Positions 1 to 46,583 of a stretch of DNA of 46,583 nt are shown here, one piece after another. The stretch comes from Bacillota bacterium (GTDB lineage: Bacteria; Bacillota; Desulfitobacteriia; Desulfitobacteriales; Desulfitobacteriaceae), in the NCBI GenBank assembly GCA_021811425.1, contig JAJZPA010000003.1:1-46583 (forward strand), written 5' to 3'. Below the pieces are notes generated by a model, which worked only from the letters and a program-made list of their open reading frames with translations, was not told the DNA's origin and did no database searches. The position numbers and the translations under genes are program-made. Numbering within the stretch: the first letter of the stretch is position 1; each line of letters starts with the position of its first letter.

Positions 1-1
1 T

Positions 2-571
2 CGGTTTATCAGAGTAGGCCGGAGCCTCAGCGTTGAAGAACTCGGTGAATTATCGGGTATACCCGTTGAAAACATCCAGGCTTATGAACGAGGAATCACC
101 GAGCCGGATTTGGAAACATTGGAACGTCTGGCCGAAGCATTGAGTGTTACAGTGCGTTATTTCTTGGAGAAATCAGCCGATACGTTATCCATTGGAGCCC
201 GGATTCGCAAAGAGAGAGAGAAGCTAGGGATGACAGGAATTGCCCTAGCGGAGAAAGCAAACATCAGTCCTGCGATGGTGAGCCAATTGGAAAATGATCA
301 GGCGGAACCCTCTCTCGACACGCTTGAGAATGTGGCGAGTGCCTTGGGGGTCTCCGTCTGCTATTTCCTATTGGAACAGGAGGATGTGGAAAACCTTATT
401 TCCTCGCTGAATCCGGATGTTTTGTCCCTGCTTGGGGATCCTCGGGTGCAGGCCGTCCTCAGGGCTATCCGTGACTTTGAGTCTGGAGATTTAAAGTTCG
501 TTCTGAATTTTATCCAGTTTTTCAAACGTAACCGCGCCCTGCTGGGTTCGAATGGCAGACTTAAGGAGTAA
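2..571 (+). CDS. Tandem XRE-family HTH transcriptional regulator, 5' end cut by window edge
   Basis: The reading frame is open from base 2, so the true start lies outside the window; the TTG at 110 is internal. Two consecutive helix-turn-helix domains of the Cro/C1 (XRE) type are visible. The first is partial (SVEELGELSG, then AYERGITEPD). The second is complete (SIGARIRKEREKLGM, then MVSQLENDQAEPSLDTL). Both end in the typical ALGVSVCYFL-like helix that closes HTH_3 domains. A roughly 60-residue C-terminal tail with no recognised fold follows and may be a ligand or dimerisation segment. Double-HTH proteins of this kind are usually DNA-binding repressors or developmental regulators. The target is unknown; the same-strand oxidase gene starting at 910 and its long leader with inverted repeats are the nearest candidates. 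Confidence 0.85.
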   Translation, partial: RFIRVGRSLSVEELGELSGIPVENIQAYERGITEPDLETLERLAEALSVTVRYFLEKSADTLSIGARIRKEREKLGMTGIALAEKANISPAMVSQLENDQAEPSLDTLENVASALGVSVCYFLLEQEDVENLISSLNPDVLSLLGDPRVQAVLRAIRDFESGDLKFVLNFIQFFKRNRALLGSNGRLKE

Positions 572-604
572 TTTGTTGTCGCTTTGCAATCTGGAGGGTC
601 GGCT

Positions 605-628
605 AATTAGCTTTAACTAATTTTTTTT
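605..628 (+). terminator. Weak AT-rich hairpin with T-run after the HTH gene
   Basis: A 6-bp stem (605-610 with 617-622) is followed by an eight-T tract ending at 628, 34 bp after the regulator stop codon. The stem is entirely AT-rich except one pair, so termination may be inefficient. A second T-run lies at about 638-645. Confidence 0.4.
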
Positions 629-697
629 GCTTAGGCCTTTTTTTTAGCAGGAATTAAGAGAGTGATGTCGAAGTATATCTTGGTATTAAGAAAGAGT

Positions 698-733
698 TCA
701 TCGGATTTGAACCTAATAGTTCAAATCCGATGA
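698..733. promoter_or_regulatory. Perfect 15-bp inverted repeat in the long leader of the oxidase gene
   Basis: The arms at 698-712 and 719-733 are exactly complementary, separated by 6 nt. There is no T-run on either side, so it does not look like an intrinsic terminator. It lies about 175 nt before the start at 910 and 130 nt after the HTH gene, so it may be an operator or an RNA hairpin. A second small dyad, TTGCG-6nt-CGCAA at 860-875, sits just upstream of the ribosome-binding site. Confidence 0.5.
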
Positions 734-909
734 TGTATCGCTCGCTAAGACCAATTAAACAGCCCCAGTACGCCTATTTTTTTGAACCATAATTTAGTAT
801 TAGTGTAAATTAATTGAACATATGCGGACTGGGCTCTCAAGGGGGTGGTGTCTGGAAACTTGCGAATTTACGCAAAACGAACAAATAGATACGAAAGGGA
901 GAGAATAGG

Positions 910-3615
910 ATGAAAAACAATTTATCAACGGCTCAAATGTCACGGGTCAAGGGGATCTTTAGTGAACGTGTACGCTTTAACAAAGTGGAGAGAATTTGTT
1001 ATTCTCACGACATGGGCATCATGCCTGACCAAATTCGGAACCTGATCGAATGTACTCCGGATGGCGTAGCGCAACCGACCAGTGTGGAAGAGGTTATCGC
1101 TTTGGTCAAGGTGGCCAAGGAAGAAAGAATTCCCCTTGTGCCGCGGGGGGCCGGTAGTGCCGGGTTTGGTGGCAGTGTTCCTGCTAAAGCGGGTATTGTT
1201 GTCGACTTCGTGCGCATGAATAAAATTCTTGATATCGACACGAAAAGCATGACCGCTACGGTAGAGCCAGGCGTTATTTGGACGAACTTGGAACAAGAAC
1301 TTAACCAGCGGGGTCTGGCATTAAGGGCATTCCCTTCTAGCTCAAACAGTTCTACTGTTGGCGGTTGGGTGGCACAGGGAGGAAGTGGCTACGGTAGTTA
1401 CGAATTTGGGGATTGCAGCCAGAATGTCGTAGCAGTTGATGTGGTATTGCCGAACGGAGAGCTAAAGACATATACAGGGGATGCCCTGCAGAACGTCTAT
1501 AGTTTATGTGGAATTACGGGCTTTATTGTGAAAGTTACCATTAGTACTCGTGAGCTGGATGAAGAAAGTGTCATGCTGTCTGCTTTCCCGGATCTTGAAA
1601 AGGCAGCGGGATTTCTCAAAGGGTTGTCTGGGGAGAAGGTAGGGGTTTGGAATGTGAGTCTGGCGACGCCTGCCTTTACGGCGCTGAAACAAAAAGCCTT
1701 AGAACACTATGTGCTGCCCGAAGACGAATACTTGGTCACGATGGTGTTTCCTAAGCCTAGACGATCTGCGGTGGAAAACCAGATACGCCGCTTGACAATG
1801 TCCAATGGCGGCAAAGTCATGCGGGAAAAATTAGCGGTCGAGGAATGGGACGACAAGTTTTATCCAATGCGCTTTAAAAAACTGGGGCCAACCTTGGTGG
1901 CAAGCGAAGTCGTAGTCCCGATCAAGGGAGTCGAGGAGTTCGTTGGGCAAGTCGAACGCAAGTTTAAAGGTGATTTTGCCCTTGAAGGAACAATGGTTGG
2001 GTCTGATCACATCTCGATCTTAGGTTTTATGCTTACGGATGAACGAAAACTCGGGTTCCCCTTGGCTTATGCCTGTGCACTCGATGTCATTGACGGTGGG
2101 GAAAAAGTCGGAGGCCATGTGTTTTCAGTTGGCATGTACTTTACGGACAGGGCGAAAAGTTTTTACGGAGAAGAACAGCTTCAACGCATCTGGAATTTCA
2201 AACAAGAAATTGACCCGAAAGGCATCATGAATCCTGGAAAAATCGTCCCTCCTTCCCTGGATAAACAATCTCCGACCAAAATGCTCTCTGCAGCGATGAA
2301 AGTAGCGAATGCTGGAAGCGGCGTTATTGGCTTGGCCGGTAGGTTGCTCACGAAATGGCAAAAGGGAGAGTTTGCTTCTCCCCTTGATGAGGAGTTGACA
2401 GATGATACGTTTGCCTGCGCGATGTGCGGCTATTGCCGCAATGTCTGCACAGTATTTGACGCGGTGCCTTGGGAGAGCAATTCTCCGCGAGGCAAGTATT
2501 TCATCCTCAATCAATATATCAAAGGCAAAATTCCCATGGATGACGAAGTGGGCAAGGCCCTTTATCCTTGTACAACCTGCAAGAAATGTGATACGGTTTG
2601 CCAAGTCCGTTCCCACAATGCCCATCACTGGATGTCTTTGCGGTTTGAATTTAACAAGAATAAGCTGCACAACACGGGCCTAGAGATCATCCGTAGCAAT
2701 GTTTTGAACACGGGGAATTTTTGGGGTGTGCCGGCAGAAGATAGGTTGAAGTGGCTGGATGTGCCCACTCAGACTCATGGCAAAGTCGCTTACTGGTCGG
2801 GCTGCTGGGCTTCTACGATCATGGATAACATGGCTCAAAATGCGACCAGAATCCTGCATCATTTGGGGATACCGTTTGTCCATTACGGTGAGCGGGAACG
2901 CTGTTGTGGTCTGTACCTGGCATTGGGTGGCTACAAGCAGGACTTCAAGGACTTAGTGAGGCGCAATTTGGAGATGTTTAACGAGTCAGGGATTGATACT
3001 ATCGTTTTCTCCTGCCCCGGATGTTACGCCACGTTCAACGAAAACTATCCCCAGATGGCGTTGGAGATGGGCATTGAGTGCAACATCCGATTTAAGCACA
3101 TTGTGGTCTATCTGAGTGAGCTGATTGCCGATGGCAGCCTGAAATTCGCTCAATCGATCAACAACACCATCACTTACCACGATTCCTGTCATGTTGGCCG
3201 CTGGTTTGGCCACTATGAGGAACCACGCAGTGTTATTCGGGCGATTCCGGGACTGGAATTTCGGGAAATGGAGCATGTCAAAGAGCAGGGCCTCTGCTGC
3301 GGCCTGGTATCTGCCTTTGATTCCCTGGCTTCTGTTCAGCACAGTGGGATCAAACGGGTTCAGGAAGCGGAGGCGACGGGTTCCGAATGGCTGGTGACCA
3401 ATTGTGCGGGATGTGGTTCACAGTTCAACGCGACTTGTCACGCCATGGGTACAAAGGTGCAGCAAATGGATCTGACGGAGTTGGTAGCGCGTGCCCTCGG
3501 CATTCAAACCGTGGATCCTTCGGCTAAAGTCGGGGCCTATATGGCTCAATGTGTCGAGTTACTCCAAGACAGCGTCTTAGCACCCATCGTTGTTCCGGCT
3601 GAAGCGAGTAAATAG
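910..3615 (+). CDS. Fused FAD-linked oxidase / (Fe-S) CCG-domain oxidoreductase (glycolate oxidase or D-lactate dehydrogenase type)
   Basis: This 901-residue protein joins a GlcD-like flavin half to a GlcF-like iron-sulfur half. Residues about 40-220 form the FAD_binding_4 domain (RGAGSAGFGGS and SSNSSTVGGWVAQGGSGYGS). The FAD-oxidase C-terminal domain ends near the GIMNPGKIVPP motif at about residue 440. Two 4Fe-4S motifs follow at C503/506/509/513 and C554/557/560/564. Two CCG domains come next (CCGLYLALGG and CPGC; CCGLVSAFDS and CAGCG). The family oxidises 2-hydroxyacids such as D-lactate or glycolate and passes electrons to quinone or electron carriers at the membrane face. The start follows a purine-rich GAAAGGGAGAG. 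It is transcribed alone and ends at a strong hairpin. The exact substrate cannot be read from sequence; a LarA-type racemase lies 3.5 kb downstream. Confidence 0.9.
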   Translation: MKNNLSTAQMSRVKGIFSERVRFNKVERICYSHDMGIMPDQIRNLIECTPDGVAQPTSVEEVIALVKVAKEERIPLVPRGAGSAGFGGSVPAKAGIVVDFVRMNKILDIDTKSMTATVEPGVIWTNLEQELNQRGLALRAFPSSSNSSTVGGWVAQGGSGYGSYEFGDCSQNVVAVDVVLPNGELKTYTGDALQNVYSLCGITGFIVKVTISTRELDEESVMLSAFPDLEKAAGFLKGLSGEKVGVWNVSLATPAFTALKQKALEHYVLPEDEYLVTMVFPKPRRSAVENQIRRLTMSNGGKVMREKLAVEEWDDKFYPMRFKKLGPTLVASEVVVPIKGVEEFVGQVERKFKGDFALEGTMVGSDHISILGFMLTDERKLGFPLAYACALDVIDGGEKVGGHVFSVGMYFTDRAKSFYGEEQLQRIWNFKQEIDPKGIMNPGKIVPPSLDKQSPTKMLSAAMKVANAGSGVIGLAGRLLTKWQKGEFASPLDEELTDDTFACAMCGYCRNVCTVFDAVPWESNSPRGKYFILNQYIKGKIPMDDEVGKALYPCTTCKKCDTVCQVRSHNAHHWMSLRFEFNKNKLHNTGLEIIRSNVLNTGNFWGVPAEDRLKWLDVPTQTHGKVAYWSGCWASTIMDNMAQNATRILHHLGIPFVHYGERERCCGLYLALGGYKQDFKDLVRRNLEMFNESGIDTIVFSCPGCYATFNENYPQMALEMGIECNIRFKHIVVYLSELIADGSLKFAQSINNTITYHDSCHVGRWFGHYEEPRSVIRAIPGLEFREMEHVKEQGLCCGLVSAFDSLASVQHSGIKRVQEAEATGSEWLVTNCAGCGSQFNATCHAMGTKVQQMDLTELVARALGIQTVDPSAKVGAYMAQCVELLQDSVLAPIVVPAEASK

Positions 3616-3657
3616 AATTGGATGAAGCCAAGTTTTCCTTAATGGTCGGCAAATATA

Positions 3658-3692
3658 GTTTAAGGATCGCCTCAATGAGGCGGTCCTTAAAC
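3658..3692. terminator. Bidirectional terminator between convergent genes
   Basis: A 16-bp stem (3658-3673 with 3677-3692, one G-U/A-C position) has a 3-nt loop. It serves the oxidase gene on the plus strand and abuts the 3' end of the small minus-strand gene at 3711. Confidence 0.8.
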
Positions 3693-3710
3693 TTGGTGTT
3701 TTCCTGACTA

Positions 3711-3959
3711 TTATTGGCTGACGAAAGTGATGGCGCGGATCGGGATACGCACAACGGGACGAATACCGTCAATCGGGGTGCCGACGTTGGAAAAGAGCAG
3801 TGCGTTGGTTAAGACGGCATTTCCGTCTTGGAGGCCTCCGAAGTTACCGGTCCAGAAGCCACTGTCCATGCCGATTCTGAGTGCAGCACCAATGGGATAG
3901 GTGTCAAAAAGCCCGACAATGAAGGGTACTGGTGCAAAAGGTACGCCAAACAACGCCAT
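3711..3959 (-). CDS. Conserved-looking small hydrophobic protein of unknown function
   Basis: An 82-residue protein starting MALFGVPFAP and ending IRAITFVSQ. The ATG at 3959 is chosen because AGGGG lies 7 nt upstream; a TTG two codons earlier is too close to it. The sequence is rich in Gly, Phe, Val, Pro and Ile, with no charged clusters, no cysteines and no predicted signal peptide. The even composition with GMDSGFW, GNFGG and GTPIDGIRP turns suggests a beta-rich folded protein rather than a membrane helix. It is a single gene facing the oxidase and ending at the shared terminator. I do not recognise the family. The reasons for calling it real are the good RBS, clean boundaries and non-random composition. 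Confidence 0.6.
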   Translation of the reverse strand: MALFGVPFAPVPFIVGLFDTYPIGAALRIGMDSGFWTGNFGGLQDGNAVLTNALLFSNVGTPIDGIRPVVRIPIRAITFVSQ

Positions 3960-4307
3960 AAACAAACCCCTTTTCCTGCTAGATTTGGCTGTTTGATTCA
4001 GCCTAGAAGATAAGAGGGCTCGTTTTGTCTTTGAGTTTCGGGAAGCAATCGGCTGATGTCCCTTCTCTATACCATTATATCGAACTTGTCTTCAAGGGTT
4101 CCTAAGATCAACAGATCAACGAAAAATATTTATCGTGAAGCAAAAGCCGATCGGCGGCAGTGCCTCAGCATTAAATAATGGCAAGAAGCTTCAAGAGGTT
4201 ATTGATACCACCAAGAATGGGATTAAACGCCTTCGTCATAAATGCTCCGGCTGGAACTCATGCTTGTGGTATAATAAGACTGAGATCCCAAGAAGGAGAT
4301 GTTGCTA
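3960..4307. other. Intergenic stretch with no convincing gene
   Basis: About 350 bp lie between two divergently oriented genes. It must hold promoters for both the minus-strand small gene and the hemolysin III gene, but no strong -35/-10 pair stands out. A 61-codon frame from a GTG at 4135 has no RBS and low-complexity content, so it was not called. Confidence 0.5.
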
Positions 4308-4961
4308 TTGTCAGGTTTAAGCATGAAAGAACCGGTTAACACGATTACCCATCTGATTCCGTTTGTTGCGGGAATCATTGGCTTGATCTTCCTGATTGAT
4401 TTATCCCGACATGATCTTTCAAAGATTGTGACCATGAGTATTTTTGGAGTCAGTGTCATTTTGTTGTACGGGGCAAGCTCTCTCTACCACTGGGTGAGCA
4501 CAACGGCAGAAAAAGAACGGATTCTGAGGAAGTTAGATCATATTGCGATTTATTTTCTCATCGCCGGCTCCTATACGCCTGTGTTTTACTACGGTTTGCA
4601 AGGAACCTGGAGATGGGCGATGCTCGCCGCAGTGTGGATATTAGCCATCACGGGCATGGTGCTCAAGATCTGGTTTATCAACATGCCCCGCTATGTTTCC
4701 ACGGCTTTCTATCTTACGTTGGGGTGGGTCGCTCTGGTTCCCTTTTTTAAGTTAGTGCAGAGCCTGCCGTTGGGAGCGATACTTCTAATGGCTATGGGTG
4801 GGGTTGCCTACACCATTGGAGCAGTGATCTACGCTACGAAGATCTTAGACTTTGTTCCTAAAAAATTTGGTTTTCACGAGATATTCCACTTGTTTACGGC
4901 GGCAGGAACCATTATCCACTTTATCATGATGCTCATCTACATTATGCCGTTAAGCCAGTGA
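4308..4961 (+). CDS. Hemolysin III family (HlyIII/YqfA-like) seven-helix membrane protein
   Basis: The protein begins EPVNTITHLI, has about seven hydrophobic segments, and carries the family motifs: SSLYHW after helix 2, LDHIAIYFLIAGSYTP in helix 3, and GFHEIFHLF before the last helix. The conserved His/Ser/Asp residues match the zinc-site pattern shared with adiponectin/PAQR receptors. Length (about 217 residues) is normal for the family. AAGGAG at 4293-4298 directly touches the ATG at 4299, so I prefer the TTG at 4308 with a 9-nt spacer; an ATG at 4323 is another option. The biochemical role of bacterial HlyIII proteins is poorly defined, with membrane homeostasis proposed. It is monocistronic. 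Confidence 0.88.
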   Translation: MSGLSMKEPVNTITHLIPFVAGIIGLIFLIDLSRHDLSKIVTMSIFGVSVILLYGASSLYHWVSTTAEKERILRKLDHIAIYFLIAGSYTPVFYYGLQGTWRWAMLAAVWILAITGMVLKIWFINMPRYVSTAFYLTLGWVALVPFFKLVQSLPLGAILLMAMGGVAYTIGAVIYATKILDFVPKKFGFHEIFHLFTAAGTIIHFIMMLIYIMPLSQ

Positions 4962-4996
4962 TGAAGCAATCAGCTCGATTCAAGACATGCGGGAAC

Positions 4997-5218
4997 CTAT
5001 TTGTCTGACGGCCTCTTCTTTACCGTTGAGCCGGGTTCTGCCAGTGGATTAGGAGGGAATTTACGCAGCCCAGTTTGATCCTGCATTTCAAGTTGGATTT
5101 TTGTGGCGCAGTTTTCACAGATGAAGGGATAGAGTGGATTATGTGCGATCGCTTTGAAATCTCTGTGACTTTCATGGATAGGCTTGACGGATCCACAGAC
5201 TTGACAGCGGACTTCCAT
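4997..5218 (-). CDS. Small zinc-ribbon protein, DUF2197 (YlaI-like)
   Basis: A 73-residue protein starting MEVRCQVCG. Four cysteines in two CxxC pairs (C5/C8 and C34/C37) form a treble-clef or zinc-ribbon site. The tail is basic and proline-rich. The ATG at 5218 is preceded by AGGAGAGGG about 9 nt upstream; a GTG two codons earlier overlaps the RBS. The family is widespread in Bacilli and Clostridia with no known function. It is convergent with the HlyIII gene, with only 35 bp between them. A cre-like site lies just upstream at 5238-5251. Confidence 0.7.
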   Translation of the reverse strand: MEVRCQVCGSVKPIHESHRDFKAIAHNPLYPFICENCATKIQLEMQDQTGLRKFPPNPLAEPGSTVKKRPSDK

Positions 5219-5237
5219 GAACACCCTCTCCTTTAAT

Positions 5238-5251
5238 CGGAAGCGCTTACA
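5238..5251 (-). promoter_or_regulatory. Candidate catabolite-responsive element (cre-like)
   Basis: On the minus strand this reads TGTAAGCGCTTCCG and fits 13 of 14 positions of the CcpA cre consensus TGWAARCGYTWNCW. It lies about 20 bp upstream of the DUF2197 start, where binding would repress. The call rests on the motif match alone. Confidence 0.35.
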
Positions 5252-5340
5252 CCCCGGAGGAAACTCCTGGTTCCTGCTCTAGTGTATTCCACCTATACCT
5301 TAGACGCTAGCAGATAACTGACTAAAAGGCTTAGGATGGT

Positions 5341-5388
5341 GGGACAGGTTCTCCTGATTCTCTGGTAGAGAAGCAGGAGAACCGTCCC
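5341..5388. repeat. Long hairpin of the GGGAC-GGTTCTCCTG type
   Basis: The arms 5341-5356 and 5374-5388 pair with a single bulged base. The loop contains a nested 6-bp stem (5358-5363 with 5367-5372). It lies in the 280-bp gap between divergent genes and is not followed by a T-run. Similar GGGACGGTTCTCC dyads are, from general knowledge, dispersed in clostridial genomes. A comparable TGTCCC/GGGACA hairpin is at 10545-10577. Confidence 0.55.
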
Positions 5389-5507
5389 TGCGCTTACCTG
5401 TGGTTACCTGTGATTATGTTTTCCGGGGCTGAAGGAATCTCTTTGTTGGCGCCGAATTCCTTTACAAGTTTAGGTGCGGGCGACTACTTGTAAGGGGGAT
5501 GAAGCGG

Positions 5508-6941
5508 ATGCAGGTGAGGCGAGCCGGAGCGAGCGTCAATCTGGTGTTTGCCGGGGTACTATTTTTTATTCAGATGCTTCTTTTGACATTGACTGCGATT
5601 AATGTTCAGGCGGTTCCTCCTGCAGCAGCGGCGGAAGGGCGACGTTTTGCCGAACTCGTCCACCAGGGTGAGCTGGCTCAGGCGGGAGCGGTGAAAGCCC
5701 AAATTGAACAAAGGTTATTTGGGGCGATCAAAGAAAAAGTTGCTGCCCAAATGGAGGAGGCAGTTCGGGCCAAGGCTGAAGGGGAAACGTTGCTCTATCT
5801 GCAAAAATCTGCCGGTTATGGGGCGGTGAGGAACATGCTTGAGGGTCTGAGCCAGCTAGGTGCTGCGGAGTCTGTTAAGCAGTTGATGACAAAGTTAGAT
5901 AAGACTGAGGCTGCAAGGATACGACAAAGCCAAGAGGAACTTCAACGCCAGGCAGCGCTCAAGGCAGTGGAACGAGTCATTTACACCGGGCCGGTCCAGC
6001 ATATCTTTTTCCATCCGCTAATTGCCTACCCAGAACGCGCCTTTGATGGAGATTTGGAGGAAAAAGGGTACAATGATTGGTTCGTGACTGTGCCGGAGTT
6101 TCGCAAAATCCTGGAAAGCCTCTACCAGAAAAACTTTATCCTTATCGATATCCATACCCTTTATGAAGAAAAGACAGAGAATGGTAAGAATGCTCTCATT
6201 CCAAAGCCCCTTAAACTTCCCAAAGGTAAAAAGCCTTTGATTCTCTCTGTTGATGATCTTAATTACTACCAATACATGATGCGTAATGGGAATGTGTATA
6301 AGCTGATCCTGGATGACACGGGAAATATTGCCACCTATTCGCTTAATCCCAGTGGGCAAGCCGTTATATCTAAGGACAATGAGATCATACCGATCCTCGA
6401 TCAATTTGTACGCGAACATCCGGACTTTTCCCTGGATGGGGTCAAAGGAGTGATAGCCCTGACCGGATATGAGGGAGTGTTAGGCTATCGCACGAATGAG
6501 CGCGAATCCCCATCCTATGCTGAGGAACGCCAGCAGGCCCTGGCTGTGATCAAAGGCCTCAAAGAGACAGGCTGGTCCTTTGCCTCGCACGGATATGGGC
6601 ACCTTAATGCCCGCAGTATTTCCCTTGCTTCTTTGCAGGGAGATACCCGGCGCTGGCTTGAAGAAGTCGAGCCCTTGATCGGCCCGACAGATGTTTACAT
6701 TTATCCGTTTGGCTCATCAGTCTTGCCCGGAGATCCAAAGTTTCAATTTCTGCTCAACTCCGGGTTTAGGGTGCTTTGTTCGGTCGGGCCGAATCCCTAT
6801 ATGAAATTCGGTTCAGACTATCTCATGATGGATAGGCGGCACATGGATGGGATTGCTTTGCATTACGAGGCAGCTTTAGTAAAGGATTTGTTTGATGCGC
6901 GGGAGGTGATTGATCGTATTAGGCCGCCGTTCCGCCCGTAA
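5508..6941 (+). CDS. Secreted polysaccharide deacetylase family protein (NodB-like domain)
   Basis: The N-terminus (MQVRRAGASVN followed by a long hydrophobic stretch ending AAAAEG) is a signal peptide or anchor. About 120 helical, charged residues come next, then a carbohydrate-esterase-4-like region from about residue 150. Its metal and catalytic motifs are degenerate but recognisable: SVDDL in place of TFDDG, HGYGH as the His pair, and YIYPFGSS near the C-terminus. Such enzymes remove N-acetyl groups from peptidoglycan or surface glycans outside the membrane. The ATG at 5508 has GGGGG about 9 nt upstream; the ATG at 5499 abuts it and is less likely. It is monocistronic. The non-canonical first motif leaves the substrate open. 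Confidence 0.8.
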   Translation: MQVRRAGASVNLVFAGVLFFIQMLLLTLTAINVQAVPPAAAAEGRRFAELVHQGELAQAGAVKAQIEQRLFGAIKEKVAAQMEEAVRAKAEGETLLYLQKSAGYGAVRNMLEGLSQLGAAESVKQLMTKLDKTEAARIRQSQEELQRQAALKAVERVIYTGPVQHIFFHPLIAYPERAFDGDLEEKGYNDWFVTVPEFRKILESLYQKNFILIDIHTLYEEKTENGKNALIPKPLKLPKGKKPLILSVDDLNYYQYMMRNGNVYKLILDDTGNIATYSLNPSGQAVISKDNEIIPILDQFVREHPDFSLDGVKGVIALTGYEGVLGYRTNERESPSYAEERQQALAVIKGLKETGWSFASHGYGHLNARSISLASLQGDTRRWLEEVEPLIGPTDVYIYPFGSSVLPGDPKFQFLLNSGFRVLCSVGPNPYMKFGSDYLMMDRRHMDGIALHYEAALVKDLFDAREVIDRIRPPFRP

Positions 6942-6990
6942 TTGAGGCAGGGCATCTCTATAATACAAGCACAAGTCCAACATAAGTAAA

Positions 6991-7041
6991 AGTACAAGCC
7001 AAGCATAAGTACAAGCCAAGCATAAGTACAAGCCAAGCATA
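6991..7041. repeat. Three perfect tandem copies of a 17-bp unit upstream of larA
   Basis: Units at 6991-7007, 7008-7024 and 7025-7041 are identical (AGTACAAGCCAAGCATA). They are flanked by degenerate partial copies on both sides (about 6966-6990 and 7046-7060). The array ends 38 bp before the larA start codon, inside its 5' untranslated or promoter region. Confidence 0.9.
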
Positions 7042-7079
7042 AATGCGAGTACAAGTACAAACATTTGAGGGGGATTAAG

Positions 7080-8354
7080 ATGCTCAAAAGGTATTCGCTA
7101 AAATATGGTGATCAATCTATAAACTTTTCTCTTGATTCCAATTCGATCATTCAGGAGCTTTACCCCCAAGACATTGAGGCCATACAGGACGTCGAGTCAG
7201 AGGTCAATATGGTTCTCGATTATCCTTTGGCTTCCCGGCCTTTTGATGACTTGTTTGCTTCTGGGGACAAAATTACGATCGTAGCCAGTGACATTACTCG
7301 GCTGGTAAAACTTGATCAGTATTTGCCAACGCTTGTCAAACGCCTAAATGCACTAGGGATTCCGGATGAGGATATTCTCGTCTTGATTGCCACAGGCACG
7401 CATCGCGGCCAAACGGAAGAGGAGAAGAAAAAGATTGTCGGCGAGGAACTCTTTAAGCGACTCAAAGTGGTTGACCATGATTGTGACCGTTCTCCGATGA
7501 CGCATGTCGGTAAAACCGTACGGGGTACTGAAGTCTATGTCAATTCCCTGGTGGTTGAGCGGAAGGTCATTCTGACGGGGGGCATTGTCCATCATTTGAT
7601 GGCCGGTTTTGGTGGAGGTCGCAAGTCGATTGTACCGGGGGTGTCTAGCCGCCAAACGATAGCACTGAATCATTTGCATGCTTTGGACCCGGAGGCTGAG
7701 CGTTCCAATCCGTTGATTGGCGTCGGTGTCCTGGAAAACAATCCTCTTCATGAGGATATGGTCGATGCAGCCAGACTCGTTAACCCGGATTTTTTGGTCA
7801 ATGCGATCATTCATACGGATGGACGAATTGCTAAGCTTGTCGCCGGAGATTGGCTTGAGGCCTGGAATGCGGGCTGCCACTGGGCTGATCAGAAATATGG
7901 CATACCGATTCGGGAGAAAGCGGATTTGGTTATCGCGAGCTGCGGAGGATTTCCCAAAGATATTTCGCTCTACCAGGCGACGAAGACCTTGTTTAATGCA
8001 GTGTTAGCGGTTAAAGACGGTGGTACGATTCTTATGTTGGCGGAATGCCGCGAAGGGGCGGGTGCTGAGGCGTTTTTCGGATGGAGTGCTCCGTTAAAAG
8101 AGGGGCGTCTGGATCCGGAGCTGCGCCACAATTTTACCATTCCGGGTTACATTTTTTATGCAGCAGTAGAAGCCGCACACAAGGCCCGAGTGATTTTGTT
8201 GTCTCAGATTGATCCGGATCTTGTTCAACCGATGGGGATTCAGGGTGTGCGTTCTTTGGCTGAAGCTTTGGAAGTTGCGGACGTTAAGCAAACGCAGCGT
8301 ATTCTAGTGATGCCGTTTGGAGGGGCGACTATTCCACTATATACGAGCATCTAG
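7080..8354 (+). CDS. larA: LarA family nickel-dependent 2-hydroxyacid (lactate) racemase homologue
   Basis: A 424-residue protein of the LarA/DUF2088 family. Visible motifs are LIATGTHRGQTEEE (conserved histidine), HLMAGFGGGRKSIVPGV (the lysine that in Lactobacillus LarA carries the nickel pincer nucleotide) and NHLHALDP (metal-ligand histidine). The motif usually read as PDHTRP is SDITRL here, which may change substrate choice. Known LarA homologues racemise or epimerise various 2-hydroxyacids. LarB, LarC and LarE, which make the NPN cofactor, are not in the window. The ATG at 7080 has GAGGGGG six bases upstream. The 17-bp tandem repeats precede it, and a terminator follows at 8398. Interconverting lactate enantiomers would fit the GlcD/GlcF-type oxidase upstream, but the two are not co-transcribed. 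Confidence 0.85.
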   Translation: MLKRYSLKYGDQSINFSLDSNSIIQELYPQDIEAIQDVESEVNMVLDYPLASRPFDDLFASGDKITIVASDITRLVKLDQYLPTLVKRLNALGIPDEDILVLIATGTHRGQTEEEKKKIVGEELFKRLKVVDHDCDRSPMTHVGKTVRGTEVYVNSLVVERKVILTGGIVHHLMAGFGGGRKSIVPGVSSRQTIALNHLHALDPEAERSNPLIGVGVLENNPLHEDMVDAARLVNPDFLVNAIIHTDGRIAKLVAGDWLEAWNAGCHWADQKYGIPIREKADLVIASCGGFPKDISLYQATKTLFNAVLAVKDGGTILMLAECREGAGAEAFFGWSAPLKEGRLDPELRHNFTIPGYIFYAAVEAAHKARVILLSQIDPDLVQPMGIQGVRSLAEALEVADVKQTQRILVMPFGGATIPLYTSI

Positions 8355-8397
8355 ACAGAGCGTTTCTTATCTCCTATAATGTCTCTAGGCAGCGAAG

Positions 8398-8425
8398 CCC
8401 TCTGCTCTCGGGACAGGGGGTTTTT
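8398..8425 (+). terminator. Rho-independent terminator after larA
   Basis: A 7-bp stem (8398-8404 with 8414-8420, one G-U) is followed by five Ts at 8421-8425. The T-run is also the first part of repeat copy A. Confidence 0.6.
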
Positions 8426-8516
8426 ATACCTGTCAGAAAGTATAAGTCTGTGGAGGATAAGAAAACTTGCGTCGCCGCCGTCGCCAAAGGCTCGGCGCCA
8501 GCCGAGTTTTCTTTAA
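8421..8516 (+). repeat. Interspersed ~90-bp repeat, copy A
   Basis: The unit starts TATACCTGTCAGAAAGTATA (a short TATAC/GTATA dyad) and contains GTGGAGGATAAGAAAAC. It ends in a CTCGGC-GCCA-GCCGAG hairpin followed by TTTTCTTT. The outer AAGAAAACT and AGTTTTCTT are inverted. It is nearly identical to copy B (31431-31522) and related to copies C (16520-16595) and D (15220-15260, reverse). It sits just upstream of the ArAE gene and leaves a spurious open frame joined to it. Confidence 0.8.
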
Positions 8517-8548
8517 GTTCCTGGCACGCTGGAGGGAGGGGAGAACGG

Positions 8549-9622
8549 ATGTATATTGGAGCCCGAGTACTAAAAACGGGGATTGCTGTAACTTTGGCTA
8601 TGTATTTGAGTACAATGTTCCATATTGAGCCGGCTATTTTTGCGGCCATTTCAGTGGTCGTGAACATGCAACCATCGGTTCGCAAATCTCTGCGTAATGC
8701 TTGGGAGCAGGTGGGCGTACATATCCTGAGCGTAGCTTTGGCTATGCTTTTGGGCCTTACGCTTGGCCCGAACCCGTTAGTGATAGGCCTGGCCGTCATT
8801 CTCGTCATTCTTCTCTGCAACCGTCTCGGCTGGTCCGGAGGGATTACGCTGGGGGTTGTGTCTATCGTTTTTGTGTTGGGTTCGCCGACGGATCAGTTTT
8901 TGCTCCATGCCGGGATGCGTTCCTTGGCGGTTCTACTCGGTCTCGGGGTGGCTCTCATTGTTAACCGTATACTGTTGCCGCCAGAACATAAAGAAAAACT
9001 TTTTTCGGAGTTAGAGCTTCTCTTCCGGGATACATCTACCTATTTCTTAGACAGTATTATCACGTTTGTATCTTCCGCCTCGTTGGCTGGATTTGCTCTT
9101 GAACAGCCATCGAACCTCTTGCAGCGCTTGGATGGCGTGATGAATCTTCATGAGCATGGTCGGGAAGAGTTCACACAACAAGACAACGCCTTGCTGGTTG
9201 AGCGCACCATCGAAATCTGTCGGGGTTTCATCGAACGAGGCCAAAACATCGGTGAAATGACTGCGCAACGCGTACAACGGCGAAATTCGCCGGATTCGCC
9301 ACTCCCCGGCGAAGGGGTGAGTGCCGAATATCAAGCGATCCTCGATGCCGTGCTGGAAGGTGAAAGGAAATTGGGGTTTTGGGCCCACAAAGTGAGCATT
9401 GGACTAACCCAGCCCCACGCTCCTGAAAGGGCCCGGGAAGAAACGGAGTATTGGGCTGCCTTTGATCACACGCTGGATGCCTGGCAAAGTAAAGTCAGCG
9501 GAGTATTTTATCTGCGAGCCATGATGGAGATCGCAGTGGTGGCGACCGAGATGCGCTGGGCCGGAAGACGGATGAAATCCCTCTATGATCTGGGAACTTT
9601 TCGGCACGTGGGTAGGTATTAG
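8549..9622 (+). CDS. Aromatic acid exporter family membrane protein (ArAE_1 / FUSC-like)
   Basis: The protein starts MYIGARVLKTGIAV and has about six hydrophobic helices in the first 160 residues (IAVTLAMYLSTMF, PAIFAAISVVVNMQPS, VGVHILSVALAMLLG and others). An amphipathic cytoplasmic C-terminal domain of about 190 residues follows. The PSVRKSLRNAWEQ turn after helix 2 is typical of the ArAE_1/DUF939 and FUSC transporters, thought to export aromatic carboxylates or other organic anions. The ATG at 8549 follows GGGAGGGGAG. The open frame extends 33 codons upstream, but that part is repeat copy A and is not coding. Its stop codon overlaps the stop of the convergent hydrolase gene at 9619. Confidence 0.8.
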   Translation: MYIGARVLKTGIAVTLAMYLSTMFHIEPAIFAAISVVVNMQPSVRKSLRNAWEQVGVHILSVALAMLLGLTLGPNPLVIGLAVILVILLCNRLGWSGGITLGVVSIVFVLGSPTDQFLLHAGMRSLAVLLGLGVALIVNRILLPPEHKEKLFSELELLFRDTSTYFLDSIITFVSSASLAGFALEQPSNLLQRLDGVMNLHEHGREEFTQQDNALLVERTIEICRGFIERGQNIGEMTAQRVQRRNSPDSPLPGEGVSAEYQAILDAVLEGERKLGFWAHKVSIGLTQPHAPERAREETEYWAAFDHTLDAWQSKVSGVFYLRAMMEIAVVATEMRWAGRRMKSLYDLGTFRHVGRY

Positions 9623-10461
9623 AACTGGTTTTTCAGCCAAACAGTAATAGACTTAACAACGTCCGGCCATTCCGGCTCATTGTGCAGTTCATGGTAAAGT
9701 CCGTCCCAGGTTTTGAACGTGCATTGTTCCGGCTGACGGGCTGCGAAGGCCTGACTAGCCTCAAATGAGGTGACCCGGTCGGCCGACCCGTGCATTAATA
9801 AGAGAGGGAGCGGAAAGCGATCGGCATGCTCGAGGGCCCAGATCCCTGCGCTATGGACGCTTTTGAAGAAACGCGCCGAGATGAGCGTGTGAACCAGGGG
9901 ATCTGTCTCATAGGCGTGGACAATAGCCTCATCATGGGTTAAGGCTTGTGCATCCAGTTCGTTTGTTTGTGAAAAATTAGGCCAAATCCGGTTCATAAGC
10001 CCGGCCATTCTTAATTTAACGGCCGCAGGTTCGAAGGCGAGCTTCAGCCAGGGGCTGGTGGCAATCACGCCTTTAAGCGGGGCGGAAAAACGGAGGGTGT
10101 AATTGAGGACGAGGTTACCGCCAAGGCTGTGACCATAGAGAAAAAGACTCTGTTCCGGAAAGCGCTCCCGCGCGTGTTTGATGAGGAGCCCCACATCCCT
10201 CATCAGGGCGTCATAAGAAGGAGTGTGGCCACGTTGTCCTTCTGAGCGCCCATGCCCGCGCAGGTCAAAGGTTAAGAGAGCATATCCTTCTTGGTTTAAA
10301 GCCTCCGCTAGGTGCTGGTAGCGGCCAGAATGTTCCCCCAGGCCGTGCACCAAGGCAAGGGCCGCCAAGGGCTTGGCCTCAGGTATCCATTCCTGATACC
10401 AAAGCGTTAATCCATCATCTGAGAGGGCCTGAAACGCCGTTTTAGGCACGCTAAACGCCAC
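9619..10461 (-). CDS. Alpha/beta hydrolase, monoacylglycerol lipase / serine aminopeptidase S33 (Hydrolase_4) type
   Basis: This 280-residue protein has the oxyanion-hole segment LVHGLGEHSGRYQHLAEAL at about 37-55. The nucleophile elbow GHSLGG follows near residue 110, then the catalytic acid region LLMHGSADRVTS and the final histidine in LYHELHNE. This order and spacing match monoglyceride lipase-like enzymes that cleave short or medium acyl esters in the cytoplasm. The GTG at 10461 lies very close to its GGAAAGG; the GTG at 10449 is a reasonable alternative. It overlaps the 3' end of the ArAE gene by four bases. A hairpin at 10545-10577 lies upstream. Confidence 0.87.
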   Translation of the reverse strand: MAFSVPKTAFQALSDDGLTLWYQEWIPEAKPLAALALVHGLGEHSGRYQHLAEALNQEGYALLTFDLRGHGRSEGQRGHTPSYDALMRDVGLLIKHARERFPEQSLFLYGHSLGGNLVLNYTLRFSAPLKGVIATSPWLKLAFEPAAVKLRMAGLMNRIWPNFSQTNELDAQALTHDEAIVHAYETDPLVHTLISARFFKSVHSAGIWALEHADRFPLPLLLMHGSADRVTSFEASQAFAARQPEQCTFKTWDGLYHELHNEPEWPDVVKSITVWLKNQF

Positions 10462-10544
10462 CTTTCCAGTATTTTGCCTTTCTCTAAGTATAATCTGAGT
10501 TGGTTATTATTGCTAGGAGGAAAGAGAAATCTTAGGGATGGATG

Positions 10545-10577
10545 AAGGTACTGTCCCAGGGTTTGGGACAGTACCTT
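10545..10577. repeat. Perfect 14-bp hairpin of the TACTGTCCC/GGGACAGTA type
   Basis: The arms 10545-10558 and 10564-10577 are perfectly complementary with a 5-nt loop. No T-run follows on either strand. The GGGACA core recalls the hairpin at 5341-5388, so both may belong to a dispersed REP-like family. It lies between two minus-strand genes. Confidence 0.55.
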
Positions 10578-10595
10578 AGTAATGAAATCTAATTT

Positions 10596-10709
10596 CTAAA
10601 GCGAGTTGGCTAGGCGGGTGAGTTTCTCCTTCTGTCCCAGAGCCTGCAGTTCCAGGCTTTTCGTTTGGAGTCTGCTTTCGGCAGCCTCGAGAAGAGTGAA
10701 TGCTTCTGC
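10596..10709 (-). pseudogene. Possible relic: C-terminal tail of a coiled-coil protein
   Basis: A 37-codon stretch is open from just after a stop at 10710 to a TAG at 10596. It encodes a regular amphipathic helix (EAFTLLEAAESRLQTKSLEL, then QALGQKEKLTRLANSL). It has no start codon or RBS. The heptad-like pattern looks protein-derived, but no family can be named. It could be chance. Confidence 0.2.
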
Positions 10710-10725
10710 TTAGAGCCAATCGAGT

Positions 10726-11658
10726 TTACTCGGCTTTAACAGTGTTAAGGATCGGCCCGTGCCAGTTTTCATACCACACTTGCCCGTTAATGCCGTTGAC
10801 ATCTAATTCAGCATAGTCCTTGCCGTCTTTCATGACCATGAATTCATAGTAGCCCGGGGCGTTTTCCGGCTTATCCACACTGAAGCCTGTTCCCATACTG
10901 TTGACGAATTTTTGGGCGGCCTCGGTTGCTTGCTTGGCACTCATCGTCGGGGTCACGTTGTTTCCATAGTTCATATGCCCATATTTGGTGTTCCACATGA
11001 CATTGGGGCCCATTTCCGCGAAAATTTGTCCTCCGTTCTTGGCAATCATGAATTCGTAAGCCTTGGCCCCAGTTTGGGCCTCCTTCAATTCGACTTCATA
11101 CGAATCCGTAAATTCATGGAGTTCATCCACCGCAAAACCTTGGTTTAGCTTTTGAGTGTAGGCCTTGGCCAAAGCCATGGCTTGGTTGGATGTTGTGACT
11201 TGGCCGTTCGGAAGGCTAATGCCTAAGCTTGCCGCATTATATCCTCCACCCATCATACCGAAACCGCCACCTCCGTTCGGGCCTCCAAAACCACCCATCA
11301 TACCGTAACCTGAAGAACCATGTTCGGGGGTTCCGTTTGGTTCGCCAAATCTCCCCATCATGCCATAGCCATATCCGTAACCATCGTTATAAAGGGTTGA
11401 GGGGGTTGAAGGATCGGCTGGGGGAGTGGGGGTTGGCGCAGTGGGAGTTGAAGATGGAGTATCTGTTGATGCGACTGACGTGGGCGGAGTGATTGGGGTT
11501 GGAGCAAGAGTTTGCGAAACTGAGGCAGTGGGCTTAAAGTTGAGCGCTTCTGACCCCGCATTGGCGGGGTTGCTGCCGGACGTGAGCGCTACGGATGTGC
11601 CTGCGATGGCTAAGATGCCGACAAAAGACAGTCCGGCGATCCATTGAAATTTTTTCAT
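10726..11658 (-). CDS. Secreted or anchored PepSY-like protein with Gly/Met-rich linker
   Basis: The start at 11658 (MKKFQWIAGL) has AAGGAGG 8 nt upstream. The longer frame from 11697 lacks an RBS. A signal peptide or anchor covers residues 1-28. A Thr/Pro/Ser-rich linker (about 45-90) follows, then a Gly/Tyr/Met segment with repeated YGYGMMG and GFGMMGG (about 95-145). Two related domains come last, each beginning SNQAMALAKAY or SAKQATEAAQKF and ending in a YEF-M--KNG-type beta hairpin. They resemble duplicated PepSY domains. The protein is probably extracytoplasmic. The Met/Gly clusters could bind metal or membranes; that is inference. It is divergent from the 11962 gene and has PhoP-like boxes in its promoter. 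Confidence 0.7.
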   Translation of the reverse strand: MKKFQWIAGLSFVGILAIAGTSVALTSGSNPANAGSEALNFKPTASVSQTLAPTPITPPTSVASTDTPSSTPTAPTPTPPADPSTPSTLYNDGYGYGYGMMGRFGEPNGTPEHGSSGYGMMGGFGGPNGGGGFGMMGGGYNAASLGISLPNGQVTTSNQAMALAKAYTQKLNQGFAVDELHEFTDSYEVELKEAQTGAKAYEFMIAKNGGQIFAEMGPNVMWNTKYGHMNYGNNVTPTMSAKQATEAAQKFVNSMGTGFSVDKPENAPGYYEFMVMKDGKDYAELDVNGINGQVWYENWHGPILNTVKAE

Positions 11659-11740
11659 GCTGCAGTCCTCCTTTGAATTTGAGGCGGTGTGTGGCAAGAT
11701 GTCATGCAGCCGCCTGATTTGTTTGACTGAAATAAGCTTA

Positions 11741-11779
11741 ACAAATGCTTTTGAAAAACCAGTGAATGAACCATGAATT
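11741..11779 (-). promoter_or_regulatory. PhoP-like direct repeats facing the PepSY-like gene
   Basis: Read on the minus strand from 11779, TTCA recurs with an 11-bp period (offsets 0, 11 and 22 within TTCATGGTTCATTCACTGG and onward). This is the mirror image of the site at 11851-11877. An 11-bp repeat period is typical of OmpR/PhoB-family response regulators, including Gram-positive PhoP. Confidence 0.5.
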
Positions 11780-11850
11780 CCTTTCTTAATTTAAGTAAAT
11801 CGAAGTCTAGTATTTGTCTTAATTAAGGTAGGGATTTTATTTTCCGCTTG

Positions 11851-11877
11851 TTCACTATAAATTCATAGGTCATTCAT
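11851..11877 (+). promoter_or_regulatory. PhoP-like direct repeats facing the secreted-protein gene
   Basis: TTCAC, TTCAT and TTCAT start at 11851, 11862 and 11873, an exact 11-bp period. The central 17 bp are a near-perfect inverted copy (15 of 17) of 11763-11779, so each side of the divergent promoter carries the same box pointing toward its own gene. Confidence 0.5.
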
Positions 11878-11923
11878 GGCTTTATCGAAAAGTAGTTGTA
11901 CACTGAAAACGTCGTAAGGACAT

Positions 11924-11939
11924 CACGCCCATGAGCGTG
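11924..11939 (+). promoter_or_regulatory. Leader hairpin upstream of the secreted-protein RBS
   Basis: CACGC (11924-11928) pairs with GCGTG (11935-11939) around a 6-nt loop, immediately before the AAAGGAGG of the gene at 11962. It may affect translation or mRNA stability. Confidence 0.35.
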
Positions 11940-11961
11940 TAAAAAAGGAGGAACAAAAGAC

Positions 11962-12369
11962 ATGAAAAACTTTAACAAAAAGTTGACCGCTATTGTGGGA
12001 ACGGCCGTGGTGGCCGTTGGCCTAATGGCGCTTCCGGCCTTTGCGGGTACCGCACAAGGCCAAGGCGGTTGGTTTAGTCAAATGCGTTCCGCGATGAACC
12101 AGACCTTTTCCCCGGCTCAACAACAGCAATTTATGAGTTCACCGGCTGTGCAGAGTCTCCATAATTCGCCTGCGATGCAGCAAGCAATGCAGAGCGGAGA
12201 TGTGAGCACGATGCAAGGCCTGATGAATTCCGACCCGGCACTCAAAGCCCAAATCGGACAGGAAAACATTGACAAGATGAACGAGTTCATGAACAGCTAC
12301 CGTCAGCAAAATCCGAACGCCCGCACAAGTGGTGCTGCTGGCGGGGCAGGGATGATGAAATTGCGCTGA
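11962..12369 (+). CDS. Small secreted Gln/Met-rich protein, unknown function
   Basis: A 135-residue protein with a clear Sec signal peptide (MKNFNKKLTAIVGTAVVAVG, cleavage near FAGTA). The mature part is hydrophilic and unusually rich in Gln, Met, Asn and Ser, with MQQAMQSGD, MQGLMNSDP and MNEFMNSY helices and a Gly/Ala-rich end. The start follows AAAGGAGG with a 10-nt spacer. It lies 40 bp upstream of the SHOCT gene on the same strand, so they are likely an operon. Methionine-rich exported proteins sometimes bind copper or scavenge oxidants, but no metal motif is definite here. I do not recognise the family. Confidence 0.7.
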   Translation: MKNFNKKLTAIVGTAVVAVGLMALPAFAGTAQGQGGWFSQMRSAMNQTFSPAQQQQFMSSPAVQSLHNSPAMQQAMQSGDVSTMQGLMNSDPALKAQIGQENIDKMNEFMNSYRQQNPNARTSGAAGGAGMMKLR

Positions 12370-12409
12370 TGGATATTGATGATGAGTTAAATCAAGGGAG
12401 GAATGTTTT

Positions 12410-12703
12410 ATGATGGGATGGGGTTTTGGCAATGGTATGGGCTGGGGCTTTGGCTCTGGACTTAATGGTTTCGCAGGTAATGGGAGTTATTGGTGGATGG
12501 GACTTGTCGGGATGGCTATCCAGTTGATCTTCTGGGTCGTTATCATCGGCTTGGGGGTTTTCCTTTTCCGCCGTTATGCCCCGAAGCTATCAAGCGGCAG
12601 CCATGGCTTTGATAATGCTCTAGGCCAGCTTCAGGAGCGCTATGCACGGGGTGAGATCGACAGTGAAGAGTATAAACGCCGTAAGGCCGATCTGCTAAGG
12701 TAG
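12410..12703 (+). CDS. Small membrane protein with C-terminal SHOCT domain
   Basis: A 97-residue protein. Residues 1-25 are Gly/Trp/Met-rich (MMGWGFGNGMGWGFGSG). Residues about 27-53 form one transmembrane helix (IQLIFWVVIIGLGVFLF). Residues about 70-97 form the short C-terminal SHOCT motif (LGQLQERYARGEIDSEEY). SHOCT proteins are common small bacterial membrane proteins, often beside stress or envelope genes, with a presumed oligomerisation or binding role. It probably shares a transcript with the upstream secreted protein. The MMG-GFG signature is shared with the divergent PepSY-like protein, which supports one functional locus. Confidence 0.82.
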   Translation: MMGWGFGNGMGWGFGSGLNGFAGNGSYWWMGLVGMAIQLIFWVVIIGLGVFLFRRYAPKLSSGSHGFDNALGQLQERYARGEIDSEEYKRRKADLLR

Positions 12704-12796
12704 AGTGAAGAAAATTAAAATCCAGGCGAAACGCGTCTACATCCCCCCTCACTTGGAGATAATGGTAAGTAGATCCAGGTAAAAGGGGGACTTTTC

Positions 12797-13615
12797 ATGA
12801 GCAAGGTCGGCAAGTTGTTCCTTTTCGCCATAAAGGGAATGGCTAGGAAACGGGAAGGACAATCAAAACGTGACATGCAGGAAAAGGAGCGGGTAGAAAA
12901 GCCGGAGACAGAGTATCTCTTGGGGCAAGCCCTGTTGGCTGTGAAGATGCGCTTCAAGCCGCTCCTTTATTTTACGCTGACGGTAGCCGGGGTTTTTCTC
13001 TATGGCTTTGCAGTAACTGAGTATGCAGAAGATCTATGGCTATACGGGATTGTCGGCTCCATCAGTGCACTGGCATCACTTGGCCTCTTAGGATGGCGAA
13101 GGGTTGCGCTGAAAAAGGCAGAAGAGAAGGTTGTCCTATATAAACGCGCGTTGGAAGAAGAGAAACAGCAAAAGCAAAAGCAAAAGCAAGAGAAAGACAT
13201 TGCATCTAAACAGCCGTCAGAACTTTTTTACCTTGATTTGAATGCCCTGAGCAGTGAACAGTTCGAGGACGTGGTCAAGGATCTTGTCGTACGCATGGGA
13301 TTTGTGGCCGAAAAAACCCAGCCTTCACATGATGGTGGAATTGACATCTGGGCCTACAGTGACAATGCGCTGAACGGGGGGCGTTATATTATCCAGTGCA
13401 AACGCTGGAGTTCCACGGTGCCGGTCGAGATTGTCCGGGATTTGTACGGGACGCTCATGCGGGAGAAGGCCGATGGGGGGATACTCATCACGACGAGCGA
13501 CATTTCCAGTGACGGACAGAAGTTCATCTCCGAGGCAGCACATAATATTCCGATTAAGCTGATCGGCGGAGCACAGCTTAGGAGCTTGCTAAATGAGCGG
13601 GAGATGGCGAAGTAA
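12797..13615 (+). CDS. Membrane-anchored Mrr-type restriction endonuclease-like protein
   Basis: A 272-residue protein. After a basic N-terminus come two hydrophobic segments (about 56-75 and 80-100) and a charged Lys/Gln coiled coil (about 110-140). The C-terminal Mrr_cat domain (about 150-270) starts LSSEQFEDVVKDLVVRMGF. It contains the PD-(D/E)xK core as GGIDIW and IIQCKRW and ends PIKLIGGAQLRSLL. Mrr-like nucleases cut modified or foreign DNA, but membrane-anchored versions of unknown role are common in Firmicutes. The start ATG follows AGGGGGAC. No methyltransferase is nearby. Confidence 0.82.
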   Translation: MSKVGKLFLFAIKGMARKREGQSKRDMQEKERVEKPETEYLLGQALLAVKMRFKPLLYFTLTVAGVFLYGFAVTEYAEDLWLYGIVGSISALASLGLLGWRRVALKKAEEKVVLYKRALEEEKQQKQKQKQEKDIASKQPSELFYLDLNALSSEQFEDVVKDLVVRMGFVAEKTQPSHDGGIDIWAYSDNALNGGRYIIQCKRWSSTVPVEIVRDLYGTLMREKADGGILITTSDISSDGQKFISEAAHNIPIKLIGGAQLRSLLNEREMAK

Positions 13616-13778
13616 AATGATGCACTTGCGCGGTGATTCTGGATATCGTTGCATCCGCGAGCAAGGGCAGGGATACCCTTGTTTCTGCCAGGGCATAGTT
13701 TACAATGGTAAGGGCGATGAGTGCAAAGAAAAAGATCTGGATTGCGTGCCGGAGCCATATCCGTTTGCGTTTTGCCAT
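13578..13778 (-). pseudogene. N-terminal remnant of a 4Fe-4S polyferredoxin (NapH/YccM-like) membrane protein
   Basis: The frame begins with a plausible RBS (AAAGGAAG) and ATG. Its first 45 residues (WLRHAIQIFFFALIALTIVN, then YALAETRVSLPLLADA) match the first transmembrane helix and lead-in of 4Fe-4S polyferredoxin membrane proteins. In those proteins this region is followed by a cysteine-rich CPFGGV segment. Here the similarity stops at about residue 46, followed by about 20 unrelated residues and a stop inside the 3' end of the Mrr-type gene. Normal members are about 300 residues, so roughly 85 % is missing. It is probably a deletion relic. Translation of the stub cannot be excluded. Confidence 0.55.
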
Positions 13779-13969
13779 TGTTTATCAGTCTTCCTTTGAT
13801 TTGACTGGAACAGTGTGAGGTTAGCACACTGCCGTAGGGTCTATCTGTATTGTAATCAAGGAATGTGTCGAGGACTTTTCAAGATTGTGAAGAAATTATG
13901 AAAATAGCGGGTTGGAGCCTCTAGACATATCTATATAACAGGATGATTTGAATTGAGAGGAGGGAGTTT

Positions 13970-14773
13970 TTGAATACGGAACTATACAAGGCTTTGTTGC
14001 GGCTAAACCTGGCTAAAATACTCAGCCATGCCTCAGGAATTGCGGCCTATGAAGGGCTATTAGCTTGGGTTTATCCACTGGTTGCTAAATCGCCTGCGGT
14101 GACCGAGGTTGCAGGGAATCTGCCCACGGCGGTAAAAAGCGTCTTTGGTGTGTCGGAAGAGGCGAATCTAAACACGTTCGAAGCCTATATGTCCGGTCAG
14201 TTTTATGGACGAATTTGGGCTCTGATTATGTGTATATATGGCATCGGAACAGCGAATCGGCTAACGGCCGGGTTCATCGATGACGGGGCCTTGGGTTATC
14301 CTTTGGCTGCTCCCCTGTCACGAACGGAGATTTTTGGGACGCAAACGGCAGTGGCATTAAGCGGAGTGGGCATGATCACGGGGGCTACAGTGATCGGGAT
14401 ACTGGGCAGCGCCTACGTTTTTCAGATCGAAATTAACCGCTGGAGGTATATTCGCTTGGGAGTATTGGGGCTGAGCTGTTTCACGCTGATCACTGCTTAC
14501 AGTTTATTGTTTTCCGTCAGTGCGGATCACGCTGAGGAGGGAATGCTTTACTCAACGGGAATAACTTTAGGCTTCTACCTGATGGATGTGCTTGCAGGGC
14601 TCAATAAGGATTGGGCCTGGCTTAGGAAGTTTACCTTGTTTGGCTGGTTCAAACCTCAAGAAATACTGGAAGGAAAGTCACCGACCAAGCCCATTCTCGC
14701 AATGGCAGGATTAAGTGCTCTGTTGCTTGCCCTTGCATCCCTGGTTTTTACTGAACGTGATTTAGCGCTTTAG
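13970..14773 (+). CDS. ABC-2 type transporter permease without adjacent ATPase
   Basis: A 267-residue protein with about six transmembrane helices (around 55-75, 80-100, 115-140, 150-175, 185-205 and 240-260). It resembles the permeases of ABC-2 exporters in which the membrane subunit is encoded with a separate ATPase. The TTG at 13970 is well placed after GAGGAGGGA. No ATP-binding subunit is found on either side. To the left lies the truncated polyferredoxin and to the right a small proline-rich gene, so the partner is encoded elsewhere or was lost in the same rearrangement. Confidence 0.65.
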   Translation: MNTELYKALLRLNLAKILSHASGIAAYEGLLAWVYPLVAKSPAVTEVAGNLPTAVKSVFGVSEEANLNTFEAYMSGQFYGRIWALIMCIYGIGTANRLTAGFIDDGALGYPLAAPLSRTEIFGTQTAVALSGVGMITGATVIGILGSAYVFQIEINRWRYIRLGVLGLSCFTLITAYSLLFSVSADHAEEGMLYSTGITLGFYLMDVLAGLNKDWAWLRKFTLFGWFKPQEILEGKSPTKPILAMAGLSALLLALASLVFTERDLAL

Positions 14774-14880
14774 ACGAGATGGAGTTTCGTGAGTTGATTA
14801 TAGGAAATTCCCTGTTTGGCGCGTGCTAAGGGTTCATTGATGAACCTATCGGAATATATTGGAAAAGAGGAGGTGTTTTG

Positions 14881-15213
14881 ATGCAGCTCGGACGCTTTCG
14901 GGTTAATCGTAATCCAGAATTAACAGGGAAAAACCAAGGAACTCGGCCAGGCCTGTTCGGTCAGGCCTCCCAAGGAGGCTCGTTTGGCCCCGGACGATTT
15001 TTACCCCAGGGCTTGAGTCACTTCCTGCCAAGCGGAAATATGCCGCCCATGCCTCCCGGGGTGGAACGCTTTATGCGTCGGCGGGGTTTTCAGGCACCGC
15101 AGCCACCGGCAAACCCGCCTCAGCAACCTTTGCCGGCAGAAAGTCGGAGCGTATCCCCTAATAAGGGAATTAAAGATCTTCTAAGTCGTTTTGGCATGGG
15201 TAAAAAATCCTGA
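14881..15213 (+). CDS. Small proline/glycine-rich hypothetical protein
   Basis: A 110-residue, very basic, proline-, glycine- and glutamine-rich protein (segments RPGLFGQASQGGSFGPGRF, PPMPPGVERFMRRRGF and PPANPPQQPLPAES) with a short C-terminal helix KGIKDLLSRFGMGKKS. The composition loosely recalls YqfQ/VrrA-type spore-associated proteins of Bacilli, but I cannot assign it. GAGGAGGT lies 6 nt before the ATG at 14881; the TTG at 14878 is too close. A 7-bp dyad (14831-14837 with 14840-14846) lies in the short leader. Confidence 0.6.
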   Translation: MQLGRFRVNRNPELTGKNQGTRPGLFGQASQGGSFGPGRFLPQGLSHFLPSGNMPPMPPGVERFMRRRGFQAPQPPANPPQQPLPAESRSVSPNKGIKDLLSRFGMGKKS

Positions 15214-15219
15214 CATTCA

Positions 15220-15260
15220 TAAAGAAAACTTGGCTGGCGCCAAGCCTTACGGCGCTTTGC
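15220..15260 (-). repeat. Interspersed repeat, copy D (partial, reverse orientation)
   Basis: On the minus strand this reads GGCTTGGCGCCAGCCAAG followed by TTTTCTTT, the terminal hairpin of the copy A repeat with a compensatory C-G to T-A change in the stem. Only the hairpin end of the element is present. It abuts the GGA-loop hairpin array. Confidence 0.6.
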
Positions 15261-15559
15261 CATCCGGCATCCAGCCATCCATGGCGATGCTCTAATCTCA
15301 AACGTCCTGTTTGAGTCATGGCAGCGCTCTAATCTCAAACGTCCTGTTTGAGTCGGCGGCGAAGGCGGCCGCCAAGTTGCACTTATGCCACCCAAAATTA
15401 CTTTCTGAAGGGTATCATAAAGGCCGGGTACTGCGACCCGGCCTTTACGTTACCCTTCAATTTCGTTTGGACAGCGCTGCACTAGGCACCTCCTGTGCCG
15501 TCGGCAGCGCTCAATGTCCATCCGGGACAGCGCTGCACTAGGCACCTCCTGTGCCGTCG
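15252..15559 (-). repeat. Modular array of small hairpins with GGA in every minus-strand loop
   Basis: Six units each start with an AGCGCT-like hexamer and continue into a hairpin whose loop contains TCC on the plus strand. Stem pairs are TGCC/GGCA (15258-15269), CTCAAAC/GTTTGAG (15297-15315 and 15334-15352), GGCAC/GTGCC (15485-15499 and 15541-15555) and TGTCC/GGACA (15515-15529). Two 29-bp and two 34-bp direct repeats lie within (15289-15317 and 15326-15354; 15470-15503 and 15526-15559). The stems differ while the loops are conserved, which points to RNA structure. An extra hairpin GCCAT/ATGGC is at about 15274-15285. Confidence 0.65.
15408..15457. terminator. Two-tier hairpin, likely bidirectional terminator
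   Basis: An inner 11-bp stem (15419-15429 with 15436-15446) is nested in an outer 7-bp stem (15408-15414 with 15451-15457). The A/T ends of the inner stem can serve either strand. It lies between two convergent genes, inside the hairpin array. Confidence 0.55.
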
Positions 15560-16488
15560 CCTTGGGGATGGTCGATTGGCACATCCGCGATCTCTGGGTA
15601 GGCTTGGATTTGCAGTTTCGGTTGGGTTACGTGATGCAGTAGCTTGTTGCCCAACAACAGTACTGCGATCAAGAATAAGATGATCCACGTTGTGGCGAGA
15701 AGATAGAAAGCTGCTTTGAATTCGATGAAGATGTGGGGAATTAGAAGCATTTTGACGAGACCTCCAATTGGGTGTGTAAGCAAGAATATTCCGCTAACGA
15801 GCAGGGGTTGGTGGATAAGGTAAATCGCTAACGAGTGTTTGCTAAGGCTTTCGACAAGCCGACCCAAACGGCTCGGTGGAATGAGCGTCCTTTTTTCTCC
15901 CTCAGTATCAGGTTTATATTCCGTCGCCAAGTGTTCATAGTATTTGAAAAAGAGGACTCCCAGTATGGTTGCGGAAAGATAGGGAAAAAGGGGATAGTAG
16001 TCGATTGAGCTAAACTCGCGGTAGGTCAATCCGAAAGGGAGGAGCCAGGTAGGGGAGACAGTTGTACGGAGTGCCGCCCAATACCCACCTGCGCCTATTC
16101 CGCTGGCGATGAAAAGGAGAAGCAGAGGTGGTAGACGTAAAAGATAAGGGGAGAGGAGCATGCCCATTCCGAGTAAATGTAAAATGCCAAAGCGAACAAA
16201 CTCATCTGGCATCCATAAATAAGTCACGAGGGTAATCACCCCTCCCCAGGCCAAAACCTGAAGTCCGCGCTTCAAGGGGTTTTTGCTCAGTCCAGCGGAA
16301 AAGCCAGAAAGGATGATAAAGAGGAGGGCGGAGGCTTTACCGATACTGAACCATAGTGGATGATGGTAATCTATAGGGACGTGAGCATACTCCTTGAGAT
16401 CATAAGCCATATGGTAGAGAATCATCAGTAGGATGGCTGAGGCTCGTAACCTGTCGATCCATGGCAGGCGTGGCAGACGCTTTGGCAT
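15538..16488 (-). CDS. DUF1624 / heparan-alpha-glucosaminide N-acetyltransferase-like membrane protein
   Basis: Starting at 16488 (MPKRLPRLPWIDRLRA, with AAGGAG just upstream), the protein has 316 residues and about eight transmembrane helices. The N-terminal IDRLRASAILLMILYHMAYD carries the conserved Arg and His of the HGSNAT catalytic family, and LFIILSGFSAGLS follows. SLAIYLIHQPLLV near residue 240 resembles acyltransferase-3 proteins. It probably moves acetyl or other acyl groups across the membrane onto glycans. The last codons and the stop (DGTGGA-stop) come from a unit of the hairpin array, so the native C-terminus appears replaced. The longer frame up to 16563 runs through repeat copy C and is not used. 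Confidence 0.78.
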   Translation of the reverse strand: MPKRLPRLPWIDRLRASAILLMILYHMAYDLKEYAHVPIDYHHPLWFSIGKASALLFIILSGFSAGLSKNPLKRGLQVLAWGGVITLVTYLWMPDEFVRFGILHLLGMGMLLSPYLLRLPPLLLLFIASGIGAGGYWAALRTTVSPTWLLPFGLTYREFSSIDYYPLFPYLSATILGVLFFKYYEHLATEYKPDTEGEKRTLIPPSRLGRLVESLSKHSLAIYLIHQPLLVSGIFLLTHPIGGLVKMLLIPHIFIEFKAAFYLLATTWIILFLIAVLLLGNKLLHHVTQPKLQIQAYPEIADVPIDHPQGDGTGGA

Positions 16489-16519
16489 AGTGGCTCCTTG
16501 ATTTTGACAAATTCCTTGT

Positions 16520-16595
16520 TTATACCAGTCGGAAAGTATATCTTTGTGGTGGCATAAATGCAACTAAGGCTTCCGCCTGCGCTGAGTTTTCTTTA
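16520..16595 (+). repeat. Interspersed repeat, copy C (degenerate)
   Basis: It begins TATACCAGTCGGAAAGTATA and ends GCTGAGTTTTCTTTACC, matching both ends of copy A, but has lost part of the GC-rich centre. The opening dyad TATAC/GTATA is kept. It lies just upstream of the DUF1624 gene. Confidence 0.6.
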
Positions 16596-16599
16596 CCTA

Positions 16600-17016
16600 T
16601 TTTCCCCGCTGATTGCTGGTTTAAACATACTGTTATAGTGGAGATAGGCGATGAAATTAATTAACTAAATTTTCGGTAAATTATTGTATAATTTGAACAT
16701 AGTTATTATACTAATTTTTTGATAAGCTCATGATGAAGGCACAGACTATTTAAAATATTCATTTTTCGGATAAAACCTTTAACGTGAGGATAAAAGAGTA
16801 GAGGAGAAAGATATGGTATAGAAAAAAGGTGGGCAATGCGTTGGAGCGACAAGCTGCAAGATACCTTGATTGTGTGTGCCCTATATTCATGGGAGGGGGG
16901 GATAATAAATCGGGACATCCAGTGGCATACCCGTATCGCTCGGGTTGTTGCCGTTCTCTACTGCTAAGTGTGGGGTCGTTGGTTGCCCTAAATAAGAGAC
17001 CTAAGGAGGACGTTAT
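16600..17016 (+). promoter_or_regulatory. Long leader of the pyrimidine operon with paired segments
   Basis: No gene is seen in this 420-bp stretch. A TATAAT at 16687-16692 is a possible -10 box with a poor -35. From 16831 the DNA is GC-richer and structured. GGGCA (16831-16835) can pair with TGCCC (16877-16881). GGCA-TA-CCCG (16924-16933) can pair with CGGG-TTGT-TGCC (16941-16952). The RBS AAGGAGGA at about 17003-17010 ends the leader. It does not match a riboswitch class I can recall, but a regulatory leader RNA is plausible. Confidence 0.4.
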
Positions 17017-18498
17017 ATGGCTGTAAGTGAGCAAATTGATTTAATGGCAGATGTTTCGGGAAGTAGTTTGTATAATCCGGATTTAGCCCCAGTGCAAATT
17101 AAGAACCGCAATTGGAACACGTATAATTATGCGGCCCTCTGGATTGGGATGGCTCATTGTATTCCTACTTATATGCTGGCATCAGGATTAATTTCTCTAG
17201 GGATGAATTGGAAACAGGCCATTTTCACGATCACGTTGGGTAATCTCATTGTCTTGATCCCTATCTTGCTAAACGCCCATCCCGGAACGAAATATGGCAT
17301 TCCTTTTCCGGTCTTGGCGCGAGCGTCTTTCGGGACCAAAGGGGCTAATATTCCCGCCATACTCCGGGCCGGGGTAGCGTGCGGATGGTTCGGGATTAAC
17401 ACTTTTATCGGGGGAGCGGCTCTGAATAACTTTATGACAGTGCTTTTTCCCGCATGGAAAAACCTCGGGGGTAGTTTCAACATCGCCGGGTTAACTTTAC
17501 CAGGCTTAATTACCTTTTTAGCTTTCTGGGGGATTCACATTTTCATTATTTACAGAGGAATGAATGCGATCCGCATCTTCGAAAACTGGGCAGCCCCTCT
17601 CGTTTTGATCATGGCAATTATGCTGTTAGTGTACGTCGTAAGTAAAGCCGGTTTGGGTCCGATTTTGTCTGACCCTGGTAAGCTTACTAATTTCAAGGAT
17701 TTCTTACCAGTCTTTGTACCTTCCCTTACTGGGATGATCGCTTTTTGGGCGACGTTATCCCTTAATATTCCAGATTTTACCCGGTTCAGCAAGGGTCAGA
17801 AAGAGCAGATTATCGGGCAGACCGTCGGATTAGTTCCCACGATGACGATTTTCTCCTCGATCGGAGTCATTATTACCTCCGCGACTCTTGTCCTTTATGG
17901 GAAGGCTATGTGGGATCCCAGTGAAATTCTACTCAAGTTTTCCAATCCCTTTGTATTGCTTTTCTCTTTGTTTGGGATTCTGGTTGCATCGGTTTCGGTG
18001 AATATTGCGGCTAATATAGTGTCACCGGCAAATGACTTTTCTAATTTGTCTCCTAAACATATTTCTTTTAAAACGGGCGGGTTGATTACTGGTCTGATTG
18101 GAATTGTTATGATGCCATGGAAACTAATGTCCAATGCCGGTGATTATATCTTTAACTGGCTGGGTGTCTACTCCGGATTTCTTGGTCCCATTGCCGCCAT
18201 TTTAATCGTCGACTACTTCATTTTGCGTAAAAAGAAATTAATCTTGGAAGATCTCTATAATGATCAAAGCGGAGAGTACACTTATAGCAATGGGTTTAAT
18301 TTTGCTAGCATTATTGCGCTGGCTCTCGGGATTGTGGTAGCCCTGATAGGTAAGGTTGTCCCCTCGCTTTCCTGGTTGTTTAGTTATGCTTGGTTTGTTG
18401 GGTTTTTCGTCTCAGGGATTGCCTACTATATTTTAATGAAATCCGCTCCGGTAGCCTTTAATGTTGGCGCTGAGTTAAAAAACACGTATTCAGCTTGA
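17017..18498 (+). CDS. NCS1 family nucleobase (uracil/allantoin-type) permease
   Basis: A 493-residue protein with twelve hydrophobic helices. Family signatures are the N-terminal NRNWNTYNYAALWIGMAHCI, PGTKYGIPFPVLARASFGTKG before helix 3, GWFGINTFIGG, and NIPDFTRFSKGQ after helix 6, as in PucI and Mhp1. These sodium- or proton-coupled symporters import uracil, cytosine, allantoin or hydantoins. The start has AAGGAGGA 6 nt upstream. It is the first gene of a six-gene same-strand cluster for reductive pyrimidine degradation, so uracil, thymine or dihydropyrimidines are the likely cargo. It is followed by a strong hairpin at 18569-18590, which may lower readthrough or stabilise the mRNA. Confidence 0.9.
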   Translation: MAVSEQIDLMADVSGSSLYNPDLAPVQIKNRNWNTYNYAALWIGMAHCIPTYMLASGLISLGMNWKQAIFTITLGNLIVLIPILLNAHPGTKYGIPFPVLARASFGTKGANIPAILRAGVACGWFGINTFIGGAALNNFMTVLFPAWKNLGGSFNIAGLTLPGLITFLAFWGIHIFIIYRGMNAIRIFENWAAPLVLIMAIMLLVYVVSKAGLGPILSDPGKLTNFKDFLPVFVPSLTGMIAFWATLSLNIPDFTRFSKGQKEQIIGQTVGLVPTMTIFSSIGVIITSATLVLYGKAMWDPSEILLKFSNPFVLLFSLFGILVASVSVNIAANIVSPANDFSNLSPKHISFKTGGLITGLIGIVMMPWKLMSNAGDYIFNWLGVYSGFLGPIAAILIVDYFILRKKKLILEDLYNDQSGEYTYSNGFNFASIIALALGIVVALIGKVVPSLSWLFSYAWFVGFFVSGIAYYILMKSAPVAFNVGAELKNTYSA

Positions 18499-18568
18499 AG
18501 ATAAGTAAATTGCTTATCCTGCTCTAGGATAGCGGACACAAAGGAAAAATGAGGTAAACGAGGATCAA

Positions 18569-18590
18569 GAGGCGTGGGTGCCCACGCCTC
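18569..18590 (+). other. Intercistronic hairpin between permease and hydrolase
   Basis: A perfect 10-bp GC-rich stem (18569-18578 with 18581-18590) has only 2 nt between the arms and no T-run. A second imperfect stem follows (GTCCT-CC with GG-AGGAC, about 18594-18622). Likely an mRNA processing or stability element, or a partial attenuator. Confidence 0.5.
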
Positions 18591-18669
18591 CAAGTCCTAC
18601 CGTTTAGGCAGTGGCAGGACAAAGTTTCGGACTGGGAATTCCCAGAAAATATTGAGGGAGGTATCAGAT

Positions 18670-19509
18670 ATGATTGTCAGAAGTGCTCTGATCCAGGCCA
18701 AGGCCAACATGCCAAAAGATGAAGCGATTAGCAAACACATCCGGTTAATTGATGAAGCGGCTAAACAGGGATCTAAAATCACGTGTTTACAGGAAATATT
18801 TTTTGGTCCTTACTTTGCACAACAGCAGGATCCAAAATGGTATAACACTGCGGAGAAGATTCCTGGGCCAACAACTGAGATCATGCAGGAACTTGCGCGA
18901 AAGCATCAAATGGTTCTGATCGTTCCTATCTATGAAGTGGCTATGACAGGAGTCTATTATAACACGGCTGTTGTTATTGATGCTGATGGGAAAATTCTTG
19001 GCATCTATCGGAAAAATCATATTCCTCAGGTTAAAGAATTCTGGGAGAAATTCTACTTTAAACCAGGAAACTTAGGATACCCCGTTTTTGAGACGGCATA
19101 TGGCAAAGTCGGTGTTTACATTTGCTATGATAGGCATTTCCCAGAGGGGGCACGTTTGCTCGGACTAAATGGTGCTGAAATCGTCTACAACCCGTCGGCC
19201 ACAATCGAGAGTCTGTCAAAGTATCTATGGTTTCTTGAACAGCGGGGCCATGCCGTGGCCAATGGCTATTTCGTTGGCGCTGTCAATAGAGTTGGTGTCG
19301 AAGAAGGCTTTGGAGCAGGGAAGTTCTTCGGTTCGAGTTATTTCTGTGATCCTAAGGGGAACATTTTGGCCCAAGGGGGCGACATGGATGACGAAGTGGT
19401 AGTGGCCGACCTCGAATTAGATATGATCAAGGAGACTCGGGATTTATGGCAGTTTTATCGTGATCGGAGACCGGAGACCTATAGTGATTTATTGAAGCTG
19501 TTACCCTAA
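18670..19509 (+). CDS. Beta-ureidopropionase (N-carbamoyl-beta-alanine amidohydrolase), nitrilase superfamily
   Basis: Starting at 18670 (MIVRSALIQAKANM, with GGGAGG 8 nt upstream) the protein has 279 residues. The nitrilase triad is visible: E42 in CLQEIFFGPY, K115 in YRKNHIP and C152 in YICYDRHFPEG. The family hydrolyses a C-N bond. The CLQEIFFGPYF and HIPQVKEFWEKFYF signatures fit the beta-ureidopropionase branch, which converts N-carbamoyl-beta-alanine to beta-alanine, carbon dioxide and ammonium in the cytoplasm. Its position directly before dihydropyrimidinase supports this. The open frame extends 32 codons upstream through the intercistronic hairpin region and is not the likely start. 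Confidence 0.92.
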   Translation: MIVRSALIQAKANMPKDEAISKHIRLIDEAAKQGSKITCLQEIFFGPYFAQQQDPKWYNTAEKIPGPTTEIMQELARKHQMVLIVPIYEVAMTGVYYNTAVVIDADGKILGIYRKNHIPQVKEFWEKFYFKPGNLGYPVFETAYGKVGVYICYDRHFPEGARLLGLNGAEIVYNPSATIESLSKYLWFLEQRGHAVANGYFVGAVNRVGVEEGFGAGKFFGSSYFCDPKGNILAQGGDMDDEVVVADLELDMIKETRDLWQFYRDRRPETYSDLLKLLP

Positions 19510-19583
19510 GAAAGAGTGTACCCCAACAGAGCGTGTACCCCAACATTACACCCAATTCATACATTGAAAGGGTGGGAAAACAA

Positions 19584-20972
19584 ATGGAAACATATGATCT
19601 ATTGGTGAGCAATGGTATTCTTGTGACAGCTGCAGATACTTATCAGGCCGATGTGGCCATCATGAACGGCAAAATTGCTTTAATCGGCCAGAAGTTAAAT
19701 GTGCCGGCGAAGACTGTCCTAAACGCTACGGGAAAATATCTTCTCCCTGGTGGCATCGATGTGCATACTCATTTGGATATGCCATTTGGAGGCACGGTTT
19801 CCAGCGATGATTTTGCTTCCGGCACCATCGCAGCTGCCAGCGGTGGTACCACGACGATAGTGGATTTTGCCATCCAGGCCAAAGGACAGACATTGGCTGA
19901 AACGGCTGAAACGTGGCATAGAAAAGCCGATGGAAAAGCTGTGATTGATTATGGTCTGCACATTGCAATGACAGATGTGGATGACAAAATTGTCGCTGAA
20001 ATGGCGGAAATGATTGCGAAAGGATATCCAAGTTTTAAGTTGTTCATGACCTACGATGGGTTGCGGGTGAATGATGATGTCTTGATGAAAACGTTGTTGC
20101 AAACCAAGGAACATAGTGGCTTGGTGAGTGTGCATGCTGAAAATTACTATGTGATTGACTATCTGATTAAAGAGTTTCTAGACCAAGGTAAGAGCGAACC
20201 GAAATATCACGCATTAAGCCGACCGCCCCTCGCAGAAGCGGAAGCGACCGGGCGGGCTATCAAACTGGCAAAATTAGTGAATGCTCCCCTTTATGTGGTG
20301 CATTTGAGTTGCCAGGAAGCCTTGGAAGAGGTAGTCCGGGCCAGGGATGAAGGTTTTCCAATTATGGCGGAAACCTGCCCACAATATTTGTTATTATCGG
20401 AAGACAATTACGAGGAATCAGATTTCCAGGGCGCCAAGTATGTCATGTCACCTCCCCTCCGTTCAAAAGCAAACCATCCCGTTCTCTGGCAAGCCTTGGC
20501 ACAGGGAAAATTGCAGGTTGTCGCTACGGACCATTGTCCATTCTTCTTTAAAGGGCAAAAGGATATGGGACGGAATTTTTTCGGAAAGATTCCGAATGGA
20601 GCTCCGGGTATTGAGGCTAGATTGAGCCTGTTGCATACTTATGGGGTAGGAACTAATGTACTGAGCCTGCAGAAGTTTGTGGAGCTGACTTCAACCAACC
20701 CGGCGAAAGTTTTCGGGTTGTACCCGGAAAAAGGGACGATTGCTGTCGGTAGTGATGCGGATCTGGTTGTTTTCGATCCTCATATGGAGAGAACGATTAG
20801 CAAGGAGATTCTACATGAAAATGTGGATTATACGCCTTATGAAGGTTTTAAAGTAAAAGGCTATCCGGTTGCAACGATTGCTCGGGGGCAGGTCATTGTG
20901 GAAAACAGCAAGTTTATTGGAAAAAGAGGAGAAGGACGCTTTATTAAGAGGAAGGCCCCCATATTCGTATAG
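19584..20972 (+). CDS. hydA: Dihydropyrimidinase / D-hydantoinase
   Basis: A 462-residue cyclic amidohydrolase. Metal-binding residues are evident: H61 and H63 in DVHTHLDM, the carbamylated lysine K152 in SFKLFMTYDG, and histidines in VHAEN and VVHLSC, with the catalytic aspartate in ATDHCPFF. It opens the ring of 5,6-dihydrouracil to N-carbamoyl-beta-alanine. The start METYDLLVSNG at 19584 has GGGTGGG about 7 nt upstream; earlier in-frame ATGs lack an RBS. Length and motif spacing are normal for the family. It sits 75 bp after the beta-ureidopropionase gene. A short direct repeat (GTGTACCCCAACA twice, about 19516-19544) lies in the gap. Confidence 0.93.
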   Translation: METYDLLVSNGILVTAADTYQADVAIMNGKIALIGQKLNVPAKTVLNATGKYLLPGGIDVHTHLDMPFGGTVSSDDFASGTIAAASGGTTTIVDFAIQAKGQTLAETAETWHRKADGKAVIDYGLHIAMTDVDDKIVAEMAEMIAKGYPSFKLFMTYDGLRVNDDVLMKTLLQTKEHSGLVSVHAENYYVIDYLIKEFLDQGKSEPKYHALSRPPLAEAEATGRAIKLAKLVNAPLYVVHLSCQEALEEVVRARDEGFPIMAETCPQYLLLSEDNYEESDFQGAKYVMSPPLRSKANHPVLWQALAQGKLQVVATDHCPFFFKGQKDMGRNFFGKIPNGAPGIEARLSLLHTYGVGTNVLSLQKFVELTSTNPAKVFGLYPEKGTIAVGSDADLVVFDPHMERTISKEILHENVDYTPYEGFKVKGYPVATIARGQVIVENSKFIGKRGEGRFIKRKAPIFV

Positions 20973-21036
20973 CACTGTGGGTGGATGAAGAAAAAGCGGA
21001 TCTTTTGATTCCAAGCCATTGATGCCTAGACTTAAC

Positions 21037-21072
21037 GGTTGGGCCGCTACCGTTGGTGACGGCCTAACAACC
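21037..21072 (+). other. Intercistronic hairpin before preA
   Basis: GGTTG-GGCCG (21037-21046) pairs with CGGCC-taa-CAACC (21060-21072). There is no T-run. Like the element at 18569, it lies between cistrons of the pyrimidine operon and may set relative expression. Confidence 0.45.
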
Positions 21073-21146
21073 GCCAGCTTTGCTTTTCCCTTGATGACTT
21101 CGGGGTATCCAGAAAAGCAGAATACCGCTGAGGAGGAGACAGATTT

Positions 21147-22379
21147 ATGGTAGCACCGGCCAACAAGATTGATTTACGGACTGAGTTTTGTGGTCTGATA
21201 TTTCCCAATCCGTTTGTCCTAGCTTCTGCTCCACCCACTGCCAGTGGAGCGATGATTAAAAAAGCCTTTAAGTTGGGTTGGGGTGGTGCGGTCATTAAGA
21301 CCTTGAAGCCTGACGATATGCAAATCGTTGATGTCACTCCGCGCTTCGCTACTTTGAAAAGCAGCCATGGAGAAACGATTGGTTTTGAGAACATGGAATT
21401 GGTGACGAAGCGACCGCTCGGGATCTGGCTGAAGGAAATTCGCGAAATTAAGAGCGAGTTTCCGGATAGAGTCCTTATCGCCAGTATCATGGCAGATATC
21501 AAAAAAGAATCTTGGCAGAACTTAGCGAAAGCCGCAGAGGGTGCAGGTGCCGATGCCATCGAACTGAATCTTTCTTGCCCTCATGGGATGCCCGAGAGGG
21601 GAATAGGGGCGGCTGTAGGCCAAAAACCCGAACTCACGAAACTGATCACTTCTTGGGTCACGGAAGTGGCCGAGGTACCTGTGTTTATTAAACTCACACC
21701 TAACGTGACGGATATCGAACCCATTGCGGAGGCTGCGCTGGAAGGTGGGGCGGATGCATTGTCCGCCATCAATACGGTGGAATCCATGATGGGTGTAGAT
21801 CTCGATACTTTTGTTCCTATGCCATCCGTAGACGGAAGTTCTTCCTATGGCGGCTATTCCGGAATGGCGGTGAAACCGATTGGCCTGAGGGTCGTTTCCC
21901 AACTAGCGAAATGGGGCCAGTTGCCCATTTCTGGAATTGGAGGTATCAGTCATTGGGAACATGCTGTGGAATATATGTTGGTGGGCGCCAGCAATGTCCA
22001 AATCTGCACTGCAGTCATGCTCAAAGGGTACGGAATTATCCATGACTTAATCAAAGGCCTGGAGCAGTATTTAGAGAAGAAAAGCTTTACTTCCGTAAAA
22101 GAAATCATCGGCTTGTCCTTGCCCAAAATTATTGCCCATTCCAGCCTGGACAGAAGTAAAGCGATGATGGCACAGGTAAATCAGGAGTGGTGTACCGGCT
22201 GTAATCTTTGTGTAACGGTCTGTGAGGATGCGGGCTATGCAGCTATTTCGGGTGGACCAAACAAAACGATATATATCGATTCGAAAAAATGTGACGGATG
22301 TTCCCTCTGCACCCATGTATGCAGGCGGAAGGCTTTGAACATGGTTGTTAATCCGGTGAGAAAGGAGATTCGGGGGTAG
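21147..22379 (+). CDS. preA: Dihydropyrimidine dehydrogenase iron-sulfur/FMN subunit PreA
   Basis: A 410-residue protein. An FMN-binding TIM barrel of the dihydroorotate dehydrogenase type covers residues about 5-310. It contains NPFVLASAPPTASG, the active-site C144 in LNLSCPHGMPERG, and FIKLTPNVTD. A C-terminal ferredoxin module has two 4Fe-4S motifs, C349/352/355/359 and C382/385/388/392. In PreTA complexes PreA reduces uracil or thymine with electrons passed from NAD(P)H via the FAD subunit PreT. No PreT is encoded in the window. The ATG follows GAGGAGGAG. It is the fourth gene of the pyrimidine operon. Confidence 0.92.
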   Translation: MVAPANKIDLRTEFCGLIFPNPFVLASAPPTASGAMIKKAFKLGWGGAVIKTLKPDDMQIVDVTPRFATLKSSHGETIGFENMELVTKRPLGIWLKEIREIKSEFPDRVLIASIMADIKKESWQNLAKAAEGAGADAIELNLSCPHGMPERGIGAAVGQKPELTKLITSWVTEVAEVPVFIKLTPNVTDIEPIAEAALEGGADALSAINTVESMMGVDLDTFVPMPSVDGSSSYGGYSGMAVKPIGLRVVSQLAKWGQLPISGIGGISHWEHAVEYMLVGASNVQICTAVMLKGYGIIHDLIKGLEQYLEKKSFTSVKEIIGLSLPKIIAHSSLDRSKAMMAQVNQEWCTGCNLCVTVCEDAGYAAISGGPNKTIYIDSKKCDGCSLCTHVCRRKALNMVVNPVRKEIRG

Positions 22380-22448
22380 GGTGAATTGCTTGCGGAAATA
22401 ATCAACGAGAAAATGCGGTGGCGTATGAATAAAGGGAGGGCAAAAAAG

Positions 22449-23816
22449 ATGGCAGCTAAAAATCAAACTGCGAAACGTGGCATGGATAAAGAGGAGTTAT
22501 TGGTAAAAGACCGGGAGCATATGTGGCACCACATGGCCCCGTTTAATCCCAATCCTTTAATTGTGACGGAAGGAAACGGATCATGGATTACCGACATTGA
22601 CGGGAATCGTTATTTGGATGGTATGTCCGGCATCTGGTGTGTGAATATTGGCTATGGACGTCAGGAACTTGCTGATGCCGCTTATGAGCAGTTGAAAAAA
22701 CTTTCTTATTATCCTCTCACACAAAGTCATGTTCCTGCAATTGAACTCTCAAAGAAAATCAGCGATTGGTTAGGGGGGGATTACCGGATTTTTTTCTCTA
22801 ACAGTGGCTCCGAAGCGAATGAAGTGGCTTTTAAAGTGGCACGGCAATATCATCAGTATAAAGGCCAGTCTCACCGATACAAAGTGATTTCCCGTTACCG
22901 GGCTTACCATGGTAATTCTATGGGATCATTGGCCGCAACGGGTCAATCTTTACGAAAGGCTACGTATGAACCCCTAGCACCTGGTTTTCTTCATGTATCT
23001 CCGCCTTATTGCTATCGTTGTTCATTTGGCAAGACCTATGGTCAATGCAATTTGGAATGTGCCGAAATTTTTGATGAAGTGATTAATTGGGAAGGAGCGG
23101 AAACGGTTGCCGAGGTGATCATGGAGCCGGTCATCACCGGAGGTGGAGTGATCGTTCCTCCCCCGGAATATCTACCGCGGGTACGGGAGATCTGTGACAA
23201 ACATGGGGTTCTCTTGCACATTGATGAAGTGATTTGCGGGTTTGGACGGTCTGGTCGTAAATTCGGCCACCAAAATTTCGGAGTTCAACCTGACATTGTG
23301 ACGATGGCGGCAGGGATTACCAGTGCATATTTGCCTTTATCGGCCACCGCCGTGCGGGCAGAAATTGCTGATACTTTTATGGGTAGCGCCCAAAATCAGC
23401 ACTTCCGGCATATTAGCACCTTCGGGGGCAACCCAGTTGCTTGTGCATTAGCCATTCGGAACATGGATATTATGGATGAGGAAAATTTAATAGGGAAGGC
23501 CGATCAACTGGGGAGTGAGTTAAGGGAAAAGCTAGCAGCTATTGCTGATCATCCTAATGTGGGTGATATTCGCAGTTTCGGCTTCTTGGCCGGAATCGAG
23601 ATGGTTGAAGATAAGGAAAGCAAAGAAGCGGCAGCTCCGGATAAAGTAGTAAAGGTGATTAATGAATGCAAGAGCCGCGGGCTCATTATCGGGAAAAACG
23701 GTGACACCATTCCTGGATACAATAATATTTTGACACTGTCGCCACCGTTCTCTACGACGAGTGAAGAGATTGATTTTATGGTAAGAGTTCTCAAGGAAGC
23801 GTTCGCTACTTTATAA
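22449..23816 (+). CDS. Class III omega-amino acid:pyruvate aminotransferase homologue lacking the PLP lysine
   Basis: A 455-residue fold-type I aminotransferase of the taurine/beta-alanine:pyruvate branch. It shows HHMAPFNPNPLIV, FFSNSGSEANEVAFK, RAYHGNSMGSLAATG, HIDEVICGFGRSGR and RHISTFGGNPVACALA. The expected role is beta-alanine + pyruvate to malonate semialdehyde + L-alanine. The key oddity is in the segment that in relatives reads MAKGITSAYLPLSA, where the lysine forms the Schiff base with PLP. Here it is MAAGITSAYLPLSA, with codon GCA at 23310-23312 (A288). The rest of the protein looks intact. The start at 22449 follows AAGGGAGGG. The protein may be inactive, may use another mechanism, or the base calls may be wrong. 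Confidence 0.85.
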   Translation: MAAKNQTAKRGMDKEELLVKDREHMWHHMAPFNPNPLIVTEGNGSWITDIDGNRYLDGMSGIWCVNIGYGRQELADAAYEQLKKLSYYPLTQSHVPAIELSKKISDWLGGDYRIFFSNSGSEANEVAFKVARQYHQYKGQSHRYKVISRYRAYHGNSMGSLAATGQSLRKATYEPLAPGFLHVSPPYCYRCSFGKTYGQCNLECAEIFDEVINWEGAETVAEVIMEPVITGGGVIVPPPEYLPRVREICDKHGVLLHIDEVICGFGRSGRKFGHQNFGVQPDIVTMAAGITSAYLPLSATAVRAEIADTFMGSAQNQHFRHISTFGGNPVACALAIRNMDIMDEENLIGKADQLGSELREKLAAIADHPNVGDIRSFGFLAGIEMVEDKESKEAAAPDKVVKVINECKSRGLIIGKNGDTIPGYNNILTLSPPFSTTSEEIDFMVRVLKEAFATL

Positions 23817-23861
23817 ACGAGAATTACTTTGAAAGTTGACAAGAGGAAGGGAGACATAATA

Positions 23862-25370
23862 ATGGCTGTACCAACAAATGGAGAGCAAATTCGAAACTTT
23901 ATTAACGGAACCTGGGTAGAGTCTGCAACCAACCATTATGAGGATGTTTACAACCCTGCCACCGGAGAGGTTCTGGCTCGGGTACCATTTTCCGGGAAGG
24001 ACGAAGTTGATATTGCGGTAAAAGCGGCGGTAGAGGCTTTTCCCGCATGGAGTTCGACTCCGGTAAACGAACGGGCTAAAATCATGTTCCGGTTTCAACA
24101 CTTACTGGTTGAGCATCAGGATGAATTAGCCAGGCTGATAACCATGGAAAATGGAAAAAACCTATCGGAAGCCAGTGCCGAAGTTTATCGAAGCATCGAA
24201 ATGGTAGAATTTGCTGCTGGTATGCCTACTCTAATGATGGGTGACGTATTGCCGAATATTGCCCACAGTCTGGATGGTCAGACAATCCGCTTGCCGTTGG
24301 GTGTTGTGGCCGGCATTGTGCCTTTTAATTTTCCCTTAATGGTTCCTTTCTGGATGTACCCTATAGCAATTACCGCAGGCAATACCTTTGTGCTTAAACC
24401 TTCGGAGCGCACGCCGATTTCTTCAATTCGAGGCATCGAACTGCTGAAAGAGGCCGGCCTACCAGACGGGGTATTGAATATCGTTAACGGGGCCCGCGAT
24501 GTGGTGAACGGAATCCTGGAGCATCCGGAAATCAAGGCCGTTTCGTTTGTAGGTTCCGAACCCGTCGCGGAATATATTTATAAGACGGCTGCGGCTCATG
24601 GTAAGCGGGTGCAGGCTCTCTCCGGGGCTAAAAACCATCACCTAGTGATGCCCGATTGCGACTTGCGCCGGGCAGCAAAGACGATCATCAGTTCGGCTTT
24701 TGGCAACGCCGGGGAGCGATGTATGGCCGCCAGCGTTGTGGTAGCCGTCGAGAACGTGGCTGAACGGCTTGTGCAGATGCTTATCGAGGAGTCTGATGCT
24801 CTGCGCATGGGTAATGGATTAGGAGATAGTATTGAATTAGGCCCGGTCATCAGATCCAACCATTTGGAGCGGGTGCACAGTTTTATCGATAAAGGCTTAC
24901 AAGAAGGAGCTGTTTTTGCGAGAGATGGTCGCATAGATGCCAGGCACTATAGCAAAGGTTATTTCCTTGGTCCGACGATTTTCGATCACGCTGCGCCGGA
25001 AATGACCATTATCCGGGAAGAAATATTTGCCCCTGTCTTAAGCATCATCCGTGTGCAAGATTTTGAAGAGGGGCTCGCTACTATTAAGAAATCGCGTTTT
25101 GGCAATGGTTCCACTATCTATACCAATAGCGGGTATTATGGCCGGGAGTTTGTCCTGCGGGTTGAAGCAGGAATGATCGGCGTCAATGTCGGGGTGCCAG
25201 CTCCGATGGGATTTTTCCCATTCTCTGGGTCAAAACGCTCTTTCTTCGGGGATTTGCATGCCAATGGTAAGGACGGGGTAGAGTTCTATACCCGGAAAAA
25301 GACCATTACTTCCCGCTGGTTTGAACAAGGGGATATAAATATCGGTTCTCAGAAGATTTTTGTGAAATAA
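23862..25370 (+). CDS. mmsA: (Methyl)malonate-semialdehyde dehydrogenase, CoA-acylating
   Basis: A 502-residue aldehyde dehydrogenase. It starts MAVPTNGEQIRNFINGTW and has the NAD-binding GIVPFNFPLMVPFWMYPIA segment, KPSERTP, and SFVGSEPVAEYIY. The catalytic cysteine is C287 in GNAGERCMAASV, with the MmsA/IolA-type C-terminal PFSGSKRSFFGDLHANGKDG. Unlike ordinary aldehyde dehydrogenases, this family lacks the general-base glutamate and releases the acyl group to CoA. Malonate semialdehyde would give acetyl-CoA, carbon dioxide and NADH, the last step from uracil. The start at 23862 has AGGAAGGGAG upstream. It is the last gene of the operon, followed by a terminator. Confidence 0.93.
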   Translation: MAVPTNGEQIRNFINGTWVESATNHYEDVYNPATGEVLARVPFSGKDEVDIAVKAAVEAFPAWSSTPVNERAKIMFRFQHLLVEHQDELARLITMENGKNLSEASAEVYRSIEMVEFAAGMPTLMMGDVLPNIAHSLDGQTIRLPLGVVAGIVPFNFPLMVPFWMYPIAITAGNTFVLKPSERTPISSIRGIELLKEAGLPDGVLNIVNGARDVVNGILEHPEIKAVSFVGSEPVAEYIYKTAAAHGKRVQALSGAKNHHLVMPDCDLRRAAKTIISSAFGNAGERCMAASVVVAVENVAERLVQMLIEESDALRMGNGLGDSIELGPVIRSNHLERVHSFIDKGLQEGAVFARDGRIDARHYSKGYFLGPTIFDHAAPEMTIIREEIFAPVLSIIRVQDFEEGLATIKKSRFGNGSTIYTNSGYYGREFVLRVEAGMIGVNVGVPAPMGFFPFSGSKRSFFGDLHANGKDGVEFYTRKKTITSRWFEQGDINIGSQKIFVK

Positions 25371-25387
25371 GGGCTCAAAAAGAATTT

Positions 25388-25423
25388 ACCCTCAATTCGG
25401 TTAGCCGATCTGAGGGTTTTTCT
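25388..25423 (+). terminator. Rho-independent terminator of the pyrimidine operon
   Basis: ACCCTCA (25388-25394) pairs with TGAGGGT (25411-25417), with an inner CGG/CCG pairing, followed by TTTTTCTCTTT. It ends the six-gene operon 18 bp after mmsA. Confidence 0.85.
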
Positions 25424-25553
25424 CTTTGGGGCCAGATTGATCTTGCAAACTGCCACATCATTGTGTCAATATAAGGATGAACCTTTTGAATCCATTCGTG
25501 ATGTTTATGACGCATCATGACGTAATGCCAGGCAGGGCGGGAGAGCAGAGAAC

Positions 25554-26771
25554 ATGGAGCATAAGCCTGAAGGATTACTACAACTGATAGAAAAAGATAA
25601 GCTGGTGCAAATTATCAAGACGTTTACAAAAGCGACGGATATCACCATCGATATCAATGATGCCGCGGGATTGCCGGTGGTTCAACACGATTATTTTTAT
25701 GGTTTTTGCCGGAGTGTCCGGTCGACGCAGAAGGGTTTGGAACGCTGTATTCATTCTAATGCCAGGCTAGGATTTCAGACGGTAGAGCAGGGAGGTTCAT
25801 GTACAGGAAAATGCTACGCTGGAGTGGTACTCATGTCCGTACCGATTCTGGTCGAGGGTCAGTTTTACGGCTCGATCACATGTGGCCAGATGCACTTACA
25901 TCGACCCGAAGGATATGAGATTGATGAGATGTTGGAGGCAACGCGGGATTTGGGTCTTGATCACGAGTATTTAAAGCAGACATTTCAGGAGATCCAAGTC
26001 ATTAGTTTAGAAAAAAGCCAGGGTGCCGTCGGACTGATTCAGTTTGTAGTGAACTATATCGTTGAATTGATGGTTCGGTCCAAGATGCAAGAGGAGCTGA
26101 GTCGCGAGAAATTGAAGGCGGCGGAGGATACACGTCTGATTGTTGAGTTAGAGCACACGCTGCAAAAGGCGGAGTTAAAAAATCTGCAGGCCCAGATTAA
26201 ACCCCACTTTTTGTTCAATACGTTAAATACGATCAGCAGCTTGGTCACGCTGGGTGAGAATCGGGAAGGCCTAGATACACTCTTTGCGCTCTCCGATCTT
26301 CTGCGGCATAATGTGGATCATCCCGGAGAACTGGTCACTTTGCGTGAAGAATTACACTATATTGAAAGTTATCTTTTGATTCAAAAAAAAAGATTTGGCA
26401 CCCGGCTAGAAGTAAGGATGGAAGTTCCGGAGGATTTGCAGGAGAGGATCATACCTTTTTTGAGTCTTCAACCTCTGGTGGAGAATGCTTGTATTCATGG
26501 GCTGGAACCGAAAGAAGGACTCGGCCACATTTGGATCCGTGGTGAAAAGTTTAGTGATCGCGTAGAGATTGCTGTAATCGATGACGGAGTGGGCATATCT
26601 TCCCTATACTGGGGGGACACTGAAGGGGAAAATAGGTCGGCGGGTCAGGGGATCGGCCTGCGCAATGTTCATCGACGGCTGCAACTTCAGTTTGGCCGGG
26701 AATTTGGAGTTCAATGGACGAGCTCATCGGGAAGAACCATCGTTAAGCTGATCATGCCATCAGAGGAATGA
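25554..26771 (+). CDS. Sensor histidine kinase, PocR ligand-binding domain plus LytS-type kinase
   Basis: A 405-residue protein without transmembrane helices. Residues about 10-180 form a PocR domain, a cytoplasmic small-molecule sensor with conserved cysteines (YGFCRSVRSTQKG, GSCTGKCYAGV, SITCGQM). A short coiled coil (about 185-212) leads to the His_kinase domain with the phospho-acceptor H218 in QIKPHFLFNTLNTISSLV. The HATPase_c domain follows (N-box LVENACIHGLEPKEG, G-boxes DDGVGIS and GQGIGLRN). It probably senses a pathway metabolite and phosphorylates the AraC-type regulator encoded at 28298, with ald lying between them on the other strand. Control of the upstream pyrimidine operon is inferred from position. 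Confidence 0.9.
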   Translation: MEHKPEGLLQLIEKDKLVQIIKTFTKATDITIDINDAAGLPVVQHDYFYGFCRSVRSTQKGLERCIHSNARLGFQTVEQGGSCTGKCYAGVVLMSVPILVEGQFYGSITCGQMHLHRPEGYEIDEMLEATRDLGLDHEYLKQTFQEIQVISLEKSQGAVGLIQFVVNYIVELMVRSKMQEELSREKLKAAEDTRLIVELEHTLQKAELKNLQAQIKPHFLFNTLNTISSLVTLGENREGLDTLFALSDLLRHNVDHPGELVTLREELHYIESYLLIQKKRFGTRLEVRMEVPEDLQERIIPFLSLQPLVENACIHGLEPKEGLGHIWIRGEKFSDRVEIAVIDDGVGISSLYWGDTEGENRSAGQGIGLRNVHRRLQLQFGREFGVQWTSSSGRTIVKLIMPSEE

Positions 26772-26790
26772 CTCGTTTTGCTCATGAAAA

Positions 26791-26820
26791 AAGAGCGGGC
26801 CCGATTTGAGGTCCGCTCTT
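26791..26820. terminator. Bidirectional terminator between kinase gene and ald
   Basis: AAGAGCGG (26791-26798) pairs with CCGCTCTT (26813-26820), with additional GCC/GGT pairing inside. A-rich sequence lies on the left and a short T end on the right. It serves the two convergent genes. Confidence 0.7.
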
Positions 26821-26852
26821 AGAGACAAGGGTGATCTTTGTAACGGAGGCGA

Positions 26853-27989
26853 TTAACGGAAGGTGGCAGGAACTTCAGTCACATCCTGCAGTGGAGTGTA
26901 AGCCAAGTTCAAGGCCGTCGCAACGGCTTGGTAGGTCAGCTTGCCGTGGATGACATTGACGCCACGCGCCAGGGCCAGATCGGTACGGATAGCTTCAGCA
27001 TAACCGAAGTTCGCCAGTTTCAGGGCATACGGCAGAGTTACGTTGGTCAGAGCTAAAGTGGAAGTGCGCGCAACAGCTCCAGGCATGTTGGCGACACTAT
27101 AGTGAATCACGCCATGTTTTTCGTAAGTCGGTTCGGCATGGGTTGTTACCCGGTCGATGGTAGCGATGCTGCCACCCTGGTCGATCGCCACATCGACAAT
27201 GACGGAACCTGGCCGCATCCCTTTGACCATCTCTTCGGTGACGATTTTGGGGGCACGAGCACCAGGAATGAGCACGGCGCCGACCAATAGATCAGCCTCG
27301 GCTACAGCATGTTTCAGGTTATAGCTGTTGGACATCAGGGTCTTGAGGCGAGAACCGAAGATGTCATCGAGGGTGCGGAGGCGAGCGGCACTGACATCCA
27401 GAAGCGTAACATCTGCTCCGAGACCCAGGGCCATTTTAGCGGCATTGGTGCCAACGATGCCCCCGCCGACAATGGTGACTTTGGCAGGGGATACTCCAGG
27501 GACACCGCCCAATAGAATCCCTTTGCCGCCATGGGGTTTTTCCAGAAATTGAGCGCCGATTTGAATCGCCATTCGACCCGCAACTTCACTCATGGGCATC
27601 AGCAAAGGCAAACTTCCGTCAGCCGGTTGAACCGTTTCGTAGGCAATGCCGACAATGTTTTTGCGCAACAGGGCTTCTGTTAAGCGGGGTTCAGGTGCCA
27701 GATGAAGGTATGTGAACAAAAGCTGACCATCCTTGAACAGGTCATATTCAGATGGGAGCGGTTCTTTGACTTTCATGATCATATCAGCGAGCGCAAATAC
27801 TTCGGACGGAGTAGCAAGAACCTCAGCTCCGGCTGCCGAGTATTCATCATCATTGAAACCACTGCCGAGACCGGCATTTGTCTCGACCAAGACGCGATGA
27901 CCGGCTTTGAGGAAAGCGTCCACGCCAGCGGGAGTTAGGGATACGCGATTCTCATTGTTCTTGATCTCTTTTGGTACACCAATTATCAT
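26853..27989 (-). CDS. ald: L-alanine dehydrogenase
   Basis: A 378-residue NAD-dependent enzyme. It opens [23 protein letters not shown], with conserved catalytic residues in [11 protein letters not shown] (Lys) and [11 protein letters not shown] (His). The Rossmann motif is [22 protein letters not shown], and the [16 protein letters not shown] segment is also present. It converts L-alanine + NAD + water to pyruvate + ammonium + NADH, reversibly. AAAGGAG lies 8 nt before the ATG. It lies between the kinase and response regulator genes beside the pyrimidine operon. There it would regenerate the pyruvate consumed by a beta-alanine:pyruvate aminotransferase. The length matches the family. Confidence 0.95.
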
Positions 27990-28081
27990 GGGACATGCTC
28001 CTTTCAGATGCGTGCCAGAAGAAGTCTCCCACTTCTATTAAGTGTGACTGAATTCGGCACAACTTATACAAATACTGGTTT

Positions 28082-28113
28082 TTCAGTAGGGGAGTACTGA
28101 TATTCCCACTGAA
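28082..28113. promoter_or_regulatory. Dyad in the ald / response regulator intergenic region
   Basis: TTCAGT (28082-28087) with ACTGAA (28108-28113), plus GGGA/TCCC inside, form an inverted repeat. An alternative pairing CAGTA/TACTG (28084-28099) competes with it. It is about 95 bp upstream of the ald start and 185 bp upstream of the regulator start, so it may be an operator for either gene. The rest of 27990-28297 shows no gene. Confidence 0.35.
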
Positions 28114-28297
28114 TAATCGGGCGAAGCGAGTTCGCTGTCTAAATTATCTCACAATGATGAATTTACACCAGAGAGTGTGAGGTTTATTTATCATGAAATG
28201 TTGTCGCATTTTGTAAGGGGATCTATTAAAATGTTGACATGAACAGGTAAAAACTTGTCATGGATTTTGGTTGCCCAGCCGAGGAGGGGGAGGTAGC

Positions 28298-29332
28298 TTG
28301 TATACGGTTTTGTTGGTTGACGATGAGGAATTGGAACGCAAGGTTGTAGCATTTACCTTACAAAATTCAGGTTTACCGATCGAAATTGTCGGTGAGGCTG
28401 CGAATGGGCGCGAGGCTTTGGAACGAGTGGTTAAGACGTGGCCCGAGGTGATTATTATGGATATTAAAATGCCTGGAATAGATGGCCTCGAAGCCACCCG
28501 CCAAATTAAAGCGCTTGTCCCAACAACGGAAGTCATTATGTTGACGGCTTACGGGAAGTTTTCTTACTCCCAACAAGCCATCAAAGCACAGGCCGATGAT
28601 TATCTGCTCAAGCCGATTCAACCGCAACAGTTGATTAAAGCGGTGGCCGAGGCTATAAGTCGGCTGTCGCTAAAAAGGTTACGACCCGGTCCAGCAGTCG
28701 ACCTGACCAAGATCAGCGAGTGGGTGCGTGCGGGCAATCTGGAAGAGGCGAAGCGAGAATGGGCGATACTTCTGGAATCTGTCGTGCCGTGGGAACAAGC
28801 TTTGGGGTATTCTTTGGGCTGGCGTTTGCTCGTGATCGTGGAACAAGTTGTCCTGTCCGTGGGGATTAAGACGGCTGAGGTCACCACATTGGAACAGGAA
28901 ATGGCGCAGGAATTAGTCCGCATATCTTCCCAGACGAATTTTCAACAATGGGGGGAACGATTATTGGAAAAGTGTCTGGGCTTAATTCGACGGGTGGGCT
29001 ACTCACAGGATCAGATTGTAGTTCGTCAAGCGATGGAATACATTGAAACTCATTTTACCGAGGATGTATCGTTAGTGAATGTATCAGCCCATATTCATCT
29101 GAGTCCAACCTACCTAAGCCGCATCTTTAATAAAAGCGCGGGAATGGGATTTTCGGATTTTGTGGCCAACGTGCGGCTGAAAGCAGCAAAACGACGCTTG
29201 CGCAACTCCACGGAAACCATCGATCAGATTGCGGATGCGCTGGGGTTTAGCTCCAGCAGTTATTTCTCTGCAGTTTTTAAAAAGCACGAGGGCGTTACTC
29301 CTTCTGAGTATCGGGCCAAACGCAATATATGA
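28298..29332 (+). CDS. Response regulator, CheY-like receiver plus AraC-type DNA-binding domain
   Basis: A 344-residue protein starting at a TTG (28298, reading TVLLVDDEELERK) with AGGAGGGGGAGG just upstream. The receiver domain (1-120) has the acidic pair DDEE, phospho-acceptor D55 in IIMDIKMPG, the Thr/Ser switch in MLTAYGKF and the lysine of LLKPI. A linker of about 120 residues precedes a C-terminal AraC/XylS domain with two HTH motifs (VNVSAHIHLSPTYLSRIF and IDQIADALGFSSSSYFSAVF). This is the YesN-type partner of LytS-like kinases, here most likely the PocR kinase. Expected to activate transcription of nearby catabolic genes. Confidence 0.9.
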   Translation: MYTVLLVDDEELERKVVAFTLQNSGLPIEIVGEAANGREALERVVKTWPEVIIMDIKMPGIDGLEATRQIKALVPTTEVIMLTAYGKFSYSQQAIKAQADDYLLKPIQPQQLIKAVAEAISRLSLKRLRPGPAVDLTKISEWVRAGNLEEAKREWAILLESVVPWEQALGYSLGWRLLVIVEQVVLSVGIKTAEVTTLEQEMAQELVRISSQTNFQQWGERLLEKCLGLIRRVGYSQDQIVVRQAMEYIETHFTEDVSLVNVSAHIHLSPTYLSRIFNKSAGMGFSDFVANVRLKAAKRRLRNSTETIDQIADALGFSSSSYFSAVFKKHEGVTPSEYRAKRNI

Positions 29333-29372
29333 ACATATCGTGCTTGAATACGATAAGGTGGAGGTGGGCCGG

Positions 29373-29555
29373 GTGGGCTTTCGTCTTTGGGGAACGCTCA
29401 TCGTCATCGGGTTGGTGGTGTCGATGTTAGTCGTTCAGAGTTTGTTTGGCACTATCGCTGCTTTGGTGCCGGTCTTGGCTTTGGGTTTTTTTCTTTTGGT
29501 TAAGTCTTTCAGGGGTTGGGATAAAATAACAGCCAAAGAAGAGGATAAGAAGTAA
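29373..29555 (+). CDS. Small two-helix membrane protein, unknown function
   Basis: With the GTG at 29373 (GGAGG 8 nt upstream) the product is 60 residues: GFRLWGTLIVIGLVVSMLVV, then a second hydrophobic segment ALVPVLALGFFLLV, and a charged tail GWDKITAKEEDKK. The frame is open further upstream through the end of the response regulator gene, but no better RBS is seen. It lies 40 bp after that regulator and 67 bp before a hydrolase gene on the same strand. The family is not recognised. Confidence 0.5.
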   Translation: MGFRLWGTLIVIGLVVSMLVVQSLFGTIAALVPVLALGFFLLVKSFRGWDKITAKEEDKK

Positions 29556-29622
29556 TCTAAGGATGGAAGGCAAGTTTCAGATGCGAGTGGGATCCACATG
29601 AGCGCGTGCTTGGAGGGGTTTT

Positions 29623-30372
29623 ATGAAGTTTCATGTTGAGATATTGAACAAAGAAGGGTATATCTTACGGGGCTATGTGAACGTTCCTTCCTTGGATGCT
29701 CGTTATCCTACGGTCATCATGCTCCATGGTTTTACGGGGCATAAGACCGAGGGACGATTCCTTTTTGCCCGCACAGCAGCGAAACTAGAGAGTCAGGGGT
29801 TCTGCGTCATTCGTTTTGATTTCGCGCACTCTGGGGACAGTGATGGTTTCTTCGAGTTCATGACGCCGAGTGGAGAAGTTGAAGATACCTTGGAAATCCT
29901 CGGTTTTGCCCAGAGACTGCCATATGTAGATCCCCACCGTGTCGCCCTCTTAGGGTACAGCTTGGGCGGATGGGTGGCGAGCTTGGTGGCGGCCCGGGCT
30001 CCGGAATGGGTAAAAGCCTTGGTGCTTTGGTCTCCCGGAGGAAACATTGCCGAGGTGCTTGGGGAATTTTTCGAGGGGACAGATAAAGAAATTCACGATT
30101 TTGAGGGCCTGCCGATACCTCGACAAGCCTACGATGATGTGTTAAGCGTTGATGTCTATGCGCTTGCTTCCGGATTCAAGGGTAAAGTTTTAATCGTCCA
30201 TGAGACGGGGGACGAACTGGTTCCCTTTGTTTACGCCGAGCGCTTCAAGGATGTTTATGGGCAACAGGCTGAATTGGTAGCCGTGGATTTCAAGGGACAT
30301 GCCTTTGAAAATATCGAGATAGAGAAGGATGTTTTGCAGCGAACCGGGGAGTTTCTGACTAAGACGCTATAA
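29623..30372 (+). CDS. Alpha/beta hydrolase (esterase/acyl hydrolase, S9/Hydrolase_4-like)
   Basis: A 249-residue enzyme. It shows the oxyanion segment VIMLHGFTGHKTEGRFLF, RFDFAHSGDSDG, the nucleophile elbow GYSLGG near residue 112, the acid loop VHETGDELVPF and the terminal histidine in FKGHAFEN. The arrangement resembles cinnamoyl esterase-like hydrolases (Est1E/LJ0536 type), which act on ester-linked aromatic or short acyl groups in the cytoplasm. GGAGGGG lies upstream of the ATG. Its 3' end overlaps the convergent GalT-like gene by 14 bp. The substrate is unknown. Confidence 0.85.
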   Translation: MKFHVEILNKEGYILRGYVNVPSLDARYPTVIMLHGFTGHKTEGRFLFARTAAKLESQGFCVIRFDFAHSGDSDGFFEFMTPSGEVEDTLEILGFAQRLPYVDPHRVALLGYSLGGWVASLVAARAPEWVKALVLWSPGGNIAEVLGEFFEGTDKEIHDFEGLPIPRQAYDDVLSVDVYALASGFKGKVLIVHETGDELVPFVYAERFKDVYGQQAELVAVDFKGHAFENIEIEKDVLQRTGEFLTKTL

Positions 30373-31387
30373 AACTACGCAAAGCTGCAGCCATATCTTC
30401 TGGGCGGGTTAGGGTGTAGAAATCCCCGAATAACAATTGCAGGGTATTGATATCACTTGTCCAGTCGAAAACAGTAAAGCGGCCTACGATGCGGGCGTTC
30501 AGCGTATAATCAAGAGAAGGCTCCGGAGCTGGATAAATCGCGAGGTTAAAGCTTGGGAGATTGAGGCTGTCATAGAAACGCAGCACATGGTGCAAATCCT
30601 GGGCGAAATGCTGAATATCTACCGCAGTCAATTCATTGAGTGTGGATTTTCCGTCGAACACGACTGTAAGATCCGCATAGCCGCGCGAAGCGAAAGAAGA
30701 GAGCCAATGAATGCCCCCTGTTTGCCAGAGATGACGCTCCCCTGCCCCGCGTTCTTGGGTGACGAGATCCTGCCAAGGATTATGCCCCGTTTCCGTATGG
30801 TAGGTTTGCGAGCGGGTGAGGAGAAGGCCATGGCGGTTGCTGGCCTCCGGTCCTGCCAGGGCTTGCATGTGCGGGTGGATGATGGATCCTCCGGCATAGG
30901 GCATGTAATTCCAGCCGATCGCTGGAAAATGGGCATTGCTGGGGTTGTGTTCCCGCGCGCGGCACAAAAACTCAATGGAAGCGTTAAGTCCGTCCACGAT
31001 ACGTTCTACGGGAAAATCACTTAGGGGAAGATAGTGCTCAGGCCCCATGACCACAACACCGGAATAGGGGGCATAAGGAGAAATGTTAGGCACTACGAGC
31101 GCTTGGCCGGAGCGTATCCGCCCGCCGGGAATCAGACTTTCGGGAAAGAGCGGGGTAGCCTTTTCAATGATTCCAGGACAGAATGGGCAGCCTTTTTCTT
31201 GGGAGGCTTTGACGACGGAGGCCCAATCATGGTGGTTCAGGCGAAAGCGACGAAAAGGAAAGAGGCGGGTTAACTCTCCTGTGATCGGATCATGCCGAAT
31301 TTCTGTCTGCACGTCTGTTTCTTGAAACCCATTACGGGGATCTTGAAAAAATGATTGTCGGATTTCCCGCAAAAACTCTAATGGCAT
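30359..31387 (-). CDS. Galactose-1-phosphate uridylyltransferase-like (HIT superfamily) protein
   Basis: A 342-residue protein. An N-terminal GalT-like half has the ligand segment GCPFCPGIIEKATPLFPE (Zn-type CxxC) and VVPNISPYAPYSGVVVMGPEHY. The HIT-type active site GGSIIHPHMQALA lies near residue 175, where canonical GalT has HPHGQ. The CPFC pair and HPHMQ imply a nucleotidyl-transferase or phosphorylase fold. The substrate may not be galactose-1-phosphate, since no other Leloir genes are nearby. DUF4931-type proteins share this layout. The ATG at 31387 is preceded by AAAGGAG. It is monocistronic. Confidence 0.75.
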   Translation of the reverse strand: MPLEFLREIRQSFFQDPRNGFQETDVQTEIRHDPITGELTRLFPFRRFRLNHHDWASVVKASQEKGCPFCPGIIEKATPLFPESLIPGGRIRSGQALVVPNISPYAPYSGVVVMGPEHYLPLSDFPVERIVDGLNASIEFLCRAREHNPSNAHFPAIGWNYMPYAGGSIIHPHMQALAGPEASNRHGLLLTRSQTYHTETGHNPWQDLVTQERGAGERHLWQTGGIHWLSSFASRGYADLTVVFDGKSTLNELTAVDIQHFAQDLHHVLRFYDSLNLPSFNLAIYPAPEPSLDYTLNARIVGRFTVFDWTSDINTLQLLFGDFYTLTRPEDMAAALRSFIAS

Positions 31388-31409
31388 AAGAGCAAACTCC
31401 TTTCCGATT

Positions 31410-31429
31410 CCCCATTCTTGGGGCTTTTT
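31410..31429 (+). terminator. T-tailed hairpin preceding repeat copy B
   Basis: CCCCA (31410-31414) pairs with TGGGG (31419-31423) and is followed by CTTTTT. It has no upstream plus-strand gene ending nearby, so it may be part of the repeat element, as the T-tailed hairpin before copy A may be. Confidence 0.4.
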
Positions 31430-31430
31430 C

Positions 31431-31522
31431 TTTATCCTGTCAGAAAGTATAAGTTTGTGGAGGATAAGAAAACTTGCGTTGCCGCCGTCGCCAAAGGCTC
31501 GGCGCCAGCCGGGTTTTCTTTA
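31431..31522 (+). repeat. Interspersed ~90-bp repeat, copy B
   Basis: Nearly identical to copy A over the segment CAGAAAGTATAAGT through the GCCA-loop hairpin and TTTTCTTT. The hairpin stem is CTCGGC/GCCGGG here, with a U-G wobble replacing a U-A pair. It lies between divergently placed genes, upstream of the SQR-like gene. Confidence 0.8.
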
Positions 31523-31633
31523 TTGTAAGCCATATTGAACGAAAATTCAGTAGTGAATACTTTTCCAATCGTGGAGGAATAAATGCTTGTAGGCTTGGAA
31601 TAGCTAAGGAAAAAGAGATCGGAGGAAAAAACC

Positions 31634-32836
31634 TTGGCTAAAATTGTTGTAGTTGGCGGAAACTTTGCCGGATTGACCAGTGCTTTAGAGCTTAAACGCA
31701 AGCTTGGACAAGGGCACCAAGTGATTATGATTACTAAGTCTCCTGTGTTTCTCTTTATTCCCTCTTTAATCTGGGTGCCGTTTGGGGAACGGGAGATTAA
31801 AGATATTACCGTTGCCCTGGAACCGATTGCCAAGAAGGGGGGAGTAGAACTCGTTGTGGCAGAAGTTTCGCAAGTCTTTCCCGACGAAAACAAGCTCATC
31901 ACGAATAAAGGAGAATATGCTTACGATTATTTGGTGATGGCCACAGGCCCGGAGCTTGCCTTCGATCAAATCGAAGGGCTGGGCCCGAAAGGGAACGTTT
32001 CTTATATCGGTACGCCAAATGGGGCGATGGAGACGCGCAAACGCTGGCAGGAGTTTGTGAAAAATCCAGGGCCCGCTGTTATTGGGGCTGCCCAGGCGGC
32101 AGGATGCGCTGGGGCAGCGTATGAATTTCTCTTTAACTTTGAGCAGCAATGCCGAGCTGCCGGAATCCGTAACAAAGTCAACATTACTTGGCTAACACCG
32201 GAACCCTTCCTTGGGCACTTCGGAATCGGTGGAATTGCTGGTGGAGAGCAGATGCTCAAGGGGTTTATGAAGCTTTTAAATATCCATTACATTACCGAGG
32301 CCGAGATTGAAAAGGTCGGTTCCGATACGATTGAACTCAAGGGCGGAACGGTGCTTCCTTATCAGTTTGCCATGATTATGCCCGCCTTTATTGGAGCGGA
32401 TGTCGTACGCAAGTCGCCTGGTTTAGGGAATGAGAAAGGCTATATTCCCGTCGATGATACCTATCAGCATAAGCATTATCCGAACATTTTTGCCGTGGGG
32501 ATCGCGGCAGACTATCCCATTCCATTTAAGACCCGGGTGCCAATGGGGATGCCTAAGACAGGGTATCCTGCTGATGAATCAGCCAAAACCGCGGCAGAAA
32601 ATATCGTCAGGCTCATCCATGGGCAGACTACGTTAAAAGAAAGGCCTATGGGCAAAATTCCAGGTCTCTGTATCATGGATGCTGGTAAGAAAGAGGTTAT
32701 TATCCTTTCAGACAGCCTACTCAAACCTCGAAAATTTGCTGTAATGCTCCCGAATCCCATCTATGATGTGAGCAAGCGGATGTTTGAGAAGTATTTTCTC
32801 TGGAAAGTGCGCAAAGGGTATAGTTGGTTACCTTAA
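31634..32836 (+). CDS. Sulfide:quinone oxidoreductase-like FAD protein
   Basis: A 400-residue two-dinucleotide-binding flavoprotein. The N-terminal FAD motif is IVVVGGNFAGLTSALELK, the second dinucleotide region is around 140-170 (PAVIGAAQAAGCAGAAYEF), and the FAD closure is NIFAVGIAADY. C158 and C346 (PGLCIMDAG) occupy the positions of the two redox cysteines of SQR, and the third non-essential cysteine is absent. SQR oxidises sulfide at the membrane and reduces quinone. The C-terminal amphipathic FLWKVRKGYSWLP fits membrane attachment. The TTG start follows GGAGGAAAAAA. In a sulfidogenic anaerobe it may work in sulfide tolerance. Related NDH-2-like activity is possible. Confidence 0.82.
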   Translation: MAKIVVVGGNFAGLTSALELKRKLGQGHQVIMITKSPVFLFIPSLIWVPFGEREIKDITVALEPIAKKGGVELVVAEVSQVFPDENKLITNKGEYAYDYLVMATGPELAFDQIEGLGPKGNVSYIGTPNGAMETRKRWQEFVKNPGPAVIGAAQAAGCAGAAYEFLFNFEQQCRAAGIRNKVNITWLTPEPFLGHFGIGGIAGGEQMLKGFMKLLNIHYITEAEIEKVGSDTIELKGGTVLPYQFAMIMPAFIGADVVRKSPGLGNEKGYIPVDDTYQHKHYPNIFAVGIAADYPIPFKTRVPMGMPKTGYPADESAKTAAENIVRLIHGQTTLKERPMGKIPGLCIMDAGKKEVIILSDSLLKPRKFAVMLPNPIYDVSKRMFEKYFLWKVRKGYSWLP

Positions 32837-32885
32837 ATTCGGCATTGGTCATAGGCAAAAGATGACCAGGCAACAAGCATGATGA

Positions 32886-32919
32886 AGAGGTTTCCTTTAG
32901 GCAAAGGGGACCTCTTTTT
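32886..32919 (+). terminator. Rho-independent terminator after the SQR-like gene
   Basis: A 13-bp stem with G-U pairs (32886-32898 with 32903-32915) is followed by a T-run. Confidence 0.8.
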
Positions 32920-33035
32920 CTGCACTCTATTATTTGGCAAAACGAGTTTACTTGCCCCCCTAAAAACTAGCTATCTGTCCGTATAGAAGAATAGAGGGGA
33001 AGAAGACCCCCGAAGCTTGAAAGAAGGAAGTGGAT

Positions 33036-34220
33036 ATGATGAAGAAACCGTTGGCATTGGTTTTGAGTTTAGCGTTAAGCACCATCCCGCTGACTGTCCC
33101 GGCTTATGCCGATACGCTGCCAACCACGGATGCTGCAGTGACAACGACTACAACTGCGTCAACCGATACTTCTGCTCCTAGCGAAGTGATCACAGCAGTT
33201 CCCGTCCCCGACCCGTCAACTACAACGACCACTCCAACTACAACCGATGGCACGACAGTACCGAATCTTCCCCCTGTGCAAGACTCCAATGGCCAAACGG
33301 TAAACCCCGGCACGCTGCCAGACTCACCGTTTTACTGGTTGAGTAATTTTATTCAGAAACTTCAATTGGCTCTAACCTTTGATCCGGCACAGAAAGCGGT
33401 ATTGGAAGAGCGGCTGGCACTCCAGAAACTCGCGGCGGCACGTGAGATGTTGAGCAAAGGCAAAGAGGAGCATGCGCAGAAAGCCATGCAAGAATATACA
33501 GAGAAGATTACTAATGCCCAGGAATTTCTCAGCAAAGTGAAGGATCCGGCTTCAGAGGAAGCACAGAAACTCCAAGAGGCTTTGGCCCAAACCGATGCGA
33601 AGAATATCCAAGTATTAAGTGGCCTTCTCGATAAGCTTCCGCCTCAAGCCGCTCAGAAAGTCGCTTTAAATGTGGTTCGTTCTATGGAAAAGGCGGTTGA
33701 CAAAATGGAGCCCGCCGAAAAGCAAGAACTGAATAAAGAGATGAATAAGGTCGCCCAGAAAGTCGCTCAGACGAACTTAGATCAGGAAGCCAAAGAAGCC
33801 TTGACCAATTTCCGAAAAACGCTTGAAGTGGCCGTAAAAGAGCAAAAATCAAATCCGGGTCAGGAAAAGAAACAAGCTCAGATCAAGCAAGCAGAACAAG
33901 AGCAGGATCAAGAGAAGGACCAGGAACAAAAGGTTGCCGATGAAAATACAACCCAGGCTCAGTCCCCAGCGACAAACGCGGCTGGGCAGCAGACACAAGT
34001 TCAAACTCAAATCCAGACCCAGACCCAATTAGATGCTCAAACTAAAACGCAAGCCCCGGCTCAAAACACGCAGGCTTCGAGTGGAAATGCTGTTCAAACT
34101 CATACATCTCAAGGAGGGAATCCAGGCTATACTCCAGCCCAAAAAGAAAATGCTAAATCTTACGGGAAAGAAAAGCGTGACAACGATAAAGGCGGTAAGT
34201 CCGGGCGTGACGACGACTAA
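33036..34220 (+). CDS. Exported DUF5667 protein with repetitive Gln/Thr/Lys tail
   Basis: A 394-residue protein. A signal peptide (MMKKPLALVLSLALS to AYADT) is followed by a Thr/Pro-rich stretch. The DUF5667 domain (LPDSPFYWLSNFIQKLQLAL onward, about 90-260) consists of long helices with periodic Ala, Gln, Lys and Glu. The last 130 residues are low-complexity: QTQ repeats (QTQVQTQIQTQTQ) and a highly charged end, KEKRDNDKGGKSGRDDD. It is likely extracytoplasmic and wall-associated; the function is unknown. The ATG at 33036 has AAGGAAG about 6 nt upstream; the GTG at 33030 is less well spaced. The QT repeats may be expansion-prone. Confidence 0.75.
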   Translation: MMKKPLALVLSLALSTIPLTVPAYADTLPTTDAAVTTTTTASTDTSAPSEVITAVPVPDPSTTTTTPTTTDGTTVPNLPPVQDSNGQTVNPGTLPDSPFYWLSNFIQKLQLALTFDPAQKAVLEERLALQKLAAAREMLSKGKEEHAQKAMQEYTEKITNAQEFLSKVKDPASEEAQKLQEALAQTDAKNIQVLSGLLDKLPPQAAQKVALNVVRSMEKAVDKMEPAEKQELNKEMNKVAQKVAQTNLDQEAKEALTNFRKTLEVAVKEQKSNPGQEKKQAQIKQAEQEQDQEKDQEQKVADENTTQAQSPATNAAGQQTQVQTQIQTQTQLDAQTKTQAPAQNTQASSGNAVQTHTSQGGNPGYTPAQKENAKSYGKEKRDNDKGGKSGRDDD

Positions 34221-34272
34221 CGGGTATAAATAAAATCAAAATTCAATAGAACCACAGGCGTCGGATAAAAAG

Positions 34273-34306
34273 AAGGGCTATCCCAGTGTATACTGGAATA
34301 GCCCTT
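34273..34306. terminator. Bidirectional terminator between DUF5667 gene and htpX
   Basis: AAGGGCTAT (34273-34281) pairs with ATAGCCCTT (34298-34306), with inner CCAGT/ACTGG around a 4-nt loop. Convergent genes flank it. Confidence 0.8.
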
Positions 34307-34322
34307 TCGAGTTCAATAAGCA

Positions 34323-35168
34323 TTAAACGATTCGATTCAAGCGTTTAACCCGCTCCTGAATCGGGGGATGGGTACTGAACAGGGAGACGAGCCGTTGAGC
34401 GGATAGCGGATTAACAATAAAGAGATGACTTGCAGCCGGGTTGACATCCATCGGAATGGCACTTGAGGCGCGTTCCAGTTTCAAGAGGGCTTGAGCCAGC
34501 CCATAGGGGCGTCCGGCTATGCGTGCTCCTGTTTCATCCGCTAAATACTCGCGTGAGCGGGAAACAGCCATCTGAACAAGTAACGCAGCAATGGGGCCGA
34601 GAATAATGAGCGGAAGCGCGGCCAAGCCACCGCCCTCTTCGTCATCACGGTTCATGCCGCCAAACATCAGAGCCCACTGAGCCCAATGGGCCAAGGTCGT
34701 AATGACTCCGGCCATGACAGCCGCCAGAGTGCTGATGAGAATATCGCGGTTCTTGACATGCGCTAGTTCATGGGCGAGAACCCCCTCTAACTCCTCTTGA
34801 TTCAGAAGATGGAGTAGCCCAGAGGTTACGGCTACGGCCGCATGGTCAGGGTTTCGTCCGGTCGCAAAAGCGTTTGGCTGAGGTGATGGGGTCATATAGA
34901 GCCTTGGCATTGGCAGTTGCGCATTGGCCGCTAAACGCTCAACCAGTGCATAAAGCCCTGGGTTGTCCTGGCGGGCCAAAGGCTGGGCATGAGTCATCGC
35001 TAAGGCAATCTTATCGCTGAACCAGTAGCTGCCCCCATTCATGAAGAGTGCAAAGACGAAGGCCATAACCATCCCTTGCTGGCCGCCTAATGCTCCCCCA
35101 GCAAGGATAACCAAGATAGTCAATAGACTCATAAGTGTCAAGGTTTTAATCTGATTTCCCAGTCCCAT
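34323..35168 (-). CDS. htpX: HtpX family membrane zinc metalloprotease (M48)
   Basis: A 281-residue protein. Two N-terminal transmembrane helices (about 8-50) precede the M48 signature [13 protein letters not shown], which contains HExxH. The third zinc ligand glutamate lies in [11 protein letters not shown], after two further hydrophobic segments. [18 protein letters not shown] is the usual HtpX motif. The enzyme degrades misfolded membrane proteins at the cytoplasmic face. Length and order match typical HtpX. The ATG at 35168 has GAAAGGAG upstream. Its promoter region (35169-35340) shows no obvious operator. Confidence 0.95.
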
Positions 35169-35359
35169 GGTTCTGAACTCCTTTCGTTAAGAGACAAGAT
35201 GATGAACGGAAATTTAACCAACTCTATCATACCATGAGAGCCGGCTTGTGTGAAGTTGGTGAGAGGGAAGAATCGACCTAATAATCATTGGATCCTCCAG
35301 AGATACTAAGACAGGGCGGCATACATGAAACAGAACAGATTAGAAGTTGATAGCAAACT

Positions 35360-35412
35360 TTACATCAATTTTACTTTCGGTTCATGGTCCCTTAACAAAA
35401 CATGCCTATAAT
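35360..35412 (+). promoter_or_regulatory. Pho-box promoter of pstS
   Basis: Four TT(A/C)A-type hexamers start at 35360 (TTACAT), 35371 (TTACTT), 35381 (TTCATG) and 35392 (TTAACA), spaced 11, 10 and 11 bp. A TATAAT -10 box lies at 35407-35412. Direct TT-A-A-like hexamers of 11-bp period just upstream of the -10 are the known Gram-positive PhoP activation pattern, so induction under phosphate starvation is expected. Confidence 0.7.
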
Positions 35413-35448
35413 TCAAGACGAACCCAAACGAAGGAGGAAAATAATAGC

Positions 35449-36318
35449 ATGTTTAAAATGAAGTCTAAAATCGCGCTTCTCAGTGCAGCCTTGATTGGTA
35501 CCCTTGCTCTGGCAGGATGTGGACAAGCTTCTCAATCGCAAAATCAGGGTGCACAAGCCGGGAAGGCTGACAAGAAAACAGTGACATCTGCGGGCTCAAC
35601 CGCGCTTCAACCCTTGGTGGCGATTGCCTCAAAGGAGTTTATGCAGGCCAAACAAGGTGTACAGGTGAATGTCAGCGGCGGCGGCTCATTTACCGGCCTT
35701 AACAATGTGGCGAGCGGTTCCATTGATATCGGAAATTCTGACGTATTCGTAACTGATGAGCTGAAGGATAAAGGGCTAGTGGATCATCAAGTGGCCGTGG
35801 CTCCCTTCCTGATTATTACGAACAAGAGTGTTACGGTGGATACCTTGACCAAACAGCAGCTTAAAGACATCTTTACAGGTAAGATCACGAACTGGAAAGA
35901 TGTTGGCGGCAATGACCAAAAGATTTCTATCATTGGCCGGGCGAAGTCTTCGGGTTCTCGCGCTACCATTTCCAAGATTGTGATGGATGGACAAGATTTC
36001 ACGCCCTCGGCTGCTTCCCAGGATTCTACAGGCACCCTAATCACAGGGGTCGCTCAAACTCCAGGAGCGATTGGCTACATTGATGCGGCATATTTAAAAG
36101 ACACAGTGAAAGCCTTGAAGTACAACGGTGTGGCTTATAGCCCTGATACCGTGGCCAATGGACAATATCCTATCTACGCTTTCGAGCACATGTATACCAA
36201 AGGTGAACCGACTGCCAACGTTAAGGCTTTCCTGGATTATATGATGAGTCCGGATTTTCAAAATAAGAACGTGGAAAAAGCGGGGTTCTTGCCTGTGAGC
36301 AAGATGAAGAAGCAGTAA
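35449..36318 (+). CDS. pstS: Phosphate ABC transporter substrate-binding lipoprotein PstS
   Basis: A 289-residue protein with a lipobox (LALAGC near residues 19-24) after a short signal peptide. Phosphate-binding loops are visible: SAGSTALQPL (first loop), SGGGSFTGLNNVASG, IDIGNSDVF, and GRAKSSGSRATI with the helix-capping Ser/Arg. It captures phosphate outside the membrane for PstCAB. The ATG at 35449 follows GAAGGAGG, and a Pho-box promoter lies directly upstream. No pstC, pstA, pstB or phoU follows; a terminator comes 42 bp after the stop. This PstS therefore is an extra copy or the transporter is split. Confidence 0.93.
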   Translation: MFKMKSKIALLSAALIGTLALAGCGQASQSQNQGAQAGKADKKTVTSAGSTALQPLVAIASKEFMQAKQGVQVNVSGGGSFTGLNNVASGSIDIGNSDVFVTDELKDKGLVDHQVAVAPFLIITNKSVTVDTLTKQQLKDIFTGKITNWKDVGGNDQKISIIGRAKSSGSRATISKIVMDGQDFTPSAASQDSTGTLITGVAQTPGAIGYIDAAYLKDTVKALKYNGVAYSPDTVANGQYPIYAFEHMYTKGEPTANVKAFLDYMMSPDFQNKNVEKAGFLPVSKMKKQ

Positions 36319-36350
36319 AATAAAGATGACAAAGTATCCATAAAATGTAG

Positions 36351-36533
36351 TTACAAAAGCAAGGAGCCAGGGAGTTTTCCCGGCTCCTTTATATTTGTTG
36401 TCTCGCTTGCCACTCCGGGGCCGTACAGACGTTTATAACTCCCGAAACCAAGGTGATGGAGAAATAAATCCGGAATAACTGTATAGATGATTATTCCGAA
36501 ACTAATGATAGATAAGGTATAGTCCCAATGCAT
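36351..36533 (-). pseudogene. N-terminal remnant of a polysaccharide deacetylase
   Basis: A 60-residue frame with a good RBS (TAGGAGAGG) and ATG. Its first 42 residues contain one transmembrane helix and the lead-in IPDLFLHHLGFGSYKRLYGPGVA. In membrane-anchored polysaccharide deacetylases this is followed directly by the catalytic LTFDDGP motif. Here the sequence departs exactly there and runs antisense through the pstS terminator to a stop. The catalytic domain is lost. It is probably a deletion relic; expression of the stub is possible. Confidence 0.5.
36361..36395 (+). terminator. Terminator after pstS
   Basis: AAGGAGCC-A-GGGA (36361-36373) pairs with TCCC-GGCTCCTT (36378-36389), followed by TATATTTG. 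Strong GC stem, moderate T-tail. Confidence 0.75.
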
Positions 36534-36720
36534 CCGACCTCTCCTAAAATTCCAACTTGTGATTTTTTGGTGAGCTAGATTGCTAAAGTATCTCCGGTGT
36601 CCGGAAAAATCATTACAGAGGGTGGAGCTTAACGTTAATAAAAACCAGCGCAGTGTTTCATACTATGTTCTGTTTGCTAATGGGATTCTTACCATTATCG
36701 AAATAAGAGGAGGAGAATTT

Positions 36721-37872
36721 GTGAAAGTAACTTTTCCCCATATGGGAAACCTGTGGATTATCATCAAATCTCTATTTGAGTCATTAGATATAGACGTTGT
36801 TGTACCCCCGGCCAACAGCAAGAGCACCCTGAATCTTGGGACAAAACTCTCGCCCGAATCTTCCTGTCTTCCGCTGAAGCTTAACCTTGGCAACTTTATT
36901 GAGGCCGCAGAAGCGGGAGCGGATACAATTGCAATAACGGGAGGAGTCGGGCCTTGCCGATTCGGCTATTATGGGGAATTGGAGAGACAGATCCTACATG
37001 ATGCGGGATATCCATACGAGGTAATAATCTTGGAACCACCGGATGGAAGCCTTCTCGGATTAGCAAAGCGGATCCGTTACCTGGCAGGTCGAAAAAACTC
37101 TTGGGCTAAAATCTTGGGGGAGATCCGCTTTGCTTATTATAAATCCGTCGCTCTCGACCGGACCGAAGATTTGATCCATGCCGCCCGTCCGCGCTTAAGT
37201 AATCCTGTGGAAACAGAGAGAATGTATAAGGAAGCAAAGACGCGTCTTAGCCAGGCCACAAGTTATTCTGGTGTTCGGGAATCAGTGCACTGGTTGCAGG
37301 GCAGCATTCGTGAAAGGCAGTCAAATGATCCGGAAAAGGGCAAAGGAGCCGGTGAACCCTTGAGAATCGGTATTGTCGGAGAGATCTACACAGTTCTCGA
37401 TCCTTTTTCTTCGGTGGATGTAGAGCAGCAACTCGGCCAATTAGGTGTTCATGTGGATCGTTCCATCTACCTGTCCGGGTGGGTAGGCGAGAATATTTTC
37501 CATGGATTGGTTCAAGGGTATCGCTCCATGTTACCGTATCATAAGTTGGCAAAACCTTACTTGTCTCATTTCGTCGGGGGCCATGGACAGGAAAGCGTGG
37601 GAGCGGCAATTCAGTATGCTCAGGAAGGCTTCGACGGGGTCATTCATTTGTTTCCCCTCACATGTATGCCTGAGATTGTGGCCAAGAGTATTTTGCCTAA
37701 AGTACAGAAAGATTATCAGATTCCAATTATGACACTCATGGTAGACGAACATACTGGGCGGGCCGGGGTGCAAACCCGTTTGGAAGCTTTTGTCGACTTA
37801 TTAGAACGTAAACGCCTGAAAAAAGAGCCAGTTCTGGCGAACAAAGTCCAGGTAAGTGATGCAGCAAAGTAG
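36721..37872 (+). CDS. Acyl-CoA dehydratase activase-related protein (DUF2229 / HgdB-like)
   Basis: Starting at GTG 36721 (VKVTFPHMGNLWIIIKSL, preceded by GAGGAGGAG) the protein has 383 residues. Segments typical of CoA-enzyme activase C-terminal units are LSPESSCLPLKLNLGNFIEA, ITGGVGPCRFGYYGE, VGEIYTVLDPF and HLFPLTCMPEIVAKSIL. Cysteines in SSC, GPC and LTC may bind a 4Fe-4S cluster, as in 2-hydroxyacyl-CoA dehydratase subunits. The ASKHA ATPase half normally fused or adjacent is missing, so the partner must be elsewhere. The precise reaction is unknown. The open frame extends 47 codons further upstream without an RBS. Confidence 0.8.
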   Translation: MKVTFPHMGNLWIIIKSLFESLDIDVVVPPANSKSTLNLGTKLSPESSCLPLKLNLGNFIEAAEAGADTIAITGGVGPCRFGYYGELERQILHDAGYPYEVIILEPPDGSLLGLAKRIRYLAGRKNSWAKILGEIRFAYYKSVALDRTEDLIHAARPRLSNPVETERMYKEAKTRLSQATSYSGVRESVHWLQGSIRERQSNDPEKGKGAGEPLRIGIVGEIYTVLDPFSSVDVEQQLGQLGVHVDRSIYLSGWVGENIFHGLVQGYRSMLPYHKLAKPYLSHFVGGHGQESVGAAIQYAQEGFDGVIHLFPLTCMPEIVAKSILPKVQKDYQIPIMTLMVDEHTGRAGVQTRLEAFVDLLERKRLKKEPVLANKVQVSDAAK

Positions 37873-37935
37873 GGTAGTGTAAAAAAGCGATACTTTGACT
37901 GGAAACATAGTGCAGATTATGGAACAAAAAACGAG

Positions 37936-37976
37936 AACACTCTCTGGTAAGGAAAAACCTACTTCCAGAGAGTGTT
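37936..37976. terminator. Bidirectional terminator
   Basis: AACACTCTCTGG (37936-37947) pairs with CCAGAGAGTGTT (37965-37976), followed by GTTTTCTT. It lies between the convergent activase-related and DUF1657 genes. Confidence 0.8.
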
Positions 37977-38002
37977 GTTTTCTTAATCCATAATCCGATC
38001 CA

Positions 38003-38212
38003 TCAGGTAGTCTGTTGATTCATTTCGTTATTTTGAGTGACGTATTGCAAACGTCCATTCAGTACGTTGATATGACGCTGAGCATCTTGTGATAATTCTT
38101 GGAACATCTGTTTTGCCGATTGGTCTTGTGTCGATTGCGCAAAGCTTGAGTAGGTACCAAGGGCTGACTGGGCCGCGGCTACGGCTTTCTGCAAGTCTTG
38201 TTGAACAGTCAA
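38003..38212 (-). CDS. DUF1657 small protein (spore-associated family)
   Basis: A 69-residue all-helical protein (TVQQDLQKAVAAAQSALGTY, FAQSTQDQSAKQMFQELSQD) matching the DUF1657 family of sporulating Firmicutes, found with spore proteins such as SpoVAE-like and DUF421 genes. The TTG start at 38212 has AAGGAGG about 8 nt upstream. No partner genes of the usual cluster are seen here. A sigma-G-like promoter may precede it (-10 AATACTA at 38257-38263 and -35 GCATA at 38282-38286, minus strand), consistent with forespore expression. Confidence 0.85.
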   Translation of the reverse strand: MTVQQDLQKAVAAAQSALGTYSSFAQSTQDQSAKQMFQELSQDAQRHINVLNGRLQYVTQNNEMNQQTT

Positions 38213-38256
38213 AGAAAACCCCTCCTTAAATAACTAGTTTTTGGACAACCTTAAGG

Positions 38257-38286
38257 TAGTATTGGAAAATGCATATAAAAATATGC
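38257..38286 (-). promoter_or_regulatory. Candidate sigma-G/F-like promoter for DUF1657
   Basis: On the minus strand GCATA (38286-38282) and AATACTA (38263-38257) are separated by 18 bp, close to the forespore sigma-G consensus (GMATR and CATACTA). The -35 overlaps a GCATAT/ATATGC palindrome. It is motif evidence only. Confidence 0.3.
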
Positions 38287-38351
38287 GGAGTATATAGCCT
38301 TTAAACTGGGAATTATAAAATAAGAATTCGAATATAAAGGGGCTAAGATAA

Positions 38352-38861
38352 ATGCTGGGGCACTTGGAAAAACTGTTGTCACTTGCAATTAATGTTCGTC
38401 CCGGAGATGTTATTCTAGTTCGTGGTTCGACGTGGATAGATCGTACAATTCAAGGAATAACACGAAGCAGGTATAGTCATGTCGCGGGTATTATTAAACA
38501 AAACGAAATTATCGATCTTCTACCATTTTCAAAAGCTGGATATAGAAACCTCTGGTTATATGCCGGACAAGCGGATGTATTCACTTGCGATACTTTAACA
38601 GAGGAACAACGGAAAAAGATCGTTAATAATGTCATAGGCAAAGTCGGAACAAGCTATGATTATTTACTACTAATATGGCAAGTATCCAGATATTTATTGA
38701 ATTGGGAATGGTCTTACGAAAATACTAAGCATAGTCTTTGCTCCACACTCTGGGCTGATGCCTATCGTAAGGTTGGGGTTGAACTGTGCCCCGATGTAGC
38801 TTATCCTTCCCCAGGGGATTTAGCAGACTCAAGGTTATTGCGGCAGGTTTGGAGCTACTGA
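38352..38861 (+). CDS. Permuted papain-like amidase (YiiX/YaeF, C92 family)
   Basis: A 169-residue protein. RPGDVILVRGSTWIDRTIQG is followed by the catalytic histidine in RYSHVAGIIK (about residue 41). The cysteine lies in HSLCSTLWADAYRKVG (about residue 136). This His-before-Cys order marks the circularly permuted NlpC/P60-like group (DUF830/C92). Members are thought to hydrolyse amide or acyl bonds in the cell envelope or lipids. No signal peptide is evident. AAAGGGG lies upstream of the ATG. It is divergent from the DUF1657 gene. Confidence 0.8.
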   Translation: MLGHLEKLLSLAINVRPGDVILVRGSTWIDRTIQGITRSRYSHVAGIIKQNEIIDLLPFSKAGYRNLWLYAGQADVFTCDTLTEEQRKKIVNNVIGKVGTSYDYLLLIWQVSRYLLNWEWSYENTKHSLCSTLWADAYRKVGVELCPDVAYPSPGDLADSRLLRQVWSY

Positions 38862-38975
38862 GAAGCAGTAAAATTGCCCTTGCACCCTCGTTTCCAGGGA
38901 GTGTATTAAAGCATCGGCTACTTGATGACGTCCTGTAGGGAGCTGCAAAAACGGTAAGAACAAGATTTTTTTCAT
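38835..38975 (-). pseudogene. N-terminal remnant of an MGDG synthase/UgtP-type glycosyltransferase
   Basis: From 38975 (MKKILFLPFLQLPTGRHQVA) the frame reproduces the start of diacylglycerol glycosyltransferases, whose N-terminal domain begins with a FLPF.......HHQVADAL strand-loop-helix. After about 27 residues the similarity ends, and the frame stops inside the 3' end of the amidase gene. Full-length enzymes are about 370-400 residues. It joins the decayed germination genes just upstream on the same strand. Confidence 0.45.
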
Positions 38976-39027
38976 CCCTGATTTTTGCCCCCCTTTATCC
39001 CCGATGTTTTGCTTTGATAAAACGAGT

Positions 39028-39575
39028 TCACTCAGGATTTTCCATTGCGGGAGGACGGGAATGCATAATATTGGCTGGGGTGATATCAACCCTGCCCTCG
39101 ACGGCAAAGGTGGTTTTCTGATAATACTCCCGCCAGTTGCTCGCTACGGTGTCCCAGTCATTGGGATAGCGATTCATGATTTAGTCCCCGACGCCGAATA
39201 TGTCCGCGTCATAGTCTGTTTGCGCTGTGGTCAGAAGTGCTTCGGCCCAGGCGTTTTTGCGCACTCTGACGTTATGAGCAGCAGTCCGGGCAGGAATAAG
39301 AAGACAGCTGGCAGAACCAGTTCCATATCCCTGGGCACGGCTGCCTGTTGTAAGAGAGGGTTCAGGACGGTTTGATTCAGTTCTTCCAGGTCGACAAACG
39401 ATCTAAGATAGAGCAGAGCGCAATCCGTTCCGGAAAGGCCTGAAAGCGATGGACTTGCAGGTCGGAGCTGTTTCCGAAGAATGACTGAATTTGCGCAATG
39501 GTTTGCTCCGGCTCGGCTGGCGCCTGCCGGTTTGCGGTATCCGGCTGGGGGCTGGTTTGCCCGTCGGGGTGGAGT
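39028..39575 (-). pseudogene. Decayed spore-germination locus: gerA N-terminal and gerC C-terminal fragments
   Basis: On the minus strand, about 39530-39420 encodes EPEQTIAQIQSFFGNSSDLQ, the GNSSDL hallmark of GerA-family proteins. One-base displacement near 39420 is needed to reach LLYLRSFVDLEELNQTVLNP (about 39420-39350), the next GerA motif. Further down, 39270-39181 encodes RKNAWAEALLTTAQTDYDAD followed by IFGVGD, then an in-frame TAA. The segment 39180-39028 continues NRYPNDWDTVASNWREYYQK. Both match the C-terminus of Ger(x)C lipoproteins (DIFGFGE...P..W). Everything between, including gerB, is gone. Frameshift, stop and deletion together make this a pseudogene. Confidence 0.6.
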
Positions 39576-39677
39576 TTGGATCAACTATTAGTATGTGCAA
39601 AATATCAAAACTTCATTACTTTTCTCGTATAAACGGATATTTTAGTTTGCAGGCTGGAGTTATGCAGTAATTTGCAA

Positions 39678-39705
39678 TTGACAAAGATATAAAATAGAGT
39701 AAAAT
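39678..39705 (+). promoter_or_regulatory. Promoter of the ribose operon
   Basis: TTGACA at 39678-39683 and TAAAAT at 39700-39705 (16-bp spacing) form a good sigma-A promoter about 75 bp before rbsR. Confidence 0.6.
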
Positions 39706-39719
39706 GTGAATTATAAAAA

Positions 39720-39733
39720 TGTAAACGTTTAGA
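39720..39733 (+). promoter_or_regulatory. LacI-family operator (RbsR or cre) downstream of the rbs promoter
   Basis: TGTAAACGTTTAGA contains the perfect 10-bp palindrome TAAACGTTTA (39722-39731) with the central CG typical of LacI/GalR operators. It fits 13 of 14 cre positions. It lies just downstream of the probable transcription start, a position that represses. Autoregulation by RbsR, CcpA control, or both are possible. Confidence 0.55.
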
Positions 39734-39779
39734 TCATCTCGAGCGGGTAACATTATAGCAATGAGCGTGGTGAAAGAAA

Positions 39780-40805
39780 ATGCACAAACCAACGATTGAA
39801 GATGTAGCAAAACTTGCCAAGGTATCGACAGCCACCGTATCCAGAGTTATCAACAAACAAGGCGGAGTAAAATCCAGCAAGGAGCAGCGTATTCTTGAGG
39901 TTATTGAAGAGTTAGCTTACATACCAAACGCTGTGGCTCGGAGTATGGTTCGGAAAATCACAAATACAATTGGCGTGATTATTCCTGATATTAACAACCC
40001 GTTCTTTCCGCTGGTCGTGTCCGGTATTGAGCAGCAAGCACGCAAGAAAGGCTACTTTACTATTCTTTGTAATACCAATGAATCACCGGAAATTGAAGAG
40101 GAACTGATTCAAATCCTTTTGGAACGAAGTGTCGATGGGCTAATTATCACGACTGCTAATGAATATGGCCACCAATTACAGCCCGTGATAGACCGGAGGA
40201 TTCCAGTTGTTGCTGTCGACCGTCAAATAAGAAATTATGAAGTCGATACAGTTTTGGTCGGTAATATGGATGGTGCCTATCAAGCGACCAGACATTTGAT
40301 TTTGCAAGGGCATAAGAAAATTGCAATTATTCGCGGCCCTCAAAATACGACGCCGGGATATGAGCGTTTCGTCGGCTATCGACGGGCTTTGGAAGATTAT
40401 AATATTCCTCTGCTTGATGAATATGTGTTGGAAGGCGACTTCAAGGAGGAAAGCGGCTACTTGGATACCCAAAAACTGCACAGTCTGCAGGATCGCCCGA
40501 CGGCGATATTTACAGCAAATAACTTGATGACACTGGGTTGCTTGAAAGCGCTTACGAAAATTGGCTGGGTGTTAGGGGAAGAGGTTAGTCTTATCGGTTT
40601 TGATGACCTTGACGTAGCAGAATTTGTGAATCCACAGTTAACTGTGGTATCCCGCCCGATGCGGCAGCTCGGTGAAGCGGCGTTTGATCTTTTATATGAG
40701 AAAATGACGCACCAAGGTGAATGGACTAAACGTCATTATGTGTTGTCACCCAAAATCAAAATTCGCCAATCATGTGTTCTGAGACCTTCAAAGACGATGG
40801 AATAG
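39780..40805 (+). CDS. rbsR: LacI-family transcriptional repressor, RbsR-like
   Basis: A 341-residue regulator. The N-terminal LacI HTH is TIEDVAKLAKVSTATVSRVINK with hinge helix YIPNAVARSM. A periplasmic-binding-protein-like effector domain follows from about residue 60 (IGVIIPDINNPFFPLVVSGIE and VDGLIITTANE). It is the first gene of a ribose-type operon and is followed 10 bp later by rbsD. It is expected to repress the operon until ribose or a related sugar is present. The LacI-type palindrome at 39722-39731 is its likely site. The RBS (GGTGAAAG) is weak, which suits a repressor. Confidence 0.9.
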   Translation: MHKPTIEDVAKLAKVSTATVSRVINKQGGVKSSKEQRILEVIEELAYIPNAVARSMVRKITNTIGVIIPDINNPFFPLVVSGIEQQARKKGYFTILCNTNESPEIEEELIQILLERSVDGLIITTANEYGHQLQPVIDRRIPVVAVDRQIRNYEVDTVLVGNMDGAYQATRHLILQGHKKIAIIRGPQNTTPGYERFVGYRRALEDYNIPLLDEYVLEGDFKEESGYLDTQKLHSLQDRPTAIFTANNLMTLGCLKALTKIGWVLGEEVSLIGFDDLDVAEFVNPQLTVVSRPMRQLGEAAFDLLYEKMTHQGEWTKRHYVLSPKIKIRQSCVLRPSKTME

Positions 40806-40814
40806 AGGAGGAAA

Positions 40815-41219
40815 ATGATGATGAGAAAAGGTGGAATTCTGAACCCTGTATTAGCCAAATTATTAGCGGAAACTGGCCATACGGACTATTTGGTGGTTAC
40901 GGATGCCGGCTTGCCAATTCCTGAAAATGTGAATACTCGGATTGATTTTGCATTGAAACCGGGTATTCCTGGCTTTTTGGAGTTGCTGGATACTGTTTTA
41001 AATGAACTAGTAGTAGAGAAAATCATCTTGGCCGAAGAGATCAAGACAGCTAGTCCTGAAATGCATGAAGAAATTTCAAAACGTTTTCAAAACATTCCTG
41101 TTGAATATGTCCCACATATTCAGTTTAAAGAAAACACCAAACGAGCACGGGGACTCATCCGAAGCGGGGAGTTTACGCCTTACGCTAACATTATCCTCCA
41201 AGCTGGTGTGGCCTATTAA
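40815..41219 (+). CDS. rbsD: D-ribose pyranase RbsD
   Basis: A 134-residue protein. GGILNPVLAKLLAETGHTDY holds the catalytic histidine, followed by LVVTDAGLPIP, KPGIPGFLELLDTVL and the C-terminal RSGEFTPYANIILQAGV. It interconverts beta-pyranose and beta-furanose ribose so that RbsK can phosphorylate it. Three ATG codons occur in a row (40815, 40818, 40821). GAGGAGG lies upstream, and the second or third gives better spacing. Normal length for the family. Confidence 0.95.
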   Translation: MMMRKGGILNPVLAKLLAETGHTDYLVVTDAGLPIPENVNTRIDFALKPGIPGFLELLDTVLNELVVEKIILAEEIKTASPEMHEEISKRFQNIPVEYVPHIQFKENTKRARGLIRSGEFTPYANIILQAGVAY

Positions 41220-41245
41220 TCAAGCGGTTTAAGGAGGAATCACCC

Positions 41246-42739
41246 GTGAACACTGCCAGGCTTAAAATGGTCGGTATTGGTAAGACATTTCCTGGGGTCA
41301 CGGCTTTAGACGGGGTCAATATTGAAGTGGGACAAGGGGAAATACTGGCTCTTCTCGGCGAAAATGGGGCTGGTAAGTCCACCCTAATGAAAATTCTTGT
41401 TGGAGTCTATCAACCTGATCAGGGAGAAATTTTTATAGACGGCCAAGAAGTCTCAATTGCTAATCCTCGTCAGGCTCAGGAACTGGGTATTAGCATCATC
41501 TACCAGGAGTTTAACTTGATACCGTATCTTAGCGTGGCAGAAAACGTCTTTCTGGGGAGAGAACCACGGGCTGCCAAAGGTGTCATGGATTGGCGGCGTT
41601 TATACGCTAAGACTGGGGAGTTGTTAGAGCAAGTGGGACTCAGCCAGATAGCGCCAAAAACTACAGTTAACGAACTTTCCATTGCAGAGCAACAGTTGGT
41701 TGAGATTGCCAAGGCTTTATCTTATGCCTCCAAAATCATTGTCATGGATGAACCTACGGCAGCGTTAAATGAGGAAGATACTCAGCGTTTAATCAACATC
41801 ATGGTTGGGCTTAAACAGAAAGGTATGGCCATTATTTTCATCACTCACCGTCTGGAGGAAGTGGAAAGGGTGGCTGACCAAATCACAGTGTTGCGTGACG
41901 GCCGATTTATCGGGAGTGCAGCAGCCCGGGATATGTCCAAAGACGATATGATACGCATGATGGTGGGACGTGATATTAAAGACTTGTATCCAAAACGTAA
42001 TACTAGATTGGGTAAAACTGTGCTGGAGGTCGAGCATTTAACGCTTAATAAAAAACTACATGACATTAGTTTTAATCTAGCTCAAGGGGAGATCTTGGGT
42101 ATCGGTGGCTTGATGGGTTCGGGCAATGAAATCCTGGCCAAGGTGCTCTTTGGATTATACCCTCAAGCGAAAGGCATCATTAAAGTTGACGGCGGTCAAC
42201 GACTACGTTCGATTCGAGATGCTATTGATGCCGGTGTGGCTTTAGTTACAGATGACCGCAAGGGATTGGGTCTGATCTTGTCGATGTCGGTGGCTGAAAA
42301 TGTTTTGTTAGCTGCTTATCGGAGAATGGCCAAGCTGGGGGTGTTGGCGGCACGGACAAAGCAAGAGGAAATCGTCAAGCAATGGGTCGCGAAACTGCGC
42401 ATCAAGGTCCAAAGCCCGGCTGTTGAGGTAGCAACACTCAGCGGTGGCAACCAGCAGAAAGTCGTCTTGGCTAAATGGTTGCATATGAATCCGAAAGTCT
42501 TGATCTTACATGAGCCTACACGGGGTATTGACGTGGGGGCAAAAGGCGAGATCTATCAATTGATGAAAGGTCTGACAGAAGAGGGTATCAGTATTATCCT
42601 AATCTCGTCAGAAATGCCTGAACTGTTGGGCATGAGCCACCGTATCTTGGTCATGAACGACGGCCGTGTAACCGCCGAACTTCCGATAGAAGAGGCGACG
42701 CAGGAAAAAATATTCATTCACGCCAGCGGGGGGAGGTAA
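41246..42739 (+). CDS. rbsA: Ribose ABC transporter ATP-binding protein RbsA
   Basis: A 497-residue protein with two fused ABC domains, as in sugar importers of the CUT2 class. Domain 1 has Walker A GENGAGKST, signature LSIAEQQ and Walker B IIVMDEPTAAL. Domain 2 (from about residue 250) has a degenerate Walker A, GLMGSGNEI, signature LSGGNQQ and Walker B VLILHEPTRGIDVG. This asymmetry is normal in the family. The GTG start follows AAGGAGG. It energises the RbsC channel at the inner face of the membrane. Confidence 0.95.
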   Translation: MNTARLKMVGIGKTFPGVTALDGVNIEVGQGEILALLGENGAGKSTLMKILVGVYQPDQGEIFIDGQEVSIANPRQAQELGISIIYQEFNLIPYLSVAENVFLGREPRAAKGVMDWRRLYAKTGELLEQVGLSQIAPKTTVNELSIAEQQLVEIAKALSYASKIIVMDEPTAALNEEDTQRLINIMVGLKQKGMAIIFITHRLEEVERVADQITVLRDGRFIGSAAARDMSKDDMIRMMVGRDIKDLYPKRNTRLGKTVLEVEHLTLNKKLHDISFNLAQGEILGIGGLMGSGNEILAKVLFGLYPQAKGIIKVDGGQRLRSIRDAIDAGVALVTDDRKGLGLILSMSVAENVLLAAYRRMAKLGVLAARTKQEEIVKQWVAKLRIKVQSPAVEVATLSGGNQQKVVLAKWLHMNPKVLILHEPTRGIDVGAKGEIYQLMKGLTEEGISIILISSEMPELLGMSHRILVMNDGRVTAELPIEEATQEKIFIHASGGR

Positions 42740-42746
42740 GTTGAAC

Positions 42747-43718
42747 ATGGAAAGACCGGAAGGAATAAATAAGTTCAACCTGGTTGGGTTTATCAACAAA
42801 TACAGGGTCTTTCTTATCTTACTGGTTACATGTTTGATTGCCAGTTTCTTGTCCGACGCCTTTTTCAGTGTTGCCAATTTGTTCAATGTCGCCCGGCAGG
42901 TGTCAATCACCGCTATTGTTGCGGCTGGGATGACTCTGGTCATCCTGATTGCAGGCATTGACTTGTCTGTGGGTTCTATTCTGGCTTTTACCGGTGCCAT
43001 GGTTGCCGGAATGTTGACGGCCAAGATGACGCTCCCTTTTGCTATATTATTGGCTTTAGGGGTTGGGGCATTGATTGGGCTGGTTAACGGACTCATAGTC
43101 ACGAAATTCGGGGTTCCAGCTTTTATTGTAACGCTGGCACTCATGACCATCGGTCGGGGTCTGACTTTAGTCTATACCAAGGGGTATCCGTTGGTTATAA
43201 GCAACCATTCGTTCCGGGCGATTGGGGGCGGGGAACTCCTCGGGATGCCGCTACCGATCGTTGTCATGCTGTTACTTTATGCGCTGATGTATTGGGTTCT
43301 GCGATATACAGCCTTTGGACGTTACGTTTATGCCATTGGCGGGAACGAAGAAGCTTCCCGGTTGTCTGGGATTCAGGTCGATCAGGTCAAGATTGCGGTT
43401 TATGGCATCTCAGGACTTCTGTCTGCGTTGTCTTCAATGATCTATACTTCACGTCTTATGTCGGCGCAGCCCACGGCTGGAACAGGATTGGAACTGGATG
43501 CGATAGCCGCTGTTATTATTGGTGGGACTAGTTTATCAGGTGGGAGAGGGGGGATCATTGGTACTCTGGTGGGGGCCTTGATTATGGGCGTACTGGATAA
43601 CGTGCTGAATTTAATGAATGTTTCGCCATTCTATCAAAGTATCGCCAAAGGCCTCGTAATTCTCATTGCCGTAATCGTCGACGGGAAGTTCTTACAAATT
43701 AGGAACAAAAAGAAGTAA
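42747..43718 (+). CDS. rbsC: Ribose ABC transporter permease RbsC
   Basis: A 323-residue membrane protein with about ten hydrophobic helices. It has the BPD_transp_2 signatures ITAIVAAGMTLVILIAGIDL, SVGSILAFTGAM, GLVNGLIVTKFGVPAFIVTL and AAVIIGGTSLSGGRGGIIGT. It forms the membrane channel for the sugar. The ATG at 42747 is preferred, as GGAGGT lies about 9 nt upstream; the TTG at 42741 is only 3 nt from it. It starts directly after rbsA, suggesting translational coupling. Confidence 0.95.
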   Translation: MERPEGINKFNLVGFINKYRVFLILLVTCLIASFLSDAFFSVANLFNVARQVSITAIVAAGMTLVILIAGIDLSVGSILAFTGAMVAGMLTAKMTLPFAILLALGVGALIGLVNGLIVTKFGVPAFIVTLALMTIGRGLTLVYTKGYPLVISNHSFRAIGGGELLGMPLPIVVMLLLYALMYWVLRYTAFGRYVYAIGGNEEASRLSGIQVDQVKIAVYGISGLLSALSSMIYTSRLMSAQPTAGTGLELDAIAAVIIGGTSLSGGRGGIIGTLVGALIMGVLDNVLNLMNVSPFYQSIAKGLVILIAVIVDGKFLQIRNKKK

Positions 43719-43734
43719 TTGGGAGGAAAAACGG

Positions 43735-44694
43735 ATGAAAAGAAAGTTGACCGCGATTCTAATTTCCTTACTTACCCTGAGCTTGGTTTTAGTTGGCTGT
43801 GGTGCCCAAAGCACTGACAACAAGAATGGCAGTACGGGTACAAAAAAGCTTAAAGTAGGCTTATCTCAGAATACTTTGAATAACCCATTTTTTGTTGCCG
43901 TAAAAGAGGGTGCTGAGGCTGAAGCCAAAGCGGCGGGTATTGATCTGGTTTTAACCGATGCGCAAAACAACCCTGCTACCCAATTATCCAATATTGAAAA
44001 CTTAATTCAGCAAAAACCTGACGTCCTGATTATTGACCCAACCGACAGTGATGCCGTTGTGGAAGGTATTAAGAAGGCCAATGATGCCAAGATCCCTGTT
44101 TTCACGATTGACCGTCAAGCCAACGGCGGAAGTGTCCTTACTCACATCGGTTTTGATGCCATCAAATCCGGTAACATTGCCGGTGAGGCACTGGCGAAAG
44201 CCCTAAACGGAAAAGGTAAAGTTGTGGAAATCCAAGGGATTATGGGAACGAACGTAGCCCAAGACCGCAGCAAAGGCTTCAATCAAGCCATCTCCAAATA
44301 CCCTGACATTAAAGTTGTTGCTCGGCAGACAGCCAATTTTGACCGTGGCCAAGCATTGAATGTCATGGAGAATATCCTGCAAGCGAACCCGGACATCGAT
44401 GGTGTTTACGCAGCTAATGACGAAATGGCCATGGGTGTTCTCTCGGCGCTTGAGTCCGCTGGCAAATCTGGCAAGGTCAAATTAATCGGATGTGATGCAA
44501 TTGACCCGGCCATTGCCGCGATCAAATCCGACAAGATGGCGGGTACTATCGCTGAACCTCCCTATTTCTTGGGTAAACAAGCCGTGCAAATTGCCGAAAA
44601 GATTGTCAAAGGTGAAAAGGTGGAGCAAAAAATTATTCTTGACTCTACGTTGGTGACGAAAGAAAATGTCGATAAGGTTAAAACGCGCGATTAG
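43735..44694 (+). CDS. rbsB: Ribose-type ABC transporter substrate-binding lipoprotein RbsB
   Basis: A 319-residue lipoprotein with lipobox LVLVGC near residue 22. The Peripla_BP_4 domain begins KVGLSQNTLNNPFFVAVKEG, with sugar-contact regions QNNPATQLSNIENLIQQKPD, FTIDRQANGGSV, GIMGTNVAQDRSKGF and AANDEMAMGVLSALE. It delivers the sugar to RbsC on the outer face. GGGAGG precedes the ATG. The DRQANGG motif fits ribose-type pentose binders; deoxyribose cannot be excluded. Confidence 0.94.
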   Translation: MKRKLTAILISLLTLSLVLVGCGAQSTDNKNGSTGTKKLKVGLSQNTLNNPFFVAVKEGAEAEAKAAGIDLVLTDAQNNPATQLSNIENLIQQKPDVLIIDPTDSDAVVEGIKKANDAKIPVFTIDRQANGGSVLTHIGFDAIKSGNIAGEALAKALNGKGKVVEIQGIMGTNVAQDRSKGFNQAISKYPDIKVVARQTANFDRGQALNVMENILQANPDIDGVYAANDEMAMGVLSALESAGKSGKVKLIGCDAIDPAIAAIKSDKMAGTIAEPPYFLGKQAVQIAEKIVKGEKVEQKIILDSTLVTKENVDKVKTRD

Positions 44695-44705
44695 GAGTGG
44701 CAAAG

Positions 44706-45638
44706 TTGGGTCAAGGAATAGTTACCGTTGTCGGGAGCTACGTGACAGACTTGATGAGCCGGACTCCGCACATGCCTAGAGTTGGTGAAACCGTCCTCGG
44801 AGGCCCATTTAAAATGGGCCCCGGGGGAAAGGGTGGGAACCAGGCGGTGGCGGCGGCACGGCAAGGATCAATGGTCTATATGGTGAGTAAAGTTGGGGAC
44901 GATGAATTTGGGGTTTATGCCCGCGCCAACTTTACCAAAGAGCACATCATAACTGAATACGTATTTGTAAACACTGAAGAATCAACGGGTGCGGCACTGA
45001 TTGCAGTGGATGACAATGGGGATAATATGATTGTGGTAGCTTTGGGTGCGTGTGGGAAGCTTACAGCTTCAGAAGTAGCGCAAGCAAGTGGAGCTATTAG
45101 AATTTCTACTGTGGTGCTAGTGCAGTTGGAGACGAGCACTGAAGCCGTAGTACAAACCGTGGCTGCAGCCAAAAACTACGGTGTTCCCGTAATCCTTAAT
45201 CCGGCGCCATATCACGAGTTCCCTCGAGAAATTCTTAAGGATATCACCTATATTACCCCGAATGAAACGGAGGCCTGTAGCCTGACCGGAGTGCAGGTTG
45301 ATAATGAGGAGGATGCGCTACGGGCTGCCAAAATTATGTATGACATGGGTGTGCCCAATGTTTTAATCACTTTGGGCAAAAAAGGTTGCTATTTTTACAA
45401 CGGAGGGGAAACGGGCCTGCTATATTCAGGCTTTGAGGTTCAGGCAGTCGATACTACCGGCGCTGGCGATGCTTTTAACGGCGGGCTGGCTTATGCTTTA
45501 GCCGCAGGGCAAGAACTCGATGATGCCATCGTTTACGCCAATGCGGTCGCTGCCCTGTCTGTGACCAAGGTAGGTACAGCTCCGGCAATGCCAACCAAGG
45601 AAGAGGTAGACGCGTTTCTCGTAGAACGAATGCGGTAA
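44706..45638 (+). CDS. rbsK: PfkB-family sugar kinase, ribokinase RbsK (or deoxyribokinase)
   Basis: A 310-residue protein. The start is set at TTG 44706, with AGGAG 8 nt upstream; the GTG at 44697 lacks an RBS. Motifs are the N-terminal VVGSYVTDLMSRTPHMPRVG, substrate loop GPGGKGGNQAVAAARQGS, and the PfkB signature DTTGAGDAFNGGLAYAL with catalytic Asp near residue 255. Ribokinase uses ATP to make ribose-5-phosphate. The presence of deoC immediately downstream raises the option of deoxyribose as substrate, giving deoxyribose-5-phosphate. The first Asp-containing loop (VTDLMSRTPHMP) differs from the classical ribokinase NxDh, which may matter for specificity. Confidence 0.9.
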   Translation: MGQGIVTVVGSYVTDLMSRTPHMPRVGETVLGGPFKMGPGGKGGNQAVAAARQGSMVYMVSKVGDDEFGVYARANFTKEHIITEYVFVNTEESTGAALIAVDDNGDNMIVVALGACGKLTASEVAQASGAIRISTVVLVQLETSTEAVVQTVAAAKNYGVPVILNPAPYHEFPREILKDITYITPNETEACSLTGVQVDNEEDALRAAKIMYDMGVPNVLITLGKKGCYFYNGGETGLLYSGFEVQAVDTTGAGDAFNGGLAYALAAGQELDDAIVYANAVAALSVTKVGTAPAMPTKEEVDAFLVERMR

Positions 45639-45651
45639 GTAAGAGGGAGTT

Positions 45652-45706
45652 GCCGCCCGGGAAATCCTGCGTATTTTAGGCGCTGTGGTTTTTGCTACCG
45701 GGCGGC
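45652..45706 (+). other. Intercistronic hairpin between rbsK and deoC
   Basis: GCCGCCCGG (45652-45660) pairs with CCGGGCGGC (45698-45706) across a 37-nt loop. There is no T-run, so it may stabilise or process the mRNA and lower deoC expression. Confidence 0.45.
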
Positions 45707-45735
45707 TCAAATAATTGATAAGGAAGAGAAACAGC

Positions 45736-46419
45736 ATGGACAAAGAGAAACTTGCCAAACTGATCGATCATACTTTATTAAAACCTAACACTTTAGATGA
45801 GCAGGTAGAGACTTTGTGCGCTGAAGCCAAGGAATATGGGTTTGCTTCCGTCTGCATCAATCCATCCTTTATTCCACTCGCTAAAAGTCGTCTAATTAAT
45901 ACGAAAGTTAAAGTCTGCACGGTGATTGGATTTCCGTTGGGCGCCAATACTACAAGAACCAAGCTGTTTGAGGCACAAGATGCCTTGACCATGGGGGCGG
46001 AAGAATTAGATTACGTGGTAAATATCGGCGATGTGCTGAATGGTCGTTTTGATTTGGTAAGAGCGGAGATGCAAAAATTCTCTCAACTTAAGCAAGATAG
46101 CACTAATATAACCATTAAAATCATCCTGGAAACTTGCTACCTCAATGAGGAACAAATTGTTATGCTCTGCGAATTGGCTAGGGAAACAGGCTTGGATTTC
46201 GTCAAGACTTCCACCGGTTTTGGCAGTGGTGGAGCAACCGTAGAGCATGTGGCGCTCATGCGCTCTACGGTGCGGCAGGAACTGGGGGTTAAGGCCTCAG
46301 GGGGTATCCGTTCTTACAATGATGCTAGCAAGATGATTGAAGCTGGAGCCTCGCGAATTGGGGCAAGCGCCAGTGTCGCCATCGTAAACGGTGCAATTTT
46401 ACCGGATGCAGATCAATAA
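45736..46419 (+). CDS. deoC: Deoxyribose-phosphate aldolase DeoC
   Basis: A 227-residue class I aldolase starting MDKEKLAKLIDHTLLKPN. The Schiff-base lysine is in FVKTSTGFGSGGAT, and the second lysine lies in GVKASGGIRSY. The acidic DYVVNIG segment is present. It splits 2-deoxyribose-5-phosphate into glyceraldehyde-3-phosphate and acetaldehyde. AAGGAAGAG precedes the ATG at 45736. As last gene of the ribose-type operon it suggests that deoxyribose from DNA or deoxynucleosides is also used. A terminator follows. Confidence 0.95.
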   Translation: MDKEKLAKLIDHTLLKPNTLDEQVETLCAEAKEYGFASVCINPSFIPLAKSRLINTKVKVCTVIGFPLGANTTRTKLFEAQDALTMGAEELDYVVNIGDVLNGRFDLVRAEMQKFSQLKQDSTNITIKIILETCYLNEEQIVMLCELARETGLDFVKTSTGFGSGGATVEHVALMRSTVRQELGVKASGGIRSYNDASKMIEAGASRIGASASVAIVNGAILPDADQ

Positions 46420-46441
46420 GAGTTGAGTTTACCTAATAATT

Positions 46442-46466
46442 AAAGCAGTTCAGTGGACTGCTTTTT
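46442..46466 (+). terminator. Terminator of the rbs-deoC operon
   Basis: AAAGCAGT (46442-46449) pairs with ACTGCTTT (46457-46464) and continues into TT. It lies 22 bp after deoC and may also serve the minus-strand gene that enters from the right. Confidence 0.75.
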
Positions 46467-46473
46467 GGGCATT

Positions 46474-46583
46474 TCACACAGAACCTACTCTATTTAAATC
46501 ATCAATTGCTTTTTTCAGCTCAGTAATTCGTACATTTTGGACGTCAATAATACTTTGTAAATCTTGTTTGGCTTGGTCAAGGT
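46474..46583 (-). CDS. C-terminal end of a coiled-coil protein, cut by window edge
   Basis: The minus-strand frame is open from the right edge to a TGA at 46474-46476. It encodes 35 residues (LDQAKQDLQSIIDVQNVRIT, then ELKKAIDDLNRVGSV) with a regular heptad pattern of Leu and Ile, typical of a coiled coil. The start lies outside the window and no family can be named. It is convergent with deoC. Confidence 0.5.
   Translation of the reverse strand, partial: LDQAKQDLQSIIDVQNVRITELKKAIDDLNRVGSV

Follow-up and report, generated by a model that had tools for sequence, protein, structure and literature searches.

Small palindromic repeats are common, and their loops are usually taken as unimportant. 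The REP elements of the GTAG and CGTC families have been surveyed in a text that does not mention Firmicutes (PMC3733652). Loops that present GGA are recognised by the RNA regulator CsrA, whose SELEX consensus is RUACARGGAUGU, displayed in a six-base loop that is closed at the base by AC pairing with GU (PMC7652899). In Firmicutes, FliW is the known antagonist of CsrA, and fliW is anti-correlated with BarA-UvrY, the driver of the Csr small RNAs (PMC7652899).

The window (the whole 46.6 kb stretch of DNA analysed) displayed an array of GGA-loop hairpins on the minus strand of the 15252-15559 region, with five C-(A)NGGAN-G hairpins having stems of at least 4 bp and two weaker GGA-loop hairpins (Table 1). 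With the count restricted to C-(A)NGGAN-G loops on a stem of four or more Watson-Crick pairs, 2000 dinucleotide shuffles of the region gave a mean of 0.01 such hairpins and a maximum of 1, none of the shuffles (0/2000) reaching 5. Over the whole window, 5 were found on the minus strand, all of them in this region, and 1 on the plus strand, where shuffles gave about 1 for each strand. The array of hairpins is real and beyond chance. All six units listed by the sequence-only reading were recovered where it had placed them, each with GGA in its minus-strand loop, and a seventh of the same structure had been overlooked (plus-strand GCC-ATCCAT-GGC at 15274-15285, minus-strand GCC-ATGGAT-GGC). Our first hairpin census, limited to arms of at least 6, overlooked hp2.

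The array consisted of two separate things, clusters A and B (the latter at 15485-15558). On the minus strand, cluster A ran from the head AGAAAGTAATTTTGGGTGG through GCATAAGTGCAACTTGGC and two tandem hp1 modules (CTCAAACAGGACGTTTGAG ATTAGAGC...) to hp2 and the end CTTGGCGCCAGCCAAG TTTTCTTTA, the sequence of hp1 being CUCAAACAGGACGUUUGAG and that of hp2 GCCAUGGAUGGC. The terminal inverted repeats of cluster A were imperfect (24-nt arms, 75% complementary). One module was common to both clusters, GAC-stem-AC(N)GGANGT-stem'-(RTT)TAG, and the stems found in this GAC...TAG frame included TCGA, TCAA, TCGG, TTAA, GGC, GAC and GGA; cluster B is built of the same module as cluster A, with another stem.

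Table 1. Features of the window that bear on the repeat, with their positions and strands
Feature	Position	Strand	Remarks
Scaffold copy without GGA modules	8427-8515	+	Ends in terminator-like stem and TTTTCTTTA
Cluster A, one composite mobile element (scaffold, two hp1 modules and hp2)	15220-15414	-	Ends uncertain by a few bases
Scaffold end CTTGGCGCCAGCCAAG TTTTCTTTA of cluster A	15220-15244	-	Terminator-like; imperfect inverted repeat of 15364-15387
Unit TGCC-ATCC-GGCA (plus-strand letters)	15258-15269		Minus strand TGCC-GGAT-GGCA; minor hairpin of cluster A
hp2, GCATC GCC-ATGGAT-GGC TG GATGC	15267-15290	-	Loop C-ANGGAN-G
hp1 module copy 2, CTCAAAC-AGGAC-GTTTGAG	15297-15315	-	37-bp tandem spacing from copy 1
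hp1 module copy 1, CTCAAAC-AGGAC-GTTTGAG	15334-15352	-	Plus strand CTCAAAC-GTCCT-GTTTGAG
Terminator-like hairpin separating clusters A and B	15406-15459		Corresponds in congener G001 to the native terminator of the plus-strand gene upstream
Cluster B module 1, GAC-GGCAC-AGGAG-GTGCC then TAGTG	15485-15502	-	Plus strand GGCAC-CTCCT-GTGCC, 15485-15499
Cluster B middle hairpin TGTCC-CGGAT-GGACA	15515-15529	-	Between AGCGCT palindromes; plus strand TGTCC-ATCCG-GGACA
HGSNAT_cat acyltransferase-like ORF	15538-16563	-	Pfam PF07786, E 1.6e-53; upstream of clusters A and B on the GGA strand
Cluster B module 2, GAC-GGCAC-AGGAG-GTGCC	15541-15558	-	HGSNAT-like ORF stops at its TAG; plus strand GGCAC-CTCCT-GTGCC, 15541-15555
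Scaffold copy without GGA modules	31433-31522	+	Empty site in congener G001; ends in terminator-like stem and TTTTCTTTA

Both clusters were located downstream of the HGSNAT-like gene on its own strand, and the GGA strand is probably transcribed here, downstream of that gene. No sigma-70-like promoter site was found adjoining the clusters. Cluster B supplied the last codons and the stop of the HGSNAT-like ORF (15538-15560, tail GDGTGGA*), and the protein of congener G001 ends otherwise; the repeat may have remodelled the C-terminus of the HGSNAT-like protein. The window also encoded an Mrr-type restriction endonuclease (12797-13615; Pfam Mrr_cat, E 1.5e-28).

The repeat was dispersed in the window's own genome (G000) and unevenly distributed among relatives. 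BLAST located it at about 30 places in G000, with one, two or three tandem 37-bp units, and arrays elsewhere reached 8 GGA hairpins. A covariance model built from hp1 and hp2 and run over 46 genomes of the family matched in 28 of them, with 42 matches in G000, 13 in congener G001, 0 to 45 in Desulfosporosinus and almost none elsewhere, all of these being counts of copies that are kin by descent and duplication and not of independent events. Searching the exact pattern over 84,980 species genomes yielded 60 loci, of which 59 lay on Desulfosporosinus-named contigs and one on a contig whose sole label is 'Bacillota bacterium'. On this distribution, the window is assigned to Desulfosporosinus or the genus that is sister to it. 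No copy was present in six Desulfosporosinus genomes that are near-complete and encode CsrA (G006, G022, G028, G029, G031 and G032). The scaffold without GGA modules was as widely dispersed as the module-bearing copies. Homologues of the repeat on plasmids and phages were looked for and none was found, and a literature search limited to open-licence papers returned no account of these repeats.

Many G000 contigs started or stopped in or near the repeat (C10, C39, C124, C128, C133, C141, C144, C165 and C208), which therefore probably causes breaks in the G000 assembly. Several copies carried an extra hairpin module, CGAAGACACTGTCTTCGCACGTATTAGCCTTCTTGCAG, inserted in or beside hp2 and resulting in nested hairpins (L092:1258-1340, L093 and L112). 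Other inserts, such as GATCGTCCCACCGGGACGATC and AACATCCCACCGGGATGTT, were present in the scaffold copies L076, L081 and L064, with varying stems and a constant CCCACCGGG core; these inserts are a possible second loop-constant family.

Comparison with congener G001 displayed empty sites for two of the insertions in the window. The site orthologous to that of cluster A read TTCAT[AAAGAAAAC...GGGTAT]CATAAAGGCC in the window and TTCATCATAAGGGCC in G001, where the upstream plus-strand gene was directly followed by its own terminator (TTCATCATAAGGGCCGG...CCGGCCCTTATG); in the window, all of cluster A lay between those two halves. The scaffold at 31433-31522 was missing in G001 too, the sequence being uninterrupted through TTTTTTCTTTATTGTAAGCC. 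Both insertions adjoined a gene's terminator, and the two empty sites showed no agreement on a target-site duplication. In another genome (G043), a composite lay immediately before the conserved promoter of an MtaB-like gene. Congeners with a readable stretch upstream of this gene did not display it there, two short contigs having given within-gene sequence. No insertion sequence bounded by scaffold ends was present in the loci examined. The sole candidate for a transposon bounded in this way (L160) was discarded, as its ends resemble two separate small elements, and no mobilising enzyme was identified for the repeat. Short, non-coding and multi-copy, with its insertion documented by empty sites, the repeat is MITE-like in these respects.

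Short palindromes that are dispersed and arranged in arrays could also be REP elements of a RAYT or IS200-type Y1 transposase, and Y1 transposases were present in five of the six genomes checked. The modules did not flank the Y1 genes, however, and G025 harbored 10 copies and no Y1 gene, two observations on which a Y1/RAYT linkage was rejected. The GTAG/CGTC tag of such elements (PMC3733652) was absent as well, the frame here being GAC...TAG, and this origin appears very doubtful.

The sequence of the stems was free as long as they remained paired, while the loop was held to A-N-GGA-N. Among 88 distinct aligned copies, 96.8% of the pair cells were standard, 13 of the 15 pairs had changed on both sides, and double-change cells numbered 93 (26 in shuffles), values biased in favour of the structure to which this alignment was fitted; sliding the partner by one base reduced pairing to about 40%, and a smaller MAFFT-aligned set gave similar results. 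Stems had been described as covarying from the window alone, where they are merely different; the covariation is real across related genomes. Near arrays, the hp2 loop was A-N-GGA-Y in nearly all copies, the bases varying at positions 2 (T, A or C) and 6 (T or C). The hp1 loops were AGGAC, AGGAT, AAGGAT and AAGGAC, with some rarer variants. Loops with GGA amounted to 84 of 346 on the GGA strand, 10 of 343 on the opposite one and 19 of 648 in random regions; since the pattern used to draw several loci has a fixed hp1 loop, the claims on the loop rest mainly on hp2 and the other stems. With its dispersed copies, empty sites, covarying stems and constrained loop, the locus bears out the suggestion of a REP-like repeat with a protein-binding loop. 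Ordinary REP elements scattered with random loops had been named as the outcome that would count against the sequence-only reading: the copies are indeed scattered, but their loops are not random.

On the GGA strand, G-U to A-C counts were 15:6 in hp2 (hand-anchored, p 0.08), leaning towards RNA, and 7:8 in hp1. The alignment to the covariance model gave 43:19, part of which probably arises from misaligned GACACC/GGTGTC variants. The asymmetry is not decisive and was rejected as a strand test.

The loops of the repeat closely fitted the published CsrA rule (ACAAGGATGT, ACAGGACGT and C-ANGGAT-G), so that CsrA binding would be expected where the GGA strand is transcribed, and binding to transcribed copies is plausible. 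CsrA was encoded in 33 of 41 relatives, including congener G001, where it is intact, and every Desulfosporosinus genome tested; it was not found in G000, which is 84% complete. The four CsrA sequences read all kept the arginine that is in line with the one binding RNA in E. coli CsrA, and a FliW-like ORF was found beside csrA in G027. Several csrA-like genes were clustered in some genomes (G025:C6:115102-115915, G031:C21, G034:C12 and G039:C13), and in G034 and G039 a single ORF (144-150 aa) contained two CsrA domains. An Rfam scan at the gathering threshold returned nothing; the best match by E-value was RsmY (18.9 bits for a gathering threshold of 57, E 0.019).

The strand of the modules relative to genes differed between genera. 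The GGA strand was antisense to both neighbours 24 times and sense 7 times in Desulfosporosinus (p 0.003), and sense 10 times and antisense 3 times in the window's genus (p 0.02-0.09, small sample), these calls resting on ORF length, with Pfam confirming 10 neighbours only. Modules were flipped relative to the scaffold, the two lying on opposite strands in all 21 scoreable cases of the window's genus, whereas 23 of the 27 Desulfosporosinus cases had both on one strand; within one array, all modules pointed in the same direction. The scaffold itself kept a constant orientation to genes in both genera. This consistency with upstream genes, the landing of copies by native terminators and a scaffold end made of a stem and TTTTCTTT would suit terminators or mRNA-end stabilisers that spread as gene insulators, with a loop that has no partner. 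Such an origin is conceivable but doubtful, as it leaves the constrained GGA loop and the flip of the modules unexplained.

Among antisense copies, 30 of 35 had an intact GGA in hp2, and among sense copies 10 of 12. A loop under selection only for CsrA-RNA binding would be expected to decay in antisense copies, and such selection is therefore unlikely. The same observation weighs on the other proposal of the sequence-only reading, a Csr-type decoy. Its GGA strand would be transcribed, either as an RNA or within a 3' UTR, and the loops would titrate CsrA as in CsrB or RsmY. The match to the SELEX consensus and to the AC/GU-closed six-base loop (PMC7652899), the weak RsmY match, the intact CsrA of G001 and Desulfosporosinus with FliW adjoining in G027, the mostly sense GGA strand in the window's genus and the terminator-like hairpin ending cluster A are consistent with this proposal. 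However, the copies are mobile, dispersed and patchy, being absent from the six near-complete CsrA-bearing genomes, and the GGA strand is mostly antisense in Desulfosporosinus and yet keeps GGA. The clusters lack a promoter-like site beside them and a match at the Rfam threshold, CsrA was not found in the 84%-complete G000, hp1 stems exceed the four or fewer pairs favoured in SELEX, and the antagonist of CsrA in Firmicutes is FliW, its gene being anti-correlated with BarA-UvrY (PMC7652899). Given the patchiness, the antisense bias and the GGA kept in both orientations, a dedicated Csr decoy RNA is unlikely, and little credence is given to it here; what stands of the initial interpretation is the REP-like repeat.

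CsrA could be involved in other ways. In the window's genus, mobile repeats may later have been adopted as CsrA sites in the 3' UTRs of certain genes, whose mRNAs would then bind CsrA. This tentative possibility is in line with the loop match, the sense bias of 10 to 3 and the position of clusters A and B, both downstream of the HGSNAT-like gene and on the strand that encodes it; however, the loop was as well conserved in antisense copies, and the sense bias comes from a small sample (p 0.02-0.09). It appears improbable that transposable modules place CsrA-binding loops in the transcripts of dozens of genes across Desulfosporosinus and the sister genus, where they would act together as a dispersed sponge or make up a CsrA regulon that mobile DNA has seeded.

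Cluster A likely belongs to a composite mobile DNA repeat of the REP/MITE-like kind, found in Desulfosporosinus and its sister genus, with a loop read by some protein. A scaffold whose inverted ends are imperfect, one end resembling an intrinsic terminator, inserts into intergenic DNA, and hairpin modules in or beside it expand in tandem. A protein would read the paired stem together with the GGA/TCC loop, most likely on single-stranded or extruded DNA during the spread of the modules, since the constraint on the loop is independent of the direction of neighbouring genes. Capture by CsrA would be secondary and limited to places where the GGA strand is transcribed. Against this explanation, the DNA-reading protein needing ANGGAN is a hypothetical one, while CsrA is a known protein with a gene in most relatives; the close match of the loop to its rule therefore requires co-option or coincidence.

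Stems vary freely here around a loop held at six positions, which fits the recognition rule of a global RNA regulator, and they do so in Firmicutes, where CsrA is thought to be under the control of FliW and not of a decoy RNA. Either a hairpin-reading protein spreads the modules, or mobile DNA scatters CsrA sites. GGA-loop arrays spotted by eye are not per se Csr small RNAs, and should be read with this warning in mind.

Compared with described systems, the repeat shares serial hairpins with CsrA-consensus GGA loops with the decoy RNAs CsrB, CsrC, RsmY and RsmZ, but it forms scattered mobile copies instead of one conserved gene, with a GGA strand that is often antisense, no promoter of its own found and a score below the Rfam threshold. 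Like the REP elements of the GTAG and CGTC families (PMC3733652), it is a small intergenic palindrome with varying stems, arranged in arrays and mosaics and uneven between species; unlike them, it has neither the GTAG/CGTC tag nor RAYT linkage, and its modules keep one direction per array. MITEs and composite intergenic repeats of the RU and BIME type are likewise short, non-coding and dispersed, with inverted ends (imperfect in the repeat), patchy copy numbers and empty sites. Unlike them, the repeat carries hairpin modules that are nested, grow in tandem and retain a single loop motif, and neither a parent transposase nor a target duplication was found for it.
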